A stretch of 64,000 nucleotides of DNA from Chelativorans xinjiangensis (GTDB lineage Bacteria; Pseudomonadota; Alphaproteobacteria; Rhizobiales; Rhizobiaceae). The stretch spans positions 62,001 to 126,000 of the forward strand of contig NZ_WQNH01000007.1 of assembly GCF_009812055.1 (NCBI RefSeq). Direction: 5' to 3'. The translations under genes and the position numbers were made by a program. Below the pieces are notes generated by a model, which was not told where the DNA came from, did not search any database, and saw only the letters and a program-made list of their open reading frames with translations. Of this stretch, positions 1 to 64,000 are shown one piece after another. Within the stretch, counting starts at the first letter, position 1; every line of letters starts with the position of its first letter.

Positions 1-422
1 ACGAGTATCGAGCCGCAGTCGCCGAGGTCGGCGCGAATGCTCCACTGATCATTGGCGGCAAGTCGATGGGTGGCCGCGTCGCCAGCATGGTGGCAGACGA
101 TCTTTTTGCCGAGAACAGGACCGCCGGCCTGCTCTGCCTCGGCTATCCTTTCCATCCACCTCAAAAGCCGACGCAACTCAGGACGAAGCATCTGTCTGGC
201 CTGAAAACACCGGCGCTGATCTGCCAGGGCACGCGCGATGCGTTCGGCACCCGCGAGGAAGTCGCCGGCTACGCGCTATCCGATCGTATCGAGATCCTCT
301 GGCTCGAGGATGGAGATCACGATCTGAAACCCCGGAAGTCGATATCGGGCTACTCTGCTGCCGATCACCTGAAGACGATGGCGGGAGCGGTGAGTTCATG
401 GGCCGAAAAGGTCACGCGTTAA
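1..422 (+). CDS. alpha/beta hydrolase, 5' end outside window
   Basis: The reading frame is open from the window edge (codons begin at base 3), so the N-terminus is missing. The visible part has the nucleophile elbow GKSMGG just before position 75, then a G-T-R-D-A segment that would supply the acidic residue and a GDHD segment that would supply the catalytic histidine. This order is that of small alpha/beta hydrolases of the KANL3/Tex30 or dienelactone-hydrolase-like kind, which act on unknown esters or thioesters in the cytoplasm. It ends 13 bases before xthA and may be co-transcribed with it. The substrate cannot be told from the sequence. Confidence 0.8.
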   Translation, partial: EYRAAVAEVGANAPLIIGGKSMGGRVASMVADDLFAENRTAGLLCLGYPFHPPQKPTQLRTKHLSGLKTPALICQGTRDAFGTREEVAGYALSDRIEILWLEDGDHDLKPRKSISGYSAADHLKTMAGAVSSWAEKVTR

Positions 423-435
423 CGGCCGCAAACGC

Positions 436-1209
436 ATGAAGATCGCGACCTTCAACATTAACGGCATCAACCGGCGTTTGAATAATCTGCTCGCGTGGCT
501 CCACGAGGCAGAGCCGGACGTGGTCTGCCTGCAGGAACTGAAGGCGACCGATGCGCAGTTTCCGCGTGCAGCCCTTGAAAAAGCCGGTTACAGCGCCGTC
601 TGGCAGGGGCAGTCCACCTGGAACGGCGTTGCGATTCTTGCCCGCGATGCCGAGCCGGTGCTTACGCGAGCGGATCTGCCGGGCGCCTCCGACGACGGCC
701 AGGCACGCTATATCGAGGCTGCGGTGAACGGTATCCTGATTGCCTCGCTCTACGCGCCCAACGGAAACCCGCAGCCGGGACCGAAGTTCGACTACAAGCT
801 TGCCTGGCTTGAACGGCTGATCGTTCACGCGGCCGAACTCCTTTCAGCAGGCGTTCCGGTCGTTCTTGCCGGCGACTACAACGTTGTCCCGGAGCCACAC
901 GACATCTATCCCACCCGTTCCTACGACAACAACGCCCTCGTCCAACCGCAGAGCCGGGAGGCCTACCGGAGACTGCTTGCCCAGGGATGGGTTGACGCGA
1001 TCCGCCAGATTCATCCGGCCGAGACCGTCTATACTTTCTGGGACTACCGACGGAACCGATGGCAGAGAAATGCCGGCCTGCGCCTCGACCATCTACTGCT
1101 CAGCCCGGCGTTGGCGCACCGCCTGTCTGATGCAGGTGTCGACAGGGAAATCCGAGGCCATCGGGATACCAGCGATCATGCCCCTGTCTGGATCGATCTG
1201 AAAGGATGA
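436..1209 (+). CDS. xthA: exodeoxyribonuclease III (AP endonuclease)
   Basis: A 257-residue protein of the usual XthA length. It cleaves abasic sites and removes 3' blocking groups in base excision repair. Visible active-site elements of the exonuclease-endonuclease-phosphatase fold are Asn7 in the N-terminal TFNING strand, Glu34 in LQELK, Asp147 and Asn149 in GDYN, and the C-terminal Asp247-His248 pair in SDHAP. The start at 436 puts the conserved MKIATFN at the N-terminus. The gene follows the hydrolase fragment closely. The family assignment is firm; whether this is the only xthA of the genome is unknown. Confidence 0.93.
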   Translation: MKIATFNINGINRRLNNLLAWLHEAEPDVVCLQELKATDAQFPRAALEKAGYSAVWQGQSTWNGVAILARDAEPVLTRADLPGASDDGQARYIEAAVNGILIASLYAPNGNPQPGPKFDYKLAWLERLIVHAAELLSAGVPVVLAGDYNVVPEPHDIYPTRSYDNNALVQPQSREAYRRLLAQGWVDAIRQIHPAETVYTFWDYRRNRWQRNAGLRLDHLLLSPALAHRLSDAGVDREIRGHRDTSDHAPVWIDLKG

Positions 1210-1282
1210 TCATATCTTGCTTGCCCATCTTTTGAGAGCCGCATCCGCCGCGGCGAGCGAGTGGCGACTGGTGGCATAGCAC

Positions 1283-1768
1283 TCACGACGTTGGAAAATC
1301 GTACTTACGGGCGATGGCCCAGATTGTCTTGTTTATCCCGGCAAGCGAGGAGATGCTCTTCTTTATCTTCTCGACCTCCAATTCATCGAGGCTCTCGACC
1401 TTGCCGTATTTGATGTCGTCTTTGCCTTCGAAAATGCGCATCAGCTGCGTGATACCACGCCCGCTCTCGGGATCGAAGGAATAGATACAGTGGTTGAACT
1501 TGTTGCGAAGGCTTGCTTCCTTCGATAACTGCCGAGTGACTTCAAGGATTTCCGACCTACACGCCGCTGGCGTCTTCCGCATCTTTGCAAGACGCTCGAC
1601 GAGATCGATCCTGGCGCGTGGTGTGTTCAGCGTCAGGAAAATTATGATCGCCGTTTCCTTGTCCACGCCGGCAAGCCCCGCGATCAGGTAAATCAGCAGG
1701 CTTTCCGTGTTGGTCCACGTGTAGTTCAGTTGCCCTACGAGAAGCAGGATATCCTGGAGCTTGGGCAT
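1283..1768 (-). CDS. HEPN-like hypothetical protein
   Basis: A 161-residue cytoplasmic protein, mostly helical by eye, with no signal peptide. I do not recognise a named family. The central helix holds Arg88-Asn-Lys-Phe-Asn-His93, which fits the R-x4-6-H motif that marks HEPN RNases, and the protein is all-alpha as HEPN domains are. It is convergent with xthA and stands alone, with no obvious partner nucleotidyltransferase beside it. The R-x4-H match is a short pattern and could be chance. Coding status is supported by a well-behaved frame and normal amino-acid composition. Confidence 0.6.
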   Translation of the reverse strand: MPKLQDILLLVGQLNYTWTNTESLLIYLIAGLAGVDKETAIIIFLTLNTPRARIDLVERLAKMRKTPAACRSEILEVTRQLSKEASLRNKFNHCIYSFDPESGRGITQLMRIFEGKDDIKYGKVESLDELEVEKIKKSISSLAGINKTIWAIARKYDFPTS

Positions 1769-2257
1769 CGATGGCCGGCCTTCGATCTTCCCCGTTTTTC
1801 AATCGCGACAGGGTAGAATGTAGACTTGGCAATTGACAGCCGGAATAGTCCGAACGGGCTAACCTCCGGCCAGACCCAAGGCCTTATGGGCAACACCTTC
1901 CAGACGAGGGGCCCCACCGATTTTGATTAGATGGGCCTACCCGATGGCCGACATCTACTTCACTTGCGGGCTCCCCACCCACCAGCTTAGGCCGAACTGG
2001 TGTCTTCTGTCGGTTCATTACCGGCCACACACTGCCTCTCGTAGGCCGGGAAGCGGAAGCAGTCCGCCATCTCCCGGCGACAAGAACGGGAGGAACTGCA
2101 TCACCGAAACTGAGCGAAGAAGGAAATGGCGTTCGTCCGCGTCGATGCGCGTCCGGCCGCCAAACGAAGCTTGTGAAATTCAACGCCCGCGCAGCGAAAG
2201 CCCTAAGGAGATGAATAGCGGTTAAGCTGTCGCGGCCTCGAAAGAGAGGACACGATC
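1769..2257. other. 489-base intergenic region, nothing recognised
   Basis: Short open frames on both strands here have unnatural, Arg/Pro-rich compositions and I do not believe any of them. The last 20 bases hold the AGAGG ribosome binding site of the Gly-rich gene. The promoter of the secretion operon and that of the divergent HEPN-like gene should both lie here, but I could not pick out convincing -35/-10 boxes. Confidence 0.5.
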
Positions 2258-3946
2258 ATGGGTACCTGGAACAACCTTTTCGGTTGGTTTGATCCTGACC
2301 AGGAACAGGAACAGAATCAAGGTCAGGGACAAGGCCAAGGACAGGGACAAGGTCAGGGTCAGGGTCAGGGTCAGGGACAGGAACAAACACAGGAAAGCAC
2401 GTCCCTGAACCTCAATGGGAACGGCAACCTGAATGGCAACGGCAACCTCAACGGTAATGGCAACTTCAACGGCAACGCAAACGCCAATGCCAACCTGAAC
2501 AAGAGTGTCAATATCAACAAGAACGAGACCGATGTGGACGTGGATGTAGACGTTGGCATCGATCTGCACGGTTACAAGCCCTCAGATGACGACTTCGCCG
2601 ACATCGACATGAAGGGCTTCAACACTATCGAGGGCATGTTCAACACCAACTTCGAGGATGTTCTCGAAGAATCCCTCAACGGCGCCGGGAATGACGTTGG
2701 CAACGTCATCAACCAAGCCGCCAATATCTCTGATGACGACACGCTGTACAACGCCGAGGTCAAGAACGACGACCAGTTCTGGCAAGAGATCGATTCTCAC
2801 GGCGGCTTCGCTAAGGCGGACGACGGGATCGATGCCGGTGGCGGTGGCGGTTCTGGCGGTTCCAACGCCGACGCAAACGGTGGTGACGGTGGCCATGGCG
2901 GCTTTGCCATCGGCGGCAAAGGCGACGGCGGCAAAGGCGATGGCGGTCTAGCCGTCAGCATAGCGGCCGGCGGCGAAGGCGACGGCGGCGATGCCGAAGG
3001 CGGCAAGGGTGAAGGCGGCAAGGCCGACACTGGCAAGGCCGACGGCGGCAAGGGCGAAGGCGGTAATGGCGGCAACGGCGCGACAGGCGTCGGTGTTGGC
3101 CTCGGCCTTGGCCTAGGCCTCGGTGTTGGTGCCGCGTTCGCCGGTGACGGCGACGAAGGTGGCGACAGCGAAGGCGGCGACGCCGGCGACGGTGGTGACA
3201 GCGACGAAGCCAATGGCGGCGACGCTGAGGAAACCGGTGACGGTGGCGATGCCGAAGGTGGAGACGCTGTGGATGCGTTCTTCGCCGGCGTTCCCATCCT
3301 CAACTTCGGTGGCGATGCCGGCAACGCCGGCAACAGCGGCAATAGCCAAGGCGGCAACGGCGGCACCAGCGAAGGCGGTAACGGCGGCAACGGCGGCAAC
3401 GCTGACGATGCCGGCGACGGCGGTGCTGGCGGCAATGCTCTCGGTGCCGGTTTTGGCGGCGGCGTTGGTGCCGGAGCTGGCTTGGGCGTGGGCGGTGATG
3501 GCGGCAACGGCGGCAACGGTGCCGGCGGCGACGCCACGAGCGGCTGGGCCATCGGCGGCGACGGCGACGGCGGCAACGCTTATGCCGGCGGCGGCGACGG
3601 CGGTCATGCTCTGAGCGGCGCCTGGGCCAATGGCGACGGCGGTGACGGCTTCGGCGGCTGGGCGTTCGCCGACGGCGGCGGCGCCGGTGGCAATGGCGGT
3701 TTCGCGACCAACGGCAACGGCGGTAACGGCGGCGCAGGTGGAACGTGGGGCTCCAATAATGGCGATGACGGCTACGTCAACGGTCATAGCACCGCGACGG
3801 CAGACTCCATCGTCAACACCAGCGCCTTCAACCAGGAGATCGTGATGGGTGCAAACCTGCAGCAGAACGCGATCGACATGACCGTTGTGGGCGGCGACCT
3901 CAACAGCAGCGTTGCTGGCGAGGACTTCGACGACGCCACTGCCTAA
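2258..3946 (+). CDS. Gly/Asn/Gln-repeat protein, putative type I secretion substrate
   Basis: A 562-residue protein of extreme composition and no cysteine. After a short N-terminus (GTWNNLFGWF) come a Gln-Gly dipeptide tract (about residues 16-47), an Asn-Gly tract with VDVDVD (about 48-103), an acidic non-repetitive part (about 104-185), a long Gly/Asp/Asn/Ala-rich region built on GGxGG and GGDGG (about 186-510), and an Asn/Gln-containing acidic tail ending DDATA. There is no Sec or Tat signal. The type I exporter genes follow at 6057 and 8431, so secretion through them by the C-terminal tail is likely. A surface or matrix role is inference. An AGAGG ribosome binding site precedes the start. 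A perfect hairpin follows the gene. Confidence 0.85.
   Translation: MGTWNNLFGWFDPDQEQEQNQGQGQGQGQGQGQGQGQGQGQEQTQESTSLNLNGNGNLNGNGNLNGNGNFNGNANANANLNKSVNINKNETDVDVDVDVGIDLHGYKPSDDDFADIDMKGFNTIEGMFNTNFEDVLEESLNGAGNDVGNVINQAANISDDDTLYNAEVKNDDQFWQEIDSHGGFAKADDGIDAGGGGGSGGSNADANGGDGGHGGFAIGGKGDGGKGDGGLAVSIAAGGEGDGGDAEGGKGEGGKADTGKADGGKGEGGNGGNGATGVGVGLGLGLGLGVGAAFAGDGDEGGDSEGGDAGDGGDSDEANGGDAEETGDGGDAEGGDAVDAFFAGVPILNFGGDAGNAGNSGNSQGGNGGTSEGGNGGNGGNADDAGDGGAGGNALGAGFGGGVGAGAGLGVGGDGGNGGNGAGGDATSGWAIGGDGDGGNAYAGGGDGGHALSGAWANGDGGDGFGGWAFADGGGAGGNGGFATNGNGGNGGAGGTWGSNNGDDGYVNGHSTATADSIVNTSAFNQEIVMGANLQQNAIDMTVVGGDLNSSVAGEDFDDATA
2320..2390 (+). repeat. in-frame hexanucleotide repeat (CARGGN)
   Basis: The DNA encoding the Gln-Gly tract is a run of imperfect six-base units of the form CAR-GGN, several of them identical (GGTCAG). 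Because the unit is six bases, copy-number slippage would lengthen or shorten the Gln-Gly tract without breaking the frame. Confidence 0.8.
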
Positions 3947-3986
3947 AGGCGCCCCCGGTTCGCCTCCGAGCGAAACCAAACAACAA

Positions 3987-4012
3987 GGACTGCGCGGTTC
4001 TCCGCGCAGTCC
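3987..4012 (+). promoter_or_regulatory. intercistronic hairpin after the Gly-rich gene
   Basis: Perfect 11-base-pair stem (GGACTGCGCGG with CCGCGCAGTCC) and loop TTCT, 40 bases after the stop of the repeat protein and 58 before the next gene. No T-run follows, so it is not a standard intrinsic terminator. It more likely blocks 3' exonucleases or reduces read-through, giving an excess of the first gene's product over the exporter. Confidence 0.8.
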
Positions 4013-4070
4013 ACCCTAACCAAGTACGACCGGCCACGCGGCCAGCCGACCTCGTCAGGAGCGGTGTGTC

Positions 4071-6035
4071 ATGCACATGGACAGGATTACGGAAGCCATC
4101 GCACACTTTATCGGCCTGTTCGAGATTACGGTCGAAGAAGCGCGGCTTCGGGACGCATATGACGAGTTTCGTGCCAAAAAGACTGACGATCCCGAGCTTG
4201 CAGACTTGAACGCGGCCGCGATACCGTTCGCCGCTCCCTTCCGGTTCGTCGGTTTTGAGCCCGATCTCGCCTATCGCGCTCCTGCGCCCGAATGGGTCGT
4301 CGTGCACCCGTGGAGCTATATCAACTTTGTTCCCCCCGATGTCGAGCTGCCGGGAGCATACGAGATAGCCACTCCGATCTCCTTCTCCCTACCCATCATA
4401 AGCTACGCTTCCCACAGGATCATCCTCCCGGAGGTGGAGACGCTGGGGTCCTTCGCCAACTACATCAAACAGGACATCAGCCTGTCGGACAACGACTACT
4501 TCGGCGTCGGCGGGCATGGCCTGTTCTTCAACCCGGTCCCTGCCAGCAACTTTCAAATCGCGGCATTGACCGGTGCGGCGACGAACCTGATGCCCATCCT
4601 CGAACTTGAGATGCCCGGCTCTTCCGCGGAAGCCGCGGCCTTCGTGACTGCTGCTTCGGAGCTTTTGGACGAGCTTCCCGAGGATCCCGAGGGCGACGCG
4701 TCTGTGAAGAAGTCCCCGACCATCGAAGGGACGTTCGAAAACGGCGAAGAAGTCGACGAAGCCTCCAAGCTCGAGGATTACCACATGTTCGACAAAGAGC
4801 CTGAAGAGGCTCCTTCCGGGAATGTCCAGCTTACGGAAAACGGCCTCGTCATCGAGCAGTCGGTCGACGTGGAGACCGGTGGCAACACCCTGCTCAACAA
4901 TGCCGTTCTGCAGAACTACTGGACCTCGTCGCCGGTAACGGCAGTTGTCGGCGAGCACATCGAGATAAACGCCATCTTCCAAGTCAACGCCTGGTGCGAT
5001 AACGACTATATCTCCTCTGCGGTAGGCGGATGGATACGTGACACTGCCGCGACGCAGGCTTTCAATATCGCAAAGTTCGAGCGCTTCGATTCCTTTGACG
5101 ATGACACGCCAAATGGAGCGATGAGCTTCCCCAAACATTGGGTGATCAAGGAAATCGACGGCGATCTCATGATGATGAACTGGCTTGAGCAGTTCATCTT
5201 CATGATGGACAACGACGTCGGCATTCTCTCCTCTTCGGGCGTTACCACTCGCGTCTATTCCGGTGACAACAAGGCCTTCAACGATATCTCGATCGAGGAG
5301 CTCGGCTTCGGCTACGATCTCATCATCATCGGCGGAAACGTCTTCGATGCGAACATCATTCAACAGCTGAACATTTTGAGTGATAACGACTTTGTCGGGG
5401 CCGTTGACGGTTTCCAGACCACGGGTAACGGCTCCATTTCAACGTCGGGAAATCTGCTCTGGAATCAAGCCAGCATCTACAACGTGGGCGCAGCAGACCG
5501 GTTCGAAACACTGCCGGCCCACTATCTTGAAGCGGCGAACGATCTTGCCGCCGGCAACGATTACCTGAACAATGAATTGCTATCGGATTCCGCCTTTGCC
5601 GGATACGGCCCTCTGCGTGTGCTTTACGTCAAGGGCGACCTCCTCAACCTTCAGTACATCAAGCAGACGAATATTCTGGGCGACAACGACCAACTCGCCT
5701 TGGCGATGCATGCGAAGGATGCCTATCCGGATGCTGCATGGTCTGTCTCGACCGGCGGAAATGCGCTTCTGAACAACGCTGCTATCCAGGATCTGGATTC
5801 GGTCGGGAAAACCTATGTCGGCGGCGGCCACTACTCAAACGAGGTTCTCGTACATGCGGATATCATATCCACTGAACCGGATTTCGGCGGCCAGGACCCG
5901 AACGTGCTGGTCAACGAAGCCGTTGCGTTTCTCGACGACGACATGATGGACACCGGCGAGCAGCCGCAGGGCAACTTTGGCCAGTACGATGCGGACTATC
6001 TGCAGTCGGACGGCCTGAGCACAATGATCGGATAA
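4071..6035 (+). CDS. DND-repeat protein of the type I secretion operon
   Basis: A 654-residue acidic protein that I cannot assign to a known family. The first 130 residues are hydrophobic-aromatic. From residue 131 a motif of the form I-x-Q-x-N-x-L-x-DND recurs, with DND at about 140, 310, 380, 438 and 538. It alternates with a second motif, GGNxLLNNAxIQ, at about 270, 459 and 562. The stretch 200-250 is Glu/Pro-rich and low in complexity. There is no Sec signal, and the tail is Asp/Gly-rich. It lies between the Gly-rich gene and the exporter, so it may be a second substrate, an extracellular partner or an assembly factor. The repeats suggest a beta-solenoid or fibril-like fold; this is inference. 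Confidence 0.8.
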   Translation: MHMDRITEAIAHFIGLFEITVEEARLRDAYDEFRAKKTDDPELADLNAAAIPFAAPFRFVGFEPDLAYRAPAPEWVVVHPWSYINFVPPDVELPGAYEIATPISFSLPIISYASHRIILPEVETLGSFANYIKQDISLSDNDYFGVGGHGLFFNPVPASNFQIAALTGAATNLMPILELEMPGSSAEAAAFVTAASELLDELPEDPEGDASVKKSPTIEGTFENGEEVDEASKLEDYHMFDKEPEEAPSGNVQLTENGLVIEQSVDVETGGNTLLNNAVLQNYWTSSPVTAVVGEHIEINAIFQVNAWCDNDYISSAVGGWIRDTAATQAFNIAKFERFDSFDDDTPNGAMSFPKHWVIKEIDGDLMMMNWLEQFIFMMDNDVGILSSSGVTTRVYSGDNKAFNDISIEELGFGYDLIIIGGNVFDANIIQQLNILSDNDFVGAVDGFQTTGNGSISTSGNLLWNQASIYNVGAADRFETLPAHYLEAANDLAAGNDYLNNELLSDSAFAGYGPLRVLYVKGDLLNLQYIKQTNILGDNDQLALAMHAKDAYPDAAWSVSTGGNALLNNAAIQDLDSVGKTYVGGGHYSNEVLVHADIISTEPDFGGQDPNVLVNEAVAFLDDDMMDTGEQPQGNFGQYDADYLQSDGLSTMIG

Positions 6036-6056
6036 CGGATTTCCTGGGCGGTATCA

Positions 6057-8417
6057 GTGGGGGACGAACGCGACATATCACCAGGCTTGCCCGGCAAAAT
6101 GCCAGGGTGGGCCGTTCCGCAACCAGAGGCTGCTATGCGGCAATTTAGGGCAGGTGAAAGTCTTTCACATCCACCGCGCCGGGAGGAGGCGAAGATCGAG
6201 CGAGGGATATCAGAGATTGATCGTTTGGTGCAGGAAATCTTCGAGGAGGCGGCGTTGAAAAGAGCCAGCGACCTAGCAGAACGCGAAGCCGCACGGCCGA
6301 TATCCGCCGTGAAGCCGCCCGCAAATGACGGCTCGGGGAACGCCCGGCAGGATCCCGCTGAGCGGTATCAGCCCGACGATGCCCGAAATGGTGACGAGCA
6401 TCGACCTCAAGAGGTTCGGCGAGAGTCCCTACGGCAGGAGATGGCCGACAGGCGAGAAGACGCCGAGGAACCCCGCCCACGGGAGAACGGCTCAGCGTCA
6501 GCAGAGACGCGGCATATACAGGAACTACCGAAGCCGGCCATGAAAGATGGCGACCGCCCCGAAGGCATTGTCACCATCGAGGGCGACCGCGCCCCGATCA
6601 AAGTGCGCGAGCGTCCGGCCGACCAGCCAGCCGATCCCGGCAGTGGTAAAGGACCGAAGGGACCGGGTGGCGGTGATGGCGTTTTTCACAAGCGGCTCGG
6701 GCCTGTGGACTTTGCTGCCAGCCTCAAGGCTGGTTTGACCGCGGTCCGACAGAATCTCCTGGTCGTCATGGTTTTCACGGTGGCGAGCAATGCCCTGGTG
6801 CTGGCGATCCCGATCTATCTTTTCCAGATTTCGGATCGCATCCTGACGAGCCGATCGATCGACACGCTCGTGATGCTGACAATCGTCATCGTGGGGGCGG
6901 TCGTTCTGCAGGCGGTATTCGACGCGATACGGCGCTTCATTCTCATGCGGACGGCCGTCGAATTCGCTGCACAATTGGGTTCGCCTATCCTCAGTGCGGC
7001 AGCACGGGCTTCGCTGCATGGAAACGGCCGTGAGTATCAGACACTCGGCGATCTACAGCAGGTCCGCTCATTCCTCGTCTCACGCACGCTACTTTCCTTC
7101 CTCGATGCGCCGATCGCCCCGCTGTTTGTGCTCGCGGTGTTCCTGATCCATCCGCATCTCGGTTCGATCGTCGTGGTGACGGCCCTTCTGCTGCTTGTCT
7201 TTACACTCATCAACCAGCGCGCCACCGCGGGGCCGTTCGGGGAGGCGAACACCGCGCAGGTCAAAGCCAACCTCCACCTGGAATCCATGTCGCGCAATTC
7301 GCAGATTATCAATGCGCTGGCGATGATACCGGAAGCCGTGCAGATCTGGGGCAAGGACACGGCCGGATCCTTGAAATCACAGGTCGTCGCGCAGGATCGC
7401 AACATCGTCTTTGCCGCCCTGTCGAAGGGCTCGCGGCTCCTCACACAGGTCGCCATGCTCGGGTGGGGCGCCTATCTGGCGATCGAAGGTGAGATCACCG
7501 GCGGCATGGTGATCGCCGCTTCCATCATCGCGGGCCGCGCGCTGGCGCCAATCGAAGGCGCCATCGAGGGATGGAACCAGTACAGCCAGTCCCGCTCGGC
7601 GTTCGAACGCATATCGACACTGCTGAAGTCATCGCCGCTCAATTTCGAGCGTCTGAATCTGCCGCGGCCGGAAGGGCGCCTGGATGTGGAAAGGCTGCTC
7701 TACGTACCACAGGGAACCAAAAGGGTCGTTCTCAACGGCATTTCCTTCGCACTGGCGCCGGGGGACTCTTTGGCCGTCATCGGAAATTCCGGCGCCGGCA
7801 AGACGACGCTCGGCAAGATGCTTGTCGGCTCCATCCTTCCGACGTCGGGCAGCGTCAGGCTCGATCTCATGGATTTGCGCAACTGGGATCAGCGGCAGTT
7901 CGGCGAGAATATCGGCTACCTGCCGCAGGATGTTCAGCTCTTTCCCGGCACGATCAAGGCCAACATCGCGCGCATGCGCGACGATGCGACAGATGCGCAG
8001 ATCTACCAGGCGGCGAAGCTCGCGGATGTCCACGAGATGATCGCGACGTTGCCGCACGGCTATGAAACGGTCGTTGCCGCCGACGGAGCGCCGCTCTCCG
8101 GCGGCCAAAAGCAGCGCATCGCCCTCGCCCGGGCCTTCTTCGGTAATCCGCGCATGGTCGTGCTCGATGAGCCCAACTCCAACTTGGACAGCGCCGGGGA
8201 GGCAGCGCTGGTACGCGCGCTCGAGCACGCCAAGGAAAATAGGATCACCATGATCACGATCACGCAGCGGCCGGCACTGCTTAACAATGTCGACAAGATC
8301 CTGCTTCTGGTGAACGGCACCGTTGCTCTGTTCGGTGTGCGCAAAGACGTTCTGCAAGCGCTTTCGGCGCGCGGGGTGAGCATAGAGAACGGTTCCTTCG
8401 GGCACCAGATAAGCTGA
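6057..8417 (+). CDS. type I secretion ABC exporter with N-terminal extension
   Basis: A 786-residue permease/ATPase fusion of the PrtD/type I secretion class in the inner membrane. Membrane segments begin near residue 233. The ATPase domain has Walker A GNSGAGKTT near 576, signature LSGGQKQ near 680 and Walker B VVLDEP near 700. Classical PrtD proteins start almost directly with the membrane domain; here about 220 charged, Pro/Arg/Glu-rich residues precede it, without the Cys-His of a C39 peptidase. The listed GTG start has no good ribosome binding site. ATG at 6135, preceded by AGAGG, is a plausible alternative that would remove 26 residues. The gene is 21 bases after the DND-repeat gene, and the adaptor follows. 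Confidence 0.92.
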   Translation: MGDERDISPGLPGKMPGWAVPQPEAAMRQFRAGESLSHPPRREEAKIERGISEIDRLVQEIFEEAALKRASDLAEREAARPISAVKPPANDGSGNARQDPAERYQPDDARNGDEHRPQEVRRESLRQEMADRREDAEEPRPRENGSASAETRHIQELPKPAMKDGDRPEGIVTIEGDRAPIKVRERPADQPADPGSGKGPKGPGGGDGVFHKRLGPVDFAASLKAGLTAVRQNLLVVMVFTVASNALVLAIPIYLFQISDRILTSRSIDTLVMLTIVIVGAVVLQAVFDAIRRFILMRTAVEFAAQLGSPILSAAARASLHGNGREYQTLGDLQQVRSFLVSRTLLSFLDAPIAPLFVLAVFLIHPHLGSIVVVTALLLLVFTLINQRATAGPFGEANTAQVKANLHLESMSRNSQIINALAMIPEAVQIWGKDTAGSLKSQVVAQDRNIVFAALSKGSRLLTQVAMLGWGAYLAIEGEITGGMVIAASIIAGRALAPIEGAIEGWNQYSQSRSAFERISTLLKSSPLNFERLNLPRPEGRLDVERLLYVPQGTKRVVLNGISFALAPGDSLAVIGNSGAGKTTLGKMLVGSILPTSGSVRLDLMDLRNWDQRQFGENIGYLPQDVQLFPGTIKANIARMRDDATDAQIYQAAKLADVHEMIATLPHGYETVVAADGAPLSGGQKQRIALARAFFGNPRMVVLDEPNSNLDSAGEAALVRALEHAKENRITMITITQRPALLNNVDKILLLVNGTVALFGVRKDVLQALSARGVSIENGSFGHQIS

Positions 8418-8430
8418 AGGCGATCGCAAA

Positions 8431-9768
8431 ATGTCCGACATTGCGAAAGTTCATGACATCGAATGGTACTCCGACGTCCCTCGGTCGATCCGGAAGCAGA
8501 CGACCGTAGGCCTCGCACTCCTTGCCCTGACATTCGGGGGGTTCGGAGGCTGGGCGGTTACAGCTCCGCTTGCGGCGGCAGTCATCACGCAGGGCAGTTT
8601 CGTCGCCACTGGACAAAACAAGGTCATCCAGCATTTCGAGGGAGGGATCATCAAGGAAATCCTGGTCAACGAAGGCGATCGGGTCGAGCTCGATCAGCCA
8701 CTGGTACGCCTCGACGAGACGGCTGCGCTGGCCAGGGAACGGGAGCTGTTCTTGCGACGCATCAGGCTTGAGGCCATCGCCGCGCGGCTTACTTCCCAGT
8801 TCGCCGGATCCGATGAGCTGGTGTTTCCATCCCTCGTTGCGGACAATCAGGGCGATGTCGATATCGCTCCAATGCTGGAAGGGCAGCGGCTCAACTTTGA
8901 AGCCTGGAAATCCAAGCGTAACAGCGAGATAGCTTTGCTCGAGCGAAATATCGAGGCGTTGCGGTATCGCGCTGAAGGTTACGAAAAGCAGCGCGATGCG
9001 ATGGTCCTCCAGTTGAAGCTTCTGCGGGAAGAGGCGGAAGGGAAGGAGATCCTTTTGAAGAAGGGCCTGATGCGCAAGACAGAGATAAAGGCTATCCAGC
9101 GGGCGATCGCCGAAGCGAACGGCCAGATCGGCCGCCTGACGGCGGAAGTCTCCGAGACCCACTCACAGATCAGCAAACAAGAGCAGGAAATCATCCAGAC
9201 CGAGAGTACCTATCGGGAAGCCGCGCTCGATGAGCTGGAGGGCATCCAGGGGGAACTCGACTCCATTCGAGAGCAGTCTCGGGCAGCGGAAAACATTCTG
9301 CAGCGGGCGACGATCAACGCGCCAGTTGCCGGAACCGTGGTGCGGTTGAACTATCACACTCCAGGCGGCGTGATCGAGAGTGGTAAAGGCATACTGGAAA
9401 TCCTGCCAGCGGGAGCACCGCTCATCATCGAAGCACAGATACCGCGAACCGAGATCGACAGCGTGAGACGCGGGCAGAAGGCGACTGTGCGACTGACTGC
9501 GCTCAACCAGCGCACCACTCCCGTTCTGAATGGCGAAGTCTTTTACGTTTCTGCCGACGCGCTGCCGGGAGAGAAGGCAGCGCAGGATCAGGAAGTCTAC
9601 CTCGCACGCGTCCGCCTGCCTCCGAGCGAGATGGCAAGGGTCAGAGGTTTCTCTCCGACTCCAGGAATGCCGGCCGAAATCCTTATTCAAACAGCCGAGC
9701 GTACATTCTTCAGCTATATCACTAGGCCGATCGCCGACAGCATGTCGCGTGCATTCTCGGAGCGCTGA
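8431..9768 (+). CDS. type I secretion membrane-fusion protein, HlyD family
   Basis: A 445-residue periplasmic adaptor linking the ABC exporter to a TolC-type outer-membrane channel. One N-terminal membrane anchor lies at about residues 26-46. A lipoyl-like half (VIQHFEGG, then NEGDRV) follows, then a long coiled coil of Glu/Arg/Leu/Gln heptads (about 100-290), the second lipoyl half (INAPVAGTVVRLN) and a beta-barrel domain. It starts 13 bases after the exporter gene. No tolC-like gene is present in the window, so the outer-membrane channel must be encoded elsewhere. Confidence 0.93.
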   Translation: MSDIAKVHDIEWYSDVPRSIRKQTTVGLALLALTFGGFGGWAVTAPLAAAVITQGSFVATGQNKVIQHFEGGIIKEILVNEGDRVELDQPLVRLDETAALARERELFLRRIRLEAIAARLTSQFAGSDELVFPSLVADNQGDVDIAPMLEGQRLNFEAWKSKRNSEIALLERNIEALRYRAEGYEKQRDAMVLQLKLLREEAEGKEILLKKGLMRKTEIKAIQRAIAEANGQIGRLTAEVSETHSQISKQEQEIIQTESTYREAALDELEGIQGELDSIREQSRAAENILQRATINAPVAGTVVRLNYHTPGGVIESGKGILEILPAGAPLIIEAQIPRTEIDSVRRGQKATVRLTALNQRTTPVLNGEVFYVSADALPGEKAAQDQEVYLARVRLPPSEMARVRGFSPTPGMPAEILIQTAERTFFSYITRPIADSMSRAFSER

Positions 9769-9826
9769 CGACGAACGTTTTGTCGGCGCACTGCCGCCGA
9801 AGTGACTGATCTACCTCGCCACCGGG

Positions 9827-10615
9827 TCAGGAAAGGGGTGGCTTCCGCGCGCAGATGGCGTAGCGGTACTGCATCGCGCGCTCCAGCGCCTTGAGGAAGC
9901 CCATCCGCCGTGCCTGCGCGCGATGGATAGCGTCGAGCCGCGGGTCGATCACCGGTGCCTCGAAACCCGCCTCGTCGAGAAGTCTACTTACGTCTTCCGC
10001 TCTGACACCTTGGGAGAAGTAGACGCGGGAAAGGATGCTGCGATGCCTGGCCTGCAACCCTGAATCACTGTCGCTCGCAGGCTTTCCGAGGCGGAGCTTT
10101 TCAATTGCCTTGCGAAGACGGCTCGCCCAGTTTTCCGTGACGAAATCGCCGTCGATGATCAGCAGGTGCCCGCCGGGCTTCAAGAGCGAGAACCATTCGG
10201 CGAAGGCCGCCTGCGGGTCGACCAGCGTCCAGACAAGATGGCGGGTGACGATGACATCGTAGCTCTCCTTTTCTTCGAGCGTCCGTTCCGCGTCGCCCAG
10301 CAGAAAGCGAATGCCGCTTCCCCTTTCCACCGCCTTCGCGCGCGCCCTAGCGAGCATAGGCTCCGACCAATCAAGTCCGATGACGGCGAAGCCCAGGTCG
10401 TGCATGAGGTGTGAGATGACACCCGTGCCGCAGGCAAGGTCGAGCGCCCGCCGCCCCTCCCCCGGTCCCAGATGTTTTAGGAGCAGCCTGTGCCAGGCCG
10501 CACGCTCCTCTCCCGAAAAGATCTCATGCCCCACCGAGAGATCAAAAGTCTCGGCGCGCACCGACCAATAGTCGCGTATCTCCTCGCGCAACGAATAGTT
10601 GCCCTGCCCCGTCAT
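9827..10615 (-). CDS. class I SAM-dependent methyltransferase
   Basis: About 262 residues. Motif I LDLACGTG, followed by the acidic motif II residue in VIGLDWS, shows the SAM-binding Rossmann fold of the UbiE/COQ5-like methyltransferases. The frame also opens from a GTG at 10627. The ATG at 10615 is preferred because a GGGAGAGGGA stretch lies just upstream as its ribosome binding site. The gene is transcribed away from the iron-type ABC importer and shares its intergenic region, so it may act on the same ligand, for example a siderophore or chelator. The substrate is unknown. Confidence 0.8.
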   Translation of the reverse strand: MTGQGNYSLREEIRDYWSVRAETFDLSVGHEIFSGEERAAWHRLLLKHLGPGEGRRALDLACGTGVISHLMHDLGFAVIGLDWSEPMLARARAKAVERGSGIRFLLGDAERTLEEKESYDVIVTRHLVWTLVDPQAAFAEWFSLLKPGGHLLIIDGDFVTENWASRLRKAIEKLRLGKPASDSDSGLQARHRSILSRVYFSQGVRAEDVSRLLDEAGFEAPVIDPRLDAIHRAQARRMGFLKALERAMQYRYAICARKPPLS

Positions 10616-10638
10616 TCCCTCTCCCACTGTCTCATCAT

Positions 10639-10655
10639 TTTGGAATCGCTCTAAA
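10639..10655. promoter_or_regulatory. candidate Irr box (ICE-like)
   Basis: TTTGGAATCGCTCTAAA lies between the divergent methyltransferase and ABC genes. It differs at two of fourteen defined positions from the TTTAGAA-N3-TTCTAAA pattern that I recall for the rhizobial iron regulator Irr. The surrounding 100 bases are AT-rich compared with the rest. It fits iron-responsive control of both directions but is a single, imperfect site. Confidence 0.4.
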
Positions 10656-10725
10656 AGATATTTCTTGAGAAAAGAAGTCGTATTTTATAAGCCACCCACA
10701 CAATCAACTTTCAAGCGAGAGCGCC

Positions 10726-11865
10726 ATGGATTTCCGCAACGTCGCAGCAGGTACAGCGGCTGCCGTTTTCGTCGTCTTATCGCCCATGCTCGATGCGAGC
10801 GCCGAAGCGGTAGTGGTGACCGACGTCACCGGGCGTGAGGTCGAGGTCAACGTGCCTGTCGAACGGGTGATCCTGGGCGAAGGCCGGCAGATCTATCTGG
10901 TGGCGGCGCTCGACACGGAGGAAGCATTCAAGCGGATCGTAGGCTGGCGTGACGACTTCAAGAGCGCCGATCCCGACAACTACGCCCTTTATCTCGAAAA
11001 ATTCCCGCAGATGGCGGATTTGCCCACCTTCGGCGGCTTCAAGGACGGCACCTTCGATGTGGAGCAGGCGGTCTCGTTGAAGCCCGACGCCGTCGTCATG
11101 AACATCGAGTCGAAGCAGGCGACCGAGGACGCGAAATACATCGAGAAGCTTGCCGCCGCCGGCGTTCCGCTCGTCTATGTGGACTTCCGCGAGCACCCCT
11201 TTGCCAATACGGAGCCTAGCATGCGCCTGTTCGGCAAGCTTTTCGGCAAGGAGGAGCGGGCGGAAGACTTCATCGCCTGGCGCGCTTCCGAGATCGCACG
11301 CGTCACCGATGTAATCGAGAAGGCAAACCCGGAACGCCCGACCGTCTTCATTGAGCGTGCAGGCGGCTATTCGGAAGACTGCTGCATGAGCTTCGGCAGC
11401 GACAATTTCGGCAAGTTTGTCGAGATGGCGGGCGGCGAGAACATCGCCAAGGACATCATCCCCGGCACCTTCGGCACGGTGAACCCCGAGCAGATCATCG
11501 CCTCCGATCCCGATCAGTTCATCACCACCGGCGGCTGGTGGGAGGCCTACGTGCCGGGTGGCGCCTGGGTCGGCGTCGGCCCCGGCCAGGACGAGGCCGA
11601 GGCGCTGCGCAAGCTCAAGGGGCTAACCGAGCGTCCGGCCTTCACCGGTGTCAAGGCCGTGAAGAACGACCAGGTGCACGCCATCTGGCACCAGTTCTAC
11701 AACAGCCCCTATCAGTTTGTGGCCATCCAGCAGATGGCGAAGTGGCTGCATCCCGAGCTCTTCGCCGATCTCGACCCTGAGGCGACCTTCGAAGAGCTGC
11801 ACGAGAGGTTCCTGCCCGTCGCCTACAAGCCCGGCCACTGGGTTTCGCTCGCCGATGGCGAGTGA
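10726..11865 (+). CDS. iron-type ABC transporter substrate-binding protein (copy 1)
   Basis: A 379-residue periplasmic protein of the FepB/BtuF (TroA-like, COG0614) class, which delivers ferric chelates, cobalamin or related ligands to FecCD-type permeases. A Sec signal covers about residues 1-26, and the mature protein opens with the typical VTDVTGREVEV strand. An unusual vicinal cysteine pair, Cys219-Cys220 in GGYSEDCC, sits in the middle and is shared with copy 2 at 13746. The ATP-binding and permease genes follow directly. By eye the two binding proteins are identical at well over half of their positions. The ligand cannot be told. Confidence 0.9.
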   Translation: MDFRNVAAGTAAAVFVVLSPMLDASAEAVVVTDVTGREVEVNVPVERVILGEGRQIYLVAALDTEEAFKRIVGWRDDFKSADPDNYALYLEKFPQMADLPTFGGFKDGTFDVEQAVSLKPDAVVMNIESKQATEDAKYIEKLAAAGVPLVYVDFREHPFANTEPSMRLFGKLFGKEERAEDFIAWRASEIARVTDVIEKANPERPTVFIERAGGYSEDCCMSFGSDNFGKFVEMAGGENIAKDIIPGTFGTVNPEQIIASDPDQFITTGGWWEAYVPGGAWVGVGPGQDEAEALRKLKGLTERPAFTGVKAVKNDQVHAIWHQFYNSPYQFVAIQQMAKWLHPELFADLDPEATFEELHERFLPVAYKPGHWVSLADGE

Positions 11866-12931
11866 TCGGGCAGCCGCCACCGCGCTCGATACCGACGGGG
11901 GGCGCGGGCATTACCGCGCCCTCGTCTGGCGGCGGCAACTGATTCTCGCGGGCCTCGGCGCGGCCCTTCTCTTCAGTCTCTGCGTCGACCTGGCCCTGGG
12001 GCCCGCCCGCTATGGCCTTGGCGAGGTGGTGCAGGGGCTGTTCGCACCCGATACCGTCTCACAGCAGGTGCGCGTGGTCCTGTGGGAGATCCGCATGCCC
12101 GTGGCGCTGATGGCCGTCGTGGTCGGCGCGGCGTTGAGCGTCGCGGGCGCGCAGATGCAGACCATCCTCAACAACCCGCTCGCAAGTCCCTTCACGCTGG
12201 GCATTTCCGCCGCCGCCAGCTTCGGCGCGGCCTTGGCGCTTGCCTTCGGCGTGGTGCTCATCCCCGCGGCCATCGAATATGTGGTGCCGATCAACGCCTT
12301 CGTGATGGCGATGCTCGCCGCCCTCCTCATCCACATGCTGAGTGTCAAGCGCGGCGTGACGGTCGAGACCATCGTGCTGCTCGGCATCGCGCTGGTCTTC
12401 ACCTTCAACGCGCTCCTTTCCCTAGTCCAGTTCCTCTCGTCTGCCGAAGCGCTTGCGGCCGTCGTCTTCTGGACCATGGGCAGCCTGACCAAGGCCACCT
12501 GGCCCAAGCTCGGCCTCACAACGCTGGTGCTCCTGGCCGTCCTGCCCGTCTTCGCGCGGCGCGCCTGGGCGCTGACGGCGCTGCGGCTGGGCGAGGACAA
12601 GGCGGCGAGCTTCGGCATCAAGGTCTCGCGCCTCAGGCTGGAGACGCTTATGATGGTCAGCCTGCTTGCCGCCATTCCCGTCGCCTTCGTCGGCACGATC
12701 GGCTTCATCGGGCTCGTCGGCCCGCACATCGCGCGCATGATCATCGGCGAAGACCAGCGCTTCTTCCTGCCGGCTTCCGCGCTTTCGGGCGCGCTGATCC
12801 TGTCGGCCAGTTCCGTGGTCAGCAAGCTGCTCATTCCCGGCACGATCTTCCCGATCGGCATCGTCACATCGCTGATCGGAATCCCGTTCTTCATCTCCCT
12901 CATCCTGTCCAGTGCGAGGCGCTCATGGTGA
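11855..12931 (+). CDS. FecCD-family ABC permease
   Basis: About 358 residues with some nine to ten hydrophobic segments, and typical family stretches such as GAALSVAGAQMQ and LASPFTLGIS. It forms the inner-membrane channel for the binding proteins on either side. The frame is open further upstream, but that part is the out-of-frame image of the preceding gene. The ATG at 11855 overlaps the previous stop by 11 bases and begins a normal N-terminus (MASDRAAAT). It overlaps the next gene by 7 bases, showing tight coupling. Confidence 0.93.
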   Translation: MASDRAAATALDTDGGRGHYRALVWRRQLILAGLGAALLFSLCVDLALGPARYGLGEVVQGLFAPDTVSQQVRVVLWEIRMPVALMAVVVGAALSVAGAQMQTILNNPLASPFTLGISAAASFGAALALAFGVVLIPAAIEYVVPINAFVMAMLAALLIHMLSVKRGVTVETIVLLGIALVFTFNALLSLVQFLSSAEALAAVVFWTMGSLTKATWPKLGLTTLVLLAVLPVFARRAWALTALRLGEDKAASFGIKVSRLRLETLMMVSLLAAIPVAFVGTIGFIGLVGPHIARMIIGEDQRFFLPASALSGALILSASSVVSKLLIPGTIFPIGIVTSLIGIPFFISLILSSARRSW

Positions 12932-13776
12932 CGATCCAGCTCGAAACGCTCGGCGCGCGCTACGGTAGGAGGCTCCTGCTCGAAGACGTGACGACGCCGG
13001 CGTTCAAGGGCGGCGACATGGTGGCCGTGATCGGCCCGAACGCCGCCGGCAAGTCCACACTCTTCAAGCGTGTGGCCGGCCTTCTGTGGGGGCCGGGCAA
13101 GGTGCATGTCGAGGGCGCGCTTCGAGGGCGGAACGGCATCTGCTACATGCCACAGGACACCTCTGCCAACGCGGTGCTTACCGTCTATGAGTCCGTGCTG
13201 CTCGCCCGCAAGCAGGGGGCGGGCTGGTCCGTCGGCGACGACGATCTCGCCTGCATCGATGAGACGATGGAAGCGCTCGGCATTTCCGACATCGCTTTCC
13301 GGAACATCGGCGAGCTTTCCGGCGGCCAGCGGCAGCTCGCGAGCCTCGCTCAGACACTGGTGCGCGAGCCGGAGATCCTGCTGATGGACGAGCCGACCTC
13401 CGCCCTCGATCTTTCCCGTCAGGTGGAGGTGCTTGGCCTCATGCAGGGCCTTGCCCGCGCGCGCGGCATGATCGTGCTGGTCGCGCTGCACGACCTCAAC
13501 CACGCCCTGCGCTTCTGCGACCAGACGATGGTGGTTGCAAACGGCCGGCTCATCGCCTGCGGGCCCTCCTCCGACATCGTCACGCCGGCGCTGCTGCGCG
13601 AGGTCTATCACGTCGATGCACGCATCGAGCCCTGCTCGCGCGGGATCGGACACGTCATCGTCGACGGGGTGGCGGCCGAGCGCCGGACATTCGCCCCGCC
13701 CACCGCCAAAACCAGTATTCGCAATCCGGATCGGGAGAACAGGAAATGTGGAGAAATGGCCGCCCAGGCATCGTGA
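12925..13776 (+). CDS. iron-type ABC transporter ATP-binding protein (FecE-like)
   Basis: A 283-residue ATPase. Walker A is GPNAAGKST, the signature is LSGGQRQL, Walker B is LLMDEPTSALD, and a switch histidine follows in LHDLNHA. The start at 12925 overlaps the permease stop and gives a normal MVTIQLE N-terminus. The frame continues upstream only as a shadow of the permease. The C-terminus overlaps the start of the second binding protein by 31 bases, so the four genes are translated as one unit. Confidence 0.93.
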   Translation: MVTIQLETLGARYGRRLLLEDVTTPAFKGGDMVAVIGPNAAGKSTLFKRVAGLLWGPGKVHVEGALRGRNGICYMPQDTSANAVLTVYESVLLARKQGAGWSVGDDDLACIDETMEALGISDIAFRNIGELSGGQRQLASLAQTLVREPEILLMDEPTSALDLSRQVEVLGLMQGLARARGMIVLVALHDLNHALRFCDQTMVVANGRLIACGPSSDIVTPALLREVYHVDARIEPCSRGIGHVIVDGVAAERRTFAPPTAKTSIRNPDRENRKCGEMAAQAS

Positions 13777-14903
13777 AGGCCGCCACAGCGGCGCTGGTTG
13801 CGGCCGCCGGGCTCGCGCTGAATGTCTCCGGCGCCCTGGCTGAGATCGTGACCGTGACCGACGTGGCGGGCCGAAAGGTCGAGGTGAATGCACCCGTCGA
13901 GCGTGTCATCCTTGGCGAAGGGCGGCAGCTCTATATCGTGGCGGCCCTAGACCGGGAGGACCCGGCCGGGCGCATCGCCGGTTGGCGCAACGACCTCATC
14001 CAAGCCGACCCTAAAACATACGAAGCCTATCTGGCGAAGTTTCCGAAGCTGGCCGAAATCCCTACGTTCGCCGGCTATGAGGAAAGTCTGATCGACATCG
14101 AGACCGCGATCGCGCAGAAGCCCGATGTCGTGTTCCTGAACGTCGAGACCATGCAGGCGACCGCCGACGCACAGTATATCGAGAAGCTGGACGCGCTCGG
14201 CATTCCCGTCGTTTATGTCGATTTCCGCTACAAGCCGATGGAGAACACCGAGCCGACAATCCGGCTCTTCGGCAAACTCTTCGGGCAGGAAGAGCGCGCG
14301 GAGGCGCTGATCACCTTCCGCGAGGAACAGATCAGGCGAGTCACCGACGTGATCACCTCAGAGAACCCGGAACGTCCGGCTGTCTTCATCGACCGAGCCG
14401 GCGGCTATTACGAGGATTGCTGCCACACCTTCGGCAACGAGAATTTCGGCCGCTTCGTCGAGCTTTCCGGCGGCAGCAATATCGCGAAGGACCTGGTCCC
14501 GGGCACCTTCGGCCAGATCAATGCCGAGCAGGTCATCGCCGCCGACCCCGCCCACATCCTCGTCACCACCGCCGATTGGGAAGCTTATGTCCATGACGGC
14601 AACTGGGTGCCCGTGGGCCCGGGCGCGGACCAGGAAGACGTCAGGCGCAAGCTCTCATTCTATCCCACCCGCCCCGCCTATACGGGCATCGAAGCCCAGA
14701 AGACGATGGCGTTCCACGCCATGTGGCACCAGTTCTACAACAGCCCCTACCAGTTCGTGGCCGTCCAGCAATTGGCCAAGTGGTTCCATCCCGAGCTGTT
14801 TTCCGATCTCGACCCGGACGAGACCTTCCGGCAGCTACACGACGAGTTCCTGCAGATCGACTATCAGCCCGGCTATTGGGGATCACTGGCGGAGGTTGAA
14901 TAG
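13746..14903 (+). CDS. iron-type ABC transporter substrate-binding protein (copy 2)
   Basis: A 385-residue paralogue of the protein at 10726, with a Sec signal of about 33 residues ending in GALA. It keeps the vicinal pair Cys225-Cys226 in GGYYEDCC, the NIAKD and PGTFGQIN stretches, and the WHQFYNSPYQF motif near the C-terminus, all shared with copy 1. Both copies flank one permease and one ATPase, which suggests two binding proteins of different ligand preference feeding one channel. No TonB-dependent receptor is next to them. Confidence 0.9.
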   Translation: MWRNGRPGIVKAATAALVAAAGLALNVSGALAEIVTVTDVAGRKVEVNAPVERVILGEGRQLYIVAALDREDPAGRIAGWRNDLIQADPKTYEAYLAKFPKLAEIPTFAGYEESLIDIETAIAQKPDVVFLNVETMQATADAQYIEKLDALGIPVVYVDFRYKPMENTEPTIRLFGKLFGQEERAEALITFREEQIRRVTDVITSENPERPAVFIDRAGGYYEDCCHTFGNENFGRFVELSGGSNIAKDLVPGTFGQINAEQVIAADPAHILVTTADWEAYVHDGNWVPVGPGADQEDVRRKLSFYPTRPAYTGIEAQKTMAFHAMWHQFYNSPYQFVAVQQLAKWFHPELFSDLDPDETFRQLHDEFLQIDYQPGYWGSLAEVE

Positions 14904-15060
14904 GTCCGGGATTCGTTTCGGTTGCCGTGAGGAGGGCGTCGCCATACGCATCTTCCTAGCGCCCTTTGGCTTTAGCACATAGCGAGCGGGTCTACGCGGG
15001 CTTGCCACACGAGAGGAACCCCAGCACCGGATTGCGCGTTTCTTTCGCTCTGTCCGGAGT

Positions 15061-15425
15061 ATGAGAATGGCGCCGCGCCCCTACTGGAAAGGTTACCTCA
15101 AGCTCTCCCTCGTCACCTGTCCCGTGTCCCTGACGCCGGCCACCACCGAGCGTGAGAAGGTGCACTTCCATACGATCAACAGCGATACGGGGCACCGGGT
15201 TCGCAGCCGATACGTCGACGCGGAAACCGGCAAGCCAGTGGCCGACGAGGACGAAGTAAAGGGCTATAAGACCGATGAGGGACGCCACGTCATCATCGAG
15301 GACGAAGAGTTCCAGGCGGTGGGGTTGGAAAGCACCCGCACAATCGACATCGACCAATTCGTTGCCGCCGACACTATCGAGTGGATCTGGTACGACAAAC
15401 CCTACTACCTGATGCCCGACGACGG
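15061..15425 (+). pseudogene. truncated ku gene (N-terminal part)
   Basis: The frame encodes a clear Ku N-terminus (WKGYLKLSLVTCPVSL near residues 9-24, HFHTIN, TGHRVRSRY, DTIEWIWYDKPYYL) for about 121 residues and then stops being Ku near base 15425. The open frame runs on to 16581, but that continuation is the complement of the ligD remnant and not a protein. The C-terminal two thirds of Ku, with most of the DNA-encircling beta barrel, is gone. It points towards the ligD remnant, so the two lie tail to tail at a deletion join. Confidence 0.85.
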
Positions 15426-15429
15426 CGGC

Positions 15430-16464
15430 TTTCCAGAAATCTTCCCACGGATCTGCCTGGAGCGCGGCCAACCCCGGGGTATTCTCCACAGTGAAATAGT
15501 CCGGTCCGATCGCCGGGCTGAGCTCGTCCCAGTCAAGCGGCACCGAGACGGCAGCGCCAGGCCTTGCTCGTGTCGAATAAGGGGCGACGGCTGTCGCACC
15601 CCGGCCGTTGCGGAGATAGTCGACGAGGATCTTGCCCTTCCGCTTGGATTTGGTGACGGTCACGACGAAACGCTTAGAGCTGACTGCTGCCATTCCGTCG
15701 GCAAGACCCTTTGCGAAGGCCTTTACCGCATCCCACTCCGCCCGCGGCACGAGGGGTGCCACCACATGCAGGCCTTTGCCCCCGGAGGTTTTGACGAAGC
15801 TCTCAAGGCCGGCATCCGCCAGTCGCTGCTTCGGCAGTTCGAGCTTCTGTTTTTCCGAACTCTCGATTTTGCCGGTCTTGGACGACCAGCCCGGCGCCTC
15901 GCCTTCGAGTTCCTCGACCACCCTGCCGGTCTTCACAGATTCCGGCCTTTCATCGAGAATGTCCGGATCGTCCTCGCTGCGTGCAAAGTCATCGTTGCCC
16001 TTGATCAGCAGCCAGCTTTCCTTCTTCTCGCGTGGCTTATGGGCCATCCGCACCAAATGCCAGCGGCCACCGAGCTTCTCACCCTCGATCTCGAAGTCGA
16101 GGTGCCCCTTGGCATATCCCTTTTTTGCATTGCCGATTGGAGTCCAGCGGCCTCGGTCCCACACGATGACCATGCCTCCACCGTACTCACCCTTCGGAAT
16201 TGTGCCTTCAAAGTCGGCGTATTCGAGCGGGTGGTCTTCGACGTGGATGGCAAGACGCTTCTCGCCCGGCACCAGGCTCGGCCCCTTCGTTATCGCCCAG
16301 CTCTTCAGTACGCCGTCCATCTCCAGGCGCAGATCGTAATGAAGATGGCGTGCAGCATGCTTCTGGATGAGATAGCTGTCGCCGGTGGCCGCTTTCCCGT
16401 CCTTGCCGCGTGGCTCCGGCGTGGCCTTGAAGTTCCGCTTTTTGCGGTAGCTGCTCAGAGCCAT
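15430..16464 (-). pseudogene. ligD: ligD remnant: phosphoesterase domain plus polymerase C-terminus
   Basis: The start ATG at 16464 follows the ku stop by one base. The N-terminal 3'-phosphoesterase domain is complete (HLHYDLRLE, KGPS, HPLEYADFEG, IPKGEYGGG). Near base 15830 it passes directly into the last part of the polymerase domain (LESFVKTSGGKGLHVV, then VPLDWDELSP and DPWEDF). The whole ATP-dependent ligase domain and the catalytic N-terminal half of the polymerase are missing, which leaves roughly 345 codons of a protein that in rhizobia usually has over 800. The frame then runs into the complement of the ku remnant and stops at 14992. The phosphoesterase domain might still be made, but ligation is impossible. 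Confidence 0.88.
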
Positions 16465-16465
16465 T

Positions 16466-17314
16466 TTAACCGGCCTTGCGGCGCTGGGCCGGCTCGGCCT
16501 TCTTTCGCCTGGCGGTACTGGGCTTCTTCGATTGCCCCGTCTTGGCCCTGGCGCTCTCACGCAGCGCATCCATCAGGTTGACGACCTTGGTCTCCTTCGG
16601 CCGCTTCGGCGCCTTGATCTCGCGGCCCTCCATCTTCGCCTTGACCAGTTCGGCGAGAGCCTGGTCGTAACGGTCGTCGAACGCGCGCGGGTCGAAGTCA
16701 CCAGCCTTGGTTTCGATGATGTGCTTCGCAAGATCGAGCATCTCGCCCTCGATCTTCATCTCGGGCAGATCCTTGAACACGTCCGCTGCTGCACGGATTT
16801 CGTAATCGAAGTTAAGGGTGTTGGCGACCAACCCCGGCCCTTGGGCACGCAGAAGGACGGTGCGGACGCGCCGGAAAAGTACAGCGCGCGCAAGCGCTGC
16901 CACGTTCTTGCGCCGCATACCCTCTCTTATGACCGCAAAGGATTCACCGAGAATGCCGTCCGGTGGCGCCAGGAAGTAGGGCCGGTCGAAGTAGACCGTG
17001 TCGATATCCGGACATGGAATGAAGCCCTTGATCCGCAGTGTTTTGTCGCTCTCCGGAACCGCCTCGGCGATCTCTTCCGGCTGAAGGATCACATACTGGG
17101 CGTCGCCGGCCTCATAACCCTTGACCTGCCGGTCGCGCTCGACCGGTTCCTCCGTCTCTTCGTCGAAGTACTGACGGTGGACGCGATGGCCCGTTTTCCG
17201 GTTCAGCACGTGAAAAGAGATGCGTTTCGATGTTGTTACGCCGGCATAGAGCGAGACCGGGAAGGCCAGCTCGGCCAGCTTCACATATCCTTTCCATGTT
17301 GCCCTGGGCGCCAT
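16466..17314 (-). CDS. ku: Ku protein, non-homologous end joining
   Basis: A 282-residue bacterial Ku of normal length. It binds double-strand ends as a homodimer and recruits LigD. The start MAPRATWKGY at 17314 matches the family N-terminus; the frame is open 24 codons further upstream but without family sequence. Typical stretches are HRVHRQYFDEET, VYFDRPYFLAP and the C-terminal FDDRYDQALAELV. The tail is Lys/Arg/Ala-rich, as in Ku proteins that carry DNA-binding tails. It is followed by the broken ligD in the same operon, so end joining would need another ligase in the genome. Confidence 0.93.
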   Translation of the reverse strand: MAPRATWKGYVKLAELAFPVSLYAGVTTSKRISFHVLNRKTGHRVHRQYFDEETEEPVERDRQVKGYEAGDAQYVILQPEEIAEAVPESDKTLRIKGFIPCPDIDTVYFDRPYFLAPPDGILGESFAVIREGMRRKNVAALARAVLFRRVRTVLLRAQGPGLVANTLNFDYEIRAAADVFKDLPEMKIEGEMLDLAKHIIETKAGDFDPRAFDDRYDQALAELVKAKMEGREIKAPKRPKETKVVNLMDALRESARAKTGQSKKPSTARRKKAEPAQRRKAG

Positions 17315-17487
17315 GGCGTCAACTCCACTCAATTCACGCAAAGTCAACGACTGCCGGCTAGAGATGTTCCGCTGGCACCTCTCCAATGCCAGGCCGGTTC
17401 AAGGCAGAATCCGGCCTGCGTCCTCCTCGTGCGGTTTGGTTCCAAAATGGAAAGACCGGCGCCCTTCGCGCGCCCCGGGGGAAACAC

Positions 17488-18072
17488 TCACTTCCGTCTC
17501 GCCGAGACCACGCGCACCTTGGTGGCCAGCGGTCCTGTGTCGCCCACTTCCTCCACATAATGAACCTCGTCGCCCACCCGGAGCTTGTCAAAGTCGCCCT
17601 GCAGCATGGCGTTGCGATGGAAGTAGAGGCTGCTACCTTCCTTCGTCAGCAGGAAGCCGTGGTCCTCGCCAGGGTAGATCTGCGCCACCTGGCCAAGGAA
17701 CTGGCTCTGGGTGTCGTGCGGCGGGGCCTTCTCGCGGTCTTCACGCGCCTCCTTCAACCGGACGAGCCGGCGCTCGGCGATCTCGAAGGCGTCGTTGATC
17801 GCATTGCCGAGTTCTGGGGTCTGGAACTTCTGTTGGAGGCGATCGGGCTCGTAGGCGACGACGAGCGGGGCCGTGCCGGGCAGGCTTATTTCTATGCGCA
17901 CCACCGGCGGCAGCGTGCCCTCGACGTTACGCGCCCGCTGGTCCACCGTCACGCGGCAGCCGATGATGCGGTCGTAGAAGGACTGCAGCTTATCGACACG
18001 GGAGCGTATCTCCGCCTCCGCCCAGTCGGATTTCTCAGCTCTGTGGAAGGCGATCTGCAGGGGGATGTCCAT
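17488..18072 (-). CDS. HPF/RaiA-family ribosome-associated protein with cold-shock-like domain
   Basis: A 194-residue protein. The first 120 residues resemble the ribosome hibernation factor fold (MDIPLQIAFHRAE, then a charged two-strand two-helix pattern with RVDKLQSFYDRIIGC). Residues 125-190 look like a small OB-fold, cold-shock type, with GQVAQIYPGEDHGFLL and YFHRNAM. The combination would join 30S subunit binding with RNA binding under stress. The gene stands alone between ku and the GntR regulator. The length is normal for this two-domain arrangement. Confidence 0.85.
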   Translation of the reverse strand: MDIPLQIAFHRAEKSDWAEAEIRSRVDKLQSFYDRIIGCRVTVDQRARNVEGTLPPVVRIEISLPGTAPLVVAYEPDRLQQKFQTPELGNAINDAFEIAERRLVRLKEAREDREKAPPHDTQSQFLGQVAQIYPGEDHGFLLTKEGSSLYFHRNAMLQGDFDKLRVGDEVHYVEEVGDTGPLATKVRVVSARRK

Positions 18073-18216
18073 TCAGTCCTCGCGCGTGCTCGCCGCCTCC
18101 AACGCGCGTCGGCGCGACTTGTTCCCACGACGGTGCCGGACGGCGTTGAGGAGATTGTCGATCGGATCGCCCCCGCCGTCGGCGCGCTACGGATCGGCTC
18201 ACTCGGCGACGCGGAG

Positions 18217-18909
18217 CTATTCGGCTGCTTCATGAAGCGGGATAAGGCGTCGGCCGACCTGCTGCAGATGCAGGCGCATGGCCGCGGCGGCTCCGGTGAG
18301 GTCGCGCTCGGCGATGGCATCGACGATCCGCTCATGGTCGGTGAAGCTGTGGTGGTCGGTCGGCGGGCGGGTGCCATCGGAGCGCAGGCGACCCCACACC
18401 ACGGTGCGGCGCACGGCGTTCAGCACGTCGAAAAGGCCGAGTAAGACGTTGTTCCGGCTCGCTTGCGCAATCTGCCGGTGCAAGAGGTTGTCGATGTTCT
18501 CGTATTGCCGCCACGTCTCCGCGACCCGCGTCTGCGCCATCGACTGGCGCATCGCGGCGATGTCATCGAGGGTGGCGTGCAAGGCCGCCTCGCGCGCGAT
18601 CTCAGGCTCGATGATCAGCCGCGCCCGCATCACGTCGGCAGGGCTGGTGCGGCCGGCGATCTCGGAAATGCCGATCGTCTCCTCGATCGGCCCGCTGCCG
18701 ACGAAGGTTCCCTTGCCGACGTGGCGCCAGATGCGGCCGTCCTTCTCGAGTATCGCCAGCGCCTTGCGCAGGTCGCCGCGCGACACACCCAGGCTCTCGC
18801 AGAGCTCCCGCTCAGGCGGCAGCCGCGTCTCGCCGGACAGGTCCATCTGCGCGAGATAGGCCTGAAGCTGCACCAATGCGGCGTGACCGCCATTCCCCAG
18901 ATTCTCCAT
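18217..18909 (-). CDS. GntR-family (FadR type) transcriptional regulator
   Basis: About 230 residues. The N-terminal winged helix has the typical LPPERELCESLGVSRGDLRKAL stretch (cut here to LPPERELCESLGVSR), and the all-helical C-terminal FCD effector domain has the RLIIEPEIA and H-x3-H region with a late HHSFTDHERIVDAI. A TTG at 18921 also opens the frame, but the ATG at 18909 is more likely because the palindrome at 18908-18922 would then lie at the start. It is divergent from the ABC importer at 19093 and probably represses it in the absence of the transported compound. Confidence 0.9.
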   Translation of the reverse strand: MENLGNGGHAALVQLQAYLAQMDLSGETRLPPERELCESLGVSRGDLRKALAILEKDGRIWRHVGKGTFVGSGPIEETIGISEIAGRTSPADVMRARLIIEPEIAREAALHATLDDIAAMRQSMAQTRVAETWRQYENIDNLLHRQIAQASRNNVLLGLFDVLNAVRRTVVWGRLRSDGTRPPTDHHSFTDHERIVDAIAERDLTGAAAAMRLHLQQVGRRLIPLHEAAE

Positions 18910-18922
18910 TGGTTTAACCAAT
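18908..18922. promoter_or_regulatory. candidate FadR-type operator
   Basis: ATTGGTTTAACCAAT is a perfect palindrome with a single central base. It contains TGGT-N3-ACCA, the usual half-site arrangement of FadR-subfamily GntR regulators. It sits at the translation start of the GntR gene. Related half-sites occur at 19050-19060 (ACCA-TTC-TGGT) and 19063-19078 (TTGGT-N6-ACCAA), close to the divergent importer gene. Confidence 0.6.
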
Positions 18923-19092
18923 TTTCCGTTGATTCTCGGTTCTTGCTGTTAAAGCGATTGTAGCCGGGCGTCAATCAATGGGCATCTCCGCAAGGGCACC
19001 GTGTCGCCCGGCACCCAATTGTGCTTGACCAATCAAGCTTCGTTCTTTAACCATTCTGGTCATTGGTTACAAGACCAAGGGAGGAGACGACA

Positions 19093-20082
19093 ATGACCAC
19101 GAGACGCGCAATGTTTGCTGCCGTCCTGGCTGCGGCAATGGGGAGCGCCTTACTGCATGGCGCCGCGGAGGCCGGCGACATGCGGATTGCCTTCGGCGAC
19201 CTGCCAGGCATCGAGTCGATCCAGACGCTCGCCGCTATCGAGCGCACCAAGGAGCGCGGAGTGAATGTCGAGCTGATTATCCTCAACGATGAAGACCTTG
19301 CGGCGCAGGCGATTGTCGGTGGTCAGGCCGATGTGGGCATCGGTGCCCCCTACACGCTGATCCAGAAGGTCGGCGTGCCGGTCCGCATCTTCGGACAAAT
19401 CTCGACGCTGCGGTTCTTTCCCGTTGTCAACAGCGAGTTCTACAAAAGCTGGGAGGATCTAGATGGGCAGGAGATCGCCGTTCATGCCCGCGGCTCGGGC
19501 ACTGAAGCCGTCATGCTCCTGATGGCCAAGAACCATGGCATCACCTACGGCGATATCAGCTACGTCCCCGGTTCGGAAGTGCGGCGCGGCGCGCTTCTCC
19601 AGGGCACGGTGAAGGCCTCTATTGTAGACGCGGCCAACCGGCGTGCACTCGAAGCGGAAGCGCCCGGCAAGTTCATCGTCCTGCCAGTGGAGGATCTGAG
19701 TGCCACGGACGAGGCCGTGTTCGCGACCGTGGACTATCTGGAGGGCAACACTGCCGATGTCGACATCCTGGTTGAGGAACTGATCAAAACCGGGCGTGAA
19801 ATCACGGAGAACCCAGCCGTCGCGGTGGAGTTTCGCAACACCTACGGGCTGTTGCCGGACCTAGGCGCGGAGGCGGATGTGGAGGTCGAGGAATACTACA
19901 AGGAAACTGCAGAGGCCGGCGCACTGGCGATCAATGGCGGCGGCGCCGAGGCGGCAGCCGACGATTTCGAGTTCTTCACGCTCGCCGACCAGATCGAGGG
20001 CGATCCGGCATCACTGAAGGTTGAAGACTTCTGGGACCTCCGGCCGCTCGATCGCGCTCTTGCCAAACTCGGCACGAACTAG
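19093..20082 (+). CDS. ABC transporter substrate-binding protein (NitT/TauT/SsuA type)
   Basis: About 329 residues with a Sec signal of roughly 25 residues (ending HGAAEAGD). The fold is that of the nitrate/sulfonate/taurine type binding proteins, with the early VNVELIILNDED, GGQADVGIGAPY and VPVRIFGQIS segments. The ATG at 19093 is chosen because the strong ribosome binding site GGGAGGAG lies eight bases upstream. It is the first gene of a unit followed by permease, ATPase, second permease and an FAH-family hydrolase. The ligand is unknown; the hydrolase suggests a carboxylic or keto acid. Confidence 0.88.
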   Translation: MTTRRAMFAAVLAAAMGSALLHGAAEAGDMRIAFGDLPGIESIQTLAAIERTKERGVNVELIILNDEDLAAQAIVGGQADVGIGAPYTLIQKVGVPVRIFGQISTLRFFPVVNSEFYKSWEDLDGQEIAVHARGSGTEAVMLLMAKNHGITYGDISYVPGSEVRRGALLQGTVKASIVDAANRRALEAEAPGKFIVLPVEDLSATDEAVFATVDYLEGNTADVDILVEELIKTGREITENPAVAVEFRNTYGLLPDLGAEADVEVEEYYKETAEAGALAINGGGAEAAADDFEFFTLADQIEGDPASLKVEDFWDLRPLDRALAKLGTN

Positions 20083-20095
20083 GTTGCCCCAGCCG

Positions 20096-20923
20096 ATGGC
20101 GACAAACGTCAGAACGGAGAGCGAGGCGACCAACCTCACTCTCCCTGCCACCAGCGAAGAGGCGATAGGGCTGAGGGATCGGCCGATCATCCTCCGCCTC
20201 GTATCAATCGCTCTCTTCGCGGGGATCTGGGAAATCGCCGGGCGTATTCCCGTAAGCTTCGCCTTCCCTACCTTTTCCGACACGATCGCTGCGTTTTTTG
20301 GGCTGATCGCGGACGGAAGCATGCCGGCAGCCTATCTCTCGACGCTGCAGCCACTGGTGCTGGGCGTCCTACTGTCGACCTTTCTCGGCGTCGGCATCGG
20401 GATTGTCTGCGGCCTGTCGCGCGCGGGGGAATGGCTCTTGATCCCCGTCTTCATCGTGCTTCAGGCGGCCCCTGTCGCCGCCTTCATTCCGCTCGTCACC
20501 TTCGTCTACGGCATCGGCATGACCGCGAAGACCATCGCGGTGATGATCCTGGCTCTGCCGGTGATCGTGCTCAACACCTACAAGGCAGTTCGAAACGTCA
20601 ATGAGTCGCTTCTCGTGATGTGCCGTTCCTTCCTCGGCACGCGCTGGCAGACCATCACCAGGATCATCCTTCCCGATGCAAGCCCGGTCATCTTCGCCGG
20701 TCTTCGCCTTGGGGTCGCCGCCGGCTTCGTCGGCGTCGTCCTGGCCGAGCTACTGATCACGCCGACTGGGATCGGCGACCTCATCACATTCCACCGTTCA
20801 CGTGCGGATTATGCCGAGATGTACGCAACCATAGCCTCCATCATCGCCCTCTCGACTCTCACGCTCGTCTTCCTGCAGTGGATCGAAGTGCGCGTCTTCC
20901 GGCCCGAGAAGAGGGGAGCCTGA
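20096..20923 (+). CDS. ABC transporter permease (SsuC/TauC type, first)
   Basis: About 275 residues with six predicted membrane segments. The cytoplasmic coupling loop EAA-like region is at about residues 185-205 (RSFLGTRWQTITRIILPDASP). The ATG at 20096 begins MATNVRTES and lies 13 bases after the binding-protein stop; the upstream part of the open frame overlaps that gene out of frame. It ends one base before the ATPase gene. It would pair with the second permease at 21735 as a heterodimer. Confidence 0.9.
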   Translation: MATNVRTESEATNLTLPATSEEAIGLRDRPIILRLVSIALFAGIWEIAGRIPVSFAFPTFSDTIAAFFGLIADGSMPAAYLSTLQPLVLGVLLSTFLGVGIGIVCGLSRAGEWLLIPVFIVLQAAPVAAFIPLVTFVYGIGMTAKTIAVMILALPVIVLNTYKAVRNVNESLLVMCRSFLGTRWQTITRIILPDASPVIFAGLRLGVAAGFVGVVLAELLITPTGIGDLITFHRSRADYAEMYATIASIIALSTLTLVFLQWIEVRVFRPEKRGA

Positions 20924-20924
20924 G

Positions 20925-21728
20925 ATGGCCGTCACCGCATTGCGAGAGAAACAATCCGCGGTTCACACCTCGGTGGAGGCGATCGTCGAGGTGAAGGGAA
21001 TCTGCAAGTCCTACGGAAACGTCGAGGCGCTGCGCGACATCGACCTCGACTTCCCGCGCGGCAAATTAACGAGCCTCCTGGGACCGAGCGGCTGCGGCAA
21101 GACCACGCTCCTGAAGATCATTGCAGGCCTGATAGGCGCCAGCGCCGGCTCCGTGACGGTCGATGGAAAGCACGTCAGCGGGCCGGGACCGGAGCGCGCC
21201 TTCGTGTTCCAGGATTTTGCCCTGATGCCCTGGGCGACGGTGTTGCGCAACGTGGCCTTCGGTCTCGAACTGCGCGGAACGGGCAAGACCGAGCGTGAAG
21301 AGACCGCGCGCCGCTACATCGCCCAGGTCGGGCTTTCGGGTTTCGAGGACAAATATCCGCACGAACTTTCCGGCGGTATGCGCCAGCGTGTGGGGCTTGC
21401 CCGGGCGTTGTCCGTGGATGCCGAGGTCCTGCTTCTCGACGAACCTTTTTCGGCTGTCGATGAACAGAACCGGCGGAAATTCCAGGAGGACCTGATCCGG
21501 CTGCGCAGTAAGCAGAACAAGACCTTCATCTTCGTCACCCACTCCATCGAGGAGGCCGTCTACATCTCCGACCGCATCGTGCTCCTATCGCCCCGGCCCG
21601 GCCGGGTCTCGCAGGTGATCGAGCCGGACATCAACCGTTCCGGCGATCCCGACCGCATCCACCGCGACCAGCACTACCTCGATACGGTCGAGGAGATATG
21701 GCAAGGGCTGAAGCAATATGTGGAGTGA
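20925..21728 (+). CDS. ABC transporter ATP-binding protein (SsuB/TauB type)
   Basis: A 267-residue ATPase with Walker A GPSGCGKTT, Q-loop in FQDFALMPW, signature ELSGGMRQR and Walker B VLLLDEPFSAVD, all in the order of the nitrate/sulfonate/taurine class. The start follows the first permease by one base. It would energise both permeases of the operon. Confidence 0.92.
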   Translation: MAVTALREKQSAVHTSVEAIVEVKGICKSYGNVEALRDIDLDFPRGKLTSLLGPSGCGKTTLLKIIAGLIGASAGSVTVDGKHVSGPGPERAFVFQDFALMPWATVLRNVAFGLELRGTGKTEREETARRYIAQVGLSGFEDKYPHELSGGMRQRVGLARALSVDAEVLLLDEPFSAVDEQNRRKFQEDLIRLRSKQNKTFIFVTHSIEEAVYISDRIVLLSPRPGRVSQVIEPDINRSGDPDRIHRDQHYLDTVEEIWQGLKQYVE

Positions 21729-21734
21729 TCGCCC

Positions 21735-22490
21735 GTGACACCGTTCGGCTACCGTATACCGATGATGGCATCGCTCCTCGTCTGGTGCGTTGCGTGGGAG
21801 ATCGTTGGCCGGCTGGACCTCGTCTTTCTGCTCCCGCCCTTTAGCGATGTACTTGCCGCCGCGGTCCAGCTCGTGCAGACCTCCTCATGGCAGGATGCCA
21901 CGGTGACGACGCTGCGCGCCTTCGCCACCGGCATGGCGCTGGCGATCATGTGCGGCGTGCCGCTAGGCGCCCTCATGGGGCGGGTCAAGATCGCTGATGA
22001 TCTTCTGGGCATGTGGGTCAATATCTTCTCCAGCGCGCCGCTCTCGGCGCTCGTTCCGGTGCTGATGATCCTGTTCGGGTTCGGGGAGAGGACGATCATC
22101 GCGGCGGTGTTCCTCTTCGCCGTCTGGATCATCGTTCTGGACACCCGTGCCGGCGTGCGCCACGTCTCGCCCTCACTCATCGAGATGGCGCGGTCCTATG
22201 GGGCCACGAAGCCCGCGCTTTACGCCAAGATCATCCTTTGGGCCGCTCTGCCGGAGATCCTTGCCGGTATCCGGCTCGGCCTCATCCGCGGCGTCAAAGG
22301 CGTCGTCATTGGGCAACTGCTCGTCGCCATCGTCGGCTATGGCGCGCTCTTCGAGACCTTCTCGCGCAACTTCCGTATGGCAGAGTTCTGGGCCCTTACC
22401 ATCATCCTTTTCGCCTTCGCGATGCTGATCGCAGAGCTTATCGAGCGGATCGAAGGCAAAGTCGAGTATTACGCAGGAGCAAGACAATGA
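21735..22490 (+). CDS. ABC transporter permease (SsuC/TauC type, second)
   Basis: A 251-residue membrane protein with about six segments and the coupling-loop stretch ARSYGATKPALYAKIILWAA (20 residues from about 155). The GTG start lies seven bases after the ATPase stop. Its stop overlaps the ATG of the hydrolase (ATGA), so the enzyme is translationally coupled to the transporter. Confidence 0.9.
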   Translation: MTPFGYRIPMMASLLVWCVAWEIVGRLDLVFLLPPFSDVLAAAVQLVQTSSWQDATVTTLRAFATGMALAIMCGVPLGALMGRVKIADDLLGMWVNIFSSAPLSALVPVLMILFGFGERTIIAAVFLFAVWIIVLDTRAGVRHVSPSLIEMARSYGATKPALYAKIILWAALPEILAGIRLGLIRGVKGVVIGQLLVAIVGYGALFETFSRNFRMAEFWALTIILFAFAMLIAELIERIEGKVEYYAGARQ

Positions 22491-23188
22491 ACATTCAGGG
22501 TGCGGCAAACTTCGTCATCGAGCCCACGGCTTTTCCCGCCGTTCCCGTGGCGGGCTCCAAGAAACTCTTTCCGGTGCACCGGGTCTATTGCGTCGGCCGC
22601 AACTATGCCGCGCACGCAGTGGAGATGGGTCACGACCCCGACAAGGAGCCGCCCTTCTTCTTTCAGAAGAACCCCGACAATCTCGATACGAGCGGAACCT
22701 TTCCTTATCCCCCGGCGTCGAACGACGTGCACTACGAGATCGAGATGATGGTGGCACTGAAGAGCGGCGGCAGGGATATTCCGGTCGAAAGGGCGCTGGA
22801 CTGCGTCTACGGCTATGGCGTCGCTCTCGACATGACGCGGCGCGATCTGCAGGGAAAAGCGAAGGACATGGGCCGCCCCTGGGAGGTCGGAAAGGCCTTC
22901 GAAGCCTCGGCTCCATGCACTGCGCTGGTACCGGCCGCCACGACCGGCCATCCCCGCGAGGGAGCCATCTGGCTCGACCTCAACGGCGAGCGCAAGCAGA
23001 CGGGCGACCTTAACCAGATGATCTGGAAGGTGCCGGAGATGATCAGCTATCTGTCCGGCCTGTTCACGCTTGCTCCGGGCGACATCATCTTTTCCGGAAC
23101 GCCCGCGGGTGTCGGCGCGGTCGAGCGCGGCGACGTTCTCAAGGGCCATATCGAAGGCATCGGCGATCTTGAAGTGCGGGTCGTCTGA
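22487..23188 (+). CDS. fumarylacetoacetate hydrolase family protein
   Basis: A 233-residue FAH-fold enzyme. The family signature is visible in order: YCVGRNYAAHA near residue 35, PFFFQKNPDN, the metal-binding E-x-E pair in HYEIEMMVAL, and GDIIFSGTPAGVG near residue 205. It is closest in style to fumarylpyruvate hydrolases and the YcgM-like acylpyruvases, which cleave a C-C bond of a beta-diketo acid. Tight coupling to the ABC importer suggests that it acts on the imported compound or a product of it. The substrate is not known. Confidence 0.88.
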   Translation: MNIQGAANFVIEPTAFPAVPVAGSKKLFPVHRVYCVGRNYAAHAVEMGHDPDKEPPFFFQKNPDNLDTSGTFPYPPASNDVHYEIEMMVALKSGGRDIPVERALDCVYGYGVALDMTRRDLQGKAKDMGRPWEVGKAFEASAPCTALVPAATTGHPREGAIWLDLNGERKQTGDLNQMIWKVPEMISYLSGLFTLAPGDIIFSGTPAGVGAVERGDVLKGHIEGIGDLEVRVV

Positions 23189-23238
23189 GGGCAGCAGCGG
23201 CCATCGCGCGGATTGGGCACCGGCAGGGGCGCGATTGC

Positions 23239-24252
23239 CTATTTCCTTACGGATTTGAGCTTTGCAGGACGCCGCGGCGCCGGTTGTGGAATGCGTATCG
23301 ATCCGGCGGGTTTGCCCGCCACGGGGCGGATGGCCCGCCGGGCGGAGGCCTGCGGCTCGGCGCGGGCGTTGTCTTCCTGCAGGGCGGCGAACAGCCAATC
23401 GATGAACACGTTGACGATCGGCGCAGCCCTGAGATCCTTCCGACAGGCGACATAGAAGGCATCGACAGCCGGCACCGCCAAATTGAACGGGGCGACGAGT
23501 TGCCCTTTCGCCAGCAAACTGGCCGCCGTCATCGTATCGCCGAGCGCGACCCCGTGACCGTGCACTGCCGCCTCGACCGCGAGGCGGGCATCAGACAGGA
23601 AAAGCTGCTGACTGGGCCTGAGGTCCAGTGCATCGGCGGCGGCGAGCCAGGTATGCCACTCCCGCCCGTCATCACCATGCAGCATGACATGGTTGCTCAT
23701 GTCGCGGATGGTGCGGATCGGGCGGTTGTTGATGAGCGTCGGGCTGACGACGGGGAAGAGGTCGAGCGGAGTCCACAGTTTCAGCCAGCAATCGGTCCAG
23801 CTTCCATCGCCATAGACGATGGCGACATCGACGTCGGGCGAAAAGATATTGGCGGGATCGTTCGAAGCATCGAGCGTCAGCCGGATATCCGGGTACCGGG
23901 CGATGAAGCTGCCGATGCGCGGGAGGAGCCAGAACGACAGCAGTGCGGGAACGCAAGTGAGCGACAACGTGCCGGACGTTGTCGGCCGCGTCATACGCGC
24001 CGTCGCCGCCGCTATCTCCTCGAAGGCGGAAGAAACCGCCGGCAGCAGTTCCGCGCCATGCGCCGTCAGCTTCAGGCGCTGCCCCGCCCGCTCGAACAAC
24101 TTGACGTCGAGCGAGGCTTCCAGCGCGCGGATCTGATGGCTCACCGCGCCGTGGGTCACGTGCAGCTCTCCCGCTGCCTTCGTCAGCGAGCCGTGCCGTG
24201 CCGCCGCCTCGAAGGCGCGCAGGGGATTGAGCGGAGGCAGGCGCTTGGCCAC
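23239..24252 (-). CDS. LysR-family regulator (GcvA-like)
   Basis: A 337-residue regulator with a GTG start. The N-terminal helix-turn-helix reads NPLRAFEAAARHGSLTKAA followed by LHVTHGAVSHQI, typical of the GcvA branch. The C-terminal half is the periplasmic-binding-protein-like effector domain. The last 40 residues are Arg/Ala-rich. It is divergent from the ureohydrolase at 24426 and is the obvious candidate regulator of that operon, with the palindrome at 24338 as its candidate site. Confidence 0.9.
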   Translation of the reverse strand: MAKRLPPLNPLRAFEAAARHGSLTKAAGELHVTHGAVSHQIRALEASLDVKLFERAGQRLKLTAHGAELLPAVSSAFEEIAAATARMTRPTTSGTLSLTCVPALLSFWLLPRIGSFIARYPDIRLTLDASNDPANIFSPDVDVAIVYGDGSWTDCWLKLWTPLDLFPVVSPTLINNRPIRTIRDMSNHVMLHGDDGREWHTWLAAADALDLRPSQQLFLSDARLAVEAAVHGHGVALGDTMTAASLLAKGQLVAPFNLAVPAVDAFYVACRKDLRAAPIVNVFIDWLFAALQEDNARAEPQASARRAIRPVAGKPAGSIRIPQPAPRRPAKLKSVRK

Positions 24253-24337
24253 CGGTTGGCCTTATTGTTAGATTTCCTCACATAAAGCCCTATAACAATC
24301 TCAATTGCATTTTCAACTCCGCTGCATCAGCATTCAG

Positions 24338-24354
24338 CAATCTTGAAAAGATTG
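24338..24354. promoter_or_regulatory. palindrome between LysR and ureohydrolase genes
   Basis: CAATCTT-GAA-AAGATTG is a perfect seven-base inverted repeat about 70 bases upstream of the ureohydrolase start. A third copy of the half-site, AACAATCT, lies at 24294-24301. Position and symmetry fit a LysR binding site. Its symmetry centre lies near where an activator site would be expected. Confidence 0.5.
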
Positions 24355-24425
24355 TTGGCCGAACGGGCACGCCCTACCTCCGATGATAGTCACCCGTCGG
24401 CCAAGGCAGGCAAGGAGCGGACTGG

Positions 24426-25487
24426 ATGGCTTGGCATCACGAGAAGCTCGAAGCGCTCAGGAAGAAATACAGCGAAAGCCACGGCGGAGAATTGTTCGAT
24501 CCGCGCTTCCGCCGTGTCGCCGACAAGATTTTCTCCGAGACCGGAACCCGCCTCGCGCCCTATGCCGGCATCCCCACTTTCCTGACAGCCCCCTACCGTC
24601 AGATCGACGCCGCCGATCCCGATTTCGGCGATCTTCAGATTGCTCTCCTCGGCATTCCCATGGACCTCGGTGTGACCAACCGGCCAGGCTCGCGTTTCGG
24701 ACCGCGCGCAATGCGCACGATCGAGCGCATCGGTCCCTACAACCACGTGCTCGACTGCGCTCCCGTTTTCGACCTGCGCGTGGCGGATATCGGCGACGTG
24801 CCCTTCGCCAGCCGTTACCGGCTGGAGCAATGCCACGACGATATCGAGCGCTACGTGGGCAGGATGATCGACGCGGGCGTCGTGCCGCTCTCGGTCGGTG
24901 GCGATCATTCGATCACTCACCCGATCCTGAGGGTGGTCGGCGGCAAGCGGTCGGTCGGCATGATCCATATCGACGCGCACTGCGACACCGGCGGTGCCTT
25001 CGACCAGACCAAGTTCCATCACGGCGGACCGTTCCGCAACGCTGTGCTCGACGGCGTGCTCGACCCGACCCGCACGATCCAGATCGGCATCCGGGGCGCT
25101 GCCGAATATCTGTGGGAATTCTCCTACGAGTCGGGCATGACGGTGATCCATGCCGAAGAGATTTCCTCAATAGGAATCCCGGCGATCATCGAGAAGGCGA
25201 AAGAGATCGTCGGCGATGGCCCAACCTACCTCTCCTTCGATATCGACAGCCTTGACCCGGCCTTCGCGCCAGGTACCGGTACACCGGAAGTGGGCGGACT
25301 TACCACGCGCGAGGTGCTGGAACTCCTGCGCGGCCTGAAGGGCGTGAACCTGGTCGGCGGCGACGTCGTCGAGGTCGCGCCGCAGTACGATACGACCGCC
25401 AATACCGCCCATGCCGGCGCGCAGGTCTTGTTCGAGATTCTCAGCCTGATGGTGTTCAGCCCGACCATAGCCGGCAAGTCGGGCTAA
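24426..25487 (+). CDS. agmatinase/ureohydrolase-family protein
   Basis: A 353-residue Mn- or Ni-dependent enzyme of the arginase superfamily, which hydrolyses a guanidino compound to an amine and urea. Metal ligands are visible as His161 in GGDHS, Asp183-His185-Asp187 in DAHCD and Asp272/Asp274 in DIDSLD. The N-terminal 50 residues are an extension that reads like the long bacterial agmatinase-like proteins. AAGGAG lies eight bases before the ATG. Neighbouring polyamine-type import genes and a nitrilase-family amidase suggest a substrate such as 4-guanidinobutyrate, agmatine or guanidine. The exact one cannot be read from the sequence. Confidence 0.88.
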   Translation: MAWHHEKLEALRKKYSESHGGELFDPRFRRVADKIFSETGTRLAPYAGIPTFLTAPYRQIDAADPDFGDLQIALLGIPMDLGVTNRPGSRFGPRAMRTIERIGPYNHVLDCAPVFDLRVADIGDVPFASRYRLEQCHDDIERYVGRMIDAGVVPLSVGGDHSITHPILRVVGGKRSVGMIHIDAHCDTGGAFDQTKFHHGGPFRNAVLDGVLDPTRTIQIGIRGAAEYLWEFSYESGMTVIHAEEISSIGIPAIIEKAKEIVGDGPTYLSFDIDSLDPAFAPGTGTPEVGGLTTREVLELLRGLKGVNLVGGDVVEVAPQYDTTANTAHAGAQVLFEILSLMVFSPTIAGKSG

Positions 25488-25557
25488 GGCTGATAAGTGC
25501 TATAATAAAAATAAGGGAACCGGCCGGAAAAACACGGCCCTCTACAGGAGAACGAAG

Positions 25558-26646
25558 ATGAAGGAACTTCATAAGACAAGCGTTAGCCGACGCAAGATAT
25601 TGACTGTGGGCGTGGCGGGCGTGGGCATGCTTGCAATGCCCTCCATTCTGCGCGCACAGGACAGGTCGCTAAAGGTCGGCGTCTACGGCGGCTATTTCAA
25701 GGACTCCTTCGACGAAAACATCTTCCCGGAGTTCACCAAGGCGACGGGCATTGCGGTAGAATCGGTCGCCGAGCCGACCGGCGAGGCGTGGCTGGTGCAG
25801 CTCGAGCAGGCCGCCCGCGCCGGGCAGGCGCCGGCCGATCTTTCGATGATGTCCCAGACATCGACGCTGAAAGGCCAGGAAACCGAGCTGTGGACACCGC
25901 TCGACCCCGCCAGGATCGGGAACTACGATGACCTGCTCGAACCCTTCGTCGCAAAATATCCCGATGGCCGCGTCGCTGGCATCGGGGCGGTTGCGTGGTA
26001 CATCACGCTGGTCACCAACACCGATGTCTATCCCGAGGCGCCGGACTCCTGGGCAGCACTTTGGGATCCTGCGAATGAGGACAAGCTCGGCCTTTTGGCG
26101 CTGGTGTCCAACTCCTTCCTGCTCGAGGTGACCGCCAAGACGTTCATGGGCGGAACGGATGCGCTCGATACCGAAGAAGGCCAGATCGAAGCATTCGAGA
26201 AGCTTGCCGAGGTCAAGCCGAACGTGCGGCTGTGGTATCGCGACGAGGCGCAGTTCGAGCAGGCGCTGAAGTCGGGTGAGATTCCGATGGGCCAGTACTA
26301 CCACGACGTCACGGGGCTTGCCGCCGCCGACGGCTTCCCGGTGCGCTCGACCTTCCCCAAGGAAGGCGGCATTCAGGATTCTGGCAACTGGGTGCTGTCG
26401 CGGGCGTCCGACAAGGTCGAGGAGGCGCATATCTTCATCGACTACATGAGCCGGCCGGAGATCCAGAGCCTCATGTCGCGCAAGGTCGGCACAGCCCCCA
26501 CGCTGAAGCGCGACAAGCTCGACCTAACCGACGAGGAATTCGCGGCCGTATCGTCGGAGATCGACCCGATCATCCCGCGCTACGACCTTTACACCAGCAA
26601 ATCCGACTGGCTGAACCAGAAGTGGACGGAGATGATCGTCGGGTGA
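25558..26646 (+). CDS. ABC transporter substrate-binding protein, spermidine/putrescine type
   Basis: A 362-residue binding protein of the PotD class, for periplasmic capture of an amine or guanidino compound. The N-terminus has a Tat-like signal (SRRKILTVG) with a hydrophobic stretch ending around residue 33. AGGAG precedes the ATG. It lies 70 bases after the ureohydrolase and is followed by an imperfect hairpin and then the ATPase gene, so it belongs to the same operon. Confidence 0.9.
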   Translation: MKELHKTSVSRRKILTVGVAGVGMLAMPSILRAQDRSLKVGVYGGYFKDSFDENIFPEFTKATGIAVESVAEPTGEAWLVQLEQAARAGQAPADLSMMSQTSTLKGQETELWTPLDPARIGNYDDLLEPFVAKYPDGRVAGIGAVAWYITLVTNTDVYPEAPDSWAALWDPANEDKLGLLALVSNSFLLEVTAKTFMGGTDALDTEEGQIEAFEKLAEVKPNVRLWYRDEAQFEQALKSGEIPMGQYYHDVTGLAAADGFPVRSTFPKEGGIQDSGNWVLSRASDKVEEAHIFIDYMSRPEIQSLMSRKVGTAPTLKRDKLDLTDEEFAAVSSEIDPIIPRYDLYTSKSDWLNQKWTEMIVG

Positions 26647-26711
26647 CGTGATTGGGGGTCGCCGCCTACGAGCCGGGCGCATGTGCTTCCGTCCGGAATC
26701 ATACTTCCTGG

Positions 26712-26744
26712 CCGCCGCACCGCTTTTCTTGGAAGCGACGGCGG
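26712..26744 (+). promoter_or_regulatory. intercistronic hairpin after the PotD-like gene
   Basis: CCGCCG (26712-26717) pairs with CGGCGG (26739-26744), and CGCTT (26721-26725) pairs with AAGCG (26733-26737), with a small internal bulge. It lies between the binding-protein stop and the ATPase start and has no T-run. It would favour the binding protein over the downstream genes. Confidence 0.55.
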
Positions 26745-26769
26745 TACGGCCCTCATGGTGGATTTGCTC

Positions 26770-27807
26770 ATGTCGGGATTGCATCTGAAGGACTTGTCGA
26801 AGCGCTTCGGCAATTTCACCGCGGTCGACGATGTCGATCTCACCGTGCCGCACGGCACCTTCGTCTGCATGCTCGGGCCTTCGGGCTGCGGCAAGACCAC
26901 GCTCCTGCGCATGATCGCGGGGCTGGAGGAACCCTTGGCCGGCGCCATCCTCCTCGACGACGAGGACATGACGCCGGTTCCCACGCACAAGCGCAATCTC
27001 GGCATGGTGTTCCAGTCGCTGGCGCTCTTTCCGCATCTGACTGTGGGAGAAAATATAGCCTATCCGCTGCGAATCCGCGGCGTCGACAAGAATGGGCAGA
27101 GAAAGCGCGTCGAGGAGCTCCTCGCCCTCGTCCATCTCCCCGGCTATGCCGCCCGCCCGGTATCAAAGCTTTCCGGCGGGCAGCGCCAGCGCGTGGCGAT
27201 TGCCCGGGCGCTGGCGCTTTCACCACGCCTCTTCCTGCTCGACGAGCCGCTCTCGGCCCTCGACGCCAAGCTGCGCGAGGCGATGCAGGTGGAGCTGCGC
27301 CAACTTCAGCAGAAGCTCGGCATCACCACCATCGTGGTGACCCATGACCAGCGCGAGGCCATGACCATGGCCGACCTCGTGGTGGTGATGGGCGAAGGGC
27401 GCATCAGGCAGGCGGCGTCTCCGATCGAAATCTACCGCAAGCCGGCCGATGCTTTCGTCGCCGACTTCATCGGCTCGACCAACCTGCTTGAGGTGAAAGC
27501 GGACAGAGCCGGCCGTGCCATTACCCTGGGGCAGCCCATCGCCGGCCTCTCGCTGCCCGAAGGGATGGCCAGGGGCCTTGTCTCCATCCGTCCCGAGGAT
27601 GTGCATCTGGCGGGAAGCGCAAACGGCGCCTTCCGCGGCAAGGTCACCTTCGTCCGAGACCTCGGCGGCACCATCGAAACCTTCGTCGAGGTCGGCGGCA
27701 CGACGATCGTCGCCGTGACAACGCCTCGCGAGCGCGGCGACATCGAGGCGGGTACCGAGGTCGGGGTAACGCTGCCGGCGGAAAGCTGCGTGGTGCTCAA
27801 GCAATGA
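26770..27807 (+). CDS. ABC transporter ATP-binding protein (PotA-like)
   Basis: About 345 residues. The ATPase domain has Walker A GPSGCGKTT, the Q-loop in FQSLALFPH, signature KLSGGQRQR and Walker B LFLLDEPLSALD, followed by a C-terminal TOBE domain of about 100 residues as in PotA/UgpC-type subunits. The open frame reaches back to 26683, but the upstream part includes the hairpin at 26712-26744. The ATG at 26770 has GGTGGA seven bases upstream and is preferred; ATG 26755 is possible. It energises the two permeases that follow. Confidence 0.9.
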   Translation: MSGLHLKDLSKRFGNFTAVDDVDLTVPHGTFVCMLGPSGCGKTTLLRMIAGLEEPLAGAILLDDEDMTPVPTHKRNLGMVFQSLALFPHLTVGENIAYPLRIRGVDKNGQRKRVEELLALVHLPGYAARPVSKLSGGQRQRVAIARALALSPRLFLLDEPLSALDAKLREAMQVELRQLQQKLGITTIVVTHDQREAMTMADLVVVMGEGRIRQAASPIEIYRKPADAFVADFIGSTNLLEVKADRAGRAITLGQPIAGLSLPEGMARGLVSIRPEDVHLAGSANGAFRGKVTFVRDLGGTIETFVEVGGTTIVAVTTPRERGDIEAGTEVGVTLPAESCVVLKQ

Positions 27808-28661
27808 GACGTGAACCGCCCCGCACGATCGCCGACTACACGCCCCTGGCCTTTCCCGCCATCATGCTGATCATCTTCTTCGTGGTCCCGTTCTCGACCA
27901 TGATCGCCGTCAGCTTCTTCAGGCGGCAGCAGGGCGGCTTCTATACGCCCGATTTCGTCATCGACAACTACGGGCGCTTCCTGAGCGCCTTCTTCGGCGG
28001 GGTACTCGGCTTCTCGCTGATGCTCGCCATCATGGTCGCCGTCATTTGTGTCGCGATAGCCTTCCCCTTCACCTACCTTTTGACCAAGACCTCGCGGCGT
28101 GTGCAGATTGTGTGGCTCGTCTGTCTGCTGTCGGTTCTCTCACTCTCGGAGGTCATCATCGGCTTTGCCTGGTCGACGCTCTTTTCGCGCACGGCCGGCA
28201 TCACCAATCTCCTCGTAGCCGCCGGGTTGATGTCGGAGCCGCAGGCCCTGCTGCCCGGCTTCGGAGCGGTACTGACCGGCATGGTCTACCAGGCGCTGCC
28301 CTATACGATCCTGGTCCTCTACCCGGCGCTCGTCCGGCTCGACCCGACACTTCTCGAGGCTGCGCGCACGCTGGGCGCCTCCCCGCTGCGCGGCTTTATC
28401 AATATCATCGTGCCGGCGCTCAGGAACACGATCGTCGCCACGCTGATCATGGTCTTCGTCTTCGCGCTCGGCTCCTATCTACTGCCGCAGATCCTTGGGC
28501 GACCGCAGCATTGGACGCTGTCGGTGCTCATCACCGACCAGGCGATCTACCAGTCCAACATGCCCTTCGCCGCGGCGATGGCGGTGTTCCTGGTTCTGAT
28601 CTCGCTGGCGCTGGTGGGGCTGACGCTGCTCGTCGGCGGGCGTCGGGAGGCTACTGCATGA
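27804..28661 (+). CDS. ABC transporter permease (PotB-like)
   Basis: A 285-residue membrane protein with six segments and the coupling loop EAARTLGASPLRGFINIIVP near residue 190. The ATG overlaps the ATPase stop (ATGA). It is the first of the two permeases of the polyamine-type importer. Confidence 0.92.
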   Translation: MRREPPRTIADYTPLAFPAIMLIIFFVVPFSTMIAVSFFRRQQGGFYTPDFVIDNYGRFLSAFFGGVLGFSLMLAIMVAVICVAIAFPFTYLLTKTSRRVQIVWLVCLLSVLSLSEVIIGFAWSTLFSRTAGITNLLVAAGLMSEPQALLPGFGAVLTGMVYQALPYTILVLYPALVRLDPTLLEAARTLGASPLRGFINIIVPALRNTIVATLIMVFVFALGSYLLPQILGRPQHWTLSVLITDQAIYQSNMPFAAAMAVFLVLISLALVGLTLLVGGRREATA

Positions 28662-29461
28662 TGGATACATTCCTGCACAGGCTCGGCTTTGCCGTCGTTG
28701 CGCTTTTTCTGGCGGGGCCGCTGATCATCGTTGCCGGTGTCTCGGTCAACGAGAAGCAGTCGCTGACGTTCCCGCCAGAGGGCTTTTCCATGGCCTGGTA
28801 CGAGCAGATCTTCACCGATCCAGGCTGGCGTGCCGCGCTCGTCGCCTCGGTCCTTCTCGCCGCGCTCTCGGCGGCGCTCGCCGTCCTGATCGCGCTGCCG
28901 CTCTCCTGGTTCTTGTGGCGGCGTATCGCGCCCTGGGCCAACGTTTTTCGCCTGCTCGGCGTCGCCCCGTTCATCCTGCCGCCGGTCATCACAGCGCTCG
29001 GCCTGCTCACCTTTTGGGCGACGATCGGCTTCTATGGCCAGCCGTGGACGGCGGTGATCAGCCACGCGATCTTCTTCGTAACGCTGCCGCTGGTCACGCT
29101 TTCGCTCGGCTTCTCCTCGATCGACCGTTCATTGGTCGAGGCCGCCGCGACCATGGGCGCAGACGACCGCCTCGTGCTGCGCACGGTGGTCCTGCCGCTG
29201 ATCCTGCCCTATCTCGTTTCCGGCTATGCCTTCGCCTTCGTGCTGTCGCTCAATGAGTATATCGTGGCTTACATGACCGTCGGCTTCACCATGGAGACAC
29301 TGCCGATCAAGATCTTCAATGCGCTGCGCTACGGCTATACGCCGACCATGGCCTCGGTCTCGGTGTTCTTCGTGGCGATCGCGGCCGTCGTCTTCGCGCT
29401 GATCGCCCGCTTCGGCGACCTGCCACGGCTGCTCGGGGCAATGGCTTCGGACGAAAGCTGA
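28658..29461 (+). CDS. ABC transporter permease (PotC-like)
   Basis: A 267-residue membrane protein with six segments and the coupling loop EAAATMGADDRLVLRTVVLP in its second half. It starts at ATG 28658 (or the next codon, 28661), overlapping the first permease. The open frame upstream is a shadow of that gene. The stop shares a base with the ATG of the amidase at 29461. Confidence 0.92.
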   Translation: MMDTFLHRLGFAVVALFLAGPLIIVAGVSVNEKQSLTFPPEGFSMAWYEQIFTDPGWRAALVASVLLAALSAALAVLIALPLSWFLWRRIAPWANVFRLLGVAPFILPPVITALGLLTFWATIGFYGQPWTAVISHAIFFVTLPLVTLSLGFSSIDRSLVEAAATMGADDRLVLRTVVLPLILPYLVSGYAFAFVLSLNEYIVAYMTVGFTMETLPIKIFNALRYGYTPTMASVSVFFVAIAAVVFALIARFGDLPRLLGAMASDES

Positions 29462-30234
29462 TGCGCATCGCCGCGTTCCAGATGAAGGCGGTCGCGGCCG
29501 ATCAGGCGGCAAATCTCGCCCGTATCGAGAAAGCCGCCCGCGAAGCCTCGGCAGGCGGCGCAGAACTGCTGGTTGCGCCAGAGCTCGCACTGCCAGGTTA
29601 CGGCTCCGGAGACGACATGCGCAACTTGGCCGAGCCGCCGGGCGGTGAAGTCGTCGCAAAGCTGACCCTGATCTCACTTGAGGTAAGGATAGCCATCCTT
29701 GCAGGCTTCGCCGAGGCGGCGGAAGGCTCAACCTATAACAGTGCCGTATTCGCCGATGGAAGGAAGGAGCCGGTGATCTACCGAAAGTCGCACCTCTACG
29801 GCGATTACGAGCGCGACCTGTTCGCCGCCGAGCCGCCCTCGGCCTGCATCGTGGAGCATGGTGGCCTCAGGATCGGTATCCTGATCTGCTATGATGTCGA
29901 GTTTCCCGAGAACGTCCGCCGGCTGGCACAAGCCGGCGCAGAGCTCGTCGCCGTGCCGACGGCGCTACCTGCCAGCGACCACGCCGAACTGATCGCCCGA
30001 AAGATGATCCCCGTCCGTGCCTTCGAGAACCAGGTTTTCGTCGCCTATGCCAACCATTGCGGCGCCGATAACTTATTCTCCTATGCCGGCCTTTCCGCCA
30101 TTGCAGCACCCGATGGCAACCTGCTTGCGGAGGCTGACGAGACGTCCGAGACACTCCTCTTCGCCGATATCCGGCCGCAGGATTTCGCCGCCTCGGCGGC
30201 AGCCAATCCTTACCTGCGTGACCTGCGGCTTTAG
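29461..30234 (+). CDS. nitrilase-superfamily carbon-nitrogen hydrolase
   Basis: A 257-residue cytoplasmic amidase. The Glu-Lys-Cys triad is visible as Glu41 in APELALPGYG, Lys109 in YRKSHLYG and Cys143 in LICYDVEFPE. It resembles short-chain aliphatic or R-stereoselective amidases and the amidases of arginine side pathways rather than true nitrilases. It is the last gene of the ureohydrolase-PotDABC operon, so an amide or carbamoyl group of the imported guanidino compound, for example 4-guanidinobutyramide, is a reasonable target. This is inference. Confidence 0.85.
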   Translation: MRIAAFQMKAVAADQAANLARIEKAAREASAGGAELLVAPELALPGYGSGDDMRNLAEPPGGEVVAKLTLISLEVRIAILAGFAEAAEGSTYNSAVFADGRKEPVIYRKSHLYGDYERDLFAAEPPSACIVEHGGLRIGILICYDVEFPENVRRLAQAGAELVAVPTALPASDHAELIARKMIPVRAFENQVFVAYANHCGADNLFSYAGLSAIAAPDGNLLAEADETSETLLFADIRPQDFAASAAANPYLRDLRL

Positions 30235-30324
30235 GCTTCGATCCTCCTCCCGCGGACATTTCCATGCCAGCCTGACCACGGTCCGATACAGTTCTGGCAG
30301 GACCAAAGTACTGGCTCCCCGTCC

Positions 30325-30377
30325 TTGACGCTGACCTGTTCTCCACCTCTAATATCGGCCGAGTTTCATGAAACTCG
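30325..30377 (+). promoter_or_regulatory. pqqA promoter with palindromic operator or leader
   Basis: A -35 box TTGACG lies at 30325-30330 and a -10-like TCTAAT or TAATAT at 30348-30355. Immediately downstream, at 30360-30377, is the perfect 18-base palindrome CGAGTTTCATGAAACTCG, placed where transcription should begin. It could be an operator or form a hairpin at the very 5' end of the pqq mRNA. Confidence 0.6.
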
Positions 30378-30407
30378 TAGGCGAGGAACATTCAGGAGGA
30401 GACGTTC

Positions 30408-30500
30408 ATGACGTGGTCGACACCGACGATCCGGGAATATGAATGCGGCATGGAAATCTGCCGCTATGCCCCCGCCGATGACGGCGATCCGCAGTTCTAA
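30408..30500 (+). CDS. pqqA: PQQ precursor peptide PqqA
   Basis: A 30-residue peptide, MTWSTPTIREYECGMEICRY followed by ten more residues. The Glu and Tyr that become PQQ lie three residues apart in GMEICRY (Glu16, Tyr20), exactly as required. Most relatives have Asn or another polar residue where this one has Cys18. The ten-residue acidic tail after Tyr20 is longer than in many short PqqA peptides. A strong AGGAGGA ribosome binding site lies seven bases upstream. pqqB follows after 38 bases. The peptide is cross-linked by PqqE with PqqD as chaperone. Confidence 0.93.
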   Translation: MTWSTPTIREYECGMEICRYAPADDGDPQF

Positions 30501-30538
30501 GTAGCAGACACACGGCAATCAAAAAGAGAACGTTACCA

Positions 30539-31432
30539 ATGCGCGCTGTCGTGCTTGGCGCGGCAGCGGGCGGCGGCTTTCCGCAATGGAATTGCGGCTG
30601 CCGCAATTGCAGGGCCGTCCGTGAAAACGTCGAAGGTTTTCTGCCGCGGACCCAGTCTTCCCTCGCGGTATCGGCGGACGGCAAACGGTGGGCTGTGTTG
30701 AACGCCTCTCCGGATATTCGCGAGCAGATCAACCTGACGCCGGCACTGCATCCGACGGGTCTGCGGGCGTCGCCGATAGTCAGCGTCCTCATTACGAACG
30801 GCGACCTCGATCATATCGCGGGCCTGCTGACCCTACGGGAAAAGCAGCCGTTCAAGCTCCTCGTCACACGCGAAATTGCCGACATTCTCGCAGCCAACCC
30901 GGTTTTCCGTGCGCTCGATGTGGATTGCGTCAAGCAGACATGTGTCGGGCTGGAAGAGGAATTCGAGCTTCTTCCCGATGTGAAGGCGCGACTTTTTGCG
31001 GTACCTGGAAAAGTACCGCTCTATGCCGAAACCGGCGAGGTAAAGACGGATATCGAAGGCGAACAGACGGCTGGTGTGGAAATCGGCGGCGATGCGAAGG
31101 CCTATTACATCCCCGGCTGCGCCAAGATGACCCGGCAGTTGGCCGAGCGGGTCGCCGGCGCACCGCTGGTCTTCTTCGACGGCACTGTCTGGCGCGAGGA
31201 TGAAATGCAGCGCGCCGGCGTCGGCGAGAAGACAGGCGCCCGGATGGGACATATGTCCATGAGCGGTCCGCTGGGCTCGATCGAGGCCTTTGCCGGGCTT
31301 GGGGTGGAGCGGAAGGTCTACGTCCATATCAACAACACCAATCCCGTGCTCGACCCGGCTTCGGCCGAGCGAAAGGCGGCCGAAGAGGCCGGCTGGGAAA
31401 TCGGTTACGATCAGATGGAGTTGAGCTGGTGA
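30539..31432 (+). CDS. pqqB: PQQ biosynthesis protein PqqB
   Basis: A 297-residue metallo-hydrolase of the metallo-beta-lactamase fold, which hydroxylates the cross-linked Glu-Tyr intermediate of PQQ synthesis. It starts with the characteristic LGAAAGGGFPQWNC and has the Zn-binding CGCRNC near residue 20. It overlaps pqqC by four bases. Length and order are normal for a pqqABCDE operon. Confidence 0.96.
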   Translation: MRAVVLGAAAGGGFPQWNCGCRNCRAVRENVEGFLPRTQSSLAVSADGKRWAVLNASPDIREQINLTPALHPTGLRASPIVSVLITNGDLDHIAGLLTLREKQPFKLLVTREIADILAANPVFRALDVDCVKQTCVGLEEEFELLPDVKARLFAVPGKVPLYAETGEVKTDIEGEQTAGVEIGGDAKAYYIPGCAKMTRQLAERVAGAPLVFFDGTVWREDEMQRAGVGEKTGARMGHMSMSGPLGSIEAFAGLGVERKVYVHINNTNPVLDPASAERKAAEEAGWEIGYDQMELSW

Positions 31433-32181
31433 CACAGCAGCCGGTCAGACTGTCCCGCGAGGATTTCGAGGCGCGCCTGCGCCGCATCGGCGAGGAGCGC
31501 TATCACGACCGGCACCCCTTCCATCACCGGCTTCATTCCGGGCAGTGCACGCCCGACCAGGTGCGAGCCTGGGTGATCAACCGCTATATGTATCAAAGCC
31601 GCATCCCGATGAAGGACGCCGCGCTGTTGTCGCGCTGCGAGGATCCGGCGCTGCGGCGTATCTGGCGCTCGCGCATCGAGGACCACGACGGCAGTGCGGA
31701 ACGCCCTGGCGGGATTGAGCGCTGGCTGAAGCTCGCCGCCGCCGTCGGGCTCGACCGCGACTATGTCGCCTCTGCCGTCGGCGTGCTTCCGGCGACACGG
31801 TTTGCTGTCGAGGCTTACATCCGCTTCGTTCGCGAGCGTAGCCTGCTCGAGGCGATCGCCTCCTCGCTGACGGAGCTTTTCGCGCCCAGGATCCACATCG
31901 AGCGCATCGCCGGGCTGCTCGAGCATTACGACTTCGCCAACGAGGACAGCATCAGCTATTTCCGCAACAGGCTCGACGAGGCGCCGAAGGACGTCGCCTT
32001 CGGGCTCACCTATGTGCTCGACCATGCCACCACCGCCGAAAAGCAGGAGGCGGCCGCGGCGGCGCTGACATTCAAGACCGATGTGCTCTGGGCCATGCTG
32101 GACGCGCTCTATTCGGCCTATGTAGAGCCGGGGCGCATCCCACCCGGCGCCTGGCGCCCCGGAGAGGGGCTGCACGAATGA
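31429..32181 (+). CDS. pqqC: pyrroloquinoline-quinone synthase PqqC
   Basis: A 250-residue cofactor-free oxidase that carries out the last ring closure and oxidation. Family stretches include YHDRHPFHHRLHSG, WVINRYMYQSRIPMKDA and FYN-type helices replaced here by YFRNRLDEA. It is coupled to pqqB and pqqD by overlapping stop/start codons. Confidence 0.96.
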   Translation: MTQQPVRLSREDFEARLRRIGEERYHDRHPFHHRLHSGQCTPDQVRAWVINRYMYQSRIPMKDAALLSRCEDPALRRIWRSRIEDHDGSAERPGGIERWLKLAAAVGLDRDYVASAVGVLPATRFAVEAYIRFVRERSLLEAIASSLTELFAPRIHIERIAGLLEHYDFANEDSISYFRNRLDEAPKDVAFGLTYVLDHATTAEKQEAAAAALTFKTDVLWAMLDALYSAYVEPGRIPPGAWRPGEGLHE

Positions 32182-32468
32182 CCACAGAGATCCCGGAAAC
32201 AGCCCGACCGCGTCTTCTGAAGGGCGTGCGCACTCGCTTCGACAAAGCGCGCGACACATGGTTGCTGCTTGCGCCGGAACGCACACTGGAGCTTGACGCT
32301 GTGGCGGCCGCGATCCTCGCCGAGGTCGACGGCGAGCGCAGCTTCGGCGAAGTGATCGACGTCTTGATGGCCAAATATGATGCGCCAAGAGAGAGGATTT
32401 CAGCGGATGTCAGGACATTCCTGTCATCGCTGGTGGAGCGACGGATGCTGGAGATCGATGTGCCATGA
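32178..32468 (+). CDS. pqqD: PQQ biosynthesis peptide chaperone PqqD
   Basis: A 96-residue RRE-type peptide-binding protein that presents PqqA to PqqE. Typical segments are LLAPERTLELD and AAAILAEVDGERSFGEVID. It overlaps both pqqC and pqqE by four bases. Confidence 0.94.
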   Translation: MTTEIPETARPRLLKGVRTRFDKARDTWLLLAPERTLELDAVAAAILAEVDGERSFGEVIDVLMAKYDAPRERISADVRTFLSSLVERRMLEIDVP

Positions 32469-33610
32469 CACAGGTTTCCGCAACGCGGGCAGGCCGGCGA
32501 ATCCAGGTGCCGATGGCAATGCTTGCCGAGCTGACGCATCGCTGTCCCCTCGCCTGCCCTTACTGTTCCAACCCGGTCGATCTGGTGCGCCGCTCCGGAG
32601 AGCTTTCCACACAGGAATGGGTGGATGTCTTCCGGCAAGCCGCCGATCTGGGCGTGCTGCATCTGCATCTTTCCGGCGGCGAGCCGGCGGCCCGGCATGA
32701 TCTCGAGGAACTTGTTGCCGCCTCGACGGGCGCCGAGCTCTATTCCAACCTGATCACGTCCGGCGTCGGCCTCACCGAGGCGCGGCTGGAAAAGCTTGCC
32801 GCAAACGGGCTCGACCACGTGCAGCTTTCGCTGCAGGGTGTCGATCATGAAACCGCCGATCTCTATGGCGGCTACAAGGGCGGCTTCGACAGGAAGATCG
32901 CCGTTGCCGGATGGACCGTGAAGCTCGGACTTCCGCTGACCATCAATGCGGTCATGCACCGACACAACCTGTCGACGCTCGATCTGATGATCGATCTCGC
33001 GGTCGATCTCGGCGCCCGCCGGCTCGAAGTGGCGACGGTTCAGTTTCACGGCTGGGCGGAAAAGAACAAGGCAGCGCTGATGCCGACGCGCGAGCAGGTC
33101 CAAAAAGCTGGAGAGACCGTTCACGCGGGACGACGGCGGCTGAAGGGCGTGCTCGTCATCGACTATGTACCCGCCGATTATTACGCCACCTATCCGAAGG
33201 CCTGCATGGGCGGGTGGGCGAGCACGAGCCTGAACATTGCCCCGGACGGGCAGGTTCTGCCCTGCCACGCGGCGCCGACCATCCCGTGGCTGACATTCGA
33301 CAATGTGCACGAGCGTCCGCTGAAGGATATCTGGATGCACAGCGATGCCTTCAACGCCTTCCGCGGTGATGAGTGGATGCAGGAACCATGCCGGTCTTGC
33401 GCGCGCAAGGCGGTCGATTTCGGCGGATGCCGGTGCCAGGCGATGGCGCTCGCCGGCGATGCCGCCGCCACCGACCCTGCCTGCTCGAAATCGACGCTCC
33501 ACGCGGACCTCCTGGCTGCCGCGGAGGCGGCATCCAGCACGCGGGACGCCGATCTGACCTACCGCCGGATGCCTACGCTGAAACAGCCCCTGCGCACCCA
33601 TGACGCCTAG
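32465..33610 (+). CDS. pqqE: radical SAM enzyme PqqE
   Basis: A 381-residue enzyme that makes the Glu-Tyr C-C bond in PqqA. The radical SAM cluster is Cys27-x3-Cys31-x2-Cys34 in HRCPLACPYC. The C-terminal SPASM region shows the auxiliary cluster cysteines in KACMGGW, PCHAAP and PCRSCARKAVDFGGCRCQ. It is the last gene of the operon; no pqqF-type protease is present here. It ends 42 bases before the convergent RpiR gene. Confidence 0.96.
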   Translation: MTQVSATRAGRRIQVPMAMLAELTHRCPLACPYCSNPVDLVRRSGELSTQEWVDVFRQAADLGVLHLHLSGGEPAARHDLEELVAASTGAELYSNLITSGVGLTEARLEKLAANGLDHVQLSLQGVDHETADLYGGYKGGFDRKIAVAGWTVKLGLPLTINAVMHRHNLSTLDLMIDLAVDLGARRLEVATVQFHGWAEKNKAALMPTREQVQKAGETVHAGRRRLKGVLVIDYVPADYYATYPKACMGGWASTSLNIAPDGQVLPCHAAPTIPWLTFDNVHERPLKDIWMHSDAFNAFRGDEWMQEPCRSCARKAVDFGGCRCQAMALAGDAAATDPACSKSTLHADLLAAAEAASSTRDADLTYRRMPTLKQPLRTHDA

Positions 33611-33652
33611 GTTCCGGTACGGATATACCCGGTGTTGCCGGCCGGGACAGGG

Positions 33653-34528
33653 CTACACGAACTTCCGGAACAGCCGCGTCCTGTCGAAGAGTTCTTCCAA
33701 CTCGTTCATGCGCGCGCGCGTCGTCTCCCAGGTATGGGTCTCGATTGCCGCTATCAGCGCCTCGGCGATGAACAGGATGACGGCGGTGGAGTCCCACGCC
33801 GAGGGCACTTCGATACGTGCGTGGAAGCGGTGGGCGGCGTGGCGGGCGGCGGGCGAGCCCCATTGGTCGGTGAAGAGTACAATAGTCACGTCGCGCGCCC
33901 GCGCCATCTCGGCAAGGCGCAGGATGTCGTGCTCGTAGCGGCGGATGTCGAAGGCCACGAGGATATCGCCCGGCCGCATGTTGAGCACGTAGTGCGGCCA
34001 GCTATTGGAATTGGAGGCGATCTGGGTAACGCCGGGGCGGATGACCTGCATGTGGGTGAAGAAGTGGTCCGCCATGGAGCGGGTGATGCGCCCGCCCACC
34101 ACATGCACGTTGCGCGACTGGTCGGAAAGAAGCTCCGCCACCGCGTCGAAGGTGCGCTTGTCGATCTGGTTCAGCGTCTGGCGGATATTCTCCGTCACAG
34201 CGTCTGCGAAGCGGCTCAGGAGGTGACCTTCCAGCGCGTTCTCGGCCCATTGGTCATGTTTGGCGATAGGGCTGGATATGGTCGCCTGCAACTCCGCCCG
34301 AAGGGTCGCCTGCATTTCGGGAAAGCCACCGAAGCCAAGCTTCTTGGCCATGCGCACGACGGTGGGCGTCGATACGCCCGCCGACTCAGCCACCGTGGTG
34401 ATGCTCTCCAGCCCGAGCATCGGGTAGTTGTCGACGAGCGCGTTGGCGAGCTGCCTCTCGGCGCGCGTCAACGTGTCAAACGCGCCGCGCAAGCGCTCGA
34501 CCACCGTTTTCCCGTTCGGTCCGTCCAT
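33653..34528 (-). CDS. MurR/RpiR-family transcriptional regulator
   Basis: About 291 residues. An N-terminal helix-turn-helix (ITTVAESAGVSTPTVVRMAK) is followed by a SIS sugar-isomerase-like domain (NVHVVGGRITRSMADHF). The ATG at 34528 is preferred over an in-frame codon at 34579 because a GGAGGG stretch precedes it. It is divergent from the FGase-TRAP-GS operon and is the likely local regulator. Short repeats such as GAAAA-GATA-TTTTC (34648-34661) in the intergenic region are candidate sites. Confidence 0.88.
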   Translation of the reverse strand: MDGPNGKTVVERLRGAFDTLTRAERQLANALVDNYPMLGLESITTVAESAGVSTPTVVRMAKKLGFGGFPEMQATLRAELQATISSPIAKHDQWAENALEGHLLSRFADAVTENIRQTLNQIDKRTFDAVAELLSDQSRNVHVVGGRITRSMADHFFTHMQVIRPGVTQIASNSNSWPHYVLNMRPGDILVAFDIRRYEHDILRLAEMARARDVTIVLFTDQWGSPAARHAAHRFHARIEVPSAWDSTAVILFIAEALIAAIETHTWETTRARMNELEELFDRTRLFRKFV

Positions 34529-34686
34529 TCCCTGCGATCCCTCCGCCTTCTGCTGCCGACCAAATTGGCAATTGCGCAAAATTTAGACATTTACGAAGAG
34601 CCTGTAACAAAAATTTCAGAATTAATCTTGACCGCGCAGATAGATATGAAAAGATATTTTCTGTTTCGGCAAGAGGGGCCGCACTG

Positions 34687-35478
34687 GTGGGCAGGCAAGT
34701 GGGACGAGAAGGAGCCGGGGAAGCGGGGGTCGTGGAGACGATCAACGCCGAAGGCGCGGGGCCGGTGGTGCTGGCCTGCGAGCATGCCTCCAACATTGTT
34801 CCAGCGGAATTCACCGATCTCGGCTTGGGCGCGGAAGCGCTGGAAAGCCACATCGCCTGGGATCCCGGTGCCCGCGCCGTGGCACTTCGGCTGTCCGCGC
34901 TTCTCGATGCACCCCTTGTTGCCCAGCGTGTCTCGCGCCTCGTCTACGACTGCAACCGCCCGCCGCACTCGGCGGACGCCATGCCGGCGCAGAGCGAGAC
35001 CTACACAATTCCCGGCAATGCCGGTCTGACCGCGGCCGAGCGCACACGTCGCGCCGAGCTCTACTACGAGCCGTTTCGTGCTGCCCTTGCTGCCTGCCTG
35101 GATGCACGCCTCGCGGGGACGACCGCACCGGCGCTCGTGACGATCCATTCCTTCACGCCTGTCTATTTCGGTGTCCCGCGCGATGTCGGCCTCGGCATAT
35201 TGCACGACCGCGACCGCCGCCTGGCCGACATACTCCTGACCTCGCTTACGGGCGAAAGCGGCTGGATCGTGCGGCGCAACGAGCCCTACGGGCCCGAGGA
35301 TGGCGTGACGCACACGCTGGCCGACCAGGCTCTGCCGCGCGGCCTCGACAACGTGATGATCGAAATCCGCAACGACCTGATCGCCGACGCGGCGGGACAG
35401 GAGAAGGTCGCCCGCCTCCTTGCGCGGCACTTGCAAAAGGCGCTTGCCGCGCCGACCGGCGAAATGGTGGCGAAATGA
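34687..35478 (+). CDS. N-formylglutamate amidohydrolase-family protein
   Basis: A 263-residue zinc amidohydrolase of the HutG/FGase family. The metal-site stretch LACEHASNIVP lies near residue 29, YDCNRPP near 88, ALVTIHSFTPVY near 150 and MIEIRNDLI near 240. The family removes formyl or acyl groups from glutamate-type amides. The gene begins a long operon with a TRAP transporter and a glutamine-synthetase-like ligase, so here it may hydrolyse a glutamyl intermediate rather than N-formylglutamate. The GTG start at 34687 is preceded by AGAGGGG; a later GTG at 34732 is also possible. Confidence 0.85.
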   Translation: MGRQVGREGAGEAGVVETINAEGAGPVVLACEHASNIVPAEFTDLGLGAEALESHIAWDPGARAVALRLSALLDAPLVAQRVSRLVYDCNRPPHSADAMPAQSETYTIPGNAGLTAAERTRRAELYYEPFRAALAACLDARLAGTTAPALVTIHSFTPVYFGVPRDVGLGILHDRDRRLADILLTSLTGESGWIVRRNEPYGPEDGVTHTLADQALPRGLDNVMIEIRNDLIADAAGQEKVARLLARHLQKALAAPTGEMVAK

Positions 35479-35532
35479 GTGGGACGATGAACCAAGCGGA
35501 CGGCATCACCAGAAACCAGCGGGTGGGCTGCC

Positions 35533-36042
35533 ATGCCTGATATCGTGCGCCGCTATGTCAGTCTCATCGACCGCGTGAACAGCGTCGTCGGCCTCTTCGC
35601 CATGTATCTGATCGTGGCGATGATCGGCATCCTGCTCTACTCGTCGATCATGAAGGCGGTCACCATCCCGCCGCTGTGGACCCTGGAAATGGCGCAGTTC
35701 GTCATGGCCGCCTATTACATGCTCGGCGGTGGCTGGTCGCTGCAGAACGACGCCCACGTGCGCATGGACCTCCTCTATTCGCGCTGGAGGCCGCGCACTC
35801 GCGCGATGATCGACACCGTCACCATCCTGTTCCTCATCTTCTATCTTGGCGTCATGCTCTATGGCGGCTTCTCCTCGACCGCCTATGCAATCCGCTACGG
35901 CGAGACGAGCTACTCGTCATGGTCGCCCTACATGGCGCCGGTCAAGATCATCATGTGCATCGGCATCGCGCTGATGCTTCTTCAGGCTTTCGCCCAGTTC
36001 TTCCGCGACTTGGCACAAGCGCGCGGGGAGGAACTGCCGTGA
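35533..36042 (+). CDS. TRAP transporter small permease (DctQ family)
   Basis: A 169-residue membrane protein with four segments and the family stretch PPLWTLEMAQFVMAAYYML. It forms the small subunit of a tripartite, ion-driven importer. It overlaps the large subunit start by four bases. Confidence 0.92.
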   Translation: MPDIVRRYVSLIDRVNSVVGLFAMYLIVAMIGILLYSSIMKAVTIPPLWTLEMAQFVMAAYYMLGGGWSLQNDAHVRMDLLYSRWRPRTRAMIDTVTILFLIFYLGVMLYGGFSSTAYAIRYGETSYSSWSPYMAPVKIIMCIGIALMLLQAFAQFFRDLAQARGEELP

Positions 36043-37361
36043 GCTACGAGATGACCGCCATTCTCATGTTCTCGGGCATGATGGGCCTGCTTTTGACCGG
36101 GCAGCGCGTCTTCGGCGCCATCGGTTTCATCGCCGTCGCTTTCGCGCTTCTATTGTGGGGAACCGGCGGCTCGGAGATCGCCTTCTCCTCGGCCATGAAG
36201 CTGATGAAGTGGTACGCGCTGCTGACGCTCCCGCTCTTCATCTACATGGGCTACATGCTGTCGGAGTCGGGCATCGCCGACGACCTCTACAAGATGTTCC
36301 ACGTCTGGTTCGGCCCGGTGCGCGGCGGCCTTGCCATCGGCACCATCGCCCTCATGGTCGTCATCTCGGCCATGAACGGACTTTCCGTCGCCGGTATGGC
36401 CATCGGCGCCACAATCGCGCTGCCGGAACTCCTGCGTCGCGGCTACGACAAGGTGATGGTGACGGGCGTCATCCAGGCGGGCTCCTCCCTCGGCATTCTG
36501 GTGCCGCCCAGCGTGGTATTGGTGCTCTATGCCATGATCGCGCGCCAGCCGGTGGGGCAATTGTGGCTTGCCGGCGTCTTCCCCGGTCTCTTGATGGCAG
36601 GGCTGTTCATCCTCTATATCGCCATCCGCTGCTGGCTTCAGCCCAACCTCGGCCCCGTGCTTTCCGCCGAAGAGCGCCGCATTCCGTGGAGCGTTAAGCT
36701 CAGCCTGTTGTCGGCTGGCATCCTGCCCTTCTTCATCTTCATGGCCATGACGGGCCTTTTCGTTATGGGCTATACGAGCCTGGTGGAAAGCTCGGCCATC
36801 GGCGCCGTCTCGGCCACGCTCGCTGCCGCCATCCGCGGCAGGCTCACCCGTGCCGTCTTCCACACCACGGTGAGGAAGACGCTCGCCATCTCCTGCATGT
36901 TCATGTGGATCATCGTCGCGGCGCTCTGCTTCGGCGCCATCTTCGATGGGCTCGGCGCGGTCAGGGCCATCGAGAACTTCTTCCTGGAGCAGCTCGGCCT
37001 GTCGCCTTGGGAGGTGCTGATCCTGATGCAGCTCTCCTACCTCATCATGGGCATGTTCCTGGACGACACGGCCATGCTGGTCATCGTCGCGCCGCTCTAC
37101 ATCCCGCTGGTCAAGATGCTTGGCTTCGATCTCATCTGGTACGGCGTGCTCTACACCATCACCTGCCAGATCGCGTACATGACGCCGCCTTTCGGCTACA
37201 ACCTCTTCCTCATGCGCGCCATGGCTCCCCCTGAGGTGAGCCTGGGGGATATCTACCGATCGATCATACCCTTCGTGGCGGTGATGATCCTTGCGCTCGT
37301 CATGGTCATGGCGTTCCCGCAGATCGCGCTGTGGCTGCCCCAGCACTACTACATCCGCTGA
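36039..37361 (+). CDS. TRAP transporter large permease (DctM family)
   Basis: About 440 residues with ten or more membrane segments. Typical DctM stretches are MVVISAMNGLSVAGMAIGAT and QAGSSLGILVPPSVVLVLY, and TCQIAYMTPPFGYNLF near the end. GTG 36039 is used as start (MSYEMTAIL); ATG 36051 is an alternative. The open frame upstream is a shadow of the small permease. Confidence 0.93.
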   Translation: MSYEMTAILMFSGMMGLLLTGQRVFGAIGFIAVAFALLLWGTGGSEIAFSSAMKLMKWYALLTLPLFIYMGYMLSESGIADDLYKMFHVWFGPVRGGLAIGTIALMVVISAMNGLSVAGMAIGATIALPELLRRGYDKVMVTGVIQAGSSLGILVPPSVVLVLYAMIARQPVGQLWLAGVFPGLLMAGLFILYIAIRCWLQPNLGPVLSAEERRIPWSVKLSLLSAGILPFFIFMAMTGLFVMGYTSLVESSAIGAVSATLAAAIRGRLTRAVFHTTVRKTLAISCMFMWIIVAALCFGAIFDGLGAVRAIENFFLEQLGLSPWEVLILMQLSYLIMGMFLDDTAMLVIVAPLYIPLVKMLGFDLIWYGVLYTITCQIAYMTPPFGYNLFLMRAMAPPEVSLGDIYRSIIPFVAVMILALVMVMAFPQIALWLPQHYYIR

Positions 37362-37431
37362 CGGAGGTGACGGAATGGAGGAGGCAAGAAAAGCGGCACG
37401 AAACCGAAAAGCAACCAGAGGAGAACAAGAC

Positions 37432-38481
37432 ATGCAAAACCGAAGGCAATTCCTGAAGAAGGCGGGCCTGACGACCGCCGCCGCCGGCTCGGCCACGCTG
37501 GCCGCACCATACGTAAAGGCCCAGTCGCCCATCCGCTGGCGCCTGCAAACCTATGCCGGCCCGGCGCTCGCCGAACATGTTATCAAGCCCGCCATCGACG
37601 CCTTCAACAAGGCGGCGAACGGCGAGATGGAGATCGAGCTTTACTATGCCGACCAGCTCGTGCCGACGGGCGAGCTTTTCCGGGCCATGCAGAACGGCAC
37701 CATCGATGCCGTGCAGTCGGACGACGACTCCATGGCCGCACCCGTGGATGTTTCGGTCTTCGGCGGTTACTTCCCCTTCGCCACCCGCTATTCGCTGGAC
37801 GTGCAGGCGCTGTTCTACAAGTACGGGCTGGCCGAGATCTGGGAAGAGGCCTACGGCGAGGTGGAGAACGTCACCTGGCTTTCGGCCGGCTCGTGGGATC
37901 CCTGCCACTTCAATACCAAGGATCCGATCAACAGCCTGGAAGATCTGAAAGGCAAGCGCGTCTTCACCTTCCCGACGGCGGGGCGCTTCCTGTCACGCTT
38001 CGGGGTGGTACCGGTGACACTGCCTTGGGAGGATGTCGAGGTGGCCGTACAGACCGGCGAACTCGACGGCATCGCCTGGTCCGGCATCACCGAGGATTAT
38101 ACGGTCGGCTGGGCCGATGTGACCCCCTACTTCCTGACCAACAACATCTGCGGCGCCTGGATCGGCTCCTTCTTCGCCAATTCGGAGCGCTGGAACGAGG
38201 TGCCGGACCATCTGAAGGAGCTCTTCCGCCTGACGATGGATTCCTCGCACTATTACCGGCTCCACTGGTACTGGGCCGGCGAGGCGGATCTGCGGGTCAA
38301 CGGTCCCAAAATGGAACTCACCACCATCCCCGACGCCGAGTGGGCGACGGTCGAGGAGGAAGCGGAAAAGTTCTGGGACGAGATCGCCGCCGAGGGTGGA
38401 CGTCGCGAGCGGGTGGTGAAGATCCTGCGCGAGTATCGCGAGGTCATGCGCAAGGCCGGCCCACCCTACCGCTACGGCTGA
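37432..38481 (+). CDS. TRAP transporter substrate-binding protein (DctP family)
   Basis: A 349-residue binding protein with a twin-arginine type signal (NRRQFLKKAG, then a short hydrophobic segment ending before AQSPIRW). AGAGGAG precedes the ATG at 37432, which fixes the start. The SWDPCHFNTKDPI and GKRVFTFPTAGRFL stretches belong to the family core. It is the last transporter gene and is followed by a hairpin and the GS-like gene. The ligand is unknown, possibly an organic acid or amino-acid-like compound. Confidence 0.92.
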   Translation: MQNRRQFLKKAGLTTAAAGSATLAAPYVKAQSPIRWRLQTYAGPALAEHVIKPAIDAFNKAANGEMEIELYYADQLVPTGELFRAMQNGTIDAVQSDDDSMAAPVDVSVFGGYFPFATRYSLDVQALFYKYGLAEIWEEAYGEVENVTWLSAGSWDPCHFNTKDPINSLEDLKGKRVFTFPTAGRFLSRFGVVPVTLPWEDVEVAVQTGELDGIAWSGITEDYTVGWADVTPYFLTNNICGAWIGSFFANSERWNEVPDHLKELFRLTMDSSHYYRLHWYWAGEADLRVNGPKMELTTIPDAEWATVEEEAEKFWDEIAAEGGRRERVVKILREYREVMRKAGPPYRYG

Positions 38482-38500
38482 CGCCACAATGGCCGATAGC

Positions 38501-38530
38501 TCGGACCCGGGATACTCGTCCCGGGTTCGA
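38501..38530 (+). promoter_or_regulatory. intercistronic hairpin after dctP-like gene
   Basis: TCGGACCCGGGA pairs with TCCCGGGTTCGA over 12 pairs with one G-T wobble, loop TACTCG. It starts 19 bases after the dctP-like stop, has no T-run, and precedes the GS-like gene by 36 bases. It probably protects the binding-protein message and lowers read-through. Confidence 0.75.
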
Positions 38531-38566
38531 GGCCCAGCCGCATAACGCTACAACAGGACAAGTTGA

Positions 38567-39934
38567 ATGGCGGGAAAACTGACACTGGAAGATCTGGAAG
38601 CCGCGGCGGCCTCGGGCGAGATCGACACCGTGCTTGTTGCGCTTGTCGACATGCAGGGCCGCCTCATGGGCAAGCGCTTCCATATCGACTTCTTCCTCGA
38701 AAGCGCGTTCGAGGAGACGCATAGCTGCAACTATCTGCTCGCCACGGACCTGGAAATGTTCACGGTCGAAGGCTACCGCGCGACGAGTTGGGCCGCCGGC
38801 TATGGTGACTACACCATGAAGCCCGACCTTTCGACGCTGCGCCGCATTCCCTGGCTGGAAGGCACGGCGCTGGTGATCTGCGACGTGCTCGACCACCATA
38901 CCCATGCGGAGGTCGCGCATTCCCCGCGCGCCGTCCTGAAGAAACAGGTCGCGCGGCTGGAAGCCCTGGGTATGAAGGCCATGATGGCCTCGGAGCTGGA
39001 GTTCTTCCTGTTCCGCGACAGCTTTGAGGAGGTGCATGCGAAAGGCTATCGCGGCCTGGAGCGCATCAGCACCTACAACGAGGACTACCACATCTTCCAG
39101 ACCACCAAGGAAGAGGCGGTCATGCGGGCGATCCGCAACGGGCTCAACGGCGCCGACGTTCCGGTGGAGAATTCCAAGGGCGAGGCCGACGCCGGCCAGG
39201 AAGAGATCAACGTCCGCTACACGGACGCGCTGACCATGGCCGACCGGCATGCCATCGTGAAGAACGGCTGCAAGGAGATCGCCTGGAAGAACGGCCGTGC
39301 CGTCAGCTTCATGGCGAAATGGGACGATAAAGCCGCCGGCAACTCGTCCCATATCCACCAGTCGCTCTGGTCGCTGGAGGGCAAGCCGCTCTTCTACGAT
39401 CCCGATGCCGAACATGGCATGTCGGAGACGATGCGGCACTATCTCGCCGGCCTCCTCGCCCATGCGGGCGAGATCACCTATTTCCTGGCGCCGTACATCA
39501 ACTCCTACAAACGCTTCGCCCCTGGAACCTTCGCGCCGACGAAGGCGATCTGGTCCATGGACAACCGCACGGCCGGCTACCGTGTGTGCGGCGCCGACAC
39601 GAAGGCGGTACGGGCGGAATGCCGCGTTGGCGGCGCCGACCTGAACCCGCACCTGGCCTTTGCCGCGCTGATTGCCGCCGGTATGGACGGCATCGAGAAC
39701 AAACTCGCGCTGGAGCCGGCATTCGTCGGCGACGCCTACCATGGGCACAATATCCGCGAGATACCGTCGACGTTGCGCGACGCGACGACGGCCCTGGACG
39801 GCTCCAAAATGCTGCGCGAGGCGTTCGGTGACGGGGTGATCGATCACTATGTCCACGCAGCCCGCTGGGAACAGACCGAATTCGACCGCCGCGTGACCGA
39901 TTGGGAAGTCAGGCGCGGTTTTGAAAGAGCATGA
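38567..39934 (+). CDS. glutamine synthetase family protein (gamma-glutamyl-amine ligase type)
   Basis: A 455-residue ATP-dependent ligase. The GS fold is shown by the first metal motif ASELEFFLF near residue 145, GEADAGQEEINVRY near 205, the NSSHIHQSL stretch near 262 and the ATP-site loop ending FAPTKAIWSMDNR. The differences from GlnA suggest a PuuA- or GlnA4-like enzyme that joins glutamate to an amine such as ethanolamine, methylamine or a polyamine. It lies in one operon with an aldehyde dehydrogenase and an alcohol dehydrogenase, which supports an amine role. It ends one base before the aldehyde dehydrogenase start. Confidence 0.88.
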   Translation: MAGKLTLEDLEAAAASGEIDTVLVALVDMQGRLMGKRFHIDFFLESAFEETHSCNYLLATDLEMFTVEGYRATSWAAGYGDYTMKPDLSTLRRIPWLEGTALVICDVLDHHTHAEVAHSPRAVLKKQVARLEALGMKAMMASELEFFLFRDSFEEVHAKGYRGLERISTYNEDYHIFQTTKEEAVMRAIRNGLNGADVPVENSKGEADAGQEEINVRYTDALTMADRHAIVKNGCKEIAWKNGRAVSFMAKWDDKAAGNSSHIHQSLWSLEGKPLFYDPDAEHGMSETMRHYLAGLLAHAGEITYFLAPYINSYKRFAPGTFAPTKAIWSMDNRTAGYRVCGADTKAVRAECRVGGADLNPHLAFAALIAAGMDGIENKLALEPAFVGDAYHGHNIREIPSTLRDATTALDGSKMLREAFGDGVIDHYVHAARWEQTEFDRRVTDWEVRRGFERA

Positions 39935-39935
39935 C

Positions 39936-41324
39936 ATGACACAGACACTGAAATGCATCTCGCCCATAGACGGCTCCGTCTATGCCGAGCGACCGGTAAT
40001 GCCCGCCGACAAGGCGGCGGGCCGCCTCGCCAAGGCGCGTCAGGCGCAGAAGGCGTGGGCGCGCCGGCCACTCGAGGAGCGGATTTCGCTCGTCAAGGCG
40101 GGTGTGGCGCGCCTCAACGAGATGGCCGACGAGGTGGTGCCGGAGCTTGCCTGGCAAATGGGCCGGCCGGTGCGCTATGGCGGCGAGTTCGGCGGCGTCA
40201 ACGAGCGCGCCAATTACATGGCCTCCATTGCCGCGCGCGCGCTCGCGCCCATCGAGATCGAGAATTCGGATCTTTTCAGCCGCACCATCAGGCGCGAGCC
40301 GCACGGCGTGGTCCTCGTCATCGCGCCGTGGAACTATCCCTATATGACGGCCATCAACACGGTCGTCCCGGCGCTGATCGCCGGCAATGCGGTGGCGATC
40401 AAACACGCGACGCAGACCCTGCTCGTCGGCGAGCGCATCGTGCGCGCCTTCCATGAGGCGGGGGTGCCCGAGGATGTCTTCATCAACCTTTTCCTCGACC
40501 ACGCGGGCACCGAGGCGCTGATCGCCGCCGGCCATTTCGGCTTTGTCAATTTCACCGGCTCCGTTGGCGGCGGGCAGGCCATCGAGCGCGCGGCGGCCGG
40601 CACCTTCACCGGGCTCGGGCTTGAACTCGGCGGCAAGGACCCGGCCTATGTGATGGAGGATGCCGACGTCGACTGGGCGGTCGATGTGCTGATGGACGGC
40701 GCCATGTACAATGCCGGCCAGTGCTGCTGTGGCATCGAGCGGCTCTACGTGGCCTCTCCGCTCTTCGATATCTTTGTGGAGAAATCGGTCGCCTGGGTGG
40801 AGAAGCTGAAGCTTGGCAACCCGCTTGACCAGGAGACCACCATCGGCCCGATGGCCAACCGGCGCTTTGCCGATGAGGTGCGTGGCCAGACGCGGGACGC
40901 GGTGGCGCAGGGCGCGCGGGCCCTTATCGACCCAAGGCTTTTCCCGCAGGATGACGGCGGCACTTACCTCATGCCGCAGATCCTCGTCGACGTGAACCAT
41001 CAGATGCGCGTCATGCGCGACGAGAGCTTCGGTCCCGTCGCCGGCATCATGCCGGTGAAGGACGATGCGGAGGCGTTGGCGCTGATGAACGATAGCCCCT
41101 ATGGGCTGACCGCCTCATTGTGGACGGCCGATCCCGAGCGGGCCGAGCGCCTCGGCGCGGAGATCGAAACGGGCACCGTCTTCATGAATCGTGCCGACTA
41201 TCTGGACCCGGCGCTCTGCTGGACCGGCTGCAAGAACACCGGCCGCGGCGGAGCATTGTCGGAGATCGGCTACCACAACCTCACCCGCCCCAAATCCTAC
41301 CACCTGAGGAAGCGTCAAGCATGA
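39936..41324 (+). CDS. NAD(P)-dependent aldehyde dehydrogenase
   Basis: A 462-residue enzyme of the ALDH superfamily. The oxyanion Asn is in APWNYPY, the general base Glu is in LELGGKDP, and the catalytic cysteine is in NAGQCCC (most likely Cys264). The ATG at 39936 is used; a TTG five codons upstream is less likely. In this operon it would oxidise an aldehyde produced by the alcohol dehydrogenase that follows. Confidence 0.92.
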   Translation: MTQTLKCISPIDGSVYAERPVMPADKAAGRLAKARQAQKAWARRPLEERISLVKAGVARLNEMADEVVPELAWQMGRPVRYGGEFGGVNERANYMASIAARALAPIEIENSDLFSRTIRREPHGVVLVIAPWNYPYMTAINTVVPALIAGNAVAIKHATQTLLVGERIVRAFHEAGVPEDVFINLFLDHAGTEALIAAGHFGFVNFTGSVGGGQAIERAAAGTFTGLGLELGGKDPAYVMEDADVDWAVDVLMDGAMYNAGQCCCGIERLYVASPLFDIFVEKSVAWVEKLKLGNPLDQETTIGPMANRRFADEVRGQTRDAVAQGARALIDPRLFPQDDGGTYLMPQILVDVNHQMRVMRDESFGPVAGIMPVKDDAEALALMNDSPYGLTASLWTADPERAERLGAEIETGTVFMNRADYLDPALCWTGCKNTGRGGALSEIGYHNLTRPKSYHLRKRQA

Positions 41325-42466
41325 GTGTCTCCGTCAACTGGTCCTATCCGACATCCATCCGCTTCGGCGCGGGCCGCATCACGGAACTGGCGGACGCCTG
41401 CAAGGCGGCCAGCATGGAACGCCCGCTCCTCGTCACGGACCGAGGGCTGGCGCCCTTGCCAATCACCGGGAAGGCGCTCGACATACTGGAGGAAGCGGGT
41501 CTTGGCCGAGCCATCTTCTCCGAAGTCGACCCGAACCCGAACGACAAGAACCTCGCCGCCGGCATCATCGCTTATCATGCCGGCGGACATGACGGCGTCG
41601 TCGCCTTCGGTGGCGGCTCCGGCCTCGATCTCGGCAAGCTTATCGCCTTCATGGCCGGTCAGACGCGGCCTGTCTGGGATTTCGAGGATATCGGCGACTG
41701 GTGGACGCGGGCGGATGCCACGAAGATTGCATCCATCGTCGCGGTGCCGACCACCGCCGGCACAGGCTCTGAGGTCGGTCGGGCCGGCGTTTTGACCAAT
41801 TCCGAAACCCACGTGAAGAAGATCATCTTCCATCCGAAGATGCTGCCCGCGGTCACCATCTGCGATCCGGAGTTGACCGTCGGCATGCCGAAGGCGATCA
41901 CGGTCGGCACCGGCATGGACGCCTTCGCCCACTGCTTGGAGGCTTATTCCTCATCCTTCTATCACCCAATGAGCCAGGGCATCGCGCTCGAAGGCATGCG
42001 GCTCGTCAAGGAGAACCTGCCCAAGGTCGCGGCCGATCCGGGCGATCTCGATGCCCGCGGCCACATGATGTCTGCCGCCGCCATGGGCGCGGTGGCTTTC
42101 CAGAAGGGCCTCGGCGCCATCCACGCGCTCTCACACCCCGTCGGCGCTCTCTACAACACCCACCACGGCATGACCAACGCCATCGTCATGCCGCCGGTGC
42201 TCCGTTTCAACCGCCCGGCCATCGAGGCGCGTGTTGCGGAGGCGGCCGCCTATATGGGTGTTTCCGGCGGCTTCGACGGCTTCTACGATTTCGTGCTCAG
42301 CCTGCGCTCCGAGCTCGGTGTGCCGGACAAGCTATCCGCGCTCGGCGTGGAGCGCGACCGCATCGATGAGATGGTGGAAATGGCGCTGGTCGACCCTACG
42401 GCGGGAGGCAATCCCGTGCCGATGGACAGGAAGAACACCCGCGCCCTCTACGAGGAAACTATATAA
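41321..42466 (+). CDS. iron-containing alcohol dehydrogenase
   Basis: A 381-residue group III alcohol dehydrogenase. The NAD-binding GGGSGLD loop lies near residue 95, and the Fe ligands are in the GTGMDAFAHCLEAYSS and AIHALSHPVG-HHGMTNA regions. The ATG at 41321 overlaps the aldehyde dehydrogenase stop; the frame is open upstream only as a shadow. It ends the plus-strand operon, 33 bases before the convergent sulfatase gene. It probably oxidises the hydroxyl group of the glutamylated or free substrate. Confidence 0.92.
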   Translation: MSVSVNWSYPTSIRFGAGRITELADACKAASMERPLLVTDRGLAPLPITGKALDILEEAGLGRAIFSEVDPNPNDKNLAAGIIAYHAGGHDGVVAFGGGSGLDLGKLIAFMAGQTRPVWDFEDIGDWWTRADATKIASIVAVPTTAGTGSEVGRAGVLTNSETHVKKIIFHPKMLPAVTICDPELTVGMPKAITVGTGMDAFAHCLEAYSSSFYHPMSQGIALEGMRLVKENLPKVAADPGDLDARGHMMSAAAMGAVAFQKGLGAIHALSHPVGALYNTHHGMTNAIVMPPVLRFNRPAIEARVAEAAAYMGVSGGFDGFYDFVLSLRSELGVPDKLSALGVERDRIDEMVEMALVDPTAGGNPVPMDRKNTRALYEETI

Positions 42467-42499
42467 GGTTTCCCGGAAATTTCTGTCGGCCAATGCTCG

Positions 42500-44014
42500 T
42501 TACTCGCCGCGCGGGAAGCGCTTGGCCTCTTCCAGCACGTTCAGGTCCATATGGTTGCGCATGTAGCGTTCCGACGCACGCTGCAGGGGCTCGTAGTCCC
42601 AAGGGTAGTAGGCACCGTGACGTAGCGCTTCGTAGACCACGCGGCGGCGCGCCTGGCTTGCCCGCACCTCGGCATCGAAGCGGCCAAGGTCCCAACGCTC
42701 GCTTGCCGCTTTCCTCATCGCGGCCAGTACGGCAGCATGGGCAGGGTCGGCTGCAAGGTTGGCGCGCTCGTGTGGGTCTTCGTCAAGATCGAAGAGTTGC
42801 GGGGGATCGAGCTCGCAGAGCGCGAGCTTGTAACGGCCCTCACGCAGGCCCACCAGAGGCGCATAGGAGCCCTCTCCCGCATATTCCATCGGCACCGGGC
42901 CGCGACGGCGCGCACCCGATGCGACCCCTACGAGGCTTTCGCCGTCCGTCCAGGGCAGCACCTCGTCGAGATCCACGACGGCAAGCTCAGCGAGCGTCGG
43001 CACCGCATCGAGGGTGGAGACGGGCGCATCCACGCGGCCGGCCGCAAGCCCCGGCGCCGCTATCATCAGCGGTACGCGGGCCGAGCCCTCCAGAAAGCTC
43101 ATCTTGAACCACAAGCCGCGCTCGCCCAGCATATCGCCATGGTCGGACAGGAAGACGATGATGGTATTGTCTTCCTGGCGGGTGCGCGCCAGGACATCGA
43201 GGATTTCGCCGATCTTCTCGTCAAGATAGGAAATATTGGCGAAATAGGCCCGGCGGGAGCGGCGTACGTCCTCCCGGGTGATGTTGTAGGCCCTGTAGTC
43301 GCTTGCCAGCATCAGCCGCTGCGAATGCGGATCCTGTTCCTCGAATGGGATGGGTGGGACGGCAGGATCGAGAGCAGGGCAGTCGGCGTAAAGATCCCAG
43401 AAGCGCCGCCGCGCGACATAAGGGTCGTGTGGGTGGGTGAAGCTGACGGTCAGGCACCACGGGCGTTCGTCATGCCCGCGCGCCAAGTCGTAAAGCTTTC
43501 GCGTGGCATTATAGGCAACCTCGTCGTCGTATTCGAGCTGATTGGTGATCTCGGCGACGCCGGCGCCGGTGACGGAGCCGAGGTTGTGATACCACCAGTC
43601 GATGCGTTCGCCGGGGCGCGTATAGTCCGGCGTCCAGCCGAAGTCCGCCGGGTAGATGTCCGTCGTCAGCCGCTCCTCGTAGCCGTGGAGCTGGTCCGGC
43701 CCGACGAAATGCATCTTGCCTGAGAGACAGGTGTGATAGCCGGCACGGCGCAGATGATGCGCGTAAGTCGGGATGTCGGAGGTGAACTCAGCGGCGTTGT
43801 CATAGACCCGAGTGCGCGAGGGAAGCTGACCGGACATGAACGAAGCGCGCCCCGGCGCACAAAGCGGACTTGCCGTGTAGGTGTTGACGAAACGCGCCGA
43901 CCGTGCGGCAAGGGCGGAAAGGTTCGGCGTGTGCAGGAAGGCTGCCGGGCCGTCCGGGAAGAGTGTCCCGTTCAGCTGGTCGACCATCAAGACGAGGATA
44001 TTCGGGCGCTGCAT
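42500..44014 (-). CDS. betC: choline-sulfatase (type I sulfatase)
   Basis: About 504 residues. The sulfatase signature CAPGR gives the formylglycine-forming Cys52, the metal-binding Asp pair is at the start (MVDQLNG), and the long SPLCAPGRASFMSGQ block and KMHFVGPDQLHGYEERL are typical of choline sulfatases. The enzyme releases choline from choline-O-sulfate. The ATG at 44014 (MQRPNILVL) is chosen although the frame is open to 44092. It is downstream of the choline-type binding protein and next to its LysR regulator, as in rhizobial bet loci. No betA or betB is in the window. Confidence 0.9.
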   Translation of the reverse strand: MQRPNILVLMVDQLNGTLFPDGPAAFLHTPNLSALAARSARFVNTYTASPLCAPGRASFMSGQLPSRTRVYDNAAEFTSDIPTYAHHLRRAGYHTCLSGKMHFVGPDQLHGYEERLTTDIYPADFGWTPDYTRPGERIDWWYHNLGSVTGAGVAEITNQLEYDDEVAYNATRKLYDLARGHDERPWCLTVSFTHPHDPYVARRRFWDLYADCPALDPAVPPIPFEEQDPHSQRLMLASDYRAYNITREDVRRSRRAYFANISYLDEKIGEILDVLARTRQEDNTIIVFLSDHGDMLGERGLWFKMSFLEGSARVPLMIAAPGLAAGRVDAPVSTLDAVPTLAELAVVDLDEVLPWTDGESLVGVASGARRRGPVPMEYAGEGSYAPLVGLREGRYKLALCELDPPQLFDLDEDPHERANLAADPAHAAVLAAMRKAASERWDLGRFDAEVRASQARRRVVYEALRHGAYYPWDYEPLQRASERYMRNHMDLNVLEEAKRFPRGE

Positions 44015-44052
44015 ATGTGTTGGACTCTCGCAAGAAATGTGTGCTGAAACAT

Positions 44053-44077
44053 GCGGCCCCGATTGCATCGGGGCCGC
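44053..44077 (-). promoter_or_regulatory. intercistronic hairpin between choX-like gene and betC
   Basis: Perfect 11-pair stem, GCGGCCCCGAT with ATCGGGGCCGC, and loop TGC, in the 85 bases between the binding-protein stop and the sulfatase start. It has no T-run on the transcribed strand. It probably keeps the binding protein in excess of the sulfatase. Confidence 0.75.
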
Positions 44078-44098
44078 TCGCGCTCCGCTCAAGCGCCG

Positions 44099-45040
44099 TC
44101 AAAGACCGAGCGCGGCCTTGACTGCCGGTAGACCGGGCTCGCCGTCGAGCGTGGTGACGCCATCAAGCCAGGGGTCGAGAACCTCGGGCTTCTCCTTCAG
44201 CCAGTCGGCTGCCGCGGCCTGTGGCTCCTGCCCATCATCGAGGATCTTGCCCATCATCTCGTTTTCCATGTCGATGGTGAATTGCAGGTTGCGAAAGAAC
44301 TGTGCGGCGTTCGGGCATGCATCGGACCAGCCGGTGCGCGCCAGCGTGAAGACTTCGGCACCGCCGTAGTTCGGGCCGAAATACTCGTCGCCGCCGGAGA
44401 GATAGGCGATGTCGAATTTCGTGTTCATCGGATGCGGAGCCCAGGCGAGAAAGACGATCGCCTCCTGCGCCCGTTCCGCGCGTGCCACTTGAGCCAGCAT
44501 TCCAGCTTCGCTCGATTCCACGACGCTCCAGTCGCCAAGCCCGAAGTCGTCGGAATCGATGATCTTCTGAATGTTCTCGTTGGCCGGCGCGCCGGGCTCG
44601 ATGCCGTAGATTTCCTTGCCGAACGCCTCGGCGTTGGCGGCAAGGTCCTTGAAATCGGCGATACCCTTTTCGGCCACGTAGCTCGGCACCGCCAGAGTGA
44701 ATTTGGCACCGCTGAGGTTTTGGGTCAGCACCTCGACAGCGTTCTCGGCATTGAGTTCATCGACGAAATTCTGCTGTGCCGGCATCCAGTTGCCGAGGAA
44801 AACGTCGATGTCCTTGTTCTTTAACGACTGGTAGCCAACCAGCACCGACAACGTCTTCACATCCGGCGCATAGCCGAGGCTTTCGAGGAGGACGGACGCG
44901 ATGGCGTTGGTGGCATTGATGTCCGTCCAGCCGGGGTCGGAAAGACGAATGCTCCTGCAGCTTTCCGGATCGGCTGCCAGAGCCGGGGTGCTCAGAAGAA
45001 GGATGGCGGCAGCTGCGAGGCTGAAGCAACGGTTTCTCAT
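44099..45040 (-). CDS. choX: choline/betaine-type ABC substrate-binding protein
   Basis: A 313-residue periplasmic protein with a clear Sec signal (residues 1-22, ending ALAAD). It has the OpuAC/ChoX fold, with LSDPGWTDINA, GYQSLKNKDIDVFLGNWMP and LAWAPHPMNTKFDIAYLSGG. Trp and Tyr residues in these stretches fit the aromatic cage for a quaternary amine. GGGGAAC precedes the ATG at 45040. It is the first gene of a unit with the sulfatase. No permease or ATPase gene is beside it, so it may use a choline ABC system encoded elsewhere. Confidence 0.85.
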   Translation of the reverse strand: MRNRCFSLAAAAILLLSTPALAADPESCRSIRLSDPGWTDINATNAIASVLLESLGYAPDVKTLSVLVGYQSLKNKDIDVFLGNWMPAQQNFVDELNAENAVEVLTQNLSGAKFTLAVPSYVAEKGIADFKDLAANAEAFGKEIYGIEPGAPANENIQKIIDSDDFGLGDWSVVESSEAGMLAQVARAERAQEAIVFLAWAPHPMNTKFDIAYLSGGDEYFGPNYGGAEVFTLARTGWSDACPNAAQFFRNLQFTIDMENEMMGKILDDGQEPQAAAADWLKEKPEVLDPWLDGVTTLDGEPGLPAVKAALGL

Positions 45041-45155
45041 GTGGAGTTCCCCTTTGTTTGTGCTTTGGGCGTGTGCCAGGCCGGCTTCCATTAAATCTCC
45101 ATATGTGCCTATCTTTGAAGCTGCTGATTTTGGATCGCAGCCATAGAGATCATTT

Positions 45156-46061
45156 ATGCCTCATCGGAACCTGGACGTTGGCTGGTTACGCATTTTCGAG
45201 GCGGTCGGACGGCTCGGCAGCCTGACACGGGCAGCTGACGAGCTGGGCCTGTCGCAACCGGCTGTCAGCTATCAGATAAGGCGCATTGAGGAGCAGCTCG
45301 GTGCGTCGCTGTTTCACCGCCAGCACCGCGGCAGCACGCTTTCGGAGGCGGGAGAGACCCTATACCGGGCCATTCATTCCGGGCTCGAGCGGATAGACGA
45401 GGCAGCGCGCGAAATCCGGCAAAAGGCGCGAACGCCGGTTATCCGCATCTTCACCGACTACGGCTTCGCCGCTTTCTGGCTGATGCCGCGCGTTGCCGAT
45501 TTCCGCCGCCTGCACTCACAGGTGGAGGTGCATGTCGTCGCCTCTCAAGGGCTCGAGGAGGGTGTGGAGGGAATTGCCGATGCTGCCGTTTTGTTCGGCA
45601 AGAGAGGTGACTTCCGGGAGGACGCCCATCTCCTCATCCCGGAGCGCGTTGTGCCGGTTTGCAGCCCGGGCTTCCTTGCCCGCTTCGGTCCGTTTGCGGA
45701 TGCCGCGGCACTCGCCAAGGCTCCGCTCCTCCACCTCGACACGGTCGGCAAGCCGCGTTGGCTCACCTGGACTTCCTGGCTCGCCGCGCACGGTCTGGCG
45801 CGTGAGGTGGCGCAAGGAGATCTCGGCCTCAACACATACGGCTTCGTCATTCAGGCCGCACTGGCCGAACAGGGGATCGCGCTCGGCTGGCTCGGCCTGA
45901 TCGATGCCCATTTGGCAAGCGGCACCCTCGTCGCCGTCGGTCCCGAGATCGCGCGGGAGGACTGCGGCTACTGGCTGGTCTCCAATCCTTCAGCGAGCGG
46001 GGCGACACTGGCGCTGACGGAATGGCTGCTCGCGCAACGTATGGAAAAACCGGCCTACTAG
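45156..46061 (+). CDS. LysR-family regulator of choline sulfate use
   Basis: A 301-residue LysR regulator. The helix-turn-helix region reads LGSLTRAADELGLSQPAVSY (20 residues from about 19). It is divergent from the choline binding-protein and sulfatase genes across 115 bases, the arrangement of the choline sulfate regulators of rhizobia. It probably activates that unit with choline or choline sulfate as effector. Confidence 0.88.
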   Translation: MPHRNLDVGWLRIFEAVGRLGSLTRAADELGLSQPAVSYQIRRIEEQLGASLFHRQHRGSTLSEAGETLYRAIHSGLERIDEAAREIRQKARTPVIRIFTDYGFAAFWLMPRVADFRRLHSQVEVHVVASQGLEEGVEGIADAAVLFGKRGDFREDAHLLIPERVVPVCSPGFLARFGPFADAAALAKAPLLHLDTVGKPRWLTWTSWLAAHGLAREVAQGDLGLNTYGFVIQAALAEQGIALGWLGLIDAHLASGTLVAVGPEIAREDCGYWLVSNPSASGATLALTEWLLAQRMEKPAY

Positions 46062-46236
46062 GCCGCTGAGCAGATGACGCGCTGAGCTGGGGCGCGGAAA
46101 TCTTCTGCCTTATCAATGTGCTCCCTGGCATAGCTCTTTGGCACTATTTTCAAAGCTGGGTGCCTTCTGTACGATTCGTGGAGGGAAGAGATATCGCTCG
46201 TTCGGCTGTTGTCGGGGCGGGACGTTGGAGGAGAAA

Positions 46237-47223
46237 ATGCGCTCACGGTCGATGATCATGGCCGCCGTGCTTATGGTGGCCGGCGTGTGGAGCCTTTCGG
46301 CGCATGCCGAAAGCACAATCCGCATTGGCGTTCTCGAATTCGGCACCGTCAACTGGGAGCTTGATGTCATCAAGCGGCACGGCCTCGATGAGAAACAGGG
46401 AATCCAGATCGACCAGGTGAACCTCGCCAGCAACCAGGCTACAACGGTTGCGCTGCAGGCGGGGGAGGTCGATATGATCGTCTCCGATTGGCTTTGGGTG
46501 TCGCGTCAGCGGGCGAGCGGCAAAACTTACACCTTCGTTCCCTTCTCATCATCCGTCGGCACGCTGATGGTGCCGCCGGACTCCGACATTCGCAGCTTGG
46601 CGGATCTGAAAGGCAAGAAGATCGCCATTGCCGGCGGCCCTCTGGACAAGGGTTGGCTGCTGCTCCGCGGCCTTGCCGAACGCAATTACGGCCTGGACCT
46701 GGAAGCGGAGAGCGAACAGGTGTTCGGTGCCCCTCCCCTTCTCGCAAAAAAGGCGATGCAGGGCGAGGTGGATGCCGTGCTGAATTACTGGCACTACAGC
46801 GCCCGCCTTGAAGCCAAGGGCTTTCGGCAGGTGATCGGAGGCAACGAAGCAGCCATGGAACTTGGCGCGGATGGGCCGATCTCCGCCGTCGGCTATGTCT
46901 TCGATGAAGGGTGGGCCGCGCAGAACACGGAGACCGCCAAAGCCTTCTTCGACGCCTCGCGCGAGGCCAAGACCCTGCTCAGGACCTCGAACGAAGAATG
47001 GGAGACACTGCGCGAGAAGACCGGCGCCGAGGACGACGAGACGCTGCAGGCGCTCCGTGACCGCTTCCGCGAAGGGATTCCTTCCCGACCCTTGAGCGAA
47101 GAACGAGACGACACGGCGAAAGTCTACGAGGTCCTGGCGGAGATAGGCGGAGAAAAACTGGTCGGCAAGGCGAAGAGGATGGCGCCAGGCACATTCTGGT
47201 CCATCCTGGTCGATGGCTCCTGA
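46237..47223 (+). CDS. ABC transporter substrate-binding protein upstream of xoxF
   Basis: A 328-residue NitT/TauT-like periplasmic binding protein. The Sec signal ends at about residue 23 (SAHA). It has the typical FGTVNWELDVIKRHGLDE opening and the KGKKIAIAGGPLDKGWLLL loop. A GGAGGAG ribosome binding site fixes the ATG at 46237, although the frame is open from 46138. With the permease and ATPase that follow it makes a complete importer, four bases apart. Genes of this type sit next to XoxF clusters in rhizobia. The ligand is not known. Confidence 0.88.
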   Translation: MRSRSMIMAAVLMVAGVWSLSAHAESTIRIGVLEFGTVNWELDVIKRHGLDEKQGIQIDQVNLASNQATTVALQAGEVDMIVSDWLWVSRQRASGKTYTFVPFSSSVGTLMVPPDSDIRSLADLKGKKIAIAGGPLDKGWLLLRGLAERNYGLDLEAESEQVFGAPPLLAKKAMQGEVDAVLNYWHYSARLEAKGFRQVIGGNEAAMELGADGPISAVGYVFDEGWAAQNTETAKAFFDASREAKTLLRTSNEEWETLREKTGAEDDETLQALRDRFREGIPSRPLSEERDDTAKVYEVLAEIGGEKLVGKAKRMAPGTFWSILVDGS

Positions 47224-47226
47224 CAG

Positions 47227-47976
47227 GTGAAGCGCGCACCGCTGAAACTTCTGTCTGTCCTGGGTTTCTTCCTGCTATGGGCGGTTATCGCCGCGGCGGT
47301 CAATTCTCCCGACGTCCCTGGCCCTGCGGAAGTCGGCCTTTTCGTGGCGCGTGAGGCTTTGTCGGGCGAGCTGTTTTACAATCTGGTAGTCACCTTGAGC
47401 CGGGTTGCCGCGGCCTTTCTGATTTCACTGATCGTAGGTTCGGCAATCGGCATCGTCATGGGACAGAACCGTGCCGTCGACCGGATTCTCGATCCGTGGA
47501 TCATCATTTTCGTCAATCTACCGGCCCTGGTGATCATCGTTTTGTGCTACATTTGGATGGGGCTTACGGAAGTCGCTGCGGTCACCGCCGTGGCACTCAA
47601 CAAGATTCCCAATGTCGTCATCACAATGCGCGAAGGTGCCAGGTCGCTCGATCCGAAGCTCTCGGAGATGGCGCGTGTCTTCCGCTTTTCCCGCATGCGC
47701 ACGATCCGACACGTGGTGCTGCCGCAACTGCAGCCCTTTATCGCGGCCGCCGGCCGCTCGGGATTGGCTCTCATCTGGAAGATCGTGCTCGTCGTCGAAC
47801 TGCTGGGACGGTCCAACGGGGTCGGGTTTCAGATTCACCTCTATTTCCAACTCTTCGATGTGGCGGCGATCCTCGGCTATACTCTGGCCTTCGTGATCGT
47901 CATGCTCGCCATCGAGTTCAGCGTGGTCCAGCCCCTTGAACACCATCTCACCCGTTGGCGGCCAAAGCCCGCTTGA
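47227..47976 (+). CDS. ABC transporter permease upstream of xoxF
   Basis: A 249-residue membrane protein with five to six segments and the coupling loop EMARVFRFSRMRTIRHVVLP near residue 145. The GTG start is four bases after the binding-protein stop. The 3' end overlaps the ATPase gene by about 40 bases. Confidence 0.9.
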   Translation: MKRAPLKLLSVLGFFLLWAVIAAAVNSPDVPGPAEVGLFVAREALSGELFYNLVVTLSRVAAAFLISLIVGSAIGIVMGQNRAVDRILDPWIIIFVNLPALVIIVLCYIWMGLTEVAAVTAVALNKIPNVVITMREGARSLDPKLSEMARVFRFSRMRTIRHVVLPQLQPFIAAAGRSGLALIWKIVLVVELLGRSNGVGFQIHLYFQLFDVAAILGYTLAFVIVMLAIEFSVVQPLEHHLTRWRPKPA

Positions 47977-48685
47977 CGTTTGCATAGCCCGCAAGGCGTT
48001 CGTGTCCGCTGATGGCGAGGAAAGCGAAATCCTGCGCGACCTCGCTTTCACGTTGCAGGCGGGAACCTTCACTTGCCTCATCGGACCATCGGGATGCGGA
48101 AAGACGACAACGCTGCGCATTCTGCTCGGACTCGATCGTGACTTTTCCGGCACGGTGACCATGCCGGCGGGCAACGTCCGTACAGTGGCGGTGTTTCAGG
48201 AACCGCGCCTGTTGCCCTGGCGTACGGTGGAGCAGAATGTTCGCCTGGCCCTGCCGCCCGGCGCAACACCGGATATCCAACCGCTATTTGCAACGCTCGG
48301 CCTGCAGGCGATGCTCGATCGGTACCCAAGCGAGCTTTCGCTCGGGCTTGAGCGGCGCGTGGCGCTCGCACGGGCCTTTGCCGTCATGCCAGATGTTCTT
48401 CTCCTGGATGAACCCTTCGTATCGTTGGATGAACATACGGCCGAGCGCCTGCGTGAACTGCTTATCGAGTTGTGGCGGAGGCACGCCGTTACGGTCCTAA
48501 TGGTCACGCACAACGTCCGCGAGGCCGTACAGCTCGCAGACCGCCTGCTCCTCATGAACGGCCGGCCGGCCAGGATCGTCGGCGATGTCGCCGTTCCAAT
48601 GGAGCGCTCGAAACGCTTAGGGGGCCGCCTGCAGCAATTCCTCGACGAATTGACCCGAAATCATGCGCAAACGGTTCGCGCTTAG
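47936..48685 (+). CDS. ABC transporter ATP-binding protein with unusual signature
   Basis: A 249-residue ATPase. Walker A GPSGCGKTT and Walker B VLLLDEPFVSLDE are normal, but the ABC signature reads ELSLGLERR instead of LSGGQ, so two of the conserved glycines are altered. The TTG at 47936 overlaps the permease by 41 bases; a later start is possible because no good ribosome binding site is visible. It is the third gene of the importer upstream of xoxF. Confidence 0.8.
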   Translation: MNTISPVGGQSPLDVCIARKAFVSADGEESEILRDLAFTLQAGTFTCLIGPSGCGKTTTLRILLGLDRDFSGTVTMPAGNVRTVAVFQEPRLLPWRTVEQNVRLALPPGATPDIQPLFATLGLQAMLDRYPSELSLGLERRVALARAFAVMPDVLLLDEPFVSLDEHTAERLRELLIELWRRHAVTVLMVTHNVREAVQLADRLLLMNGRPARIVGDVAVPMERSKRLGGRLQQFLDELTRNHAQTVRA

Positions 48686-49007
48686 GCTGCGTCTTCGCCG
48701 GCAACGGTAAAAGTGGACACAAGTACCGGGACCGGCGCTTGAACAGGCGATAGCCAATTGCAGCAGCTCTTTACGCAGGTGCGCAATAATTTGTGCGGCG
48801 CAATATTTGAGAACGAAAGTTTTCCTGCGCGCCGATCACATCGTTCTCTGAAGTCAGTACTATGGTTCTATCGACATTAAACAGGGGCCAATTCAAACTC
48901 TCGAAGTAACCTGCACCAAGGCTCGAATCCCTGCTCTGCGTTGTTTCGCAACAGGAGCGGACGCTGGTGCGAACTGCAGACCAATAACCACTTATCAGGG
49001 GATGGAA
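48686..49007 (+). promoter_or_regulatory. xoxF upstream region
   Basis: This 322-base region, AT-richer than its flanks, separates the importer from xoxF. The AGGGG at 48997-49001 is the ribosome binding site for ATG 49008. The promoter of xoxF must lie here, but I could not name convincing -35/-10 boxes. Short open frames on the minus strand are not convincing as genes. Confidence 0.5.
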
Positions 49008-50810
49008 ATGCACGGATTCAAACTCTTGGCGGCCAGCTCGTTGGTTGCAGTCATCGGCCTCGCCCCATCACACGGGTTAGCAAACGACGAGTTGGTCGAG
49101 ATGCAGAAAAACCCGAAGAACTGGGTCATGCCGCTCGGGAACTATGCGGGCACCCGCTATAGTGAACTGGACCAGATCAACAAGGGCAATGTCGGCGATC
49201 TGCAGGTCGCGTGGACCTTCTCGACCGGCGTCCTGCGCGGCCATGAAGGTGGTCCGCTGGTCATCGACGGCGTGATGTACATCCACGCGCCTTTCCCGAA
49301 CACGGTCTTCGCACTCGACCTCAACGAAGACGGCCGGATGATCTGGAAATACGAGCCGAAGCAGGATCCGAACGTCATTCCGGTCATGTGCTGCGACACG
49401 GTCAACCGTGGCGTCGCCTATGCGGACGGAACGATCTTTCTGCATCAGGCCGACACGACGGTGGTCGCACTCGACGCCAAGACGGGCGAGGTGAAATGGT
49501 CCGTCAAGAACGGCGACCCTTCCAAGGGTGAAACCGGAACGGCCGCACCATTGGTGGCAGGCGACAAGGTGCTGATCGGAAATTCCGGCGGCGAGTTCGG
49601 CGTCCAGGGCCACCTCACCGCGTACAACATTTCCGACGGCTCGATCGCCTGGCGCGCCTATTCGATCGGGCCGGACGACATGACCCTCCTCGACCCCGAA
49701 AACACGACCCATCTCGGTGAGCCGGTGGGGGCGGACTCCGGTACGGCCACCTGGGAAGGCGACCAGTGGAAGCTCGGCGGTGGTACCACCTGGGGCTGGA
49801 CGACGTACGATCCGGAACTGAATCTGATTTACTACGGTTCGGGCAACCCCGGTACGTGGAATCCGGTGCAGCGGCCTGGAGACAATCGCTGGTCGATGAC
49901 CATCTTCGCCCGCGATCTCGATACCGGCACTGCCAAATGGGTCTATCAGATGACCCCGCATGACGAGTGGGACTTTGACGGTGTCAACGAGATGATGCTC
50001 GTCGATCAGGAGATCGACGGCGAAATGCGCAAGACACTCGTCCACCCCGACCGCAACGGCTTTGCCTATACGCTCGATCGCGAAACGGGCGAACTGCTCG
50101 TCGCCAAGAAATACGATCCTGTCGTGAACTGGGCGACCGAGGTCGACATGGAAACCGGGCGACCGCAGGTCGTGGCCGACTACTCCACCGGCCAGCAGGG
50201 TGAAGACGTCAACACGCAGGGGATTTGTCCGGCCGCGCTCGGCACGAAGGACCAGCAGCCTTCGACCTATTCGCCGAAAACTGGACTGTTCTATATCCCG
50301 ACGAACCACGTCTGCATGGATTATGAGCCCTTCCAGGTCTCCTACACGGCCGGCCAGCCTTATGTGGGTGCCACGCTTTCCATGTACCCGGCGCCCGACA
50401 GCCATGGCGGGCTGGGCAACTTCATCGCCTGGGACGCCACGAAAGGCGAGATCGTCTGGTCCAAGCCGGAGCCGTTCTCGGTGTGGTCCGGTGCCTTGGC
50501 CACGGCGGGCGACGTCGTCTTCTACGGCACGCTGGAAGGCTATCTGAAGGCGGTCGATCCGGAAACCGGCGACGAACTGTTCAAGTTCAAGACGCCATCC
50601 GGCATCATCGGCAACGTCAATACCTATGAGCACGACGGCAAGCAGTATGTTGCCATCCTGTCGGGCATCGGCGGTTGGGCAGGCATCGGCTTGGCGGCCG
50701 GTCTGACGGAAAGCACTGCCGGCCTCGGCGCTGTCGGCGCTTATGAGTCGCTGGCCAACTATACCAACCTTGGTGGCCAACTCACGGTGTTCGCCCTCCC
50801 AAGCAGCTGA
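49008..50810 (+). CDS. xoxF: lanthanide-type PQQ methanol dehydrogenase XoxF
   Basis: A 600-residue periplasmic quinoprotein that oxidises methanol, and often ethanol or formaldehyde. A Sec signal ends near residue 25 (HGLA). The vicinal disulfide cysteines are Cys128-Cys129 (MCCDT), and the eight tryptophan-docking propeller blades are visible as repeated W-x-GG-like stretches. In [11 protein letters not shown] the catalytic Asp322 is followed at +2 by Asp324, the extra carboxylate that marks lanthanide-binding XoxF; calcium-type MxaF has Ala there. ATG 49008 with AGGGG six bases upstream is preferred to ATG 49002. PQQ comes from the operon at 30408, and xoxG and xoxJ follow. Confidence 0.96.
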
Positions 50811-50845
50811 GGATCGACCGCGTTGGTCCGACGTTTCGAACACCA

Positions 50846-50871
50846 GCGGCCCGGTGACATCACCGGGCCGC
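50846..50871 (+). promoter_or_regulatory. intercistronic hairpin between xoxF and xoxG
   Basis: Perfect 11-pair stem, GCGGCCCGGTG with CACCGGGCCGC, and loop ACAT, 35 bases after the xoxF stop. No T-run follows. It would let XoxF be made in excess of XoxG and the proteins behind it. Confidence 0.8.
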
Positions 50872-50959
50872 ATGTAACTTGCCGCAGGCCTTCTGCTTCA
50901 ATTGCCTGCCGGCCCGCAATCCTTCAGTTAAAAAAGCCAACCCGCGAGGAGATCACCGT

Positions 50960-51439
50960 ATGCGTTTGTGGACGATGGCCGTAGCCGGTCTGGGCGGAGC
51001 TGCCCTGGCGCTGTCCCTTTCAGCTCTCACAGCAAATGCTCAGGAATCGGACTGGGAAGAAAAGCCCTACATCATCGAGGATGGAAAGGTCGATTACGGG
51101 ACCTACAACGGTTATCGCCGCTACCATAACACCTGCCATGTGTGCCACGGACCGGATGCCCTTGGCAGTTCCTTCGCGCCGTCACTGAAAGACTCCCTAA
51201 AGACGATGAGCTACACCGACTTTCTCGAGGTGGTGACGAACGGCCGTCAGGCCAAGAGGTCGGGCAACCAGGATTCGGTCATGCCGAGTTTTGCCGAGAA
51301 CGGAGACGTCATGCTCTATATCGACCACATCTATGCCTATCTCAAGGCACGTTCCGACGATGCGGTCGGCCGTGGCCGGCCGGAGCGCCTGCCCCCCGAG
51401 GAAGACGTGGTCTTCCAGGAATGGAAGGAAAGCCAGTAA
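50960..51439 (+). CDS. xoxG: c-type cytochrome XoxG, electron acceptor of XoxF
   Basis: A 159-residue periplasmic cytochrome. A Sec signal ends near residue 28 (ANAQ). Heme is bound by Cys59-x2-Cys62-His63 (CHVCH), and Met108 in SVMPSF is the likely axial ligand. The ATG at 50960 has AGGAG upstream, although the frame is open from 50879. It directly follows xoxF and overlaps xoxJ by one base, the usual XoxF-G-J order. Confidence 0.93.
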   Translation: MRLWTMAVAGLGGAALALSLSALTANAQESDWEEKPYIIEDGKVDYGTYNGYRRYHNTCHVCHGPDALGSSFAPSLKDSLKTMSYTDFLEVVTNGRQAKRSGNQDSVMPSFAENGDVMLYIDHIYAYLKARSDDAVGRGRPERLPPEEDVVFQEWKESQ

Positions 51440-52785
51440 TGTCAGCGCAGTTTCGCTGGTGGTGGAGAAATGGTCTTGGTGCGCTGGTTTTCGCAGCAGC
51501 AGCGGCGCTGCCGTTCGCGGCGCAAGGACAAGCCATCACCGGCGAGATCGTCGACCGCACAAGACTGAGAGTATGCGCCGACCCCAACAACCTGCCTTAT
51601 TCCAACGACAAGAGCGAAGGGTTCGAAAACAAGATCGCCGAGCTTGTAGGAGAGGAGTTGGACGTTCCCATCGAGTATACTTGGTTCCCGCAGACGATCG
51701 GCTTTGTGCGCAGGACATTGGCCGCCAATCGATGCGACCTCATCATCGGTGTCGCAACGACCAACGAGTTGATGCAGAACACCAATCCGTACTACCGATC
51801 CAGTTATGTCATGATCCATCGTCCAGACTTGGCCTTGAAAACGGCACGGCTCGACGAACCCATCTTTCAGACATTGAAAATCGGCATCCAGCCCCGGACA
51901 CCCGTTGCGACGATGGCAGCACGCCAGGGCCTCCTCGAGCAGGCGAAAACCTACAAGATGATCGTCGATACACGCTTGGAGAAGCCAGCCCGCGCCATGG
52001 TCGAAGACGTGGCCGAGGGTGCGATCGATGTGGCGCTGACATGGGGGCCGCTTGGCGGCTACTGGGCCAGACAGATTGACCCTTCGCTAGTCGTCCGGCC
52101 TCTTGTTGCGGGCCGCGGCATCGAACGCACCGATTACCGGATATCCATGGGCATCCGTCATGGAGAACCGGACTGGAAGCACGAGCTCAATGGAATCTTG
52201 AAAAAACGCGGAGCCGATATCGAAACGATCCTGCTCGACTATGGTATCCCGCTTCTCGATGGCAGGGGCGAACTGATCCAGCCTGCAAAGGCGGAAGCCG
52301 CGGCGAACGTTCCCGAACCCGAGGGCTATAGAACGAGCGACTACCGCGCCGCCGTGCCGAAAGGGCTGAAGAATGCGCAAACGGTCGATTTGGCGGAATT
52401 GCAGGCTTTGGCCGAAAGGGATGATGTTGTCCTGATCGACGTGATGCCCGCGCCGAGAGAGCCGGAAGAGCGGCCGGAGGGTACGATCTGGCGCGAGCCG
52501 AAGCGCGACACCATCAAGGACGCTGTCTGGCTTGCCAATATGGGTTACGGCCGTTTGAGCGAAGGTGACAAGGCCGCGTTCGAAACGGAGCTTATACGGC
52601 TTGCCGGTCCAGACAGGGAAAAAACGCTGGTCTTCTTTTGCGAGCCGAACTGCTGGATGTCGTGGAATGCCGCAAAACGAGCCGTTTCGTACGGTTTCAA
52701 GAACGTTGCGTGGTTTCCGGGAGGGGCGCAGGCGTGGCTCGACGCCGGCCTGGAGCAGGAAACTGTTACGCCGTGGCGACCATGA
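51439..52785 (+). CDS. xoxJ: XoxJ-like binding protein fused to a rhodanese-like CxxxCW domain
   Basis: A 448-residue protein. Residues 1-30 are a signal, and residues 35-290 are a solute-binding fold (RLRVCADPNNLPYSN, GVATTNELMQNTNPYYRS) of the XoxJ/MxaJ family, which helps activate XoxF. From about residue 320 a rhodanese-like domain follows, with Cys401-Glu-Pro-Asn-Cys405-Trp406, the CxxxCW signature of the PQQ-dependent-catabolism-associated rhodanese-like proteins. Both parts are usually separate proteins in XoxF clusters, and here they are joined in one frame without a stop. The start overlaps the xoxG stop (TAATG). The frame is open upstream only as a shadow of xoxG. Confidence 0.88.
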   Translation: MSAQFRWWWRNGLGALVFAAAAALPFAAQGQAITGEIVDRTRLRVCADPNNLPYSNDKSEGFENKIAELVGEELDVPIEYTWFPQTIGFVRRTLAANRCDLIIGVATTNELMQNTNPYYRSSYVMIHRPDLALKTARLDEPIFQTLKIGIQPRTPVATMAARQGLLEQAKTYKMIVDTRLEKPARAMVEDVAEGAIDVALTWGPLGGYWARQIDPSLVVRPLVAGRGIERTDYRISMGIRHGEPDWKHELNGILKKRGADIETILLDYGIPLLDGRGELIQPAKAEAAANVPEPEGYRTSDYRAAVPKGLKNAQTVDLAELQALAERDDVVLIDVMPAPREPEERPEGTIWREPKRDTIKDAVWLANMGYGRLSEGDKAAFETELIRLAGPDREKTLVFFCEPNCWMSWNAAKRAVSYGFKNVAWFPGGAQAWLDAGLEQETVTPWRP

Positions 52786-52997
52786 TTATGGGCTTTACAG
52801 CTTTCGCTTGGCCCAAGAGGAGGTCCAGAAAAGGTGTATGAAGTTTTCATAGTCGCCTGCCTGGTTGCACGCCCGGTGGAGTGTCAGACATTCGAGCTGT
52901 GGCCACAGCAATATGCAGACCTTCCGCGCTGTTCTCGGGCAGCGCCCCTTACCGTGACCCAATGGGGCATACGCAGAACGAACTGGCAGATCAAAGA

Positions 52998-54011
52998 ATG
53001 GAAATGCGCGCAAAAGGCCGAGGTGATCTGAAGGAGGCGCCTTCCTTTCACCCGCTGGCTTCTTCGCCCGGGCAGATCCCGCGGCGCGCATTCCTCTGTG
53101 CCGGTGCAGCGGTGTTTGCCGCGACCACATTTGCAAAAGCCGCCAGATCCATAGCCGCAGAGGCAACGCTGCCTTTTATAGAGGTCGCGGATGGTGTGTT
53201 TGTTCGTTACGGCGTCCAGGAGGAAATGTCGGCGGCCAACTGTGGTGCGATCGCCAATATCGGCTTCATCGTTGGGGATGAGAGTGTCGCCGTCATCGAC
53301 ACCGGAACGACCCGTCAGCAAGGTTTGGCGTTGCGTGAAGCCGTTGCATCGGCGACAAGCAGACCTGTCAGCCATCTGATTGCCACGCACGTCCACCCCG
53401 ACCACTGTTTCGGGCACGCCGCCTTCTCGGACCTGCCGGTGCATAGCATCGGACATCGCAACCTGCCTCGGGCGCTTGCCGAGCGTGGCCCCTTTTACCT
53501 GGAGCAACTGGCTGAGATCTCGCCTGATTTCTCCGACACGGCCTACGTCCCACCCGACAAAACCGTTTCGGACACCATGCGGATCGATCTCGGTAACCGA
53601 CCCTTGCTCCTGAAAGCCTGGCCGCCGGCCCACACCGACAACGATCTGACCATTTTCGATGAACGCGCGGGGCTTCTGTGGGCGGCGGATCTCCTGTTCG
53701 CGGGCCGCCTTCCAACGCTTGACGGTAGCCTCACCGGCTGGCTTGCCGCGCTCGAAATTCTGCTGTCGCCGGATGTCCGCCATGTCGTTCCCGGCCACGG
53801 ACCGGTAAGCGACGGAGTTGCGGCGCTTCTGGACGAGCGGGCATATCTGACGCGGCTGCATGACGGCGTCCGCGCGGCGATCGACGAAGGTCTCGACATA
53901 TCGGCAACGCTCGCCCGATTGGAAAACGACAATCAACTGGACTGGCTTCTGTTCGACACCAACCACGGCCGCAATGTCGTTGCCGCCTATACGGAACTGG
54001 AGTGGGAATGA
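52998..54011 (+). CDS. quinoprotein-associated metallo-beta-lactamase-fold hydrolase
   Basis: About 337 residues. A Tat-type signal (PRRAFLCAGAAVF) lies near residue 29. The zinc-site motif H-x-H-x-D-H is His131-x-His133-x-Asp135-His136 in ATHVHPDHCFGH, with further ligands in HTDN and VVPGHGP. Proteins of this kind accompany the SoxYZ-like carrier in quinoprotein relay systems. Start codons at 52998 and 53004 are both reasonable; the frame is open to 52881 without support. It overlaps the next gene by four bases. Confidence 0.85.
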   Translation: MEMRAKGRGDLKEAPSFHPLASSPGQIPRRAFLCAGAAVFAATTFAKAARSIAAEATLPFIEVADGVFVRYGVQEEMSAANCGAIANIGFIVGDESVAVIDTGTTRQQGLALREAVASATSRPVSHLIATHVHPDHCFGHAAFSDLPVHSIGHRNLPRALAERGPFYLEQLAEISPDFSDTAYVPPDKTVSDTMRIDLGNRPLLLKAWPPAHTDNDLTIFDERAGLLWAADLLFAGRLPTLDGSLTGWLAALEILLSPDVRHVVPGHGPVSDGVAALLDERAYLTRLHDGVRAAIDEGLDISATLARLENDNQLDWLLFDTNHGRNVVAAYTELEWE

Positions 54012-54850
54012 TGCCCCAACAGCGGAAAGCAGAGACCTATTGTTTTCATTCAATCGCAATCGCCGTTCTTGCTGCGTTTCTGATCATATCCAGGGCGCCG
54101 ATCGCCGCCGCCGATGACGGCTCCTGGCAGGACATCCGCGCCTCCTTGTACGGTAGCGACCGCGTGATCCACGATGGCGAAGGCGTCATCAAACTTGACG
54201 CACCCGACCGTGCGCTGGACGCCGCGACGGTCCCGATCTCGGTGACAGCCGAAATCGAACAGACAGATGAGCGCTATATCCGCGCGGTGACGTTGGTGAT
54301 CGACGAGAACCCTGCGCCAATCGTCGGGACCTTCCATCTCTTTCCCGGAAACGGAATAGCGGACCTTTCGACCCGGGTCCGCATCAACGCCTACACGAAC
54401 GTCCGCGCCATCGCCGAAACCAGTGACGGCGAACTCTACATGGCACGGAAATTTGTCAAGGCATCGGGCGGATGCTCCGCACCGGCCAGCAAGGATCACG
54501 ACCTGGCCATGGCCCGCCTCGGCAAAATGCGCTTGAAGCAGATAGGCGCCTGGCGCAAGGACGAACCTGCTCAGGGCCAATTCATGATCAGCCACCCCAA
54601 CTACAGCGGCATGCAGGTCGATCAGGTGACACAGCTCTGGATTCCCGCCCGCTATGTGCGCAGCATAGAGCTGACCTTAGGGGAAAGGCCCATCCTGCGC
54701 TTCGAGGGGGACATTTCGATGAGCGAAAATCCGACGGTCCGCTTCTTCGTCCGACCAGAGGCTGAGGCGGAACTGCATGCCAAGGTGATTGATTCAGATG
54801 AGCAAACCTTCGAGCAGAGCTGGCCGATCGAACTCGATCCGGCTTCCTAG
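54008..54850 (+). CDS. quinoprotein-associated SoxYZ-like carrier
   Basis: A 280-residue secreted protein with a signal peptide of about 35 residues. The middle holds GGCSAP, like the swinging-arm Cys of SoxY, but here it is internal and followed by a SoxZ-like beta-sandwich half (MISHPNYSGMQ, then YVRSIEL). SoxY and SoxZ would thus be joined in one chain. It occurs next to a zinc hydrolase in PQQ alcohol clusters and may carry a sulfur- or carbon-bound intermediate. The role is not proven. Confidence 0.85.
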   Translation: MMPQQRKAETYCFHSIAIAVLAAFLIISRAPIAAADDGSWQDIRASLYGSDRVIHDGEGVIKLDAPDRALDAATVPISVTAEIEQTDERYIRAVTLVIDENPAPIVGTFHLFPGNGIADLSTRVRINAYTNVRAIAETSDGELYMARKFVKASGGCSAPASKDHDLAMARLGKMRLKQIGAWRKDEPAQGQFMISHPNYSGMQVDQVTQLWIPARYVRSIELTLGERPILRFEGDISMSENPTVRFFVRPEAEAELHAKVIDSDEQTFEQSWPIELDPAS

Positions 54851-54890
54851 CGATTCTCGGAAAACACGATGCGCAGGTTCAATAACCCAC

Positions 54891-54919
54891 AGCGTCCTTT
54901 GTGCGTCCTAAAGGACGCT
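54891..54919 (+). promoter_or_regulatory. palindromic element with two alternative hairpins
   Basis: AGCGTCCTTT (54891-54900) can pair with AAAGGACGCT (54910-54919) around a nine-base loop. The loop itself starts GTGCGTCC, and GCGTCC (54903-54908) can instead pair with GGACGC (54913-54918). The two hairpins exclude each other. No T-run follows. It lies in the gap before the ABC exporter genes and may be a rhizobial palindromic repeat or a regulatory leader. Confidence 0.5.
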
Positions 54920-54999
54920 GCAGAGCTGAGGTAGGCGGATGCCGTCGATCGCGCTATTGAAGGAGAGTGGCAAGCTGGCGGCAACACATCGGATCGCGC

Positions 55000-55800
55000 A
55001 TGGACGCTAAGAGCGGACGTGAAGACACGGCGCCCAGGCCCACAGCCGACGATCGTGCGCAGCAGCCCCTGGTGGTTGAGGGCCTCTCCTATGCCTACGG
55101 CAAACGTCAGGCGCTCAGCGAAGTTTCCTTTTCCCTTACTCCTGGGCGGGTCACCGCGCTTCTCGGGCCGAACGGGGCGGGGAAAACGACCCTCTTCTCC
55201 CTTATCACGGGTCTCTTCGACAGCCGCCGGGGCGAAATCGAAATCGCGGGGTACAAGCTGCGAAGCAACCGCTCGAAGGCTCTTTCGCAGCTCGGTATCG
55301 TGTTCCAGGCACAGACCCTCGACCTTGACCTCACTGTCGATCAGAACCTCCGCTATTTCGCCGCCCTCCGCGGACTTTCGCGCACTGCGGCGCGGGAAAG
55401 AACCGCGATATTACTCGACCGGATCGGCCTTGCCGGACACGCAAGGACGAAAGTCCGCAATTTGAGCGGCGGTGAACGCCGCCGCGTGGAAGTCGCCCGT
55501 GCGCTCATCGACCGGCCGGCTGTGCTCTTGCTCGACGAACCAAGCACCGGGCTTGATATTGCCACGCGACGCTGGCTGATCGAGCATCTCCACCATCTTG
55601 CCGAGAGAGAAGGCATTTGCGTTTTCCTCGCCACCCATCTGGTCGACGAGGTGGCGCCCGAGGACGACCTCATCGTCCTCGACGAGGGTGCCATTGTCGC
55701 CCGCGGCAAGGTCGATGACGTGGTGCGGAATGCCGGCGCGACGACGCTCGACGAAGCGTTTACAAGGCTGACGACCAAGCCAAAGGAGCAGTCGCCATGA
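55000..55800 (+). CDS. lutE: ABC exporter ATP-binding protein, PQQ-alcohol/Lut system
   Basis: A 266-residue ATPase of the ABC-2 exporter class with Walker A GPNGAGKTT, signature NLSGGERRR and Walker B VLLLDEPSTGLD. It belongs to the PQQ-dependent alcohol oxidation ABC set, whose members in Methylorubrum (LutAEF) and Pseudomonas putida (PedA1A2BC) are linked to lanthanide uptake. ATG 55000 is preferred; a GTG at 54967 is too close to its ribosome-binding stretch. The symbol is by family analogy. The permease follows with a four-base overlap, and the binding protein is at 59001. Confidence 0.85.
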   Translation: MDAKSGREDTAPRPTADDRAQQPLVVEGLSYAYGKRQALSEVSFSLTPGRVTALLGPNGAGKTTLFSLITGLFDSRRGEIEIAGYKLRSNRSKALSQLGIVFQAQTLDLDLTVDQNLRYFAALRGLSRTAARERTAILLDRIGLAGHARTKVRNLSGGERRRVEVARALIDRPAVLLLDEPSTGLDIATRRWLIEHLHHLAEREGICVFLATHLVDEVAPEDDLIVLDEGAIVARGKVDDVVRNAGATTLDEAFTRLTTKPKEQSP

Positions 55801-56603
55801 CCGTGAGCCACGCCTCCCGCGCCCTGCTGGCGATCCTTGCACGCGAGCTGCTCCGTTTCGTTCAGCAAAGAGGGCGGTTTTTCGCCGCCCTCGTCCGCCC
55901 GCTGATCTGGCTTCTGGTCTTTGCTGCCGGTTTCCGTGCGTCGCTCGGCCTTTCGATCATACCGCCCTACGAGACCTACATTGCCTACGACGTCTATGTC
56001 ATTCCCGGGCTTATCGGCATGATCCAACTCTTCAGCGGCATGCAGAACTCCCTGTCCATGGTCTACGACCGCGAAATGGGATCAATGCGGGTTCTGCTCT
56101 CGACGCCGCTTCCGCGCGGCTTTCTGCTGATCGCGCGGATGTTTTCAGGCACCGTGGTGTCCATCATACAGGTCTACGCCTTCATCCTGCTTGCCGCGCT
56201 CTTCGGGACACCCCTGCCGTGGTCGGGCCTTCTGCCGCTGCTGCCGGTACTGGTCCTGACGGGAATGGCGCTGAGTGCGCTCGGCATGTTCCTTTCCTCG
56301 CGCGTGAAACAGCTTGAGAATTTCGCCGGGGTGATGAACTTTCTGATCTTCCCGATGTTCTTCCTGTCCACCGCGCTCTATCCGCTGTGGCGCATCCGCG
56401 AAGGCAGCGTAACGCTCTATCACCTGTGCCAGTACAACCCCTTCACCTATGTCGTCGAACTGATCCGCTTCACGATCTACGGGCAGCCCAACCTGCCAGC
56501 GCTCGGCATCGTCACGGCAACACTTGTCGTCTTCGGCGCCGCCGCCCTTATCGGCTATACCCCCGCGCGCGGCGGGCCAACGGCCGGACGCGCCGCCGCC
56601 TGA
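55797..56603 (+). CDS. lutF: ABC-2 type permease, PQQ-alcohol/Lut system (PedC-like)
   Basis: A 268-residue membrane protein with about six segments and the ABC-2 signature region in its second half (KQLENFAGVMNFLIFPMFFL). It is paired with the ATPase immediately upstream. The C-terminal residues are Gly/Arg/Ala-rich. It ends 33 bases before the convergent fghA. The symbol is by analogy. Confidence 0.85.
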   Translation: MTVSHASRALLAILARELLRFVQQRGRFFAALVRPLIWLLVFAAGFRASLGLSIIPPYETYIAYDVYVIPGLIGMIQLFSGMQNSLSMVYDREMGSMRVLLSTPLPRGFLLIARMFSGTVVSIIQVYAFILLAALFGTPLPWSGLLPLLPVLVLTGMALSALGMFLSSRVKQLENFAGVMNFLIFPMFFLSTALYPLWRIREGSVTLYHLCQYNPFTYVVELIRFTIYGQPNLPALGIVTATLVVFGAAALIGYTPARGGPTAGRAAA

Positions 56604-56635
56604 GCAACTCCAGGAAAAGTGGAAGACGCAAGGGC

Positions 56636-57478
56636 CTATGAATTGAGCATACGTGCGTGATGGCGCAGATGGTCGTCGATGAACGTGGCTATGAAGAAAT
56701 AGGAATGGTCGTAGCCGGGCTGCATACGCACCTTGGCCGATTGGCGGTTTTCTTTCAGCGCTTCTATAAAGCGGTGCGTCTGTAACTGCTCCTCCAGGAA
56801 AGGGTCCGCAGTGCCCTGATCGACGAGGATCTGTCCGGGAAATCCGCGCTCGCGGACAAGGTGGCAGGCATCATGCTCTTTCCATGCAGCCTCGTCGGCT
56901 CCCAGGTATGCGGTGAAGGCCTTGCGCCCCCATGGTACGGCAGATGGGGCGACGATCGGAGAGAAGGCGGAAACCGACTTGAAAATGTCCGGATGACGCA
57001 TGGCGACAGTCAACGCCCCATGTCCACCCATGGAGTGACCGAATATACCCGCCGTGCCCGGGCGGACGGGGAACCGCTCCTCGATGAGCTCGGGTAGCTC
57101 CCGGGTTATGTAGGAATACATCTTGAAGTGCGTCGACCACGGGGCTTGCACTGCGTCGACGTAGAAACCCGCACCCTGCCCCAGATCGTAATCGGGCGAA
57201 TTCGGCACTTCCTCTCCGCGCGGACTGGTATCGGGCGCAACGACAATCAGACCCAATTCGGATGCCATGCGTTGGCCGCCAGCCTTCACGGTGAAGTTCT
57301 CCTCCGTGCAGGTCAGGCCGGACAGATAGTAAACGACGGGCACACGCCCGTCCTTGGCCGCCGGCGGCACGAAGACGCTCAATCGCATTTTCGTGCCTGT
57401 CGCCCTACTGTCATGGGAAAGCGTCAGTTGCCTTCCGCCAAAACATAAGGCGCTCGATATTTCCTCGAACTGGCTCAT
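56636..57478 (-). CDS. fghA: S-formylglutathione hydrolase
   Basis: A 280-residue serine hydrolase that completes glutathione-linked formaldehyde oxidation by releasing formate. Ser149 lies in GHSMGGH, the catalytic His is in GYDHSYFF near the C-terminus, and LSGLTCTEENF near residue 55 is a family hallmark. It lies behind the formaldehyde dehydrogenase on the minus strand, 125 bases apart. Confidence 0.95.
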   Translation of the reverse strand: MSQFEEISSALCFGGRQLTLSHDSRATGTKMRLSVFVPPAAKDGRVPVVYYLSGLTCTEENFTVKAGGQRMASELGLIVVAPDTSPRGEEVPNSPDYDLGQGAGFYVDAVQAPWSTHFKMYSYITRELPELIEERFPVRPGTAGIFGHSMGGHGALTVAMRHPDIFKSVSAFSPIVAPSAVPWGRKAFTAYLGADEAAWKEHDACHLVRERGFPGQILVDQGTADPFLEEQLQTHRFIEALKENRQSAKVRMQPGYDHSYFFIATFIDDHLRHHARMLNS

Positions 57479-57603
57479 CGATTACTCCAGGTTCCGTTCG
57501 AAGCGCTCCGGCCACAAGAAATTTCGCAAAACCGCCCCTTCGACGCCCGCATACCCGCGGCGCCCGGACGTGTGGAACGATGTTCCGGGAACGGCACTCA
57601 ACG

Positions 57604-58725
57604 TCAGTAGATCACAACGCTCCGGATGGACTTGCCCTCGTGCATAAGGTCAAAGGCGGTGTTGATTTCTTCGAGCGGCATCGTGTGGGTGATCAAATCA
57701 TCGATATTGATCTTTCCATCCATGTACCAGTCGACAATCTTCGGCACGTCGGTGCGGCCGCGGGCACCGCCGAAGGCGGTCCCTCTCCACACGCGGCCGG
57801 TCACCAGTTGGAACGGGCGCGTGGAGATTTCCGCACCGGCGGGCGCCACGCCGATGACGACGGACTCGCCCCACCCGCGATGGCAGCACTCCAGTGCCTG
57901 GCGCATGGTGTTCACGTTGCCGATGCATTCGAAGGAGAAATCCGCACCACCGTCGGTGAGATCGACGATGGCCTCCACCACCTTGTCCCGGCCGACCTCA
58001 TCGGGATTGACGAAGTCCGTCATGCCGAACTTGCGCGCCATCTCGACCTTGTCGGGATTGAGGTCGACGCCGATGATCTTGTCGGCACCGACCATGCGCG
58101 CGCCTTGAATGACGTTGAGGCCGATACCGCCGAGACCGAAGACGACGACGTTCGCCCCAGGCCAGACCTTTGCGGTATAGATCACAGCTCCGATGCCCGT
58201 CGTCACGCCGCAGCCGATATAGCAGATCTTGTCGAAAGGAGCGTCCTCGCGCACCTTTGCGACGGCGATCTCGGGGAGGACGGTGAAGTTGGAGAAGGTC
58301 GAGCAGCCCATGTAGTGAAAGACCTCACCGCTGTCGCAGGAAAAGCGGCTGGTACCGTCGGGCATCAGCCCCTGCCCTTGCGTCGAGCGGATAGAGGTGC
58401 ACAGATTGGAGCGCTGCGACAGGCAGGTTTTGCACTGGCGGCATTCCGGCGTGTAAAGCGGGATGACGTGATCGCCGACCTTCACCGACGTGACACCGGC
58501 GCCGATCTCACGCACGATTCCTGCACCCTCGTGGCCGAGGATGGCCGGAAATTTGCCTTCAGAATCAAGCCCCGAAAGCGTGTAGGCATCGGTATGGCAG
58601 ATGCCGGTTGCCATGATCTCAACCAGAACTTCGCCGGCCTTCGGCCCTCCAATCTCGACCGTCTCGATGGAAAGAGGCTTCTTCGCTGCCCAAGCAACCG
58701 CTGCGCGTGATTTCATATCGGACAT
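57604..58725 (-). CDS. flhA: S-(hydroxymethyl)glutathione dehydrogenase (class III alcohol dehydrogenase)
   Basis: A 373-residue zinc-dependent NAD enzyme that oxidises the glutathione adduct of formaldehyde made by XoxF. Catalytic zinc ligands are in GICHTD and GHEGAG; the structural zinc cysteines are in [15 protein letters not shown]; the NAD fold has [13 protein letters not shown]. Length and motifs are fully typical of class III. It is divergent from lutA across a region with a perfect palindrome (58768-58784). Confidence 0.96.
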
Positions 58726-58767
58726 TCCTTCAACTGATCGTGTGCCTTATCGGGCAGATAATTGATG

Positions 58768-58784
58768 CGTAAAATCATTTTACG
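58768..58784. promoter_or_regulatory. palindrome between flhA and lutA
   Basis: CGTAAAAT-C-ATTTTACG is a perfect 17-base palindrome with eight-base arms, 42 bases from the flhA start and about 215 bases from lutA. It is a good candidate operator for a regulator of formaldehyde oxidation and perhaps of both directions. Confidence 0.55.
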
Positions 58785-59000
58785 GGATGGCCTGCATTTT
58801 GCTCCATAGTCCGAAAGTACCTCTTTTGAGCTTTCCCTGCAGCAAAGCTGAAATTTCCGTCTCTCCCATCCGACTCCCGAGAGGGCAGAACTTTTGGCCT
58901 ATATCGAGCCGGATGAAGATTTGTAATTAGTCGAATGGGGAGGTGCCCGGCGCACTCGGAGCGGGCGACATAAAGCGATAAGGAACCGCAGGGAGGAAGC

Positions 59001-60188
59001 GTGTTCAAAGCCATGATTGCCGTTGCGTGCTGCGTGCTGGCCGGTACTGCTGCCGCGCAGGAGCAGGCAATAGACATCCCCATCGTCTTTCTGTCGCGCG
59101 CCGAGGAGCCAAAACTGCCACTGTCCTTCGTGGATCCGGTCGTTGAAGACCCGGGTGTGTGGGGTGCTCGCCTGGCGATCGAGGACAACAAGACGACGGG
59201 GAAATTCCTCGGTCATGAGTACGAGCTCATCGAAGCCATCGTGCCGGCGGATGGAGACGTCACCGCAACGTTCCAGGAGCAGGTACAGGCAGGGCGTCGC
59301 CTCTTCGTTTCGGACCTGCCACGGGAGGACCTCCTGAAGATTGCCAAGCACGCCGATGCGGCAGACACGCTGATCTTCAACGGCCGTGTCGGCGACGACG
59401 ATCTACGCACCGACACCTGCCATCCTCAGGTTTTTCATACGGCACCCAGCCGTTCCATGCGCACGGACGCACTCGTCCAATTCCTGGTGTGGAAGCGGTG
59501 GTCGCGCCTATTCCTGCTTTCCGGCACCCAGGACGGCGACGTTGCTTACGCCGACGCAATTCGGCGGTCGGCGAAGAAATTCGGCGCCGAGATCGTTTCC
59601 GAAGATACCTATGCCTATTCGCCCGTGGCGCGGCGGACCGACAGCGGTCATATCCAGATTCAGCAGCAAATGCCGCTGGCAACCCAGGAGAGTGGCGAAT
59701 ACGATGTCCTGATCGTCGCCGACGAAAGCGGAATCTTCGGTGAATATCTCCCGTTCAATACCTTCTCCCCCCGTCCGGTAGCGGGAACGCACGGGCTCGT
59801 CGCGACATCCTGGCACCGCGTTCAGGAGCAGTGGGGGTCGACGCAGTTCCAGCGTCGCTTCACCGAGATTGCGGGACGCTGGATGGAGGAGCGCGACTAT
59901 GGGGCCTGGCTGGGCATCCGGGCGATCGGCGAAGCGGTGACCCGGGTCAATTCGGCCGATGTCGACGCTTTGCGCTCCTACCTTCGCGGCGAGGATTTCG
60001 CGCTTGGCGGCTTCAAAGGGGTCGGGCTCTCGTTCCGACCGTGGAGCCAGCAGATGCGCCAGCCGGTACTTCTGGTCAACAAACGCATCCTTGTCTCGGC
60101 ATCACCGCAACCCGGCTTTCTGCATGAGCGCACACCGCTCGACAGCCTCGGATACGATATGCCTGAAACCCGATGTGCACTGCAATAG
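59001..60188 (+). CDS. lutA: ABC substrate-binding protein, PQQ-alcohol/Lut system
   Basis: A 395-residue periplasmic protein with a Sec signal of about 21 residues. The fold is a type I (Leu/Ile/Val-like) binding protein: IDIPIVFLSRAEE, then DNKTTGKFLGHEY and a long C-terminal lobe. It is the binding-protein member of the PQQ-alcohol ABC set (lutA in methylotrophs). The GTG start has GGGAGGA just upstream. It opens a run of secreted proteins on the plus strand. The ATPase and permease of the same family lie apart, at 55000-56603. Confidence 0.85.
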   Translation: MFKAMIAVACCVLAGTAAAQEQAIDIPIVFLSRAEEPKLPLSFVDPVVEDPGVWGARLAIEDNKTTGKFLGHEYELIEAIVPADGDVTATFQEQVQAGRRLFVSDLPREDLLKIAKHADAADTLIFNGRVGDDDLRTDTCHPQVFHTAPSRSMRTDALVQFLVWKRWSRLFLLSGTQDGDVAYADAIRRSAKKFGAEIVSEDTYAYSPVARRTDSGHIQIQQQMPLATQESGEYDVLIVADESGIFGEYLPFNTFSPRPVAGTHGLVATSWHRVQEQWGSTQFQRRFTEIAGRWMEERDYGAWLGIRAIGEAVTRVNSADVDALRSYLRGEDFALGGFKGVGLSFRPWSQQMRQPVLLVNKRILVSASPQPGFLHERTPLDSLGYDMPETRCALQ

Positions 60189-60208
60189 GCTGGAAAGGGA
60201 AAGGAACG

Positions 60209-61186
60209 ATGCCGCATTCGCCCTCCTCCATAAGCGCCCTGATGTTTGTCGCAGGCAGCCTGATAGCTGCCCCGGCGGGGGCGGCGACCATCTACGTATC
60301 CAACGAAAAGGGAAACTCCATTTCCATCATCGACGGCGACAGCCTCGAAGTGACGGACACGGTCGAGGTTGGCAACCGGCCCCGCGGAATAGCATTCGGC
60401 GGCGACGGACGCTTCTTGTACATCTGCGCCAGCGACGACGATCACATCGAGATCCTGGACACGGAAAGCCTGAAGATCGTGGGCACGCTGCCATCCGGCC
60501 CCGACCCGGAGCTGATGGTCGTTTCGCCCGACGGCAAGCACCTCTACGTCGCCAATGAAGACGACAACCTGGTCACGGTGATCGATCTCGAGGCCCGTGA
60601 GGCGAGTGCCGAGATTCCGGTCGGCGTGGAGCCGGAGGGCATGGGTGTCAGTCCCGACGGGAAAACCGTGGTCAACACCTCCGAGACTACCAACATGACG
60701 CATTTCATCGATGTCTCGACATTCGAGATCACCGACAACGTGCTGGTCGACCAGAGGCCGCGCTTTGCGGAATTCACCGCCGACGGCGAGGAAGTCTGGG
60801 TCACGTCCGAGATCGGCGGCACCGTCAGCGTCATCGATGCAGCCACACGCAAGATCAAGCACAAGATCACATTCGAGGTAGCGGGGCTACAGCCGGAGGC
60901 GCTTCAGCCGGTGGGTGTGCGCATCCTGAAAGACAGAAGCAAAGCTTTCGTCGCACTGGGTCCGGCCAACCGTGTCGCGGTCATCGACGGCAAAACCTAC
61001 GAAGTGACCGACTACATACTCGTCGGTCAGCGGGTCTGGCAGCTCGCGCTGACCCCGGACGAAACGCGGCTTTATTCCACGAACGGGGTGAGCAATGACG
61101 TAACGGTGATCGATGTTGCGAACGACAAGGCCCTGAAGTCGATCCCCGTCGGCAGCTTTCCATGGGGCGTTGCCATCAAGCCCTAA
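60209..61186 (+). CDS. secreted YVTN beta-propeller protein of the PQQ/Lut cluster
   Basis: About 325 residues after a signal peptide (ending APAGA). Repeats of the YVTN kind recur about every 42 residues (IYVSNEKGNSISIIDGDS, LYVANEDDNLVTVIDLEA, VWVTSEIGGTVSVIDAAT), giving about seven propeller blades. Proteins of this family accompany the lanthanide/PQQ ABC system. ATG 60209 has AAAGGGAAAGGA upstream; the frame is open 12 codons earlier. Confidence 0.9.
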   Translation: MPHSPSSISALMFVAGSLIAAPAGAATIYVSNEKGNSISIIDGDSLEVTDTVEVGNRPRGIAFGGDGRFLYICASDDDHIEILDTESLKIVGTLPSGPDPELMVVSPDGKHLYVANEDDNLVTVIDLEAREASAEIPVGVEPEGMGVSPDGKTVVNTSETTNMTHFIDVSTFEITDNVLVDQRPRFAEFTADGEEVWVTSEIGGTVSVIDAATRKIKHKITFEVAGLQPEALQPVGVRILKDRSKAFVALGPANRVAVIDGKTYEVTDYILVGQRVWQLALTPDETRLYSTNGVSNDVTVIDVANDKALKSIPVGSFPWGVAIKP

Positions 61187-61223
61187 CGAAGAGCCGGCAA
61201 TCGGCAAAACGAAGAAAGAACCA

Positions 61224-61829
61224 ATGCGAACACCGACAGGCACGTTCCCGATCATGGTGCTGGCGCTGTTCCTTCCGCTCCCCGGGCCCGCCGCAGCGCA
61301 GGAGGATACCGATTGGCCGTGCATACAACGCCTGGTTCCGCGCATTTCGCCGGCGCAGGTCTGGGGCGGACCGCCGCCAGATCCCACGGAATGGCAGGGC
61401 GACACCGAAATCAACCAGTTGGCCTCACAGATTGCGGCAAGGCGCCTACCGGTGGAGGGCGCCGGGGAACTGATAGACGCGTTCGCCACGGCCCAGGATC
61501 GAAGCAGACGAGACGATAGGCTGACGGCGCTATTCGGCCGCACATTGGAAATCATCAATGCGGACCGCGCTTCGATCATCGCCGGGATCAAGCGCTTCAC
61601 CGAGCGGCAGCGGAAAATGGCCGAAAGGATCAGAAAGAACCGCGGCTCCTTGAAGGAGACGGAGGCCGGCGAACGGGAAGACCTGTCCGAAACGCTGCAA
61701 TGGGATATTCGCATTTTCAATGAGCGCGAACAGGCTTTGAACTATCTCTGCGAGCAACCCGTACTCCTGGAGCAGCGGGCTTTCGCGCTCGGCAGCGCCA
61801 TCACCAACCGGCTTGGCGAGAGTGACTGA
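61224..61829 (+). CDS. secreted hypothetical protein of the methanol cluster
   Basis: About 201 residues. A signal peptide ends near residue 26 (AAAQED). The mature start has DWPCIQRLVPRISPAQVWGG, after which the protein is a charged, mostly helical chain with Arg/Glu/Lys-rich coiled-coil-like parts (RFTERQRKMAERIRKNRG). One cysteine is near the mature N-terminus and a second near residue 173 (YLCEQP). I do not recognise the family. The ATG at 61224 is preferred to the open frame from 61170. It lies between the propeller protein and a Tat-type protein, all likely one operon. Confidence 0.75.
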   Translation: MRTPTGTFPIMVLALFLPLPGPAAAQEDTDWPCIQRLVPRISPAQVWGGPPPDPTEWQGDTEINQLASQIAARRLPVEGAGELIDAFATAQDRSRRDDRLTALFGRTLEIINADRASIIAGIKRFTERQRKMAERIRKNRGSLKETEAGEREDLSETLQWDIRIFNEREQALNYLCEQPVLLEQRAFALGSAITNRLGESD

Positions 61830-61831
61830 TC

Positions 61832-62557
61832 ATGCTCTCCCGGCGCCATTTCCTGAGATCTCTCGCACTGGCCGCCACCATGGCCGCCGGGCCCATCCTC
61901 TCCGCAGCAACCGCCGACGGCCAGCCGGAGGAGGGGCTTGTGCCAGGCTCGGCGGCCTCGGCTATTTACGGTTTCAACCAGCTTGCCGCGCTGCATGACG
62001 ATACGACGCTGATCTTTGACTACCGCCTTGACGGCGATGCCGTCGAAACACCCTTCACCGACAGGATTGTCCTCAATTTCTCCAAGCGCGATGCGGAAAA
62101 AGAGGAAGGCGACGCGGTTTTCAACGTCGAAGGAACGATGTTCGCGCAAACACGCAAGCAGACGATCCCTTCCATATCCGCATCGCGGGTCAACCCAATC
62201 CTGCTGATCTTTCTGCAGCATGACGTCAGGCAGATGAACGGGAATACGGGTGGCAACGGCGGCTACTTCCGAAACGCCATCCGCCGGGCGCTTCGGGCGC
62301 CAGGCGAAGGAGGGACCGACGCGAAGACGGTCACGCTTGGCGGCCGGTCCGTTCCGGCCAAACTGATCACGTTGCGGCCGTTCATGAATGAGGCAAACCA
62401 GCAGCGCATGCCTTCCCTGGCCGGGAAGATCTACCGCATCGTCGTCTCCGAGAAGGTTCCTGGCGGCGTCTACGAGATCCAGACGGAAGTACCCGGCGAA
62501 AGCGGCCAGACGGTTCTGCTTCGGGAAACCTATCGCTTCAAGGATGCCCAGCAATGA
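61832..62557 (+). CDS. Tat-exported hypothetical protein of the methanol cluster
   Basis: A 241-residue protein with a twin-arginine signal (SRRHFLRSLALAA). The rest alternates short strands (IFDYRLDGDAV, IVLNFSKR, VFNVEGTMF, KLITLRPF) as in a beta-sheet domain. No catalytic motif is visible and there is no cysteine, so a cofactor or lipid role cannot be read. It starts two bases after the preceding stop and overlaps the next gene by four bases. A Tat signal suggests that it is exported folded or with a cofactor. Confidence 0.75.
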   Translation: MLSRRHFLRSLALAATMAAGPILSAATADGQPEEGLVPGSAASAIYGFNQLAALHDDTTLIFDYRLDGDAVETPFTDRIVLNFSKRDAEKEEGDAVFNVEGTMFAQTRKQTIPSISASRVNPILLIFLQHDVRQMNGNTGGNGGYFRNAIRRALRAPGEGGTDAKTVTLGGRSVPAKLITLRPFMNEANQQRMPSLAGKIYRIVVSEKVPGGVYEIQTEVPGESGQTVLLRETYRFKDAQQ

Positions 62558-62901
62558 GACGCGTGTTTCTCACTCTAATATCGGCAGTAGGCCTTCTCCT
62601 TCCCGTCGAAGGCCAAGCGAACGACTATCCGACCGACGCGGTCGCTGACTATGTGCTTGGTTGTATGGCGGCGAACGGTCAGACAGCGACGGCCTTGCGC
62701 CAGTGCTCCTGCAGCATCGATGTCATCGCCTCCTTGTTGAGCTTCGACGACTACACGACGGCCGAGACGATCCTGCGGATGCGCCAGGTTCAGGGCGGCG
62801 GCGAAAGAATGGCGATCTTCCGCGAGACTCCTTTTGCCAAGGATGCCATCGACAAACTTCGCCGCGCCCAGACCGAAGCTGAAGTGAGATGTTTTCTCTA
62901 A
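62554..62901 (+). CDS. small secreted Cys-containing protein of the methanol cluster
   Basis: A 115-residue protein with a signal peptide of about 22 residues (ending EGQAND). The mature part has four cysteines, with LRQCSCS in the middle and a CFL end, and otherwise looks helical. I cannot assign it. It lies directly before the second cytochrome c gene and overlaps the preceding gene, so it is likely part of the same methanol-oxidation operon. Confidence 0.75.
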   Translation: MRRVFLTLISAVGLLLPVEGQANDYPTDAVADYVLGCMAANGQTATALRQCSCSIDVIASLLSFDDYTTAETILRMRQVQGGGERMAIFRETPFAKDAIDKLRRAQTEAEVRCFL

Positions 62902-62933
62902 AAACCCGAAGTTGAATCCTGGAGGAAGATTGA

Positions 62934-63311
62934 ATGAAAAAAGATTTCGTCACGCTTGTTGTTGCTGTGGGGTTGGGCAGCCTGGCTCTGACCGGGAATG
63001 CCTCGGCAGACGCGGAACGCGGAAAGCAGGTATTCCGCAAATGTCAGGCGTGCCATTCGCTCGAGCCCGGCGACAACAAGGTCGGACCGAGCCTTCATGG
63101 CATAATGGGGCAGCCCGCAGGACACGTTGAGGACTATACCTATTCCAGTGCCATGGAGCAGTCGGAACTTGTCTGGGATGACGAAACCATGGGTGAATGG
63201 CTCAGAGGTCCAAGAAAGCTCGTCAAGGGAACAAAGATGGCCTTTCCCGGGCTAAGAAAGGACGAGGAGATCGAGGATGTTATCGAATATATTCGGGCAT
63301 CGTCGGAATGA
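62934..63311 (+). CDS. class I c-type cytochrome (c2/c550-like)
   Basis: A 125-residue periplasmic cytochrome. A signal ends near residue 25 (NASAD). Heme is attached at Cys37-x2-Cys40-His41 (CQACH), and Met102 in KGTKMAFPG is the sixth ligand. It resembles the cytochromes that carry electrons from XoxG towards a terminal oxidase. AGGAAG precedes the ATG. It closes the methanol operon. Confidence 0.92.
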   Translation: MKKDFVTLVVAVGLGSLALTGNASADAERGKQVFRKCQACHSLEPGDNKVGPSLHGIMGQPAGHVEDYTYSSAMEQSELVWDDETMGEWLRGPRKLVKGTKMAFPGLRKDEEIEDVIEYIRASSE

Positions 63312-63376
63312 ACTGGGTAACCGTCCGGCAAAAAACATCGCAATTTTTGCTCGGAAAGCGCTTATACTCGGCTCAA

Positions 63377-63478
63377 GCCATTCGAGGGGGTCGAAGCAAC
63401 GAAGAGCATGATCGGAGTGCGCTATGCCGTCGCTTGCAAGGGCGGCCTGTCGCAACAGACGTCGTTGTTTCGAATGGC
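63377..63478 (+). other. inverted-repeat region upstream of the FIST gene
   Basis: The 200 bases between the cytochrome and the FIST gene contain a long-range inverted repeat. GCCATTCGA (63377-63385) complements TCGAATGGC (63470-63478), and TCGAAGCAACGA (63391-63402) can pair with TCGTTGTTTCGA (63462-63473) with one wobble. These may form a structured RNA leader. No other feature is recognised here. Confidence 0.35.
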
Positions 63479-63511
63479 ATAATGGAATGCTGAAGTGAGG
63501 TCGGCCGACCG

Positions 63512-64000
63512 ATGGAACAGGCTGAGGTAAAACACCCTCTATCAAGCCCACGGCCCATTATTGCCCGCGCTTGGTCCGGATCGCGGAACCCAACGCAGAT
63601 CATAGACGACCTGACCTCGGGCATCGCCGGCTGCGACCCCACGCTGATCGCCACCTTCATCTCATCGAGCCTGCCCTACGAAGAGGTTGTCGGGCCGCTT
63701 TCGCAGGCCTTCCCGGAGGCAACGCTGGTGGGCTGCACGACGGCGGGAAGCCTGACCCAGGACTGCTACGAGGCGGGCGGCGCGATTGCGGTTGCTTTCG
63801 ACCGAGCATCCTTCAGCTTCGAAACCTGCCTCCTGCCCGACCTGCGCAACTATTCGATGGAACGCGGCTGCGAGGCGATAGAAACGGCTTACTATCACCT
63901 TTTGCGCGAGTTGGAGCCGGACCGCGCCAATCTCTTCGCCATGCTTTTGGTCGACGGCCTGTCGCGGCGCGAAGAGGAGATCGCCGCGAGTGCGTATGCG
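63512..64000 (+). CDS. FIST sensory-domain protein, 3' end outside window
   Basis: The frame runs from ATG 63512 to the window edge with 163 codons and no stop. The N-terminus reads MEQAEVKHPLSSPR, followed by a FIST_N pattern (LIATFISSSLPYEEVVGPL, VGCTTAGSLTQD, GAIAVAFDRASF). FIST domains sense small ligands and often sit upstream of histidine kinases or cyclases. It follows the methanol operon and could be its sensor. The rest of the protein is not visible. Confidence 0.85.
   Translation, partial: MEQAEVKHPLSSPRPIIARAWSGSRNPTQIIDDLTSGIAGCDPTLIATFISSSLPYEEVVGPLSQAFPEATLVGCTTAGSLTQDCYEAGGAIAVAFDRASFSFETCLLPDLRNYSMERGCEAIETAYYHLLRELEPDRANLFAMLLVDGLSRREEEIAASAYA

Follow-up and report, generated by a model that had tools for sequence, protein, structure and literature searches.

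A conserved five-gene type I secretion module of Alphaproteobacteria with two unassigned repeat proteins: a candidate surface matrix system

Background

Several described export systems for bacterial surface proteins resemble the locus presented here. Curli and Fap are built from proteins with Gln/Asn-rich repeats, combine a bulk subunit with a minor partner, and are exported in a Sec-dependent way through an outer-membrane pore. In rhizobia, RTX adhesins and PrsDE substrates are acidic, have no known N-terminal signal and use a PrtD-type type I secretion system (T1SS), and the Caulobacter S-layer protein is exported by a T1SS as well. In the accessible part of PMC5588039, BapA of Paracoccus denitrificans is described as a protein of 2,211 residues with Asp-Ala repeats, a predicted T1SS substrate encoded beside its exporter together with a linked outer-membrane gene, and needed for biofilm formation. 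The Cdz system of Caulobacter consists of two T1SS-dependent, aggregating surface proteins with Gly motifs that act in killing (PMC5380434, as far as its available text goes).

We analysed a window of 64,000 nucleotides from the soil bacterium Chelativorans xinjiangensis (contig C86), in which two repeat-rich proteins, here called P1 and P2, are encoded directly upstream of T1SS genes. They share Gln/Asn-rich repeats and a possible division into bulk and minor partner with curli and Fap, but the adjoining genes are those of a T1SS instead of Sec and an outer-membrane pore. The curli reading was rejected, as Pfam Curlin repeats had no match in P1, P2, two tandem-repeat relatives of P1 or 14 P2 proteins. 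With the rhizobial RTX adhesins and PrsDE substrates the pair has in common a PrtD-type T1SS, acidity and the lack of a visible N-terminal signal; however, the GGxGxDxUx nonapeptide is missing. The first-pass annotation had seen no RTX array in either protein, and indeed PF00353 does not match P1 or P2, while its 11 matches in the genome all lie outside C86; an RTX reading was consequently dropped. Like the BapA/BapBCD locus, ours encodes an acidic, low-complexity putative T1SS substrate adjoining exporter genes in an alphaproteobacterium, but neither P2 nor a HEPN-like partner is named for BapA in the accessible part of PMC5588039. The sequences and compositions of P1 and P2 lack long Asp-Ala repeats, and BapA is a different protein.

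A conserved module of five genes

The four plus-strand reading frames of the operon at 2258-9768 were all recovered at the positions given in the first-pass annotation (Table 1). Its limits held for these four genes, but the left edge had been set too far to the right and omitted a conserved partner gene on the minus strand. The conserved set comprises P1, P2, the ABC exporter, the adaptor and this divergent gene for a 161-aa HEPN-like protein.

Table 1. Features of the module and their positions in the window
Feature	Position	Strand	Remarks
161-aa HEPN-like protein	1283..1768	-	motif R88-N89-x3-H93; divergent from operon
P1	2258..3946	+	562-aa Cys-free Gly/Asn/Asp/Gln-rich protein; no significant family match
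P1 N-terminal low-complexity part	2258..2569	+	QG, then NLNGNG runs
P1 repeat unit, first half	2570..2830 (approximate)	+	GNDVGNVINQAANISDDDTLYNAEV...GGFAKADDGI
P1 Gly-rich insert	2831..3742 (approximate)	+	~300 aa, interrupts the repeat unit; by comparison with tandem-repeat and insert-poor relatives
P1 repeat unit, second half	3743..3943	+	SAFNQEIVMGANLQQNAIDMTVVGGD...GED
Hairpin, P1-P2 gap	3987..4012	+	perfect, 11 bp, GC-rich; no T run after it
P2	4071..6035	+	654-aa acidic repeat protein; no significant family match
P2 repeat region	4854..5888	+	units GGNxLxNxAxI ... VVGG ... IxQxNxLxDND
PrtD-type T1SS permease/ATPase	6057..8417	+	TIGR01842, 711 bits (cut-off 510)
HlyD-type T1SS periplasmic adaptor	8431..9768	+	TIGR01843, 376 bits (cut-off 209)

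The gene set recurs in related genomes. We compared 33 P2 loci, namely one from each of 13 other P2-bearing genomes of a first survey and 20 from a second survey, the latter drawn from 19 further positive genomes and not from all positives. Exporter and adaptor adjoin P2 in every one of them, and P1 is recognisable in 32. HMM and other searches of P1 and P2 against Pfam, NCBIfam, PHROGs and PDB returned no significant match. Because the two proteins lack a family match and travel with exporter and adaptor, the earlier descriptions of the proteins as unassigned and of the exporter as dedicated both stand. The gene for the 161-aa protein was matched by its HMM at 38 of the 39 loci scanned besides the window (L038 being the window's own genome, and the match at L034 being weak, E 8e-10). 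Among 397 Hyphomicrobiales genomes 36 carry it, and P2 is present in 32 of these. It was matched in 32 of the 33 P2-bearing Hyphomicrobiales genomes and in all 32 plasmid records in which P2 was matched.

Within the samples searched the module is confined to Alphaproteobacteria, where it is partly plasmid-borne and is carried by Chelativorans, Ensifer, Sinorhizobium, Paracoccus, Sulfitobacter and other members of the class. Carriage of P2 by viruses or phages was discarded: six pattern matches among viral contigs were not confirmed and phage sequences gave no match. In the annotated records viewed, P1 and P2 appear as hypothetical proteins, or P2 as a secretion 'ATPase', a label to which it bears no resemblance; and among the open-licence PMC papers searched none describes the module in title or abstract. 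The module includes two unnamed protein families and a HEPN-like partner and is defined by a synteny that others can test.

Permease/ATPase and adaptor both score above the curated cut-offs for type I secretion of the PrtD/HlyD type. The exporter has some 226 residues N-terminal to the PrtD core, and no C39 peptidase is found among its Pfam matches. TolC-type (OEP) proteins are encoded on other contigs (C31 and C30), unlinked to the operon.

The repeat proteins P1 and P2

P1 was described initially as a Cys-free protein rich in Gly, Asn and Gln, and its composition bears this out (no Cys, no Arg, 31% Gly, 11% Asn, 11% Asp; pI 4.05). Inspection by eye revealed no signal peptide. Weak matches to EBNA2_Core (E 0.05) and phrog_18306 (E 0.01), both located in the low-complexity beginning of the protein, were ascribed to composition, as was a LiaG match (E 0.0044) to one relative. 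The protein consists of a single repeat unit of about 135 aa that is interrupted by a Gly-rich insert, and in two distant relatives the anchor motif occurs in 10 and 12 tandem copies. Across 14 P1 proteins conserved half-modules stand alongside variable low-complexity parts, and the Gly-rich part that had attracted attention at first is a variable insert outside the conserved core. The N-terminal low-complexity part likewise differs in type among relatives (QG, QE, QQ, SE, DA or NDNST); runs of DA do occur in some of them (L034).

The reading frame of P1 is intact in two relatives, with NG86 dN/dS ratios of 0.07 and 0.22, which shows P1 to be a real coding sequence. In the same two relatives, which are the source of all dN/dS figures given here, the ratio of the Gly-rich part is also below 1 (0.09 and 0.28) and the second half-unit has a dN of 0.006 and 0.039. 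The C-terminus of P1 is acidic in most rows listed. At the Sulfitobacter locus L089 the P1 model found no match, although a tblastn search matched P1 to five Sulfitobacter records. S. fredii CCBAU 83666 has a match to the C-terminal part of P1 without a match to P2 or the 161-aa protein. In Rhodobacter sp. CZR27 (L141) P1 and P2 look fused, but we treat this as a frameshift, because the protein as annotated departs from the frame of P1 ahead of the P1 C-terminal module and continues as basic, out-of-frame-looking sequence.

P2 has the same pI (4.05), a single Cys and a conserved N-terminal segment, TEAIAHFIGLF. It aligns over its full length in relatives, unlike P1, and contains about six related repeats with Asn/Gln/Asp motifs. 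The 'DND' repeats noted earlier are real: P2 has five Q-x5-D-x-D motifs, a number reached by none of 2000 shuffles (mean 0.15), and the motif count exceeds all 2000 shuffles in each of 14 P2 proteins. P1 has one such motif, which in this sequence alone is not above chance (498 of 2000 shuffles reach it). The C-terminal tail is acidic and then hydrophobic, by eye, in all 41 P2 rows listed (those above 40 bits and 400 aa, which excludes L084). The repeats of P1 and P2 have common motifs in the same order, GGNxxxN followed by QxNxLxDxD. This order suggested homology, which we do not claim since hhalign gave a probability of 2% (P ~0.02). An AF2 model of P2 built from four sequences (pLDDT 26) was useless as a structure and yielded no beta-solenoid or amyloid fold.

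Between the two genes lies a hairpin that scores as terminator-like on the minus strand. A perfect stem of at least 8 bp occurs in this gap in 28 of 34 loci, and no single one of these stems was equalled by more than 3 of 200 dinucleotide shuffles; six loci have no clear hairpin. The count excludes L038, P1 frames below 150 aa and P1-P2 gaps outside 20-400 nt, the last under the start rule of the script (L073, L074, L079, L082 and L083).

The divergent HEPN-like protein

The 161-aa protein is under strong purifying selection (dN/dS 0.04 and 0.08) and carries the HEPN motif Rx4-6H with a polar residue after the Arg. Within the family H93 is found in 15 of 15 members, whereas R88 and N89 are each replaced once (by Lys and His, respectively). 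The AF2 model is all-helical (pLDDT 78.5, below 50 for residues 96-125). Among its fold matches are Csm6 (Z 7.3), HI0074 (Z 7.2) and MtlR (Z 5.9 and 5.7), but unrelated chains reach Z 9.6, and numerous other helical bundles score as high as the HEPN folds or higher; the best Foldseek E-value was 0.3. The PADLOC Csx1 profile matches three of 15 members weakly (best E 9.5e-5) and Pfam HEPN_Cthe2314 one of 15 (E 0.011), while FliG_N matches one (E 0.0022) and FliG_M three; in some relatives the FliG match equals or exceeds that of the HEPN model. NCBIfam and PDB sequences gave nothing relevant. In its R-polar-x3-H motif and all-helical model the protein resembles MtlR and other HEPN proteins as presented in the available text of PMC3710099, and MtlR chains are among its fold matches, but the window's own protein has no significant sequence match and the operon is a different one. 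The assignment to the HEPN superfamily is weak, given the FliG matches and the higher-scoring unrelated bundles.

A putative matrix and its alternatives

The first-pass annotation had likened the compositions of P1 and P2 to extracellular fibrils or hydrogels. We infer a surface system of this kind, with which the repeat architecture, the hairpin and the polysaccharide genes adjoining two Sulfitobacter loci agree. On balance we lean towards a T1SS-exported surface matrix of two proteins, with the HEPN-like protein as regulator. The PrtD-type ABC protein, the HlyD-type adaptor and an unlinked TolC-type outer-membrane channel would export P1 and P2, with P2 more likely than P1 to bear a C-terminal export signal. 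Outside the cell a fibrous or gel-like coat would have P1 as its main structural component, present as one repeat unit into which a variable low-complexity stretch is inserted or, in two relatives, as many tandem units; P2 would be a minor component that serves as nucleator, cap or anchor. The single observation behind this assignment of bulk and minor roles is the hairpin, which downstream of P1 might cause more P1 than P2 to be made. The HEPN-like protein may regulate expression, perhaps through RNA binding or cleavage. If the module does produce a matrix, it represents a partly plasmid-borne path to surface attachment that is invisible to the family libraries used, and an unusual tie between a HEPN-like protein and matrix production.

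A bolder version, which we regard as unlikely, would make the product a new class of amyloid-like self-assembling fibre, exported by type I secretion in place of the curli/Fap pore, with P1 as polymer, P2 as nucleator or anchor, a ratio set by the hairpin, and an MtlR-like HEPN protein switching the matrix via the hairpin RNA. It is similarly doubtful that P1 and P2 are extracellular calcium- or metal-binding proteins with an RTX-like role in storage, sensing or lectin-like binding and form no matrix: their low pI, the D-x-D motifs and the adjoining T1SS genes fit such a role, but an RTX repeat is lacking and the low-complexity inserts and tandem forms of P1 look structural.

More doubtful still is a Cdz-like function, in which P1 and P2 would form a bacteriocin or contact-dependent inhibition system bound to the surface and the 161-aa protein would confer immunity or be a toxin. 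The two loci are broadly alike in layout, each encoding two proteins with repeats or Gly motifs beside a T1SS exporter, its adaptor and a small divergent gene, and HEPN proteins are frequently toxins (PMC3710099, available text). However, according to the accessible part of PMC5380434 the killing proteins CdzC and CdzD measure 86 and 84 aa, and the immunity protein CdzI is mainly found in the inner membrane. P1 and P2, at 562 and 654 aa, exceed the size of a Cdz-type pair of glycine-zipper proteins, each below 100 aa. The model of the 161-aa protein is a helical bundle, and conservation as strong as that of this protein would be atypical of an immunity gene. Very improbable is an S-layer-like, paracrystalline coat in which P2 predominates and P1 acts as a spacer or binds glycan: the Caulobacter S-layer protein does use a T1SS and P2, unlike P1, aligns over its full length, but no S-layer family matched and P2 has just 654 aa.

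Genomic surroundings

Within the window the operon adjoins an exonuclease-type and a methyltransferase gene, neither of which points to a matrix. Scanning the window for Rfam families and tRNAs returned nothing, and a promoter scan gave no sites against 2.0 expected. Terminator-like sites number seven against 8.4 expected, and one of the seven is the hairpin between P1 and P2 in minus-strand orientation. In two Sulfitobacter records UDP-sugar and glycosyltransferase genes adjoin the gene for the HEPN-like protein, and near this gene a LuxR-type gene is found in about half of the loci.

Features of the window and of the related loci named in the text
Feature	Position	Strand	Remark
HEPN-like gene	1283-1768	-	161 aa, divergent from the operon
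P1	2258-3946	+	562 aa
Hairpin between P1 and P2	3987-4012	+	perfect, 11 bp, GC-rich; no T run on the plus strand
P2	4071-6035	+	654 aa
P3, exporter	6057-8417	+	PrtD type
Stretch ahead of the PrtD core	6057-6734	+	about 226 charged, probably disordered residues
P4, adaptor	8431-9768	+	HlyD type
Iron-siderophore-type ABC transport genes	10726-13776		ORF list, by eye
HEPN-like gene, G330	L132:9603-10355
P1, S. meliloti Ak57	L140:2611-3162		183 aa; record labelled pSymB
Annotated 'hypothetical protein', Rhodobacter sp. CZR27	L141:2995-7548		1,517 aa, spans P1 and P2
BTAD/SARP-like regulator gene	L036:5314-6084		BTAD below cut-off
BTAD/SARP-like regulator gene	L037:4000-4776		BTAD above cut-off

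A conserved, putative secretion module

The four open reading frames that the first-pass annotation had described as a type I secretion operon were recovered at the same coordinates by an ORF check, and the synteny is kept in relatives: exporter and adaptor genes adjoin P2 in all 33 inspected loci, and P1 is recognisable in 32 of them, the exception (L084, genome G325) having a very divergent P2. P3 scores above the curated cut-off for PrtD-type exporters, and P4 above that for HlyD-type adaptors. The claim that P1 and P2 belong to no recognised family also held, as searches of Pfam, NCBIfam, PHROGs and the PDB gave nothing significant; the few matches listed are all weak, and those of P1 fall on its low-complexity start. 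Likewise, 14 P2 proteins and their profile found no match in Pfam or among PDB sequences, and family libraries and the searchable literature yielded no description of the module. The module is real and conserved; its exporter is ordinary, and its putative substrates, hairpin and HEPN-like partner are out of the ordinary. With somewhat better than even confidence, it is best read as a putative two-protein surface matrix.

The closest named genomes by P2 are Chelativorans species (95, 88 and 57% identity, best segment). P2 occurs in 12 of the 15 other same-genus genomes and, the window's own genome being counted, in 14/61 genomes of the set that includes these, 33/397 Hyphomicrobiales genomes, 2/385 sampled from the class and 8/398 sampled from the phylum, all eight in the window's class. 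Chromosomes were searched within this phylum. Matches were also present on 32 plasmid records (Ensifer, Sinorhizobium, Paracoccus, Sulfitobacter and other genera), and on none of the phage records or confirmed viral contigs. The window's genome encodes one P2, three PrtD-type exporters over the cut-off and, elsewhere, a TolC-type protein.

Three loci (L069, L070, L138) carry a tandem pair of P1 copies. The apparent P1-P2 fusion in Rhodobacter sp. CZR27 (L141) is more likely a frameshift, the C-terminal part of P1 being out of frame. At L090 (Rhizobium sp. RCAM05350) the frames of P2, exporter and adaptor are fragmented, which may reflect sequencing error or decay.

The repeat proteins

P1 contains no Cys, no Arg and 31% Gly (computed pI 4.05), and comparison with relatives indicates purifying selection on it, the Gly-rich stretch included. 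Two parts are conserved, IxQxAxIxDDDTLxNAEV...GGxAxADDGI and GDDGxVxG...SAFNQEIVMGANLQQNAVDMTVVGGN...GED. They are halves of a single repeat unit, because the anchor motif stands in tandem in P1 of G423 (L081; 10 copies, about 1,570 codons) and G364 (L082; 12 copies, about 1,620 codons), spaced by 127-142 residues. These two proteins hold 9 and 10 Q-x5-D-x-D motifs, respectively, more than any of 2000 shuffles. In the window about 300 Gly-rich residues interrupt the unit, which is preceded by QG and NG runs. The insert is the variable part, because relatives have QE, QQ, SE, DA or NDNST runs instead and P1 of S. meliloti Ak57, with both half-motifs degenerate, has little insert. One record labelled S. 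meliloti matched the module, the number of such records in the collection being uncounted, so that the module could be accessory in this species. Near P1 of Ak57 there is an EAL-domain gene.

In the acidic P2 a conserved segment, TEAIAHFIGLF, lies N-terminal to about six repeats with the pattern GGNxLxNxAxI...VVGG...IxQxNxLxDND. Its five Q-x5-D-x-D motifs were reached in 0/2000 shuffles; some distant relatives have two or three. Motif order is common to P1 and P2; a comparison of the two did not establish homology. The P2 tail, judged by eye, consists of an acidic residue and a short, mostly hydrophobic end, as would be expected of a PrtD-type substrate; P2 is a candidate for export. For the Sulfitobacter homologues (L089, L142) the annotation reads 'type I secretion protein ATPase', a name that looks wrong because their relatives gave no ATPase family match.

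The hairpin between P1 and P2

A perfect stem of at least 8 bp was found in 28 of the 34 loci with a delimitable P1-P2 gap, and for each of these stems no more than 3 in 200 dinucleotide shuffles did as well; six loci (L035, L069, L070, L078, L080, L139) lack a clear one. Stem sequence varies among loci and pairing is kept. Intercistronic stabilisers and attenuators of this sort are known from other operons, and by analogy we infer that the hairpin would raise P1 over P2.

The HEPN-like gene

The divergent gene has a counterpart in 38/39 loci. It was detected in 36/397 Hyphomicrobiales genomes, including 32 of the 33 with P2 (Fisher P 1e-41, relatedness of genomes ignored); G138 and G284 have the two genes on separate contigs. 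Four genomes match without P2. The match in G330 is strong, and no operon gene (P1, P2, exporter) was present within about 10 kb of it; this solitary gene could reveal an independent role; that in G388 is close to a contig end (3 kb examined), and those in G051 and G376 are weak. All 32 plasmid records with P2 carry the gene, as does a 33rd, S. fredii CCBAU 25509, with a P1 match.

The predicted structure is all-helical, and an alignment of 15 proteins shows H93 invariant and R88 in 14, the R...H pattern given for HEPN RNases in PMC3710099. That paper also counts MtlR among HEPN proteins and suggests for it an action on RNA rather than conventional DNA-binding repression. Csx1 and HEPN profile matches are weak and limited to few relatives, and fold matches, which include MtlR, Csm6 and HI0074, score no higher than unrelated bundles. 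FliG models fit some relatives equally well or better, against a HEPN assignment; the protein is HEPN-like rather than HEPN.

Genomic neighbourhood

UDP-sugar, galE, glycosyltransferase and glycosyl hydrolase genes adjoin the HEPN-like gene in two Sulfitobacter records, surroundings that suit a matrix function; the operon's own neighbours in the window give no pointer to one. At E <= 0.001 a LuxR-type gene is nearby in 19/39 loci, some matches being weak, and none lies in the window's operon region. BTAD/SARP-like regulator genes occur near the module at L036 and L037. The iron-siderophore-type transport genes downstream are apparently unrelated to the operon; a methyltransferase gene lies between the two.
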